Source: a virus. Taken from it: a DNA stretch of 29,420 nt. The stretch covers positions 1-29,420 of IMG/VR virus record IMGVR_UViG_3300044971_001305; one strand, given 5' to 3'. The notes beneath the pieces were generated by a model. That model did no database searches, was not told the DNA's origin, and saw nothing but the letters and a program-made list of their open reading frames with translations. Of this stretch, positions 1 to 29,420 are shown piece by piece (the stretch's first letter is position 1; every line of letters starts with the position of its first letter). The position numbers were made by a program, and so were the translations under genes.

Positions 1-955
1 AGTTGTTAGACATCCAAGCCCAACCCGGATTCTTTGTATCGTATGAGTTTCTTTGTGGATATACTTCTGGGTTCTTTAGATTAAGGAAGTCTTTATCATC
101 CAAGCGACCAAGCAATAGTTCAGCAGAACGTCGTACATTTCCTGATACAACACAAACTCCGATTAAATTACCAATGTCTGCAATATCAACTCTAGTTAGT
201 TTAGAACCTGCACGATTAGCGAATATTACCGAGATTGCCTTGTGTAAACGCATCAACGGTTCGGGCCCAGCTGCTGTGCCTCCAAAAGTTTTAATAGGTG
301 CTCCTGCTGGTCTTACTTGAGAATAGTCAAATATTAGTTTAGATTGGTCTGGTTTTAGATAAGAATTGATTAGTGCGTTAGTTGATTCAACCCATCCCTC
401 TCTGGTATCTGGGATGACATGGGTAACTTCTTCTTTTGGTTCGTAGATGGTGAAATCTTTATCTGCACCCTTGTCATCAAATCCCACACCCACTCCAAGC
501 ATGGATGCTTCCATTAGAAATGCAAATGGTTTAGCAGGGTCTAGTTTAGTCATAGACGCAGTAGAAACAAATGAACAGTTTTGCAAAGCGGCGGAGTTTC
601 GTTGTTCATTAACAATAGGAGTTCCCATTACCCATAGTCCTCGACCCGGTGGGGTCCATTTCAAATTAAATAATCTATCAAACGCTTCTTTAGCAGAGGC
701 TTGACCTTTGGAATCATTCCATGGAAGTCTGCTGGTTTTACACCAATCCTTTTGAATTGAGTACATGCCATTGATTACTCTTTCGCATACATCAACCCAT
801 GTCTCTTTAGTTCCATCAGCCTTTAATCTGGAGTAAGTTCTAAGAAAAGTTATTTCCCCAACTGAGTTACCACCTGCATCTTGATAACCCCAAGGTACTT
901 TTTTATCTTTGTAACCTGCTACGAAATCTTCTGCTAATTTGAACGAAAAAGCCAT
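1..955 (-). CDS. nrdJ: class II (adenosylcobalamin-dependent) ribonucleoside-triphosphate reductase, N-terminal part
   Basis: Reduces ribonucleotides to deoxyribonucleotides with a B12-derived radical, supplying precursors for phage DNA synthesis. The ORF starts at ATG 955, preceded by AGGAGAG at 961-967, and runs off the left edge, so about 318 N-terminal residues are present. Monomeric enzymes of this family have about 740. Visible family motifs are PPGRGLWVMGTP (about 102-113), LQNCSFVS with Cys127 at the place of the first redox cysteine, DTREGWVE (183-190), and KTFGGTAAGPEPL (222-234). The radical cysteine and the C-terminal cysteine pair lie outside the window. A 152-base gap with a plausible promoter separates it from the gene upstream, suggesting separate control. 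Confidence in the family is high; activity cannot be judged from the fragment. Confidence 0.93.
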   Translation of the reverse strand, partial: MAFSFKLAEDFVAGYKDKKVPWGYQDAGGNSVGEITFLRTYSRLKADGTKETWVDVCERVINGMYSIQKDWCKTSRLPWNDSKGQASAKEAFDRLFNLKWTPPGRGLWVMGTPIVNEQRNSAALQNCSFVSTASMTKLDPAKPFAFLMEASMLGVGVGFDDKGADKDFTIYEPKEEVTHVIPDTREGWVESTNALINSYLKPDQSKLIFDYSQVRPAGAPIKTFGGTAAGPEPLMRLHKAISVIFANRAGSKLTRVDIADIGNLIGVCVVSGNVRRSAELLLGRLDDKDFLNLKNPEVYPQRNSYDTKNPGWAWMSNN

Positions 956-1010
956 TTAATCTCTCCTAAAAATAAAAGTACCATTGTGGTAAGTGTGGGG
1001 GGAATAACCA

Positions 1011-1039
1011 ATCTTACAGAGTCTTAACCTAGTGCACAA
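1011..1039 (-). promoter_or_regulatory. candidate promoter for the ribonucleotide reductase gene
   Basis: On the minus strand TTGTGC (1034-1039) is followed by exactly 17 bases and TAAGAT (1011-1016), fitting an actinobacterial TTGNNN/TANNNT promoter. It sits in the 152-base gap between the 493-residue gene and the reductase, about 55 bases before the start codon. The -35 matches TTGACA at only three positions, so support is moderate. The same gap holds a short hairpin (CCACT/AGTGG, 1052-1067) without a U-tract. Confidence 0.35.
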
Positions 1040-1107
1040 CCCTTGCTAGCGCCACTTTAGAGAGTGGTGTGTTTCATATACTTGTAAGGCTTATTATAAT
1101 GATAACT

Positions 1108-2589
1108 TTATTCTTCGATTGCGCCTTTAATTATTTGATTGGTTGTGTTGGCATCGAATCCGCCATTAGGCATTTCTCTTAATGCTTGTGCTTTATCACC
1201 AAAAATAGAAGACAATACACCTGCACCTGCGGCTCGTCCTTCTACTGATAACTTAATAAAAGATGAAGAATCATCTAATTCTTTAACTGTCTTTAACAGT
1301 TTAAATAACCTATCTATCTCTTGGGAAACGTTAGGGTCTGGGTATCCACCGTTAATTTCTTCAGAAAAACGAGCAAAAGCCACTCTTTGACCCTGCATTT
1401 CTACTATTGCATTGATTAAAGCCTTTAATTGGTCTTTAGTTTTAACTTCAACAGGTAAGTTAAAAGCACATTGGTTCTGCGGCTTGAAGGCCGGGCAATT
1501 GGCTGCAACAAAGCAGGTATCACACATTCTTAACGAACCTTGGTTAGATTTAACTACTGGAACATCTTTTATTACATCATTTCCATCTTCATCTTGTTCA
1601 ATTACGGTCTTAAATTCGTAACCAAAGACGGGTAAATTGGTCATTTCAGCTGGATTTCTGCGTTCAAGTTTCCGCATCGGAGTACCCTTATTATCACTAT
1701 CTGGTGGGTACATTTCCACATTAGAACCGAATACTATTTCCTCACTATTATCATTATAAGAAGAATCATCTGGCTTATTGTGAATCATATTTAATCTAAA
1801 CTCCAATTGTTGGTATGACCACAAAGCCAACTTACTAATCTCTTTTAGGTCGTCTGTAATAATCTTATCGAAGTCTAAGCCTGCTTTCTCATAGACGTGG
1901 CGATATCTTGAACGTGCTTGTTCCTTCATTCTTTTTGGGTATCTAACTAATTTAGTACCGTCCCAAACGATTGTTTCCCCATTCATCATTGGCGATAGCC
2001 ATGACATAGTGCTGGCTGTTTCCAAGGTAACTTGGCGTAGGTTATCAGGCTTAGCGCACGCTAAAGCATGGAATCTAGTCTCTTGATTGAAGGATATGGA
2101 CTTAGTTAAAGCGGCTAAGTAATGGTGGTTTTCTATATCTTCACCAGTTATGGCAACATTTAGATAGTTGTCCGCTAGTTTTCTTAATCCATCCGTGCCA
2201 GTGGAGTCATCCCATACAACCCAGAACTTACCTTCAGGAACTTGAGACCAACAGGTCTTTCTTTGTTGCTCTACAAAATCAGTCGTTAATAGTGGGTGGT
2301 CAAACTCGGTAAAACTATCAATACAATCGATATTATTAGCTACAAAGGTCTCATAATCAGCTGCAAATTGCTCTAGCTCAGCTGAGCTCAGCTGCAATCC
2401 CTTTGGAACGCCTGCATGTAAATGTATCCTCATACTATTATCAAAGTATGTTGAGAATAGGTAATCTTTGTTTTTAGGAAGCCCTCTTTTAACTAATCTC
2501 CAATAACTAACCCCTACTTCTAAAACCCCTGCTTCTTCGAGGATGGTTCTATTACTGGGAACATCTGCTCCTAGGTAAATAATTTTCAT
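1108..2589 (-). CDS. 493-residue protein, possible TGT/DpdA-like barrel with a four-cysteine cluster
   Basis: Function not firmly recognised. The first 200 residues have the rhythm of a tRNA-guanine/DNA-deazaguanine transglycosylase barrel: MRIHLHAG (53-60) where such enzymes have a DSG motif, KFWVVWDDS (121-129), FHALACAKPDNLRQV (173-187) and TASTMSWLSPMM (191-202). The catalytic aspartates expected at two of these places are not evident, so it may be degenerate or unrelated. A C-terminal cluster, Cys356-x2-Cys359-x5-Cys365-x8-Cys374, could bind zinc or an iron-sulfur centre. The start overlaps the stop of the upstream gene as ATGA, so the two are translationally coupled. No deazaguanine synthesis genes are seen in the window. 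The alternative is an uncharacterised actinophage family. Confidence 0.85.
   Translation of the reverse strand: MKIIYLGADVPSNRTILEEAGVLEVGVSYWRLVKRGLPKNKDYLFSTYFDNSMRIHLHAGVPKGLQLSSAELEQFAADYETFVANNIDCIDSFTEFDHPLLTTDFVEQQRKTCWSQVPEGKFWVVWDDSTGTDGLRKLADNYLNVAITGEDIENHHYLAALTKSISFNQETRFHALACAKPDNLRQVTLETASTMSWLSPMMNGETIVWDGTKLVRYPKRMKEQARSRYRHVYEKAGLDFDKIITDDLKEISKLALWSYQQLEFRLNMIHNKPDDSSYNDNSEEIVFGSNVEMYPPDSDNKGTPMRKLERRNPAEMTNLPVFGYEFKTVIEQDEDGNDVIKDVPVVKSNQGSLRMCDTCFVAANCPAFKPQNQCAFNLPVEVKTKDQLKALINAIVEMQGQRVAFARFSEEINGGYPDPNVSQEIDRLFKLLKTVKELDDSSSFIKLSVEGRAAGAGVLSSIFGDKAQALREMPNGGFDANTTNQIIKGAIEE
2375..2394. repeat. 10-base tandem duplication inside a gene
   Basis: AGCTCAGCTG occurs twice head to tail. 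The unit is nearly self-complementary, so AGCTCAGCTGAGCT is also a palindrome. It lies in the coding region of the 493-residue protein around residues 66-72 and keeps the frame. It probably arose by slippage. Confidence 0.7.
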
Positions 2590-3047
2590 TTAACCCGTTT
2601 GTCTTCAAAGTACATCTCGTTTTGTTTATCAATTTCTGCTTGTATATCAGCCCAACGTCTTACGCCTTGTGCCATATCTGGTCTAAATTCAGGTCGTATG
2701 TACTGTGGGTGTAGAAACAGTAAAGTTTCAATGCCTTCTTCTAATAAATCTTTTGCTAACTCAGTGTCTGAAGTAACTACAAAATCAACTTTACCCTGTG
2801 ACCTGGCGTAATCTACCTGTCGCTTTAAAAGGCTTCTTCCATATTCTTTTTGAACATACTCTTTATCGATTAGATTATCAACTTTGCTTATTTTATTACT
2901 GACTAGCCAGTTCTCGGCTTCAGCTTTATCTTCACATAAAATAAATACTCTATGAAATTCATTCAAACAACGGTAAAGGGCAACACCAGAAACTATAGGT
3001 TTTTTCTTGATGCGTAAAACATCGTCTAAGGTTATTAGTATCGCCAT
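2586..3047 (-). CDS. hypothetical protein, possible degenerate HAD-like fold
   Basis: A 153-residue protein beginning ILITLDDVLRIKK, which resembles HAD motif I (hhhhDxD) except that the first aspartate, the nucleophile, would be Thr6. A later strand with small polar residues (VDFVVTSDTELAK, near 88-100) and a predicted alternation of strands and helices fit a Rossmann-like core. Without the nucleophile it would not be a classical phosphatase. It could be a binding protein, or the resemblance could be chance. It is coupled by an ATGA overlap to the 493-residue gene and follows the nucleotidyltransferase-like gene by about 20 bases, so the three probably act or are expressed together. Confidence 0.75.
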   Translation of the reverse strand: MAILITLDDVLRIKKKPIVSGVALYRCLNEFHRVFILCEDKAEAENWLVSNKISKVDNLIDKEYVQKEYGRSLLKRQVDYARSQGKVDFVVTSDTELAKDLLEEGIETLLFLHPQYIRPEFRPDMAQGVRRWADIQAEIDKQNEMYFEDKRVK

Positions 3048-3068
3048 TGTGCTCCGTATTTATATCTG

Positions 3069-3998
3069 TTACTTTCGAGTAACAGCCCTGCGTATCAATA
3101 GACTAGCATCAGGTAGTTCTGCGCCGTAGGTTTGAGCCTCAAATTCTCTGCGTGTTTTGCTAGAAATATCTTTTAATGCTTTTAATGCTTGTACTATTCC
3201 AGATGACTTACCGACTTGCCAACGATAATTAGCGTAGTCAGCGTATCCTAATCCTTCTGGACTAAAGGCGTAGTTTCTACCTTTATGTATATCTTCAAAC
3301 AAAGCAGAACCTTGGTCTACAGCCAACCTTAAAGTTGCTTCTGCGTTTAATCTTGCGGCATCAGATTTAGCACCACTTGCTTGAGTCAAGGCTTGTTCGT
3401 ATCTTGTTAATATTTCTAAAGCCATGCTTTTATCTTTTTGTGCTTTATTCATCCATACCTTGTCTGGGTTCACTGTCTCTATGACTGGGTCAACTGTCCA
3501 ATCATCTGCAGTCAATGAATAGGCTGCGTAGGGTTTAATCTTCTTAATATCAGCAATAACATTTACATAAAATGTTAATTCAAATGAATCTAAAAACTTG
3601 TTAGTAAAGGGATGCAGCTCATTTCTAAACCCTTCGTTTAGCATAGAAGCTATTTCTTTGTCGCTAAATCTAACGTAGTTTTGATTAGAACTACGGAATA
3701 TTACATAGTCAATGCCTATAAGACAATCTAAATCAGCGGGTTCTCTAGCTGCAGCCCAGCTAAACGATACCCCTGAACCAGCTAGCCAAACATTGGACCA
3801 GCTCTCGGCATCTTGATAATTTTTGTTTAAATGCGTGAAAAGAATCGATAATATTGCATCTCTAACAGATGATATTAACTTCTTGTTTCTAAATAGACGA
3901 GGGTCTAACCCTGGCTCTGGGGTGCTGAAATAGGAGGTTTCAGAAGGCTCAGCTTTTACTGATGAAGCCTGGGATAACAATGCTTGATAATAATCCAC
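3069..3998 (-). CDS. nucleotidyltransferase-fold protein
   Basis: 309 residues. The segment LAGSGVSFSWAAAREPADLD (72-91) carries the Pol-beta superfamily signature: a Gly-Ser turn (74-75) followed by Asp89-x-Asp91. A third carboxylate is not clear; SFELTFYVNV is the likely strand but lacks an obvious Asp. The rest is helical and unassigned. The start is GTG at 3998, inside a TAGTG overlap with the stop of the 66-residue gene, and AAAGGAG stands just upstream. The substrate is unknown: RNA ends, a nucleotide or a protein are all possible. Confidence in the fold is moderate. Confidence 0.8.
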   Translation of the reverse strand: MDYYQALLSQASSVKAEPSETSYFSTPEPGLDPRLFRNKKLISSVRDAILSILFTHLNKNYQDAESWSNVWLAGSGVSFSWAAAREPADLDCLIGIDYVIFRSSNQNYVRFSDKEIASMLNEGFRNELHPFTNKFLDSFELTFYVNVIADIKKIKPYAAYSLTADDWTVDPVIETVNPDKVWMNKAQKDKSMALEILTRYEQALTQASGAKSDAARLNAEATLRLAVDQGSALFEDIHKGRNYAFSPEGLGYADYANYRWQVGKSSGIVQALKALKDISSKTRREFEAQTYGAELPDASLLIRRAVTRK

Positions 3999-4198
3999 TA
4001 CGACTCCTTTTCTTCTTTATTAAACGCAATATTATATGGTTTTGTTCTTTCTTGATTATCCACTTTTAGTGGGGCCATATAACCACAGCTGATGTGTGAG
4101 GCTATAAATCGGTTAGCCATTAACCATAATTCTTCTTCATGACCGTCAGCATCGACGTGAAAGGACGCCTCACATGTACAGTTCATTTCAAAGAACAC
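3998..4198 (-). CDS. small cysteine/histidine-containing hypothetical protein
   Basis: 66 residues with CTCEASFHVD near the N-terminus and HISCGY in the middle, a possible metal site. The family is not recognised. The start is GTG at 4198 with GAGAG upstream. The ATG at residue 5 lacks a ribosome binding site. The gene begins 9 bases after the 77-residue gene and overlaps the nucleotidyltransferase-like gene by one base. Confidence 0.65.
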   Translation of the reverse strand: MFFEMNCTCEASFHVDADGHEEELWLMANRFIASHISCGYMAPLKVDNQERTKPYNIAFNKEEKES

Positions 4199-4207
4199 GG
4201 GCGCTCT

Positions 4208-4441
4208 CTATTCTTGTTTAAGCCTTGCTACTACTCTTTCGGACAACTCGTCTTGAGCTATTGCTTCTGATAAATCCCTACAAGCCTGTCTAATATCAGC
4301 TCTTGTAGCGTCTCTAACAACCAAAAACGCAGATGTTAGGTCTGTTGTAGCTCTAAACGAACCATCCAGCTCTTTAATAATTATAAACGCAGTCTCGGCA
4401 TCTGGCTGTTCTTGTGCTTCTATCATGCCACCTTCACTCAT
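4208..4441 (-). CDS. small acidic hypothetical protein
   Basis: 77 residues, acidic, with AETAFIIIKELDGSFRATTD resembling a beta-hairpin, followed by helices. No family is recognised. The ATGA overlap with the 180-residue gene upstream shows translational coupling. No membrane segment or metal motif is visible. Confidence 0.65.
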   Translation of the reverse strand: MSEGGMIEAQEQPDAETAFIIIKELDGSFRATTDLTSAFLVVRDATRADIRQACRDLSEAIAQDELSERVVARLKQE

Positions 4442-4980
4442 TTATTCAATCCTTTCGATTCATTGAACTTATGCATGTTAAATGATTTGACTGGGCAGAA
4501 ATCGCAAAGGTATACCTTTGGACCTTTAGCCTCTGCTCTACCTAAACCTAATTCACGGCGCTCTTTATCTGTTCCTGGCTTAAGTCTTTTCTTTTCTGAC
4601 TTGTAGTCTGGGCATTGACCTTGTGGTCTGTTGTGCTCTTTGTAGCACTTCATAGCATCTTCGTGGAATGTCATCTTTACGTCATAAAAATTAGTTCCAA
4701 ATACGTCTAATCCTGTTGAACCTACGTTAATTTGTTTAATAATTTCTTCACGAATTTTAGGAACAACCCAGTAACGAAGTGGGAATTTAAGTAAGTTACC
4801 TATGTGAGGTTGAGGACGTTGATGTTTTTCTACAGATATGTTTAGTAATAAATCGTCAGAAGGACGGCCTTCATAATCTGGAAGTTCTTCAATACTCTTA
4901 CAAGTACGACAGACTAATAATCTTATTTGGGACTCGTCTGTGGGTTTAGCGGTTTCCCCAAGAATAGGTATATCTGCCAT
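4438..4980 (-). CDS. zinc-finger-like hypothetical protein
   Basis: 180 residues with three cysteine groups: CRTC (24-27), a central Cys-x10-Cys (CYKEHNRPQGQC) and C-terminal CDFC followed by His (KSFNMHK). The outer pairs look like one zinc ribbon split by a long insertion. A basic linker (SEKKRLKPGTDKERREL) would suit nucleic-acid binding. AGGAG lies 7 bases before the ATG. Upstream is a 7-bp hairpin (5009-5029). Proteins of this kind occur in actinophages without a known role. Confidence 0.75.
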   Translation of the reverse strand: MADIPILGETAKPTDESQIRLLVCRTCKSIEELPDYEGRPSDDLLLNISVEKHQRPQPHIGNLLKFPLRYWVVPKIREEIIKQINVGSTGLDVFGTNFYDVKMTFHEDAMKCYKEHNRPQGQCPDYKSEKKRLKPGTDKERRELGLGRAEAKGPKVYLCDFCPVKSFNMHKFNESKGLNK

Positions 4981-5008
4981 ATAATGCTCCTAATAGTAGT
5001 ACGGTTTA

Positions 5009-5029
5009 TATTACCAGATGTAGGTAATA
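5009..5029. repeat. intergenic hairpin
   Basis: TATTACC and GGTAATA form a perfect 7-bp stem with a 7-base loop, between the 169-residue and 180-residue genes. No U-tract follows on the minus strand, so it is not a convincing terminator. It could modulate mRNA stability. Confidence 0.45.
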
Positions 5030-5033
5030 CTGC

Positions 5034-5543
5034 TTATCTACGACTTCTTGACGCTCCTGCTACATCTGCTTTCATGCTTTGTAGCTTCTTTTCATTTGAT
5101 GTGCATGTTGGGCAAGTTGGTTCATCTTTAAAAGTACTAACGTTTGAACATCCTGCTCCAGCACATGGACCAGGTTGTCCACTTGGGTAACCTTTTGCAG
5201 ATGCTTGTTTATGGTATGCGGCTCTAGCAGATTCTCTTTCTGCACCACTTGAAGCTAAAAATTTACCATAATGTTTTTCTAATTCTTGTCCAACGCGTTT
5301 TGTTGGTTTTGGGTAATCTTCTGTTTTAGGTGCATCTGGATTAAAACCTCTTGGTGCGCCTTTATATTTTTCAACTTTATGAACCATTAAGTTACGTTCT
5401 TTATATGGCTCCATTTGTTTTGCCATATTTTCACGATAATTCATTTGAGCAAGTTCAGATTGTGCTTTGCGTACTATCTTACGTCCTGTACCACTTTTAA
5501 CAGGTACGGAATCTGTTGGTGCAAAGACTTTAACTTTTTTCAT
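5034..5543 (-). CDS. basic hypothetical protein with a C-terminal zinc knuckle
   Basis: 169 residues, strongly basic, with lysine-rich stretches at the N-terminus (KKVKVF, GRKIVRKAQ) and the tail (SRSRR). Near the C-terminus CAGAGC and CPTC form a Cys-x4-Cys...Cys-x2-Cys pattern that could bind zinc. The start codon overlaps the preceding stop as TAATG, with only a weak ribosome binding site, so translation probably depends on coupling. The family is not recognised; nucleic-acid binding is inferred from charge and cysteines. Confidence 0.75.
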   Translation of the reverse strand: MKKVKVFAPTDSVPVKSGTGRKIVRKAQSELAQMNYRENMAKQMEPYKERNLMVHKVEKYKGAPRGFNPDAPKTEDYPKPTKRVGQELEKHYGKFLASSGAERESARAAYHKQASAKGYPSGQPGPCAGAGCSNVSTFKDEPTCPTCTSNEKKLQSMKADVAGASRSRR

Positions 5544-5842
5544 TATTTTATTTTTCTTTGTACAATATTTGAAATATCTTTTGCTGGAACAAATTTAGCT
5601 GTAGGTCCGCCATGAAGATGAACACCACTTACTCCTTTATTAGTACCAGGAGTTGCTCTGGTAAATGTTCCTAAAAATGTATCTGATGCTGTTGCTTTTG
5701 GATTATCAGAAGTTTTCCATGCGGAAACTCCCCAATCTGGGTGACCATGCATCCAAGTATTTTGCATACCTTCAACTGCAGAGGTTGGTGATGTTCCAGA
5801 CTTAGTGTTCCATTTAGAAAACTGACCGTCTGTAGGATTCAA
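5543..5842 (-). CDS. hypothetical protein, TTG start
   Basis: 99 residues, rich in Gly, Ser, Thr and Trp (NTWMHGHPDWGVSAW), with no recognised domain. The only start consistent with the ORF is TTG at 5842. AGGAG lies inside the end of the preceding gene, with the TAG stop of that gene between the site and the TTG, which supports this start. It may be a small structural or accessory protein. Confidence 0.65.
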   Translation of the reverse strand: MNPTDGQFSKWNTKSGTSPTSAVEGMQNTWMHGHPDWGVSAWKTSDNPKATASDTFLGTFTRATPGTNKGVSGVHLHGGPTAKFVPAKDISNIVQRKIK

Positions 5843-5843
5843 A

Positions 5844-6050
5844 CTAAGCTCCTGGGTTTACTTTTGCTGTTTCTTCTGAATTAATAAATCCGTAGTTCAT
5901 GTATGGGTGTAAACCTGCACGGTTTTGTACAACCTTTTGGTCACCCATGCCTGCGGCTACAGTTGTGTTTGGACGGCGCTTACGGTATTTACCATCTGTT
6001 GCACCTTCGTTTAATTCTGCGTTTTCTGAACGTACTTTACGAACGGTCAT
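5844..6050 (-). CDS. small basic hypothetical protein
   Basis: 68 residues. A basic patch (GKYRKRRPNTT) is followed by an aromatic tail (HPYMNYGFIN). No family is recognised. It overlaps the upstream zinc-ribbon gene by 14 bases, with AGGA before the ATG. It is one of a run of tightly packed small genes. Confidence 0.65.
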   Translation of the reverse strand: MTVRKVRSENAELNEGATDGKYRKRRPNTTVAAGMGDQKVVQNRAGLHPYMNYGFINSEETAKVNPGA

Positions 6051-6276
6051 TAGTCATCCTACCTTTTACTAGTTTTGCCTTACTGTGCCTTGAACAGGAA
6101 GGGCAAAGTTCATTAAGCAATGATTGATATGGGTCAAGGGTATAACCACAATCCTTGCAGTGCTTAGAACCATTATATTTGGTTTTTAACTCTTGTTGGG
6201 TGCTGAAGCGTACGTCAGTTCCACCAACCGTACCTTCTCCGGTTGAGTCTGTGAATAATCCTGGGTCTTGTGTCAT
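6037..6276 (-). CDS. small zinc-ribbon protein
   Basis: 79 residues with CKDC and CPSC pairs about 15 residues apart, a classical four-cysteine zinc ribbon, followed by a basic tail (RHSKAKLVKGR). It likely binds nucleic acid or a protein partner. The start overlaps the stop of the 57-residue gene (TAATG), with GAGGAG 9 bases upstream. Confidence 0.72.
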   Translation of the reverse strand: MTQDPGLFTDSTGEGTVGGTDVRFSTQQELKTKYNGSKHCKDCGYTLDPYQSLLNELCPSCSRHSKAKLVKGRMTNDRS

Positions 6277-6449
6277 TAAGTGTGCTTCTCCTCATACCAA
6301 TCTGAGTACTCAGAAGGCGTATGTTTGTTCATATCGCTAGGAGGCTTTGGGTTAAAATCTTTGCCTGTTACTCTTTTGGCGGTTTTGTAATTAAACACAT
6401 CATCACTGTTACTTTGTCCAACTTTAAAGTCTTTGTTATTACGTCCCAT
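6276..6449 (-). CDS. 57-residue hypothetical protein
   Basis: A short ORF from ATG 6449 to TAA 6276 encoding MGRNNKDFKVGQSNSD... ending WYEEKHT. It exactly fills the space between two other genes: its ATG follows the stop of the 116-residue gene directly (TAAATG) and its stop overlaps the next start (TAATG). That perfect packing and the GAGGAG near its end, used by the next gene, support it being real. It is polar and of unknown function. Confidence 0.7.
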   Translation of the reverse strand: MGRNNKDFKVGQSNSDDVFNYKTAKRVTGKDFNPKPPSDMNKHTPSEYSDWYEEKHT

Positions 6450-6800
6450 TTATATACTTTTTCCTAACGTATTTCGGCTTGTAGATTCTTGGGTAGTTGG
6501 TTCGCCTGAGAAATCTTTACGTTGAACGCTTCTGCCTGTCAACTCCACAATATCCTTTATGCCTACTTCTGTTGTGACATACCCATACTTATCTGGGAAT
6601 AGTTCAATCTGAGGTAAGTTTGGACGAACATATTCTTGCACTTCTTCACTAGTCATTGACCCAACAGCAATTGCTTGTGTCATTAAACGTTCTTGATTGC
6701 TTGCAAAAGGTCCAATATAAGCTTGAGGTGGGAACGCTGCTTCTTCTGGAGTTATCCAAGGTTTACGGGAATAAACACCGTCTGCATATTTACCTGCCAC
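6450..6800 (-). CDS. hypothetical protein, GTG start
   Basis: 116 residues, proline- and aromatic-rich at the N-terminus (YSRKPWITPEEAAFPPQAYI), ending in a Ser/Thr-rich tail. No domain is recognised. The GTG at 6800 follows immediately after the TAA of the 177-residue gene and there is no clear ribosome binding site, so translation probably depends on re-initiation. Confidence 0.65.
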   Translation of the reverse strand: MAGKYADGVYSRKPWITPEEAAFPPQAYIGPFASNQERLMTQAIAVGSMTSEEVQEYVRPNLPQIELFPDKYGYVTTEVGIKDIVELTGRSVQRKDFSGEPTTQESTSRNTLGKSI

Positions 6801-7334
6801 TTATTGCCATTGAGGTCTCATACGTGCAAATTGGTCTACACGTCGTTGATTAATTTCAGCAGGAGATGTGCTCTTAATATTAGCTTTACCATCATTAACT
6901 AAATGTGGAGTAGGAACAATAGTTGTTGCTTCTGTGTTACGTTTAGCACGCATAACGTTTCCGTCTTTAACTGCTTTCATTTGTCTTTTAATTCCGCGGT
7001 CTGCTTCTAACCCACCTGGATAATAATAATCTGATGGGTCAATTCTTTCACCACGATGAACGCCACGTTGATACGAGCGTTGTCCGACGCGACTCTTGAG
7101 CGAGTCCATAACTTTATCAGATGTACTTGAAGGACGTCCTCTGTCATCGCGTCGGGAACGAATAGTGCCTAAGTAACCATCTGGGTACTCTGCTTGTGGT
7201 TCACGACCTACGCCGATGCGTAGAAAATCAAGCTCAGAACGAGCAACAGGAACACCACCGCCACCGTAATTAGTGTATGTACCAGAAAGTCCCGAGGCGC
7301 CGAGACTTTGTATATTTTGATGGTTACCAGGCAT
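6801..7334 (-). CDS. basic, glycine/arginine-rich hypothetical protein
   Basis: 177 residues. The N-terminal 30 are Gly/Ser-rich and probably disordered; the middle is Arg-rich (RSRRDDRGRPSS) with an aromatic patch (DPSDYYYPGG). The family is not recognised; it may be a packaged or nucleic-acid-coating protein. Its start codon lies inside an 8-bp hairpin (7330-7350) and no ribosome binding site is visible, so initiation may be regulated by structure. Confidence 0.65.
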   Translation of the reverse strand: MPGNHQNIQSLGASGLSGTYTNYGGGGVPVARSELDFLRIGVGREPQAEYPDGYLGTIRSRRDDRGRPSSTSDKVMDSLKSRVGQRSYQRGVHRGERIDPSDYYYPGGLEADRGIKRQMKAVKDGNVMRAKRNTEATTIVPTPHLVNDGKANIKSTSPAEINQRRVDQFARMRPQWQ

Positions 7335-7350
7335 AAAACAAGTTTATGCC
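7330..7350 (-). promoter_or_regulatory. hairpin enclosing a start codon
   Basis: GGCATAAA and TTTATGCC form a perfect 8-bp stem with the 5-base loop CTTGT. The ATG of the 177-residue gene (7334-7332) is in the second arm. There is no U-tract, so termination is unlikely. It may limit translation. Confidence 0.5.
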
Positions 7351-7360
7351 TATTTAATTA

Positions 7361-8371
7361 CTACTTAGCCCTAAACTCTTGGCCTGAATAAATAGCCCAA
7401 CCATCCATGATGTGAACTGGTTCAATACTGAACTCACCTGTGGTTTTATACCAAACTAGGCCCATACCTTGTTGCCAATTTTCCCATTGTTGTACTGGTT
7501 TCTCATCCATATTGATTCCACCTTTATAAGACGGAACTGCCCCATCTATACGACATAGGCATCCTGGACTAAACCCACCGTTTTGCTTTGGACCGTTCAT
7601 TGTTGAATGTGTTTTATAAGCCAATTCAAATCTATGTGAATGACCAAACAGTGTTGTAACGTGTGGGTTTGCATTTATATATTTATATGCAGTAGAACCA
7701 TTGCTTTGAGCTTTAGTTCCGTGAATGGCTATTAAATTTTCATTTAAATAAATATGACCTGCTGGATACCCACCTGCGTATTCAACTCTTAGTTCATCAA
7801 AAGCTAAAAGATGAGGCATGCTAATAACTGGAAATTCATCATCATTTACTCTGCGAACATTTCTTGCTGCTGGTGCTTTATCTCTTAAATATCGTTCCAT
7901 ACGGCAATCATGGTTACCTTCTAAGTAAACAATTCTTGCGTGTGGAGAAGCTGCTCTTTGACCTGCAAAAAAAGCATGACCTGCGCGTAAGCTTTCATTT
8001 ACAGAATTTTGCATTGATTCTTCTTGCATATATTTACCAAAATTAGGTAGGTCTAATGTGTCACCTAAATTAATAATATCGTCTACGCCATATTCTTCTT
8101 CTAATACAGCTGTAATTTGTAAAGCTACATCTATAGCTTTTGTATCGTGAAACGGGTCTAACTCTCCGTCATTAAATTTACGAAATCCTATTTGAGCGTC
8201 TGGAAGAAGTACTGCTAACTTCCAATCTCCATCTTTTTTATTTTTTTGTTTTACTGGCTTTGATAATTTTGCTGCTGTTACGCGAGTTAAATCAACACCA
8301 TCTTCTACTGGTGATTCTAATTGAGCTTTAATTACTGAAAATAAATCATCTAAATCTTTTGTTACTGACAT
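7361..8371 (-). CDS. calcineurin-like metallophosphoesterase
   Basis: 336 residues of the two-metal phosphoesterase fold. Motifs in order: LLPDAQIG (Asp58, with Gln60 where DxH is usual), NLGDTLD (Asp104), EGNHDCRMER (Asn153-His154-Asp155), AIHGTK (His217) and FGHSHR (His244, His246). The Asp-x-Gln variant of motif I differs from the usual Asp-x-His. Family members hydrolyse phosphodiesters in DNA, RNA or nucleotides; in phages some pair with recombination ATPases, but no SbcC-like partner is in the window. The ATG at 8371 has GGAGG 9 bases upstream and overlaps the end of the 76-residue gene by 10 bases. Substrate unknown. Confidence 0.92.
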   Translation of the reverse strand: MSVTKDLDDLFSVIKAQLESPVEDGVDLTRVTAAKLSKPVKQKNKKDGDWKLAVLLPDAQIGFRKFNDGELDPFHDTKAIDVALQITAVLEEEYGVDDIINLGDTLDLPNFGKYMQEESMQNSVNESLRAGHAFFAGQRAASPHARIVYLEGNHDCRMERYLRDKAPAARNVRRVNDDEFPVISMPHLLAFDELRVEYAGGYPAGHIYLNENLIAIHGTKAQSNGSTAYKYINANPHVTTLFGHSHRFELAYKTHSTMNGPKQNGGFSPGCLCRIDGAVPSYKGGINMDEKPVQQWENWQQGMGLVWYKTTGEFSIEPVHIMDGWAIYSGQEFRAK

Positions 8372-8592
8372 TTACATTGACCTCCGATATGCATCCTAAA
8401 TATGGTTACTTTGAATGGCAATTCCGCTGCTTTATTCATCACTTTAAATAACGTGTGTAAATTTACATCTTTTTTAGTTCTTGCTTGTTCTAGTAATTCT
8501 TGTACGCCTGGCGTTTGTTGGTTAATCCATCTGTTAACAACGCAACCTTCTGTTGGTGCGTTTACGAAATCTTTTAATACTTGTTCTAACAT
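8362..8592 (-). CDS. small helical protein with a Cys-x-Cys tail, possible DNA-binding
   Basis: 76 residues, mostly helical (NRWINQQTPGVQELLEQAR, LHTLFKVMNKA), ending PFKVTIFRMHIGGQCKCQ. The arrangement suggests a compact helix-turn-helix-type protein with a C-terminal Cys-x-Cys. It is the first gene after the terminator at 8675-8703, so it may lead a transcript that continues into the phosphoesterase. Its purine-rich ribosome binding site (about 8598-8605) abuts a 5-bp hairpin. No precise family. Confidence 0.7.
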   Translation of the reverse strand: MLEQVLKDFVNAPTEGCVVNRWINQQTPGVQELLEQARTKKDVNLHTLFKVMNKAAELPFKVTIFRMHIGGQCKCQ

Positions 8593-8605
8593 ATTGTGCC
8601 TCTCC

Positions 8606-8619
8606 CATGGTTCGCCATG
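8606..8619. promoter_or_regulatory. leader hairpin next to a ribosome binding site
   Basis: CATGG and CCATG pair around a 4-base loop (CGAA on the minus strand), immediately upstream of the purine-rich site of the 76-residue gene. It lies near the 5' end of the proposed transcript and could protect the mRNA or tune translation. Confidence 0.4.
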
Positions 8620-8639
8620 TAGTTTTAAATCTTATCACA

Positions 8640-8668
8640 AGATTACACCAATGTTATTTAGTATGCAA
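8640..8668 (-). promoter_or_regulatory. candidate promoter after the terminator
   Basis: TTGCAT (8663-8668) and TAATCT (8640-8645) on the minus strand are 17 bases apart. They lie just past the intrinsic terminator and about 50 bases before the 76-residue gene, where a new transcript must start if the terminator works. The -10 is weak (TANNNT type). Confidence 0.33.
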
Positions 8669-8670
8669 AT

Positions 8671-8703
8671 AAGAAAACCCCGCGAGTTTTGCTCGCGGGG
8701 TTT
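8671..8703 (-). terminator. Rho-independent terminator
   Basis: A perfect 12-bp stem (8675-8686 with 8692-8703, GC-rich core CCCCGCGAG) with a 5-base loop. On the minus strand it is followed by TTTTCTTATTT. It lies about 50 bases after the stop of the 111-residue gene and closes the long replication/recombination transcript. On the plus strand only three T follow, so it is mainly a minus-strand terminator. Confidence 0.9.
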
Positions 8704-8750
8704 AAACAGGGATGCCAGGCAGGTGGCAGATGCCCTATATATTCAATTAA

Positions 8751-9086
8751 TTATTCGGTCATACCAGCGTTGAAGTTGGGACGAGAACGATTAACTGCTG
8801 AAGGAATAATGCGACCATTGCCTTGTGTATAACCAGCTTCTGGGCTTGTTCCTTTTGGCATCTTAACACTTACACCGTAACGTGCTCCTGAACGTTCACG
8901 TAGTTTATTAGTACGTGAAGGCTTTGGTTGCTTATATGGGTCTGTTCCACCCTTAGCGTTACCAGTTTTTTTCATAAGTTTTGTATGTTTTGACGGAGTA
9001 GCAGCTTTTGCAGCACCTTTTGAACCTACGTTGCCCATAGTTTCAAAATCACTAGCTTTAGCTGACTTCGATACGAAATCTTCCAT
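8751..9086 (-). CDS. small basic hypothetical protein
   Basis: 111 residues, highly basic and low in hydrophobics (HTKLMKKTGNAKGG, KQPKPSRTNKLRERSGARYG), likely disordered and able to bind nucleic acid. It is the last gene before the terminator. Composition resembles the small basic proteins at 5034-7334, but no sequence repeat links them clearly. No family recognised. Confidence 0.7.
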   Translation of the reverse strand: MEDFVSKSAKASDFETMGNVGSKGAAKAATPSKHTKLMKKTGNAKGGTDPYKQPKPSRTNKLRERSGARYGVSVKMPKGTSPEAGYTQGNGRIIPSAVNRSRPNFNAGMTE

Positions 9087-9154
9087 TTACTACCTTCTCT
9101 TGGCCTAAGAGTTACTATTAACTACGGTAGTGCTTTATTGATTTTTACAAATGC

Positions 9155-9436
9155 TTAACTAGCAATAATTGAAAATACAATTGCAGAAATCTGTCCATCG
9201 TGGCTTTCAATTGACGCAAAACCAGGAACACAGACAAGGTCTAGTCCTCTTGGGGCTGCGTACCCACGGGCTATTGCAATGGCTTTAACGGCTTGATTTA
9301 CGGCTCCTGCGCCTACAGCACGGACTTTACAGGTACGATTTTCATAGATACTGTGGGCTATTGCTGAGGCTACCGCTTGAGGGTTACTGCCGCTAGATAC
9401 GCGCAGTATTTGTTCTTCTTTTTGTTCTTCAGACAT
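9155..9436 (-). CDS. SpoVS-like (Alba-related) protein
   Basis: 93 residues matching the SpoVS family almost end to end: LRVSSGSNPQAVASAIAHSI, then AVGAGAVNQAVKAIAIARGY, APRGLDLVCVPGFASIE and a final IVFSII strand. In Bacillus SpoVS affects sporulation and its Alba-like fold suggests nucleic-acid binding. In a phage it could bind DNA or RNA or alter host regulation; the role is not established. AAGGAAC precedes the ATG. It follows the 39-residue gene by 44 bases and precedes the basic protein gene. Confidence 0.93.
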   Translation of the reverse strand: MSEEQKEEQILRVSSGSNPQAVASAIAHSIYENRTCKVRAVGAGAVNQAVKAIAIARGYAAPRGLDLVCVPGFASIESHDGQISAIVFSIIAS

Positions 9437-9480
9437 ATTGTTCCTTTAAGTGTTCCGGGTCTTAAAAGTATGTCAAAGAA

Positions 9481-9600
9481 TTACTTTTTAATGGGGCTAA
9501 GCGGGCAGGTGTGTTTATCCCTTAAATTTTCATATTCTACAAGGCTATTTGCTTCTATTTTGCATCCACAAGGCAAAGTAGAAGTAATACGAACTGACAC
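9481..9600 (-). CDS. 39-residue cysteine-containing microprotein
   Basis: GTG at 9600 lies in a TAGTG overlap with the stop of the upstream zinc-ribbon gene, and AGGAGG (9605-9610) stands 4 bases before it. The peptide contains LPCGCKIEAN and DKHTCPL, a Cys-x-Cys...His-x-Cys set that could hold one zinc ion. It ends at TAA 9481. The strong ribosome binding site and exact packing support it despite its length. Function unknown. Confidence 0.7.
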   Translation of the reverse strand: MSVRITSTLPCGCKIEANSLVEYENLRDKHTCPLSPIKK

Positions 9601-9839
9601 TAATCCTCCTCTCCATCTATAGGAGTTGGGGCAGTGGCTTTGCTACCACAGAATGTACACTCCATGTCTAAAAAGTACATTGAAATACCATCTCCATCAA
9701 ACATGCAATTTACTTTAAATACAGTTGAACCGCAAACGCATACTGAAGTTGGGGTACCTCTTAAATCCATAGCGTTTTTGTAATCTGGGACTACTTCGCT
9801 AATTGGAATTGAGTTTAGTTTTTCTTCGTTATTTCCCAT
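9600..9839 (-). CDS. small zinc-ribbon protein
   Basis: 79 residues with Cys34-Val-Cys36-Gly-Ser and Cys61-Thr-Phe-Cys64-Gly-Ser, paired knuckles of a zinc ribbon, and acidic ends. Similar small proteins are found in actinophages without known roles. It overlaps the 72-residue gene by 25 bases and the 39-residue gene by one. Confidence 0.75.
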   Translation of the reverse strand: MGNNEEKLNSIPISEVVPDYKNAMDLRGTPTSVCVCGSTVFKVNCMFDGDGISMYFLDMECTFCGSKATAPTPIDGEED

Positions 9840-10033
9840 GGTATCGATTCTATTGTATATAGAAAGCTATCTGATGCTATAGAAGCAGCTACAGCTAGGT
9901 CCTCTACGTGGTATTTATGGTCTTCCGTTGGGTGGAATCTATTTACTGAAGCCGCAACAGTTCTTGTAAAAAACTGTACAAACTCTTCTACTGTCATATA
10001 TGGGCTAAATATTAGTTTTACTTTTTTATCCAT
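9815..10033 (-). CDS. small hypothetical protein
   Basis: 72 residues; two predicted helices around HPTEDHKYHVEDLAVAASIA. No family recognised. AGGGAGAA lies just before the ATG, which overlaps the end of the RuvC-like gene by 8 bases, so it is coupled to it. Confidence 0.65.
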   Translation of the reverse strand: MDKKVKLIFSPYMTVEEFVQFFTRTVAASVNRFHPTEDHKYHVEDLAVAASIASDSFLYTIESIPWEITKKN

Positions 10034-10592
10034 TTTGTTTCTCCCTGTATTTTGGGTCCTTTAAGTTACCTTGTATAGATTTTTCATAATCTACCGTTGC
10101 GTATCCAGAAGCTATACGAGCTAATGAGTAAGAATCGGCAGCATTGTCATCTGTTAATTCTACGCCCCACTTCTTAAACACTGCAAGTAGCATCTGGCTT
10201 TTCTTTACATCTTTTCCTTTTCCTGCTACATATTTCTTTAATGTAGTAGGAGGAATAATAAGTGGGAACATTCCATTATCAAATAAAACTAATTTAACAA
10301 TAGCTCCCAACTCACCTAACATATGGGACATTTGAGAACCATAGGCGTAACCTTCTATAGCTGCGTCTAGCACTTTGTTTTTATCTGTAGTAACGCTATT
10401 TAAAGACTCAACAATAAACTCAGCAACGGCTACTAACCTAGTAATTCCCCCTCCCTCAAATTTTTTAACTACCGTTTTGTATTTTGTAGGGTCTTCTTTG
10501 GATATGTAGGTAATAGAAAATCCACCATAAGATTGGTCTATACCCATATAAACTGAATGACCCGAAGGTATTCCTGGGCCGTATGTTTTCAT
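10026..10592 (-). CDS. RuvC-like Holliday junction resolvase (RNase H fold)
   Basis: 188 residues. The RNase H-fold acidic residues appear in order: YMGIDQS (Asp19), AAIEGYAYG (Glu80) and TDDNAADSYSLA (Asp148-Asp153), with a basic loop GKGKDVKK (124-131) that would contact DNA. This matches phage and bacterial RuvC-type resolvases, which cut four-way junctions and can also trim branched DNA before packaging. The start overlaps the previous stop as TAATG. It is part of the recombination block with RecA, a Cas4-like nuclease and a second, unrelated resolvase-like protein. Confidence 0.9.
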   Translation of the reverse strand: MKTYGPGIPSGHSVYMGIDQSYGGFSITYISKEDPTKYKTVVKKFEGGGITRLVAVAEFIVESLNSVTTDKNKVLDAAIEGYAYGSQMSHMLGELGAIVKLVLFDNGMFPLIIPPTTLKKYVAGKGKDVKKSQMLLAVFKKWGVELTDDNAADSYSLARIASGYATVDYEKSIQGNLKDPKYREKQNG

Positions 10593-11092
10593 TAGAGGTT
10601 AAAGCTCTTCTTTCTTGTTTTGTATGAATCTCCAGCAGTGCGTCTAGTCAACTCTCTGCTTATTAAAGCTAAATCTTTATTAACGTTGTCATACATCATT
10701 GATACTAATTTTGTATAACTTGTACGTTTCATATGTTCAGCTTCTATTTCAACTATCTTTGGGTCTGTGGCTACCTTTAGCCTAGCTACCGTTATCTTTT
10801 CCGCATTACTTCCGGTTGTTAAAGATAGGGTAAGCAATCCCACCTCATAATCTAACTGTTTTTTTGTATTTAATTCATCAATTTCTGCACACGCTAGTTG
10901 AGTATTGATGAAAGCTAGATAAGAGGTTAAATGTGTAAATAACTCCATCAGTTCTTCTTCACCTAAACTTGTTACATCTGATGGAACTCTGGGGGTATCA
11001 ATAAAAGTTTCTCTTTCTATTAAAAACCCTTGAGATTTAAGGGAATCTAAAGTTGTTGAACTCTCTTCAGATACTAATTTAGTTAGTGACAT
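10592..11092 (-). CDS. helical/coiled-coil hypothetical protein
   Basis: 166 residues when started at ATG 11092, which has AAGGAG (11100-11105) 7 bases upstream. A longer version from 11122 adds ten residues but lacks such a site and overlaps the nuclease gene more. The protein is mostly helical with heptad-like Leu/Ile spacing (TSLGEEELMELFTHLTSYLA onward) and ends very basic (TRKKSFNL). No enzyme motif. Its place between the nuclease and RuvC suggests a recombination accessory role. Confidence 0.75.
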   Translation of the reverse strand: MSLTKLVSEESSTTLDSLKSQGFLIERETFIDTPRVPSDVTSLGEEELMELFTHLTSYLAFINTQLACAEIDELNTKKQLDYEVGLLTLSLTTGSNAEKITVARLKVATDPKIVEIEAEHMKRTSYTKLVSMMYDNVNKDLALISRELTRRTAGDSYKTRKKSFNL

Positions 11093-11954
11093 ACTCGAAC
11101 TCCTTACATTGTTTACATCCATCTATCCCTTTTAAATTACAAATAGGTGGAGTTTTGGTATCAACAGCAGTCACAATCATTTGAGCTGCGTCTAGTAACT
11201 CTGTAATACCAAAATCACTTTTAGGTATAATAAACTCTTTTACCTCTTGATTTAATTTAGACTCATAAATAATAACTGCTTCTTGAGGAGCATCTTCCAT
11301 ACCAATTAATTCCATAAGTTTCATATATAACTGGGCTTGTCTTTGATGGCTATAAAAAGGGGCAGTCATGGATTTCCAAATTTTCTCAAAATCCCCGTCG
11401 TATTTTACTAACAAGTCGGGGTCTTCCCATCTAACAGTTCCAATTCCTAACGATTTAATTTCTAATAGTAATGGGTCCCCAAATCCAACTAACCAACCAT
11501 CGGAATGGCCACTAATTTTTAAAGGTTCGTAAGATAATGAAACTTCTCTATAAGTAAAAGGTCCAACACACTGTTCTTTTGCCTGACTATGTAATCCCCA
11601 AAAAAGTTCATTGCAATGACTACAAAGCCATGAACCAATAATTTTATCCATATCTTTAAACCACTCTTGCCACTTAGCATGTATTCTGTGGCCTTCTTCA
11701 AACATTAGTTCTCGTTTTAAGGGAGACCTAAAAGAAGAATCAGCTGGTGTATATCCTTGCAATTTATAATAAGAAGTTCTATGACACCAAAAGGGTTTAA
11801 CCATATCTGATGGATGAAGTACATCTTGTCTTCTATCAGTATTCTGTGGTTTAGATAATAAATATCTTTCTATTGAGTTAATTACTCTTGTATCTTTTTT
11901 ACCCACGTCGATGAACTGCTTTAGTGCTTTTGACGGTTTGTACTTTGTTGTCAT
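11079..11954 (-). CDS. Cas4/RecB-like PD-(D/E)XK nuclease with predicted iron-sulfur cluster
   Basis: 291 residues. Nuclease motifs: EEGHRIHAKWQ (86-96), SGHSDGW (Asp152), LLLEIKS (Glu165, Lys167) and HQRQAQLY (203-210). Cys57 (PFWCHRTSYY) plus Cys272-x7-Cys280-x2-Cys283 reproduce the one-plus-three cysteine pattern that holds a 4Fe-4S cluster in Cas4 and AddB. An extra CSHC (111-114) with His122 and Cys129 is inserted before the active site and may be a zinc ribbon. Probably a DNA exonuclease producing single strands for RecA. The start overlaps the WhiB gene by 56 bases, unusually long for this genome, with a weak ribosome binding site. Confidence 0.9.
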   Translation of the reverse strand: MTTKYKPSKALKQFIDVGKKDTRVINSIERYLLSKPQNTDRRQDVLHPSDMVKPFWCHRTSYYKLQGYTPADSSFRSPLKRELMFEEGHRIHAKWQEWFKDMDKIIGSWLCSHCNELFWGLHSQAKEQCVGPFTYREVSLSYEPLKISGHSDGWLVGFGDPLLLEIKSLGIGTVRWEDPDLLVKYDGDFEKIWKSMTAPFYSHQRQAQLYMKLMELIGMEDAPQEAVIIYESKLNQEVKEFIIPKSDFGITELLDAAQMIVTAVDTKTPPICNLKGIDGCKQCKEFEYVTN

Positions 11955-12258
11955 TTTCTTTTACCCACTCTTCTAACGTTTTACCATTACGTATGGCTTT
12001 ACGTTTAAGAGCGTTCCTCTCCCTATGACTGAGCCCGCCCCAGATACCGTGCTGTTCGTCCATACTATCTGCATATAACAAACATGCAATACGCACAGGG
12101 CATTCTGGTGCACCATCTTTACCAAAGCAAACAGCTTTTGCTTTATCTGCAATTTTTTTATATTTAGTCTTGTCTCTTGGGGGATACCATAATTCGGTGT
12201 CAAGCCCGCGACATTTGGCTTTATAACGCCAATCATTTACTTCGTTGCCTTCGTACAA
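11899..12258 (-). CDS. whiB: WhiB-family iron-sulfur regulator with an insertion in the cluster motif
   Basis: About 119 residues. WhiB features: four cysteines (16, 44, 53, 59), GIWGG turn, then a basic segment (HRERNALKRKAIRNG). WhiB proteins bind a 4Fe-4S cluster and the vegetative sigma factor, changing host transcription; they are restricted to actinobacteria and their phages. Cysteines 2 and 3 are separated by eight residues (CFGKDGAPEC) rather than the canonical two. The start is probably TTG 12258 because AGGAG (12264-12268) is 5 bases upstream; the GTG at 12264 overlaps that site. The gene overlaps the neighbouring resolvase-like gene and the nuclease gene. Confidence 0.9.
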   Translation of the reverse strand: MYEGNEVNDWRYKAKCRGLDTELWYPPRDKTKYKKIADKAKAVCFGKDGAPECPVRIACLLYADSMDEQHGIWGGLSHRERNALKRKAIRNGKTLEEWVKENDNKVQTVKSTKAVHRRG

Positions 12259-12575
12259 GAACACTCCTGAAGTCTGTGGCGCAGGCTTAGAAAGTCGTCC
12301 TCTAACAACATGACATAATTTTCGTCATTTAGGTGGAAGCCAAGGACGGGCATTCGACTGTCAAGAATTGCTTCTTCAACAATCTTTTCTAAGACCTTTG
12401 CCTTTACGGTAAAGGAGGCTTTGCCAGTCCATTTATGTTCTATCAATAAGTCTTTTGAACGGACATCGCCTTTACGATTCCAAAAGCCACCGCTTGCAGC
12501 ATTTCTTTTGCCGCCGATAACTTTTGCTAATCGGTCCTCGTGCTTCCTAGACTGACGTTGTCCCTTAGTTGGCAT
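12237..12575 (-). CDS. Hjc-like PD-(D/E)XK resolvase/nuclease
   Basis: About 112 residues from ATG 12575 (PTKGQRQSRKHEDRLAKVIG); upstream TTG/ATG codons at 12605 and 12593 are possible but add residues unlike the family. Catalytic pattern: Glu13, KGDVRS (Asp37), LLIEHKWT (Glu46, Lys48), then a core strand MPVLGFHL. This matches small archaeal/phage Holliday junction resolvases and endonucleases. It lies directly after recA, with a short overlap. A RuvC-fold resolvase is encoded about 2 kb downstream, so the phage carries two unrelated junction-type nucleases. Confidence 0.8.
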   Translation of the reverse strand: MPTKGQRQSRKHEDRLAKVIGGKRNAASGGFWNRKGDVRSKDLLIEHKWTGKASFTVKAKVLEKIVEEAILDSRMPVLGFHLNDENYVMLLEDDFLSLRHRLQECSCTKATK

Positions 12576-13617
12576 TTTCCAACTCAGCAACATGCTTAGA
12601 CCCAACTTTGACGCTTTCTAAAACGTCACGTTCAAGGTTCTCGCGAAGGTCAATATCCTCCCGGATACTATCTAGCATAGCATCTGCGCCCTGCCATTGC
12701 TTTCCGCTGTATCGGTAATACGCGCCGGCTCTAACAATAACTTTATTTAAAATACCTAAAGCAACTATTTCTTTAGCAAAGTCATAGTGCCCAGCAGGTA
12801 CTATTCCACCTTCTGCAAAATAAAAATCAACAAATGCTGGCTCTGATATAGGGGCTGATTTATTTTTAAGACTACGAATCTTTATAGTCTGTCCTATGCG
12901 ACGTTTTTCTTGTCCAGTTCCTTCTTCTAACCATTCATCTCTTTTTACTTCAAGACGAGTGAAGAAGAAATAATCTTTAGCTTTACCACCTGGGGTAGTT
13001 CTTGGGTCTCCGTACATAACACCAATACTCATACGATATTGATTAATAATAATTCCAATAAATGGTCTTTCTTTTTCAACCATACTTCTTTTACCAACAT
13101 GCTCTACTTTGCGAAAGAACTTACCTGTTAATAAAGCACCTCGTCCTACGGTTGCTTCATCCATATCTTTTTCTTCTTCAGTTGTTGGAACTAATGCTGG
13201 AAGTGAATCAATAACAACGCAATCTACTTCTTTAGTTTCTACAAGGTTTATAGCAACTGAATAAGCTTCTTCCATAACATTTGTAGATACAACATATATA
13301 CGACTGACATCTACTCCACACATTTCAGCATATGCAGGAACCCATTGTTCTGCGGCAATCCATACGGTTGTGAAGTTAGGGTCACGTTTTTGATTAGCAG
13401 CAATAGTTTTTAAAGCAATAGCAGTTTTACCATTACTTGCTTCTCCTACAATTTCATGCCATTGATTAGCTGGCCATCCCCCACCTAAAACTACATCTAA
13501 AGCAAGTGAGCCAGAAGGCATACGGCTCATATAGTCTTCTCTAATTTCAGACCCAAGAATTACTGTGTTATCACCAAATTGTTTATTAATATTTGCCAGT
13601 ACTTTTATTAGACTCAT
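12565..13617 (-). CDS. recA: RecA-like recombinase
   Basis: 350 residues, full length for RecA. Walker A is GEASNGKT (58-65, usually GPESSGKT), catalytic glutamate region WIAAEQW (Glu90), Walker B VDCVVIDSLPAL (131-142), loop L2/oligomer region TTPGGKAKDYFFFTRLEVKR matching PGGxALxF. A short C-terminal domain follows. It polymerises on single-stranded DNA and drives strand exchange for repair and replication restart. Upstream is a proline/glutamine-rich zinc-ribbon gene; downstream the resolvase-like gene. Symbol by family; it could be called uvsX-like. Confidence 0.95.
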   Translation of the reverse strand: MSLIKVLANINKQFGDNTVILGSEIREDYMSRMPSGSLALDVVLGGGWPANQWHEIVGEASNGKTAIALKTIAANQKRDPNFTTVWIAAEQWVPAYAEMCGVDVSRIYVVSTNVMEEAYSVAINLVETKEVDCVVIDSLPALVPTTEEEKDMDEATVGRGALLTGKFFRKVEHVGKRSMVEKERPFIGIIINQYRMSIGVMYGDPRTTPGGKAKDYFFFTRLEVKRDEWLEEGTGQEKRRIGQTIKIRSLKNKSAPISEPAFVDFYFAEGGIVPAGHYDFAKEIVALGILNKVIVRAGAYYRYSGKQWQGADAMLDSIREDIDLRENLERDVLESVKVGSKHVAELENAN

Positions 13618-13994
13618 TATTCAATCTTTCCTATGATGCCTTGTGGGTTAAAGTTATTTGTAGTTGATATTTGTTTTGCTGCTTGAGTTGGTCCATCTAC
13701 TGGGACTCTTGCACCTGGCATTCCTGTACCAGATTGTGTTATTGGATACCCACAGTCATAACAACGAGGTCTTACTCCGGGCGCACCACTTCCGTAATTA
13801 CCACTACCACAACCTGGACAACGGTTAATAGTAGTTGCACTTTCAGGAAGTCTGCGGTCTTGTATCTGTTCTTGCGGATAATAAGGTTGAGTTGGTTGTT
13901 GAGTTGGAGGCGTTGTAAATTGCCTTGGTTGTTGCTGTTGTGGTTGATTTGTAGGAGTTGTACCTAATTTATTTGCCCACCAATTACTGCTCAT
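13617..13994 (-). CDS. Gln/Pro-rich protein with a zinc ribbon
   Basis: 125 residues. NWWANKLG at the N-terminus is followed by a disordered Gln/Pro/Thr tract (about 13-50). A zinc ribbon follows: CPGCGSGNYG then RCYDCGYP. The C-terminal tail is also polar. Such proteins may recruit partners via the WW-containing N-terminus; function unknown. It overlaps recA by one base and the acidic 146-residue gene by 11, so coordinated expression with RecA is likely. Confidence 0.75.
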   Translation of the reverse strand: MSSNWWANKLGTTPTNQPQQQQPRQFTTPPTQQPTQPYYPQEQIQDRRLPESATTINRCPGCGSGNYGSGAPGVRPRCYDCGYPITQSGTGMPGARVPVDGPTQAAKQISTTNNFNPQGIIGKIE

Positions 13995-14424
13995 CTAGCT
14001 CCTCGATTTCGTATTCTTCAAATTCAGCCCCACCGTGGTCAAGTATGGCAAGTTCCATACCTGCTGAAATAGCTGCAGTTATTGCTGAAAATGATATGTG
14101 TCTAAAAGTATTTCTTAAATTTTCTTCCATCTCTTCAAGATTTAAAGTTCCATTAGAACCATTTACTAATATTTCTGTTGAAGGTCTTTGAACAGCAACT
14201 AAAACTTGTGCATTAATTTCAGAAATATTATCTATAAATGGTAATAAACTAACTAATTCAGACATACGATTATCGCTGTCTTCTATTTCTTTTTCTTCTC
14301 CTTCTTGGCTAATAGGATTTAATCCAAGAATTTCTGCAATTTTATTTGGATGTACAACTTCTAAATCGTACAAATACCACCTAACTAAAGTGGTAAAAGG
14401 AATAGGATGTAAAGAATCGGTCAC
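13984..14424 (-). CDS. acidic hypothetical protein
   Basis: 146 residues, very acidic, with EGEEKEIEDSD near 37-47 and a C-terminal EFEEYEIEELDEQ. The N-terminus (TTLVRWYLYDLEVVHPNKIA) may be a small helical module. No family recognised. The ATGA overlap with polA upstream and the overlap with the zinc-ribbon gene downstream place it in the replication block. Confidence 0.7.
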   Translation of the reverse strand: MTDSLHPIPFTTLVRWYLYDLEVVHPNKIAEILGLNPISQEGEEKEIEDSDNRMSELVSLLPFIDNISEINAQVLVAVQRPSTEILVNGSNGTLNLEEMEENLRNTFRHISFSAITAAISAGMELAILDHGGAEFEEYEIEELDEQ

Positions 14425-16397
14425 TTAGCTTCTCCCCATTTTTGAACTACTTTTATATCTGCTACCAAGGGAATGTTTAACACTTTTATACCTTCCATAG
14501 CATCTTTAATTGCAGTCGTTGATTCTTCAACCAGCCTATCAGGAGTAAGTGTGACTAGTTCGTCGTGAACCGTTAATAAGAGTTTCGCGCCTTCTGGTAA
14601 AGCAGCGTTGGCCCTCACCATGGCAACTTTAATAATGTCTGCAGCAGTGCCTTGAATACGAGTATTAAACGCCTGACGTTCAGCACCTGCTTTTAACCCT
14701 GGGTCTCGTGATAGTAATTCTGGTAAATATCTCTTTCTACCTAAAATTGTGGTTATGTGAGGCGGCCTACTGTTTCTAGCAACACCAATAATCTTTTGTC
14801 TGTATCTATTTACTGAAGTAAAGTTAGCCCCAAAATCATCTAGTAATGTTCTAGCCTCTCGTACGCTGCAACCTATTTGCCTAGCTATTTTGTCTGGACC
14901 TACTCCGTAAGCCATCGCTAGCACTAGTACCTTCCCAGCTTTTCTATCTACTCCCATAGTGTTTCCTACGGTTGTATAAATATCTCCACCTTCTTGGTAG
15001 TTCTTTAACATAATTGGGTCTTCTGACATAGAAGCAATAATGCGAGGTTCAATCTGTGAATAGTCAGCAACAATCAACTTATAACCTTCTGGAGCTATAA
15101 ATAAATTTCTAATAGCTTTACCATGGGCTGTATGAGGGGCTGGTACGTTTTGTAAATTTGGGTTACGACTTGAGAATCTACCTGTCTCAGCTCCGTGTTG
15201 AATGAAATCACAATGAATGCGACCATCTACTAATAAACTTTCTTTATAGTCGGTCTTAGATTTTCCATTAACAGTTCTAATTACTTCCCCGCCTAAATAA
15301 GGAATAACATAAGTTGTTAATAATTTATTTAAATCTGAATATTCTAAAAGAGCGTCTACTAATTCGTCTCTACCTCTAAAAGCCTCAAGGGCTTCAGAAG
15401 ACACTGAATAATCTGATACTGATAAATCTATACCTTCGTCATCTTTTTTCTTCCCCTTGCCTGTTAAAACGTGGGTCTTTAAACCTCGGCCACCTTGGTC
15501 TTTAGGACCATATAACTTTGCTTGCTTTTCTTGGTTAGAATTAATATTAAAAAATCCAGCAATTTTGTAAATAGTTTCTCTTGCTTTTTCTATATCAACT
15601 TCTAATAAATCTTTAAGTTCTTGTAGGGCTTTCATATCTATTGGTGCACCAGTAAGCTTCATTTCGCAAAGGACTGCTAGAACATCCATCTCTAATTTAA
15701 ATACATTATGTACTGCTTGTTCTTTAATCTTTGGTGTTAAAACTTTCCACAACATAAATGTGTATTTAGAATCTAAATAAGCATACTTAGCAACCTCAGT
15801 AAAGGAATACTTCTCTACTTCTTTTCCAATACCTTTAACCATCTCATAGTTAAACTCTCTCTTTAAACAATCGTCAAGACCTACTTTATTTTTATTACGG
15901 TTGTCTACAATAAATGAAGCAATCATTGTGTCAAAGTAAGGACCTACTGGAACTTTATTGTCAAAATATTTAGCAACAGAAGTTAAATCAAATACAAGAT
16001 TGTGACCTATTTTTAAAATATCTTTATTAAACATTAAAGGTTTTAATGCTTTAAATACCTCAGCCGGAAACAATTGTTTAGGAGCTTCACCAAATAAAAC
16101 AGTTGACTTTCTTTTATCTCTTGAGTAATCACTTGGTCTTACTTCTAATCCTTTAGCAACACGCTTCTCACCTTGACCAGTAAGAGGAAATAGTTCTTCT
16201 AAAAATTCTCCGTTTGGATGTCCCATAGGAATAACATCACATCTACCATAGGTTGCAAGGGTAATCCATAAAACTTCATTAACGACTGTAACGCCTCTGC
16301 GTGGACCTACTGTTTCAACGTCATAAGCAAAAGCATCTTGAGTTAGATAATGACTAACCATTTCGTTTAATTGGTCAGTAGTGGTAATTATATTCAT
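14421..16397 (-). CDS. polA: family A DNA polymerase with 3'-5' proofreading domain
   Basis: 658 residues: exonuclease plus polymerase, no 5'-3' nuclease domain. Proofreading motifs: AYDVETV (Asp26, Glu28), HNLVFDLTS (Asp137), YAYLDSKYTF (Asp209). Polymerase motif A VADYSQIEPR (Asp445), motif B RKAGKVLVLAMAYG (Arg485, Lys489, Tyr497) and motif C TVHDELV (His611, Asp612). The residue aligned with E. coli Phe762 is Leu493, the Leu762-type variant reported as common in environmental phage polymerases and linked to slower, more faithful synthesis. No ribosome binding site is visible; a 10-bp hairpin lies 16 bases upstream (16413-16444). It is the replicative polymerase of this phage. Confidence 0.97.
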   Translation of the reverse strand: MNIITTTDQLNEMVSHYLTQDAFAYDVETVGPRRGVTVVNEVLWITLATYGRCDVIPMGHPNGEFLEELFPLTGQGEKRVAKGLEVRPSDYSRDKRKSTVLFGEAPKQLFPAEVFKALKPLMFNKDILKIGHNLVFDLTSVAKYFDNKVPVGPYFDTMIASFIVDNRNKNKVGLDDCLKREFNYEMVKGIGKEVEKYSFTEVAKYAYLDSKYTFMLWKVLTPKIKEQAVHNVFKLEMDVLAVLCEMKLTGAPIDMKALQELKDLLEVDIEKARETIYKIAGFFNINSNQEKQAKLYGPKDQGGRGLKTHVLTGKGKKKDDEGIDLSVSDYSVSSEALEAFRGRDELVDALLEYSDLNKLLTTYVIPYLGGEVIRTVNGKSKTDYKESLLVDGRIHCDFIQHGAETGRFSSRNPNLQNVPAPHTAHGKAIRNLFIAPEGYKLIVADYSQIEPRIIASMSEDPIMLKNYQEGGDIYTTVGNTMGVDRKAGKVLVLAMAYGVGPDKIARQIGCSVREARTLLDDFGANFTSVNRYRQKIIGVARNSRPPHITTILGRKRYLPELLSRDPGLKAGAERQAFNTRIQGTAADIIKVAMVRANAALPEGAKLLLTVHDELVTLTPDRLVEESTTAIKDAMEGIKVLNIPLVADIKVVQKWGEAK

Positions 16398-16412
16398 AAA
16401 TAGTTTAGGGCC

Positions 16413-16444
16413 CAGGGGCTGAGAAAGGGGAGAGTCAGCCCCTG
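16413..16444 (-). promoter_or_regulatory. leader hairpin upstream of polA
   Basis: CAGGGGCTGA and TCAGCCCCTG form a perfect 10-bp stem with a 12-base pyrimidine-rich loop (CTCTCCCCTTTC) on the minus strand. It fills most of the 64-base gap between the single-strand binding gene and polA. There is no U-tract, so it is not a standard terminator. It could be a translational operator, as known for T4 gene 43. Confidence 0.55.
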
Positions 16445-16461
16445 AGCGGTCTAATGTTTGC

Positions 16462-17106
16462 CTATCTATCCATTAGTTCTTCAGCAATGGCAAGCAAATC
16501 TGTGTAAGAAGTTTGCTTGATTGTTGAATAAGAAAATGGTTCCATTGAAGCAATTGCATTTGCAGCAGTTGCTGGGTCGATACCATAATCTTCTGCCAAG
16601 TCGCGTTCTTTAATTGCGACTACATGGTAGACAGTGCTTTGTTTTACGCCTGAACGGCTTATTGCCCAATAATTTTTATTTAAAGGACCTTGTGGTGTTG
16701 AGTTAACCATGTGCAAAGTCTTAAACAAACGAGGAGAAGCGATAATCATTTGCTTCTGCGCTGGAGTTATGCTTAAGTTAGCAACAGTAAACCCACGCTT
16801 GTCTTCTGGGCGATGGCGCAACTTAAGACATAATGGGCATTCTGCACCCAAACATACATAAGATTTGCGACCAGCCTTTTCAGTCAAGAAATGCTGTCTG
16901 TAACTTGCGAACGGACCATTAGGGTCAAGAAACTTAACCACTTGTAATTCTTCGCTGTGTTTAAATTCAACTGGAAAATCGCCAGTAGGAGGTGTTAATT
17001 TCTCCGCAGCTTCCCAGCCTGATTGAACTGCTGAACTTGTTGCTTGTTCAGGTCTTGCATCAACCATATATGTGTCAATGCCTGGTACTTCTTGTTGTAT
17101 AGCCAT
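16462..17106 (-). CDS. gp32-like single-stranded DNA-binding protein
   Basis: 214 residues. A probable OB-fold region (VEFKHSEELQVVKFLDP...) carries His72-x12-Cys85-x4-Cys90-x2-Cys93. T4 gp32 binds zinc through His64-x12-Cys77-x9-Cys87-x2-Cys90, so the layout is nearly the same with a shorter loop. VANLSITP and later strands (YWAISRSG, TVYHVVAIKERD) fit the rest of the core. The C-terminus (YTDLLAIAEELMDR) is mildly acidic. It would coat single-stranded DNA at the fork; position just before polA agrees. Family assignment is inferred from motif spacing and context. Confidence 0.8.
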   Translation of the reverse strand: MAIQQEVPGIDTYMVDARPEQATSSAVQSGWEAAEKLTPPTGDFPVEFKHSEELQVVKFLDPNGPFASYRQHFLTEKAGRKSYVCLGAECPLCLKLRHRPEDKRGFTVANLSITPAQKQMIIASPRLFKTLHMVNSTPQGPLNKNYWAISRSGVKQSTVYHVVAIKERDLAEDYGIDPATAANAIASMEPFSYSTIKQTSYTDLLAIAEELMDR

Positions 17107-17110
17107 TTAT

Positions 17111-17593
17111 TCATCTCTTTTCATCTGTTGTCATCTTATTTTCATCCTCGCGAATTTTATTCCACGAGTCAACTAGGTTTTTTGTAACCTGTTGATGTTG
17201 AGACCAGTTTATCCTTTTTTCTTCAAAAAGTCTATTCTGATTAAATATCTCAACAGCTGCCTCAATCATACGTCTGCTGTACAAACGACGACCTCGGTAT
17301 TCCTCCCCTGACTTAGTTGTCGTGGAAGGAAGTCTATAAGGGGATTGGGGAAGATACCCTTCCTTAATCCATGACCGTATAGTTACTAACGGCCTGTTTA
17401 AAGCTTTACATAAAGAACCAATAAGAAACATATCAACCTGTGTACCGTTAGGCAAAGTAGTTTTTCTAGGTTTGGAATCCCAATCTAGTATTTGTACTTC
17501 TTTTTTTGGTTTAGGTTCTTTGCGTTTTCTTTTACTACCTGGATAGTAAATATCTATATCGCTAAAAAACTTTTCAATATTTTCTTCGGTCAT
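17111..17593 (-). CDS. MerR-like helix-turn-helix DNA-binding protein
   Basis: 160 residues. A basic N-terminus (SKRKRKEPKPKK) precedes a winged helix: MFLIGSLCKALNRPLVTIRS (55-74), WIKEGYLPQSP, then GRRLYSRRMIEAAVEIF. This is the MerR/excisionase-type arrangement in which the first helix pair reads DNA and RRLY leads to the wing. The C-terminus is helical and charged. It could regulate phage promoters or act in replication. The ATGA overlap with the 136-residue gene upstream implies coupling. Confidence 0.8.
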   Translation of the reverse strand: MTEENIEKFFSDIDIYYPGSKRKRKEPKPKKEVQILDWDSKPRKTTLPNGTQVDMFLIGSLCKALNRPLVTIRSWIKEGYLPQSPYRLPSTTTKSGEEYRGRRLYSRRMIEAAVEIFNQNRLFEEKRINWSQHQQVTKNLVDSWNKIREDENKMTTDEKR

Positions 17594-18000
17594 TGTTTGA
17601 CTAATAACGCGTAAGTAATCTTTGATGGAAACATTTCATCTACTTCTTGTTCGGTGATTAAACCTTCATAGTAAGCAGCCATAATCTCATCTTCATTAAT
17701 AGTAGGTACTAACTTAATGCATCGGTCTTTAATTCCTTTTGCATCAAGAATAGATTCTGCTTTATCTATATCTAAAGATTTAGAAATCCTTTTTTGATGA
17801 ACAACAGTAATTCTGGTTAAACCAGATTTTTCGTCATTAATTTCAGCAACAATGTGCCCACGACTATCTTCTTCGCCTATTTCTAATAACGATTCAATAA
17901 CTCGTTTTTTAATTTCAGTTTGGCGTTGATTTAAAAATTCAACTTCATCTTTAAGTACTATGTATTGTTTAACTTCTTCTTTAAGTTTTTCTAAAGACAT
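17590..18000 (-). CDS. hypothetical protein with N-terminal coiled coil
   Basis: 136 residues. The first 45 form a likely coiled coil (LKEEVKQYIVLKDEVEFLNQ), followed by beta strands and a small alpha/beta part (RITVVHQKRISKSLDIDKAE). AAGGGGG before ATG 18000 is a strong ribosome binding site. Phages often carry proteins with this layout (coiled coil, then a strand-rich domain) of unknown role. No catalytic motif. Confidence 0.75.
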   Translation of the reverse strand: MSLEKLKEEVKQYIVLKDEVEFLNQRQTEIKKRVIESLLEIGEEDSRGHIVAEINDEKSGLTRITVVHQKRISKSLDIDKAESILDAKGIKDRCIKLVPTINEDEIMAAYYEGLITEQEVDEMFPSKITYALLVKQ

Positions 18001-18057
18001 CTTGTACCCCCTTCTAGGCTACGTGAATAACTTACCACTAGCCAAAAGGAGATGCAA

Positions 18058-18195
18058 CTATCGCTTTCCGGTGTTTCCTCGGTATCCTGTCTTTTTCTTA
18101 TTCATGCTTCCTGGGACATGATAGCCCGACTTTTTAGGAACATGCTTTTTTCTAATTTCTAAAGATTTAACAATTTTATCTAAATGTTTTCCCAT
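18058..18195 (-). CDS. 45-residue highly basic peptide
   Basis: ATG 18195 overlaps the TAA of the ribbon-helix-helix gene (TAATG) and reads to TAG 18058. Fourteen of 45 residues are Lys or Arg (RKKHVPKKSG, NKKKTGYRG). It may bind nucleic acid or act as a small structural protein. Support comes from coupling and from filling an otherwise empty gap; no family. Confidence 0.6.
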   Translation of the reverse strand: MGKHLDKIVKSLEIRKKHVPKKSGYHVPGSMNKKKTGYRGNTGKR

Positions 18196-18365
18196 TAAAA
18201 AATATCCTCTTCGTACACAACGTCTTCTGCTAAATATTTTTCTAAAGCCTCAATAATAACACTGGTAACAGTGCGTTCGTCGGCAGCGGCCTTATATTGG
18301 ACAGCTTGCCATAGGTCATCGGCTACCCGAATAGTGCGAGTAGGGGTTTTTGGGGCGTTAGGCAT
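18195..18365 (-). CDS. ribbon-helix-helix (CopG/Arc-type) protein
   Basis: 56 residues. TRTIRVADDLWQAVQYKAAA then RTVTSVIIEALEKYL is the beta-strand plus two-helix pattern of ribbon-helix-helix DNA-binding dimers, here with an acidic tail (AEDVVYEEDIF). Such proteins usually repress their own operon or bind partition-like sites. No antitoxin partner toxin is evident: the next gene encodes a basic 45-residue peptide. The start is ATG 18365 with a weak AGGG. Confidence 0.85.
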   Translation of the reverse strand: MPNAPKTPTRTIRVADDLWQAVQYKAAADERTVTSVIIEALEKYLAEDVVYEEDIF

Positions 18366-18384
18366 ACACCCTAGGTTATAGGAA

Positions 18385-18606
18385 TTAAGGAGCGCTGTGT
18401 GGCTCTGTAGCCCACATAGGTTCTTGATAAGGCACTTCTGCCTTTGGAAGGCCGTTTAAAACGATGTCAGCAGCCACATGTAGCCCGGCAACAAAGTTGT
18501 TTGATAAGCCTATTTTTAAGCAATGGTCTGCGTACCTTTGAATCTCCATGGCTATATCAGATTTGGCCGTAGTCACTTCTGCAGAACAATCTTTCCAGTC
18601 TTCCAT
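18385..18606 (-). CDS. small hypothetical protein
   Basis: 73 residues, helical in the middle (DIAMEIQRYADHCLKIG, FVAGLHVAADIVL), Pro-rich end. No family. The TAATG overlap with the SNF2-like helicase gene puts it at the end of the replication operon. Confidence 0.65.
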   Translation of the reverse strand: MEDWKDCSAEVTTAKSDIAMEIQRYADHCLKIGLSNNFVAGLHVAADIVLNGLPKAEVPYQEPMWATEPHSAP

Positions 18607-20195
18607 TAAACCGACTCTCCTTGTAAGAACTTACTTAAACTTTGTACAGTAAGTTTAACACCCCCTTTGTCATCTATACCTTCTCCGTCAATAACGGCGT
18701 TTGCAACAGCATTCTTTTGTTGAAGCATGTCATGCTGCCTAACTTCTATTGAGCCACCCATAAGTAAATCTTGAATAACAATAGATTCCCAAGTAGAAGA
18801 TGCTCGTTTAATACGGCCGTTACGTTGAGCTGCCGAACCTGATGACCAAGGAAGGTCGTAATTTATGAGGAGATTAGCTGCAGGCAAATCGACGCCGTAA
18901 CCACCAGCGTCACTAGAAATAAGTACACGCACAGAAGAATCTTCGTTGAACGCAATTTTATTTTCCTCTTTAGTTCTAGCGTCTAATTTTCCTGAATAAA
19001 GCCTACATCTTTTAGGGCCTAGTTTCTCAGCAATCTTGTCCAACATATCTACATAAGAAGCAAATATTACAACCTTATGGTTGTCATTTTGTTCTAAAAA
19101 ATCTAAAGCATATTCTGTCATTGTTTCTAATTTATTAGAAGTTTTTATATCTTCTAGTAAACCGCTTTCAAACAACTCATTAGCGTAAGAAGAGCCTTCA
19201 CCATTCATTTGTTTAAACTTTTGAGCACTGGTTCTTAATAGGTCTGGGTGTGAGCATAACATTTTCAATGCACCAATTTTAGACATAATTTTTCCACGCA
19301 TCTCGTCTTCTGGTCCACCAGATTTAGATTCAAGTCCGTAATGAGACATTATGTTAAAAGAACTACCAAATAAATCTTGAGCTTCTTGTAAATCGTATAA
19401 AAGGTCAGTCTTTATTTTTTCGTATAGTTTTGCGCTTTTTCTGTCGAACGGGACGACAAGCGGGTCATTATGGATAGTGTCTGGAAGGTATGGGGCAACG
19501 TCCGGGTCTTTTTGAGCTTTTCGTACGCAAGCTGTACTAAGACGAGTATGAAGAGTAGGAAGATTCCTATAACGCTCAACACCGCCCCAGTTATTACGGA
19601 CAATAAACGCTTGGTCAAATAAATCAAACCTTCCTAATACCTCGGCATCTACAAACTGCATAATACTAAACAACTCTTCTGGTTTACCATTCTCAATAGG
19701 TGTGCCTGTAAGAGCAAACTTAAATGGAGAAGTTCCTAAACGCTTGGTGTACTTAGAGCGCTTAGACCTAAAAGACTTAATAGCAGTAGCCTCATCTAAT
19801 ACTACAAACCCTCTTGGTAATTTTTTAATCAAATCCCAATCGTTAACCACTTGTTCATAATTCATAATTACATAATCTACTTTGGTTTCTTTCCAGTTAT
19901 ACGCTTCTTGGTATTGAGACTGGCGTTTTGCTTTAGAACCATCTATGACTATGGCTTTAGAAGTATCATTAGTAAATTTTTTAATTTGATTAGCCCATTG
20001 ATATTTAAGACTAGATAAGCAAACGACTATTCCAGGCTCTTTTACTTTTCCTTCATCCATTAACCGCTCAATAGCAGCAATAGTTATAACAGTTTTACCA
20101 AGACCTAAATCGTATGCAACAAGCATCTTAGTTCTTTGGCACATTTTGTCTACAGCTTCTGGTTGATAAGGAAGAAGAGTTCCTTTAAAACTCAT
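18606..20195 (-). CDS. SNF2-like superfamily 2 helicase/ATPase
   Basis: 529 residues. Motif I DLGLGKT (29-35), motif II DEAT (134-137, instead of DEAH), motif III LTGTPIENG (162-170), and in the second RecA-like domain FASYVDM, SSDAGGYGVDLPAANLLINY and the QRNGRIKR arginine-finger motif. SNF2 proteins translocate on duplex DNA rather than unwinding freely; phage members help fork remodelling or recombination. The gene overlaps primase (ATGA) and the 73-residue gene. A full-length, apparently intact enzyme. Confidence 0.94.
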   Translation of the reverse strand: MSFKGTLLPYQPEAVDKMCQRTKMLVAYDLGLGKTVITIAAIERLMDEGKVKEPGIVVCLSSLKYQWANQIKKFTNDTSKAIVIDGSKAKRQSQYQEAYNWKETKVDYVIMNYEQVVNDWDLIKKLPRGFVVLDEATAIKSFRSKRSKYTKRLGTSPFKFALTGTPIENGKPEELFSIMQFVDAEVLGRFDLFDQAFIVRNNWGGVERYRNLPTLHTRLSTACVRKAQKDPDVAPYLPDTIHNDPLVVPFDRKSAKLYEKIKTDLLYDLQEAQDLFGSSFNIMSHYGLESKSGGPEDEMRGKIMSKIGALKMLCSHPDLLRTSAQKFKQMNGEGSSYANELFESGLLEDIKTSNKLETMTEYALDFLEQNDNHKVVIFASYVDMLDKIAEKLGPKRCRLYSGKLDARTKEENKIAFNEDSSVRVLISSDAGGYGVDLPAANLLINYDLPWSSGSAAQRNGRIKRASSTWESIVIQDLLMGGSIEVRQHDMLQQKNAVANAVIDGEGIDDKGGVKLTVQSLSKFLQGESV

Positions 20196-21136
20196 ACTAT
20201 TGCTTTCTCTCCATGCAATGAATGACGTGCTGTTTCTAATCCCTGTAGTATTTCTACCTTACTCATAGCCCCAACGTCTTTAACATCAATACCATCGTAA
20301 TTAAAAAACCAAACTTCAAAACCTTTTTCTTTAGCAAGCTTTAGCATTTGTACTGAAGATTTTTTACCAGCCTCATCGTTGTCCATAGCCATAAATATTT
20401 GTTTAGCACTTTTAATAAGTTTTACTTGTTGATTAGAGATGATTGCGCCAAACACAGCAACCCCTCCTGTTATACCTACTGAATCAAGTCTTACAACATC
20501 TAAAGGAGACTCAACAACTATAACTCTTTCTCCATCAAGCTGTTTAAACCCAAACAAGGCGTCGCTCTTTACTATTCCCGTTGGAAAGTTTTTAAAAAAT
20601 CTATTTGTAAAACCTTTTTCTTGCCAACCCATTAATTCTTTTGTATATGGGTCTCTTATAGGAATAATCCAATTGCTTTTATTACTGTCCCAAAGAATCT
20701 CATATTTAATTGCAGACTCTAAAGTTAATCCTCTAGCTTTTAATGCTTCAATAGGTGGGTTAACAAAAGCTTTTAAAGCAGCTTCAGTAATTTTTGGAGT
20801 CTCTGGTTCTACTGTAACTTTAGTAGTTCTTTCCCAAACGGTAGATAAATCTTCTGGTATTTCTAACCACTCTTTAGCTTGTCCATAATCAAAAAATCCA
20901 AAATTATCTTTCATATCTTTTAAGTAAGCAGTAAGGCTATATAGACTTCCTCGGTAATCGCAAGAAAAACAAATATGTGCTCCAGTTTCAAAATTTATAT
21001 ACCAAGAAGGATTACGGTCGTCTTTCCCAGTGCGCTCTTTATGAGCAGGGCAGTATGATTGAATTTCTGAACCTCTAACATTTACAACTTCAATACCTAA
21101 ACGTCCTAGTATTGTTTCCATTTGTTCTAGGGTCAT
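20192..21136 (-). CDS. DnaG-type DNA primase
   Basis: 314 residues. N-terminal zinc-binding domain: Cys29-x2-His32 and Cys56-x2-Cys59. Toprim domain: IVVESPLD (Glu209) and MAMDNDEAG (Asp252, Asp254), with a central segment between. It makes RNA primers for lagging-strand synthesis. No separate helicase-binding domain is visible, so it is smaller than bacterial DnaG. It is coupled by ATGA to the DnaB-like helicase upstream and to the SNF2-like helicase downstream. Confidence 0.93.
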   Translation of the reverse strand: MTLEQMETILGRLGIEVVNVRGSEIQSYCPAHKERTGKDDRNPSWYINFETGAHICFSCDYRGSLYSLTAYLKDMKDNFGFFDYGQAKEWLEIPEDLSTVWERTTKVTVEPETPKITEAALKAFVNPPIEALKARGLTLESAIKYEILWDSNKSNWIIPIRDPYTKELMGWQEKGFTNRFFKNFPTGIVKSDALFGFKQLDGERVIVVESPLDVVRLDSVGITGGVAVFGAIISNQQVKLIKSAKQIFMAMDNDEAGKKSSVQMLKLAKEKGFEVWFFNYDGIDVKDVGAMSKVEILQGLETARHSLHGEKAIV

Positions 21137-22365
21137 AAGTCTGTTTCGTCAATCTCTCTAAACTGAGCTTCGTTCCAATCCCATAAAAGCGATACTTCTG
21201 CGGGACCTGAGTTACGGCTTGCAATAACTTTTAATAAACGAGTGTCTTCTACATTCTCGTCTTCTTTTTGAAGACCTAGTAATACATCAGCGTCTTGTAA
21301 GAATGAAGATGAATAACCAATTGAATCTGCTGTTACGTTGCCTTTTTTCATTTTCCAATTAAGAACTTGGGTAGTAATAATTATAGGGCGTTGGAATCTC
21401 TGTGCTACTTTTTTAAGTGAACGAGTTATGTTAGTAAGGGCTTGAGCAGTATTTGATTCTCCTGATTGCTCATCCATCATTAGGTATACGCCATCAATAA
21501 AAACTACATGTGGTTGAAGTGTTTGAATCTTGCTAGCAATACCTGACACGGTGGAACCTGCCGCAGAATCTACTAACCAAAACTTTTGTTTCTCTTCTTT
21601 TAGTCTGTTAAGGACTGCTTTGTATCGTGATTCTTCTTCTGAGGTTAAAGTTCCTGTTAATAATCTTTGATGTGAAAGTTTAGCCCTCATTGCATCGTAT
21701 CGATTTTCTTGTTCTAAATTACTCATTTCAAATGACTGAAACATTGGGGTTTTTTGTGAATAGTAATGAACGTTGTGAGCAATCTGCATTGCAAGAGTTG
21801 ACTTACCAACTTTAGGTGGAGCAACGATAACAATCAATTGTCCGTTCTGTAATCCACTAGTTGCTTTATCAATAGTTGGGAAGCCGGTAGGGATGCCGCG
21901 TAAACCATTGGGGAGTAGTTTGCGCTCTTGATATTCATCCCACCGGCGGTCTGGGTCAGAAGTAATGTCTACGTCAGAACTTAACGTTAGACCATCTTCT
22001 TCTAATTTAATTAAACCTCGTTGTAAAACTAATAAAGCATCTTCGTGGTCTTTTTTCTTTTCAATACTTTGAATAGCATCTTGAATCATAGAAGAAGTAG
22101 CAAACTTTCTTCTAATGTTAATTATGTCGTCAATTAAATAATCAATTGAATCTTGTACTTCTACAAATTTGTAAGTTGGAAAATTAGCTGATACTACCTC
22201 TAAGCTTGGAGACTCTCCATATTTAGAAAAATGTTCTCTGGCAAATAGCCACAGTCTTCTATCATCTTCTTCTGAAAACCACTTTTCATTAACTCCTCTA
22301 GAAAATAAAGGTGTTAAGTTTCTATCCTTTATTGCTTTATTTATTAAACGAGTCTCATTGTTCAT
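21133..22365 (-). CDS. DnaB-like replicative helicase
   Basis: 410 residues from ATG 22365, which overlaps the preceding stop as ATGA; an upstream TTG at 22389 would add eight residues. The N-terminal domain is helical. The RecA-fold ATPase follows: GIPTGFPTIDKATSGLQNGQ, Walker A APPKVGKST, EMSNLEQ (the motif 1a region), Walker B VVFIDGVYLM, and IIITTQVLNWK. The hexameric helicase drives the fork. Its loader is encoded two genes upstream and primase immediately downstream, a complete primosome set. Confidence 0.94.
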   Translation of the reverse strand: MNNETRLINKAIKDRNLTPLFSRGVNEKWFSEEDDRRLWLFAREHFSKYGESPSLEVVSANFPTYKFVEVQDSIDYLIDDIINIRRKFATSSMIQDAIQSIEKKKDHEDALLVLQRGLIKLEEDGLTLSSDVDITSDPDRRWDEYQERKLLPNGLRGIPTGFPTIDKATSGLQNGQLIVIVAPPKVGKSTLAMQIAHNVHYYSQKTPMFQSFEMSNLEQENRYDAMRAKLSHQRLLTGTLTSEEESRYKAVLNRLKEEKQKFWLVDSAAGSTVSGIASKIQTLQPHVVFIDGVYLMMDEQSGESNTAQALTNITRSLKKVAQRFQRPIIITTQVLNWKMKKGNVTADSIGYSSSFLQDADVLLGLQKEDENVEDTRLLKVIASRNSGPAEVSLLWDWNEAQFREIDETDL

Positions 22366-22769
22366 ATCTGTGAGTAGTCCATTCCCCAATGTCCATATCT
22401 TAGAAGCCTATCAGGTAAATCTAACACACCTACAACCTCTGGTCTATAGGGCAATTCGTTAACTAGGTGATTGACAGATTTGTAAGGGGTAACGTATCTA
22501 AAAGGATTAGTACCCTGCTCATCTATAAGTTCTATTTCTTTTTGTAATTGTTTAGCGTTTTTATCAAATGAAGCTAATTCTAAAGTGTAACCTTTACGGT
22601 CAGCAAATAAATAAAGTTTGCTAAGTATTTGACGGTCATAAGATATTTCTTCGTCTGACACTGGTATTAACCTAAGAATTTTTTTAATTCTAGGTTCAAC
22701 GTTTGTAAATACATCCATAACGACTATTACCCTTTTAGGTAATTCGTTACTTAAGTCCCCTTTATACAC
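22362..22769 (-). CDS. hypothetical protein in the replication operon
   Basis: 135 residues, GTG start at 22769 with GAGGT about 10 bases upstream. RVIVVMDVFTN near the N-terminus followed by helices and EVVGVLDLPDRLLRYGHWGM at the end suggest an alpha/beta fold, possibly HAD- or NYN-like, but no catalytic set is clear. It starts soon after the SWIM gene stops and overlaps the helicase start, so it is likely made with both. Confidence 0.7.
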   Translation of the reverse strand: MYKGDLSNELPKRVIVVMDVFTNVEPRIKKILRLIPVSDEEISYDRQILSKLYLFADRKGYTLELASFDKNAKQLQKEIELIDEQGTNPFRYVTPYKSVNHLVNELPYRPEVVGVLDLPDRLLRYGHWGMDYSQI

Positions 22770-22772
22770 GAA

Positions 22773-23087
22773 TTAAAAGACCTCGATTTTTCCAAACTTG
22801 ATAACGAATTCTCTAAAAGCACTATTTGATTCTTTGGCTTTAAAGGCTTCATCATCAGTTGCTCTGTTGGAGATTTCCAAAGGATAAGTTCCGCCGTTGT
22901 TGTCGATTCTTGCTTTAACAAATTTGACATGTTTACAGGTTAGCCTTCCTTGGAATCCTGGGCAAGTGCAGGAAAGACTACCATTTTCTTTTACACTAAC
23001 TTCGTGAATGTTAGGGCCTGGTGATTGAGTTTGACTTAAAAAAACTTGAACTAAGCGTGAGTCTTCGTCCACGTACTTACCTCTCAT
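22773..23087 (-). CDS. SWIM zinc-finger protein
   Basis: 104 residues. Cys40-x-Cys42-x8-Cys51-x-His53 (SCTCPGFQGRLTCKHV) is a canonical SWIM motif. SWIM domains bind DNA or proteins and occur with SNF2 ATPases and recombination regulators. Here it stands alone, coupled by ATGA to the loader gene, with an SNF2-like helicase encoded 2.6 kb downstream. A partner relation with that helicase is a hypothesis. Confidence 0.88.
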   Translation of the reverse strand: MRGKYVDEDSRLVQVFLSQTQSPGPNIHEVSVKENGSLSCTCPGFQGRLTCKHVKFVKARIDNNGGTYPLEISNRATDDEAFKAKESNSAFREFVIKFGKIEVF

Positions 23088-23773
23088 TTTCTTAAATCAC
23101 TGCCGTCTACGACTAAATATGAAAACGCTTCTCTTGCAAAACTTTCTGTAGCGTCACCATATAGGCTAGCCCAATTATCTAGTGAAGCGTTGGTTGTAAC
23201 GATAGTAGGCAAGCCGTTGTTAAAACGAGTTCTAAGTAAATGGTGGAGCATAGACTTCTGCCACTCTGAGTGTTTTGAAACGTGTTCTTTACCAACGTCG
23301 TCAAGAACTAAAACTCTGATGTTGTAAGCATCATCTTCTGCTTCACCAAACAAACCGGCAAGTAAAACATCTTCACTTTCGGTCAGGTCGTTTTGTATAT
23401 CTTTACCTTTTAAGTTTAATACGTCGTTATAAGTTATGAAGTAGCAAGGACGAACTAAAACTTTTCCTTCACCTGGTTTAAAAGAGGCTAGAGGTAGTTC
23501 TTTAAGCATCTCTTGAATGACAGAAAGCGCCAAAGTAGTCTTTCCTCTACCCGGAGCCCCGTATAAAAGAATTCCACGGCCACAGAGACGGTCTGAGGCC
23601 TCTTTAATGACCCTACCTTCACTGACTCGCGAAATCCACGATTTTAGGCCATTTAGGACCTCTAATGGGGCGTCTGTACAGTCTTCTAATCCCCACCCAA
23701 CTCTTTTCCAAGGAATGTTGGCTAGTTGAATCCAAGACCTTCTACGAACCTTAAGGTCCTCGGGCTTAAACAT
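23084..23773 (-). CDS. DnaC-like AAA+ helicase loader
   Basis: 229 residues from ATG 23773, in a TAATG overlap and with AAGGAA (23781-23786) 7 bases upstream; the longer form from 23791 lacks a ribosome binding site. Walker A YGAPGRGKTT (71-80), Walker B VLVLDDVGKE (154-163), sensor I IVTTNAS. It loads the DnaB-like helicase onto origin DNA. It directly follows the initiator gene, the same order as lambda O and P. Confidence 0.92.
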   Translation of the reverse strand: MFKPEDLKVRRRSWIQLANIPWKRVGWGLEDCTDAPLEVLNGLKSWISRVSEGRVIKEASDRLCGRGILLYGAPGRGKTTLALSVIQEMLKELPLASFKPGEGKVLVRPCYFITYNDVLNLKGKDIQNDLTESEDVLLAGLFGEAEDDAYNIRVLVLDDVGKEHVSKHSEWQKSMLHHLLRTRFNNGLPTIVTTNASLDNWASLYGDATESFAREAFSYLVVDGSDLRK

Positions 23774-24630
23774 TAAAGGATTCCTTCCCATGATTTAGCA
23801 GACTGCTCTTTGGCTTTCTGTATCTCGTCTTCGGAATGTATCCTAGTTTTAGCCTGTGCCGCAAGTGCAGAGAATCTTGATATAAACATTCTCCAAAGAA
23901 TATTTCCATCTGAGTACTTTCCATCTGTAAGACTACTAAAAAATATGTTCATCATTTCAACCTCAAGTTCCCCATTGGTGTCGTTCTTAACTCTAGCCCC
24001 AGCTAAAGCCGGAATAAAGTTACTTTCTGTAAGAGAAATGGGAGATATGTTCCAAAGTTCTTCTATACGGCGAGCAAACTCATAAGCACAATCCTGTGGA
24101 CTCCAGTCTTTAACTGGTTTATTAGCACGATTGTATTTTGCTTTTTCTTGCTTGGCTTTTTTGGCTGCATTAAACTCTTTCTTCTTTTGAGCCTTTAGCT
24201 TTTGGTTAGCCTCTTTAACTTCTTTTTCAAATTCATCTTCCGAATTATTAGAAAAGAATTTATATCCCATTTCATTCCCTTCCTCCATTCGGACTCCGTC
24301 CGAATAAAGACCTAATATATTTATATGTTTAGAACTAGTATTAGTTAGCATATTCAGTGATAACAGTGGCTCGGTTTTCAACCACCCCGGTTGATTTTCA
24401 GCCACCCCTGGCTGATTTTCAACCAGTACCCATGTATTGACTCCTACAGGGTTTCCATTTATATTTTGAACTTTATATTTAAGTATTCCTAAAGCTTTTA
24501 GTTCATTAATAGCCGTGGTAATAGCATACCTACCCTCTTTAAGAACCTTTTCTAAAGAACGTGCGCTTATGTTTACATTTGGGTTATTTTTTAAATAAGT
24601 CAATAATCCAAGTGCACTCAATGACATCAT
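23773..24630 (-). CDS. replication initiator, lambda O-like arrangement with an internal origin
   Basis: 285 residues. The N-terminus (LGLLTYLKNNPNVNISARSL and following) is a winged helix of the type in phage initiators. Residues about 69-115 are a low-complexity linker with the repeat ENQPG; its DNA carries the alternating inverted hexamers, AT-rich stretch and dyad described separately. A Lys/Ala/Glu-rich coiled segment (about 131-166) precedes a C-terminal helical domain that would bind the loader or helicase. Position before the DnaC-like gene supports the role. The family was not recognised by sequence alone; assignment rests on layout, fold pattern and the site cluster. Confidence 0.8.
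   Translation of the reverse strand: MMSLSALGLLTYLKNNPNVNISARSLEKVLKEGRYAITTAINELKALGILKYKVQNINGNPVGVNTWVLVENQPGVAENQPGWLKTEPLLSLNMLTNTSSKHINILGLYSDGVRMEEGNEMGYKFFSNNSEDEFEKEVKEANQKLKAQKKKEFNAAKKAKQEKAKYNRANKPVKDWSPQDCAYEFARRIEELWNISPISLTESNFIPALAGARVKNDTNGELEVEMMNIFFSSLTDGKYSDGNILWRMFISRFSALAAQAKTRIHSEDEIQKAKEQSAKSWEGIL
24287..24305. repeat. perfect 8-bp dyad with 3-base spacer
   Basis: ATTCGGAC-TCC-GTCCGAAT. It lies on the far side of the AT-rich stretch from the hexamer cluster. It codes for part of residues about 109-115. It could be a protein-binding site or a hairpin. Confidence 0.75.
24378..24424. repeat. iteron-like cluster of alternating inverted hexamers
   Basis: On the plus strand: TCAACC (24378), GGTTGA (24389), TCAGCC (24398), GGCTGA (24410), TCAACC (24419). 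Adjacent pairs are perfect inverted repeats around ACCCC or ACCCCT, and the second pair has an A-to-G change matched by T-to-C in its partner. On the minus strand the unit reads TGGYTGAAAAYC three times at 21- and 20-base steps. Confidence 0.7.
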
Positions 24631-25220
24631 TTTTTAAGTTGGTCCTTAACGTGAGTGACGACCATAGTTGCAAAAATTCTTGCTATTTCATCTAATGAAA
24701 TGTAAAGAGAATCTAGTTCATCAATCTCTTCTTCTTCATCTTCGTCATCTTCGTCTTCATCTTCTTCTACATTAAAATCTATGTGCTTTGGTACTTCCAT
24801 AGATAGTTGTTCTTGAATAGGTGGTTGAGGTCTTTCTTCTACCTTTAAAGACCCTTTAGTATTAATTTGGATTAACCCATCAGTTAAATCAAAAGAAGGA
24901 ACTCCAGCATCATTACATTCTGATAAAACGTTAAGACAATCTTCGTCTTCATCGTTCCATAGTAAAAACGCTGCTGCTTTTGAACCTTTAACTGTTTTTA
25001 AAGCTTCTTTAATAGCATTAGGTTTATTTATTACAACTACTTCTTTGTTTTTATCTTTAGCTAATTGAGAAGCCCAAGTTTGACCTTCACTTGGATTTTT
25101 TTCATAAGGTAAAACTAAAACCCCACCATCACCTTCTGCATGGTAGTGGTCTTCTAAAAGTACTTCGATATTTGTACGAGATGTTTTCCCGTTTCCTGCA
25201 ACGATTACGTAGTAAGTCAT
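24627..25220 (-). CDS. hypothetical protein with Rossmann-like N-terminus and acidic tract
   Basis: 197 residues, first gene of the replication operon. The N-terminal 120 residues alternate strands and helices (YYVIVAGNGKTSRTN, EVVVINKP, AAFLLWNDEDED); GNGKTS resembles a nucleotide-binding turn but lacks a full Walker A. Residues about 150-170 are almost purely Glu/Asp. A helical C-terminus follows. GGAGGG precedes the ATG. It may be an early regulator or a DNA-mimic-like protein; unproven. ATGA overlap with the initiator. Confidence 0.72.
   Translation of the reverse strand: MTYYVIVAGNGKTSRTNIEVLLEDHYHAEGDGGVLVLPYEKNPSEGQTWASQLAKDKNKEVVVINKPNAIKEALKTVKGSKAAAFLLWNDEDEDCLNVLSECNDAGVPSFDLTDGLIQINTKGSLKVEERPQPPIQEQLSMEVPKHIDFNVEEDEDEDDEDEEEEIDELDSLYISLDEIARIFATMVVTHVKDQLKK
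24719..24769. repeat. GAA/GAT-type trinucleotide tract
   Basis: A run of TCT/TCA/TCG triplets on the plus strand encodes the Glu/Asp tract of the 197-residue protein. It is imperfect, hence expected to vary in length between related phages. Confidence 0.7.
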
Positions 25221-25238
25221 TGGCCCTCCTAGACCAAG

Positions 25239-25266
25239 ACTATATCAACCTCAGCGGTCTAGTCGA
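25239..25266 (-). promoter_or_regulatory. candidate promoter of the replication operon
   Basis: TCGACT (25261-25266) and TATAGT (25239-25244) on the minus strand are 16 bases apart, matching the -35 at four and the -10 at five positions. It ends about 19 bases before the ATG at 25220 and overlaps the end of the membrane protein gene. It separates tail genes from replication genes, where a new early transcript would be expected. Confidence 0.35.
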
Positions 25267-25514
25267 GTTGGTTGGGTAACGGCGGGTCTATAGGAGGTAA
25301 TACTGTCAGCTAATACAACCAAGAAAGGGGATAAGAACCCACTAGCAACGGTAGTAACTATAAACAAAGGTATAGAGGTTACCCCTGTTAAACCAACCCC
25401 TACTGCAGATAAAGCAAGAGCAGCAATAGCTCTATAAATCCTTAAATCAATTAGTTGTTCTATTACAGCTAAAAAGAAAGCTGCAAAGCAAGCAGATAAT
25501 ATTAGTTCTAACAT
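25251..25514 (-). CDS. small membrane protein, possible holin
   Basis: 87 residues with three hydrophobic stretches (about 2-20, 29-46, 49-72) and a short polar, positively charged C-terminal tail (SYRPAVTQPTRLDR). Size and layout fit a class I holin, and it follows the tail genes. However, no endolysin is seen nearby, so a tail- or envelope-linked membrane protein is equally possible. Confidence 0.75.
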   Translation of the reverse strand: MLELILSACFAAFFLAVIEQLIDLRIYRAIAALALSAVGVGLTGVTSIPLFIVTTVASGFLSPFLVVLADSITSYRPAVTQPTRLDR

Positions 25515-25529
25515 ACTTCTATAGTACTA

Positions 25530-28241
25530 CTAGTCTGGTTGAGCAAAATATAGGGCAAAAGTAGAACCAAGTAATATATTTTTACTTATTTCTCTTTTTA
25601 ACCTATCCTCTACAGAAAATTTATTTTTATAAAAATGGCTTCTTGAGGCTTCTACAGCCCCTTCCCAAACTAAAGAAGTAGAATCTTCTTGACCGCTTCG
25701 AGACCCGTCAAAATAATCTAAAACAAATGAAGCTTTTTCAAACAAAGCATCTTCTAAATAAACTACTGCCCCTGGATTTGAAGGTGTCCAACTTACTTTT
25801 ACAGATGCTTTTAATAAAGGAGATACGGTACCCTTTTCCCCAGTAACTGACGTGCCCGTAGCTGGATTAGTTACAGTAAATTGTGTTGAAGAAGCTGATG
25901 CAACCACTACATCTTTTAAATTAAATGCGTTTGTTGAAAGACCTGTAATACTTACAATTTGGCCAATTGAAAGTGAATTATTTGCAATATAGGTAATAAC
26001 TCCTGCTGAAGCAGAAGCTGCAGTTACGCTTGATGCTAAAGATGGGGCAGTGTCAGTTACTGAAACTCTATACCAAATACCAACTGGAGAAGCGGTTCCA
26101 CTAACTGTAGCTAAAGGTATATTTGTATTAGTTACAGCATAACTAACTGTGTTATTTAAAACAGAAGATATTTGCCAAGTTCCGTCATACGGAGAACCCA
26201 ATCCATCAACTAAAATAAAAGATTTATCGTTACCAGCATAATTTAAAAAATCGTATCCTTCATTTAAAGTTATAGTTGCTACGTTTCCACTTAAAACAGC
26301 TTGTGTAATATTGTATGTAGGTGGACATTGAGTTGGAAGTCCGTTAACTGTTGAAATTAGAGTATTTAAACTTGTATACCAGCTTATAGAAGCAGTAACT
26401 AATTCACTGGTTGTTTCTGGCTCTACGTAAACGCTAAAAGTATAATCATTACCAGAAAGAACGTTAAAATAATCAGTAGTTGTTGTATGACCCACTACCG
26501 ATACCAATGAAACACCAGAAGGGGTAACTTTTAAAGAATCTCCTGCGATGGAAACAAGTCCACTTGGAGATACAGCAGTGCTTGAAATGGGAGCGTTTAC
26601 TTTAGCGTAAGAAACAGTTTTACCAATAGGGTTTGAAGCTGTAACAACATAAGACCCATCAAAAGGAGCCCCTACCCCAGAAACAACTATATTGTCATTA
26701 ATAAATATAGGAAGATAAGAATCACTTACTGTTAAAGTAGCTGTATTAGAACTTAATTCTTTGTTTACAACAACAAACTCTCTAATATCTACTCCTGGTT
26801 TTGAAGAGTCTAAAGTTAAAGCCGCATTTGTTGCAGCCCAAGGACTAGATGAAAGGGTAAAAGAAGGATTTGTAATTTCATTAATTCTATTAGCTTTAAG
26901 TGTTATATTAATTCTTCTTGCGTCTTCAAAAGCAGTTTTAGAAATTGCTTCTTCAAATTGAGCGGCATCAAAATAATGGACTTCACTAACTGCAGTATTA
27001 CTAATATTTACAGCAACGCTTGCGTAATGCGCGTCTGTTGGAGCTATAGCTGTTGCAAAAGGTCTAAGGGTTGGGCTGTCCCAAGCTAAAGTAGCATTTG
27101 ATACAGGAACTCCCTGTTGTAAAGTTCCTAAAGCAGCGCCAAATCTGTCGTAGAATTGGATACCAAGTCTTATATTTCTTGTGGTTGTACTAGCAGCACT
27201 AAAAATACTAAATGTGTATGTTTCACCTTCAGTTACTGGTATACCTTTAGTAATAGGATTATTAACACCACAAGTAAATGAAACAGACCCAGTTCCAGTT
27301 GATGTAAATCTAAGCATTCCGTTGTCACTACTTGGATATCCAACCGGGGCTGTTACTTCGTAAGGTTCTATTATTAAAGGGTCACCTACGTACCTTGTTA
27401 AAGTACCCCCAGAAGATATAGTCCAATTTCCTATAGATTCTTCAAAAGAAGAGTCGTTGTAATCAAGAAATAAATTTTTACCCTTTTCAACAATAGAGTC
27501 GTATCCACTAAAACTTTTTATAAAAGCTAGTAAACCATCATAAGTGCCTTTTTCTTTGTAAATATTAAATAAATTTCTTAATAAAACTCTTTGTTGCTTA
27601 AGACCTACCTCTGGCTCAAAACAACCACCAAATTGTTCTAACATTTGTGGAAGAAGTTGACCAGGTAAAGAATCTATTTTATATAAATCTAAAAAGTTTA
27701 ATGCATAAGTTTTTTCAATATCATATTCAAAACCAAATATTTTTAAAAAGTTTTTTAAAAATAAATTGTCAGCCTCTGATAAAACATCTCCAGTTAAAGA
27801 ATTTACTTTATAAGAATCAGGTAAATAATTATATAAATCATTAGAAGTATTAAAGTCTTTAACAGAAATACCTACAGCGTTAGCTGCTCTTAACCATGTA
27901 AAATTAATGTTTTCTCTTACAAATACACTGTAATAGTAAAACTTACCTTCAGTTAAAAATTGCACTTCTCCATCTATAATATCTCCAGCGTCTATATATT
28001 CAGTAGGAGCTGAGTTAACAAAAGAATCAACTAAAATAATTCCATCAGCTGCACTAGTTGGAAACCCATATGAATTTCTAATTACCCTGAGTTGAGACCA
28101 GTTACCAGTAGGATTAGTCCATGACAAAGAGATACGACCATACCCAGAAGGAAAGGCTGTAAAAGGATAGGCGTTAAAGTCACTTACTGTAAATGGACCG
28201 TAAAAACCTATACCGTAATAATCTCGACCGTATTTTGCCAT
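25530..28241 (-). CDS. large tail protein: Fn3-like, P2 gpI-like and sugar-binding-like domains with nested modules
   Basis: 903 residues. About 32-125 resembles a fibronectin type III domain (GRISLSWTNP...YYYSVFVREN). About 135-255 resembles P2 tail protein I (DLYNYLPDSY, FLDLYKIDSLPGQLLPQML, KGTYDGLLAFIKSFSGYD), a baseplate component. Residues 256-430 look like a jelly-roll sugar-binding module (NLFLDYNDSSFEESIGNW to HYFDAAQFEEA). A second such module (about 452-840) appears split by three small beta modules (498-563, 644-718, 737-808). The C-terminus returns to a helical tail-protein segment. Located at the cell-facing end of the tail, it could bind host surface glycans. Preceded by J-like and fibre-like genes, as in P2. 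Confidence 0.85.
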   Translation of the reverse strand: MAKYGRDYYGIGFYGPFTVSDFNAYPFTAFPSGYGRISLSWTNPTGNWSQLRVIRNSYGFPTSAADGIILVDSFVNSAPTEYIDAGDIIDGEVQFLTEGKFYYYSVFVRENINFTWLRAANAVGISVKDFNTSNDLYNYLPDSYKVNSLTGDVLSEADNLFLKNFLKIFGFEYDIEKTYALNFLDLYKIDSLPGQLLPQMLEQFGGCFEPEVGLKQQRVLLRNLFNIYKEKGTYDGLLAFIKSFSGYDSIVEKGKNLFLDYNDSSFEESIGNWTISSGGTLTRYVGDPLIIEPYEVTAPVGYPSSDNGMLRFTSTGTGSVSFTCGVNNPITKGIPVTEGETYTFSIFSAASTTTRNIRLGIQFYDRFGAALGTLQQGVPVSNATLAWDSPTLRPFATAIAPTDAHYASVAVNISNTAVSEVHYFDAAQFEEAISKTAFEDARRINITLKANRINEITNPSFTLSSSPWAATNAALTLDSSKPGVDIREFVVVNKELSSNTATLTVSDSYLPIFINDNIVVSGVGAPFDGSYVVTASNPIGKTVSYAKVNAPISSTAVSPSGLVSIAGDSLKVTPSGVSLVSVVGHTTTTDYFNVLSGNDYTFSVYVEPETTSELVTASISWYTSLNTLISTVNGLPTQCPPTYNITQAVLSGNVATITLNEGYDFLNYAGNDKSFILVDGLGSPYDGTWQISSVLNNTVSYAVTNTNIPLATVSGTASPVGIWYRVSVTDTAPSLASSVTAASASAGVITYIANNSLSIGQIVSITGLSTNAFNLKDVVVASASSTQFTVTNPATGTSVTGEKGTVSPLLKASVKVSWTPSNPGAVVYLEDALFEKASFVLDYFDGSRSGQEDSTSLVWEGAVEASRSHFYKNKFSVEDRLKREISKNILLGSTFALYFAQPD

Positions 28242-28249
28242 CGTTTACC

Positions 28250-28738
28250 TTAGAATACGCCAGATATAACTAAACCGTATAACTCTTGAACGTCTGTTGA
28301 AGTTGCAGCAACACCTGTGGTTGTATTTAAATTACCGTTTGCATCAATCCAAGTTCTAACCGAATTTGAGCTGTTTCTCCATTCTTGAAGATTAGCAGAT
28401 TGTCCAGCAGCTGCTCTAACATTTAATCCAACTACGTTTGTAGCAGAAGGAAGTATTGTGTCTCCTCCTACTTTATGAACGTATTGATTATGTGAGTCTG
28501 CAATCACACCAGTTTCAATATTTGCAAGTCTTGCATTTAATGTTCCATAGTTTTGAGATGCTGTATTAAATGTTCCACTTGAAGAGGGGGAAGTTGAAGT
28601 TGCAATATTTGTTCCTAAATTTGTTTGAATTGCAACTACTTCATCTTGAAGTGAGTTTACGTGAGAGGAATCTACAATTTCAGTAAAATTACTTTTTGTT
28701 TGAAATGATTTTATAGCTCCTGGGTAGGTTGCGGCCAT
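28250..28738 (-). CDS. short tail fibre/attachment-like protein
   Basis: 162 residues. YPGAIKSFQTKSNFTEIVDS and VNSLQDEVVAIQTNLGTN are typical of the N-terminal part of many phage fibre-like proteins, followed by a Ser/Thr-rich stretch and a short beta-rich end (VRTWIDANGNLNTTTGVAAT). Located between J-like and I-like genes. Probably trimeric and part of the baseplate periphery. Confidence 0.78.
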   Translation of the reverse strand: MAATYPGAIKSFQTKSNFTEIVDSSHVNSLQDEVVAIQTNLGTNIATSTSPSSSGTFNTASQNYGTLNARLANIETGVIADSHNQYVHKVGGDTILPSATNVVGLNVRAAAGQSANLQEWRNSSNSVRTWIDANGNLNTTTGVAATSTDVQELYGLVISGVF

Positions 28739-28749
28739 GTTTTCTCCTT

Positions 28750-29420
28750 TTAGGCTATTCCACCGGATGGTGTGATTGTTAAGGTTCCTGCTTGAGGTAT
28801 TTCATTGTCAGAACATATGATGTCTACCACTGCTTCTATTGTTCCTGTAAGTCCTGTTAAAGCTAAAAGAGTAGTTGTAGTTCCAGTAACTGTAAATGTA
28901 GTTGATGTTGGAGCTGATGCAATAGAATAATTTCCATTTACAGTAGCGTCTACGCTATCTATGGTCACTCTATTTCCTGCAACATAATTATGAGGTTTTA
29001 AAGTAGTAAGAGTAATAGTTGGTGAACCAGAAGCTCGAGCTGCTGCCGTAATAGCGTTGTCTCTATCTAATAAAGTTATAGTTGAGTAAGCCACACCAGA
29101 TACTGTTGATACTTCTGTTAACAAATCTTGTAAAGTTATTCTATCTTTAAAGTTAACATTATCAAAAGCAAGAAAATTACTTAATACAGATTGAACCGCA
29201 TTTGTAACGGTACTTTGTCTGTATTGGTCTAGAACTTGAACGTCAATTTCTATATTTACATCTACATATGAAGGAGGTTGTAAAGTTAACGTCGTAGTAG
29301 GAGGCATTTTATCTGCAAAAAATGTTTGAACTGTAGGTTGTAGATTAGTAAACACTAATGTAGGCGTAACATTATCATCTTCAACACCAGGGTCACCAGA
29401 CGGTGCGTAATACAAAGTTA
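28750..29420 (-). CDS. baseplate J-like protein, C-terminal part
   Basis: Open to the right edge; at least 222 residues are present. PPSYVDVNIEIDVQVLDQYR (47-66, counting from the TTG at 29415) and FKDRITLQDLLTEVSTVSGV followed by NEIPQAGTLTI at the end match the C-terminal region of P2 gpJ/T4 gp6-type wedge proteins. Between them a small beta module (about 130-196) is inserted, similar to the modules in the 903-residue protein. The wedge forms the baseplate ring of contractile tails. Confidence 0.88.
   Translation of the reverse strand, partial: TLYYAPSGDPGVEDDNVTPTLVFTNLQPTVQTFFADKMPPTTTLTLQPPSYVDVNIEIDVQVLDQYRQSTVTNAVQSVLSNFLAFDNVNFKDRITLQDLLTEVSTVSGVAYSTITLLDRDNAITAAARASGSPTITLTTLKPHNYVAGNRVTIDSVDATVNGNYSIASAPTSTTFTVTGTTTTLLALTGLTGTIEAVVDIICSDNEIPQAGTLTITPSGGIA

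Follow-up and report, generated by a model that had tools for sequence, protein, structure and literature searches.

The question raised by this locus is whether the gene of a phage replication initiator also carries, within its own coding sequence, the origin from which replication would start. The window, by which we mean the whole stretch of DNA analyzed, is an entire virus record of IMG/VR (29,420 bp), and its first-pass annotation had placed a lambda-like origin inside an initiator gene. Here, we regard a lambda-type replication origin embedded in the initiator gene as the best reading of the locus and, taken jointly with the mechanism proposed below, as a probable one. The main support for this reading comes from the layout that is kept in relatives and not from the hexamers. 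The earlier proposal stands with respect to the layout, the domain prediction and the retention of the layout in relatives, and fails with respect to hexamer conservation and GC skew.

Gene neighborhood and layout of the initiator linker

The replication genes considered here are the following:

23773..24630 (-), initiator gene, an ORF of 285 aa (winged helix, residues 1-70; linker, 73-129; C-terminal domain, 131-284)
23084..23791 (-), DnaC-like helicase loader gene (phrog_50, E 1.4e-26; IstB_IS21, E 9.9e-9)
21133..22389 (-), DnaB-like replicative helicase gene (phrog_19, E 1.5e-60)
20192..21136 (-), DnaG-like primase gene (phrog_47, E 2.5e-40)

As had been proposed, a DnaC-like loader comes next to the initiator: its ORF (23084-23791) overlaps the 3' end of the initiator gene, and beyond it lie genes for the DnaB-like helicase, the DnaG-like primase, an SNF2-type helicase and a family A polymerase. 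The closest cultured phages are Streptomyces phage BRock and its relatives, both for the loader (32-35% identity) and for the helicase (about 32-33%). The window's initiator had no match in 50,697 phage records (tblastn, E 0.01), and the initiators of two relatives, searched likewise, had none either. The gene preceding the initiator (24627-25220, minus strand) has the start MTYYVIVAGNGK and an acidic tail. By eye, it looks similar to the gene that lies upstream of the Streptomyces loader region in L357-L360 (VAGNGT and similar), so that the gene order may be old.

Structure prediction of the initiator by AlphaFold2 with 38 alignment rows (mean pLDDT 70.5, pTM 0.40; an earlier model from 5 rows was poor, with a pLDDT of 42) revealed a winged helix (residues 1-70), a linker predicted to be disordered (residues 73-129), in keeping with the low-complexity linker described before, and a helical C-terminal domain (residues 131-284). 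Most of the repeat array, the A+T stretch, the hairpin and the internal ATG encode this disordered linker, where they follow one another in the direction of the gene as dyad 1, dyad 2, half-site, A+T stretch, hairpin, GGAGG and in-frame ATG:

24410..24424 (-), iteron 1, dyad GGTTGAAAATCAGCC (repeat and dyad scan)
24389..24403 (-), iteron 2, dyad GGCTGAAAATCAACC (repeat and dyad scan)
24378..24383 (-), half-site GGTTGA, third unit, in the other reading frame
24306..24367 (-), A+T-rich stretch, candidate DNA unwinding element (composition)
24287..24305 (-), perfect 8-bp hairpin ATTCGGAC-GGA-GTCCGAAT (dyad scan)
24282..24286 (-), Shine-Dalgarno-like GGAGG, with the strongest anti-SD pairing among the compared in-frame NTG codons of this gene
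23773..24270 (-), probable second coding unit of 165 aa that would start at the internal ATG (24268-24270) and comprise the C-terminal domain only

The window therefore displays the lambda-type layout of dyad iterons, an A+T stretch, a palindrome beyond it and a loader gene downstream. The five hexamers with a 20-21-base spacing on which the earlier proposal was built were recovered, starting at 24378, 24389, 24398, 24410 and 24419, with same-sense spacings of 20, 21 and 21, and the 15-mer GGYTGAAAATCARCC occurs twice exactly (24389-24403 and 24410-24424). Moreover, the array is the window's top-scoring tandem repeat (score 81, the next being 49), which provides support independent of the choice of hexamer. 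Five of the window's 29 such hexamers on both strands fall within 47 nt, while 300 second-order Markov sequences gave a maximum of three per 55 nt, a comparison for which the motif was picked post hoc, after it had been sighted. Since the third unit lies 20 nt past the second, it is read in the other frame, the encoded peptides being VENQPG, AENQPG and then WLK; hence the DNA repeats while the peptide does not. The adjoining stretch had been given as 50 bases of 78% A+T, and we measured 76% over the 50 nt of 24310-24359. The perfect 8-bp dyad is likewise present (arms 24287-24294 and 24298-24305, loop of 3 nt), and its predicted DNA fold has an energy of -6.5 kcal/mol (z -3.3); C-GNA-G triloops are known to form very stable DNA mini-hairpins. 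In codon shuffles, the window's repeat reached p 0.06 in one test and 0.18 in another, neither of them significant, because the peptide itself is partly repeated, and the window's hairpin alone gave p 0.12. As neither element reaches significance in the window, the relatives decide.

The GC-skew inflection that had been anticipated at the site was not found: the cumulative curve over about 84 kb showed no turn at 24.3 kb, where it drops, and it levels off from about 26 kb. This test is weak and is not counted against the origin, since almost all of the long ORFs have the same orientation. A 60.6-kb contig (G007), 99.9% identical over 4,869 bp, terminates within the initiator gene at window position 24552, ~130 nt upstream of the iteron array (window 24552; L008/L192 1-80).

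Turnover of the iterons and retention of the hairpin among relatives

Seven loci encode initiators that are 88-100% identical to that of the window over the matched parts, and the window was aligned with six of them (L008, with only 26 codons, was omitted). Across the seven aligned sequences, the array is unchanged except for two substitutions. In dyad 1 of L005, C replaces T and GGYTGA is preserved; the other substitution, A to G, falls in the spacer that separates the dyads. Dyad 2 is invariant. One near-identical phage (L006, gene 790-1548) carries an in-frame 99-bp deletion that begins 10 nt after the half-site and takes out the A+T stretch, the hairpin, GGAGG and most of the ATG, with no microhomology seen by eye at the breakpoints. 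It is possible that L006 is a defective or origin-less variant, that it is misassembled, or that the deleted parts are dispensable. According to PMC6022878, in-frame deletions of the lambda A+T region leave an O protein that still complements while the origin fails, so a deletion of the L006 type need not harm the protein. In L007, a deletion of ~125 bp around position 593 fuses the late initiator gene to the early loader gene.

Further away, the hexamers are not retained. They had been expected to be kept in homologues; they persist only among phages that are at least 90% alike and are absent at ~30% identity, and among L198-L276 two copies of the core TGAAAATCA occur only in L198, L199 and L200, which are of the window's own kind. 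At ~30% identity, relatives carry other sequences at the array site, some with direct repeats of their own, and keep the A+T stretch and the hairpin. Because the layout persists through the turnover of the iteron sequence, the constrained parts stand out.

Two sets of relatives were compared. The first was drawn from an alignment of helicases (window and BRock; best 80 of 178 relatives), from which 36 of the 80 loci were chosen by hand, excluding near-duplicates, truncated genes and loci in which no long initiator ORF was present; their initiators share 26-33% identity with that of the window in the nearer group and 14-22% further out, with L200 at 90%. The second, held-out set was drawn from an alignment of loaders (best 80 of 330 relatives), in which 74 new loci yielded 65 complete genes and, once copies at least 90% identical to each other or to the first set were removed, 36 genes.

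In the first set, the longest hairpin of the whole gene, ties allowed, ends at most 60 nt upstream of the internal codon in 28 of the 36 genes, compared with 5.0 +/- 2.5 (maximum 11) in codon shuffles. In the held-out set, where the start was defined as the NTG with the strongest SD in codons 95-170, the longest hairpin lies 0-60 nt upstream of it in 29 of 36 genes, compared with 4.7 +/- 1.7 (maximum 9) in 40 rounds of codon shuffling, ties again allowed. Without ties, 23/36 and 15/36 genes pass, respectively; even with ties, eight first-set genes (L247, L267, L270, L251, L252, L224, L226 and L235) and seven held-out genes fail, and about six held-out passes (L296, L309, L318, L326, L341 and L355) stem, by eye, from a hairpin inside the A+T stretch and not from the purine-loop one. 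Local stems in the held-out set average 5.83 bp, compared with 3.65 bp in shuffles, with p <=0.05 in 23 of 36 genes. As the compared genes are homologous and not independent, both sets were grouped at 50% protein identity; in 19 of the resulting 23 clusters, half or more of the members pass. Finally, a stem of at least 6 bp with a loop of 3-5 nt at nt 255-450 was found in 68 of all 72 genes, compared with 11.5 in codon shuffles (10 rounds, maximum 15). The dyad, which the first-pass annotation merely listed, is the best conserved part of the layout.

The finer properties of the hairpin were analyzed in 63 genes, of which 61 have it, a count that is preselected, since nine first-set genes with no hairpin by eye (L247, L267, L270, L251, L252, L255, L224, L235 and L274) had been omitted. 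These 61 hairpins comprise 38 distinct inner stems; 37 have a C-G closing pair, and the loops are often purine (GAA 8, GGA 8, GAG 7, GGG 4). The CGGACGGAGTCCG hairpin is read in different frames in the window and in L345, as is the GCGAACGGAGTTCGC hairpin in L201 and L299. That the stems vary in both sequence and frame indicates that a nucleic-acid structure is kept, not a peptide. The A+T content rises from about 50% at 80-100 nt upstream of the hairpin to 76% in the last 20 nt (61 genes). Within the 60 nt before the hairpin, ATA, AAT, TAA and TAG are enriched on the coding strand, which recalls DnaA-trio elements and could be explained by codon constraints as well.

Stem changes between near relatives, which numbered eight two-sided Watson-Crick, one G-T and 17 mismatching while the loops change freely, decide little and do not distinguish DNA from RNA, since many fall in chance hairpins (by eye, three of the eight Watson-Crick and about 12 of the 17 mismatching changes lie off the true site) and the remainder are too few (five two-sided Watson-Crick changes, some of the same pair both ways, five mismatches and one G-T).

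Iteron-like sequence was also sought in the linkers as such. Exact direct repeats exceeded codon shuffles in 24 of 61 genes at p 0.05 and in 16 at p 0.01, some of the repeat-positive genes being close relatives with one common repeat; the other 37 genes, the window included, had no significant exact direct repeat, in a test that imperfect or inverted sites would escape. In viral contigs at large, tandem TGAAAATCA is hardly commoner (93 stretches) than its reversed control (85), and this near-equal count speaks against the core as a widespread shared iteron motif; an excess is seen solely among copies flanked by dyad arms. In the 80 of 93 stretches and 80 of 85 control stretches for which dyad arms were compared, arrays in which at least two copies have arms of at least 2 bp made up 13 of 66 distinct arrays and 2 of 64 control arrays, and with arms of at least 3 bp they numbered seven and none, respectively. 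Inspection of 19 loci placed the array, by eye, inside initiator-looking ORFs in L042, L043, L045, L046 and L075 and within a long ORF in L019; in roughly half of these loci, the array is not covered by any ORF of 80 aa. The L019 ORF (8625-10304, minus strand) belongs to a G+C-rich phage with no detected initiator match and has many GGCTGAAAATCAGCC-type dyads in its middle, with the core as in the window. No phage-origin paper was apparent by title among the matches listed in a literature search with the letters of the core. The 12 kb around the loader gene of BRock hold four two-copy repeat families, none of which contains the window's iteron sequence. In L193, many CCTTG-type repeats of 9, 18 and 27 nt (7693-8313 and 15160-15806) perhaps encode collagen-like tail proteins.

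A genome scan returned six loader relatives. One of these, in Nonomuraea sp. SYSU D8015 (L361), adjoins a full-length initiator (family profile E 2.2e-8) whose longest hairpin, CTCGCGC-tcc-GCGCGAG, is at the matching place and is preceded by CCGGAT-type dyads and, by eye, by a less G+C-rich stretch; no internal start was seen there by eye. Four Streptomyces loci (L357-L360) have a short gene before the loader that by eye resembles the C-terminal domain and was not detected by the family profile at E 0.1, and no iteron-like array was found between it and the upstream gene. In a stretch of ~400 nt between two genes of these loci (about 1880-2400), blocks appear conserved by eye.

The codon opening the C-terminal domain

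Beyond what the first-pass annotation had described, translation probably starts a second time at the codon that opens the C-terminal domain. In 33 of 63 genes, the beginning of this domain is recognizable by a GYEFF-like motif, and the preceding codon is ATG in 16, GTG in 15, TTG in one and GCG in one. In the first set, GTG accounts for 128 of 683 Val codons, compared with 15 of 15 where the internal codon encodes Val. On a tree of C-terminal domains, the internal codon changes at least eight times, and well-supported branches alone force five changes for ATG and four for GTG, each versus the rest. This interchange of ATG, GTG and TTG in 32 of 33 genes, with eight changes on the tree, points to a second start, and the occurrence of the C-terminal domain as a gene of its own in L268 and L273 is in keeping with a second coding unit. 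The window's gene carries both an internal in-frame start and a ribosome-binding site, as far as sequence signals go. Among the matches listed in a search of openly licensed literature, none concerned a phage initiator gene with an internal start next to its origin.

The same signals invite a reading in which the hairpin, GGAGG and NTG serve solely for the translation of a nested gene that encodes the C-terminal domain, the repeats reflecting the peptide (ENQPG) and the origin lying elsewhere. We consider this unlikely, although it is the alternative that fares best. In its favor, no other in-frame NTG codon compared has a stronger SD than the internal one in 31 of 36 first-set genes, where internal codons were chosen by hand (that of L247 most freely), and the strongest SD falls in codons 85-175 in 26 of 36 held-out genes, including L287 and L318, in which it is by eye not at the domain start; the internal SD itself is not significant versus codon shuffles. 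Furthermore, the C-terminal domain stands alone as a separate gene in L268 and L273, with AGGAG ahead of its start. Against it, the distance from hairpin to start varies over about 9 to 56 nt while the A+T content peaks directly before the hairpin, and the third iteron unit is out of frame with the peptide repeat.

Under the embedded-origin reading, the initiator's winged helix would bind the A-centered dyads encoded in its own linker, and the A+T stretch beside them would open. On its far side, the opened region would be bounded by the hairpin, which may fold in single-stranded form. The C-terminal domain would then hand over to the DnaC-like loader, which would load the phage's DnaB-like helicase, while the internal ribosome-binding site just past the hairpin would yield the C-terminal domain as a separate protein. 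More tentatively, and with slightly less than even confidence, we propose that a large, uncharacterized phage group shares a composite origin of ~160 nt, comprising linker, binding sites, unwinding element, hairpin and ribosome-binding site, in which opening and the output of the short protein influence each other, and that the hairpin is a general component, lambda included. Gene-embedded origins are best known from lambda and its kin, and here one can be compared across dozens of sequenced relatives. What appears to be new is this family-wide view, with iteron turnover, a fixed layout, a hairpin kept as a structure and a probable second start behind it. Besides the iterons and the A+T tract, the hairpin suggests an additional step at the border of the unwinding element, and the internal start, if true, would allow a phage to produce the part of its initiator that faces the loader separately from the part that binds DNA.

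Fold of the N-terminal domain and comparison with known systems

The best 50 structure matches in the PDB cover residues 1-81 of the initiator (Z 8.7 to 10.3), and the best matches to residues 1-78 are winged-helix domains, many from MarR-type regulators and some of the Z-alpha type. A PDB sequence search returned nothing at E 1, and the top two structure matches in BFVD are uncharacterized proteins of uncultured phages. PHROG matches of the window's own N-terminus are weak, the best being a DnaD-like loader family (phrog_186, E 7.5e-4). Below E 1e-3, the N-termini of five of ten relatives (L243, L267, L229, L217 and L235) match replication-initiation, O-like or related DNA-binding families, with some matching the O-like phrog_678, phrog_391 or phrog_345; L243 matches phrog_270 (E 2.9e-10) and phrog_678 (E 3.9e-5) and also passes the HTH_36 cut-off. 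The other five (L201, L213, L216, L204 and L268) have no replication-family match below E 1e-3, and that the window's nearest relatives, L201, L213 and L216, are among them counts against the origin reading. None of the lambda-locus ORFs scored with the initiator family profile at E 0.1.

The abundance of MarR-type transcription regulators among these folds, together with dyads about two helical turns apart that would suit a dimeric repressor, raises the option that the array is an autoregulatory operator from which the winged-helix protein represses its own operon at intragenic sites, with no origin involved. This we judge highly improbable: the sites lie ~200 nt inside the gene, the adjacent A+T stretch, hairpin and downstream loader gene stay unexplained, and half of the ten relatives match replication-initiation or related families. 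That a chance repeat merely coincides with an unrelated palindrome in low-complexity coding sequence can practically be dismissed, for although the window's codon-shuffle values (0.06 to 0.18 for the repeat, 0.12 for the hairpin) would allow it, the array is the window's top tandem repeat and changes frame between units, and the hairpin tests gave 28/36 and 29/36 versus about 5 expected.

With respect to the embedded origin, the closest parallel is lambda (NC_001416), where the annotated iterons lie inside gene O (38686-39585). Both systems have dyad iterons with an A-rich center inside the initiator gene, followed by an A+T stretch and then a palindrome, and in both the next replication protein gene (P in lambda, the DnaC-like loader here) adjoins the initiator. 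PMC7466680 gives two iterons plus the A+T region as the minimal opening fragment of lambda, the origin is described as iterons plus an A+T region in PMC7466680 and PMC5043065, and hairpins of lambdoid origins are discussed, in the former, for the iterons themselves. The palindrome of lambda is imperfect and spans 28 nt (gene O nt 477-504), whereas the window's hairpin is a perfect 8 bp; it is the top hairpin of gene O only when mismatches are allowed, a strict scan picking one between the iterons instead. The systems also differ in the number of iterons (four in lambda versus two and a half in the window), in the iteron sequence, and in that the window phage has a DnaC-like loader as well as its own DnaB-like helicase. 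In addition, by eye no SD plus NTG follows the lambda palindrome, whereas the window has its probable internal start there.

For the predicted pair of same-frame proteins from one initiator gene, iteron plasmids offer a likeness. TrfA of RK2 is an iteron plasmid initiator with two in-frame products. Rep of pIGRK is reported to be another (PMC6854812). Unlike in these two, the DNA-binding domain would be missing from the window's putative shorter product, and the probable internal start adjoins the proposed embedded origin.
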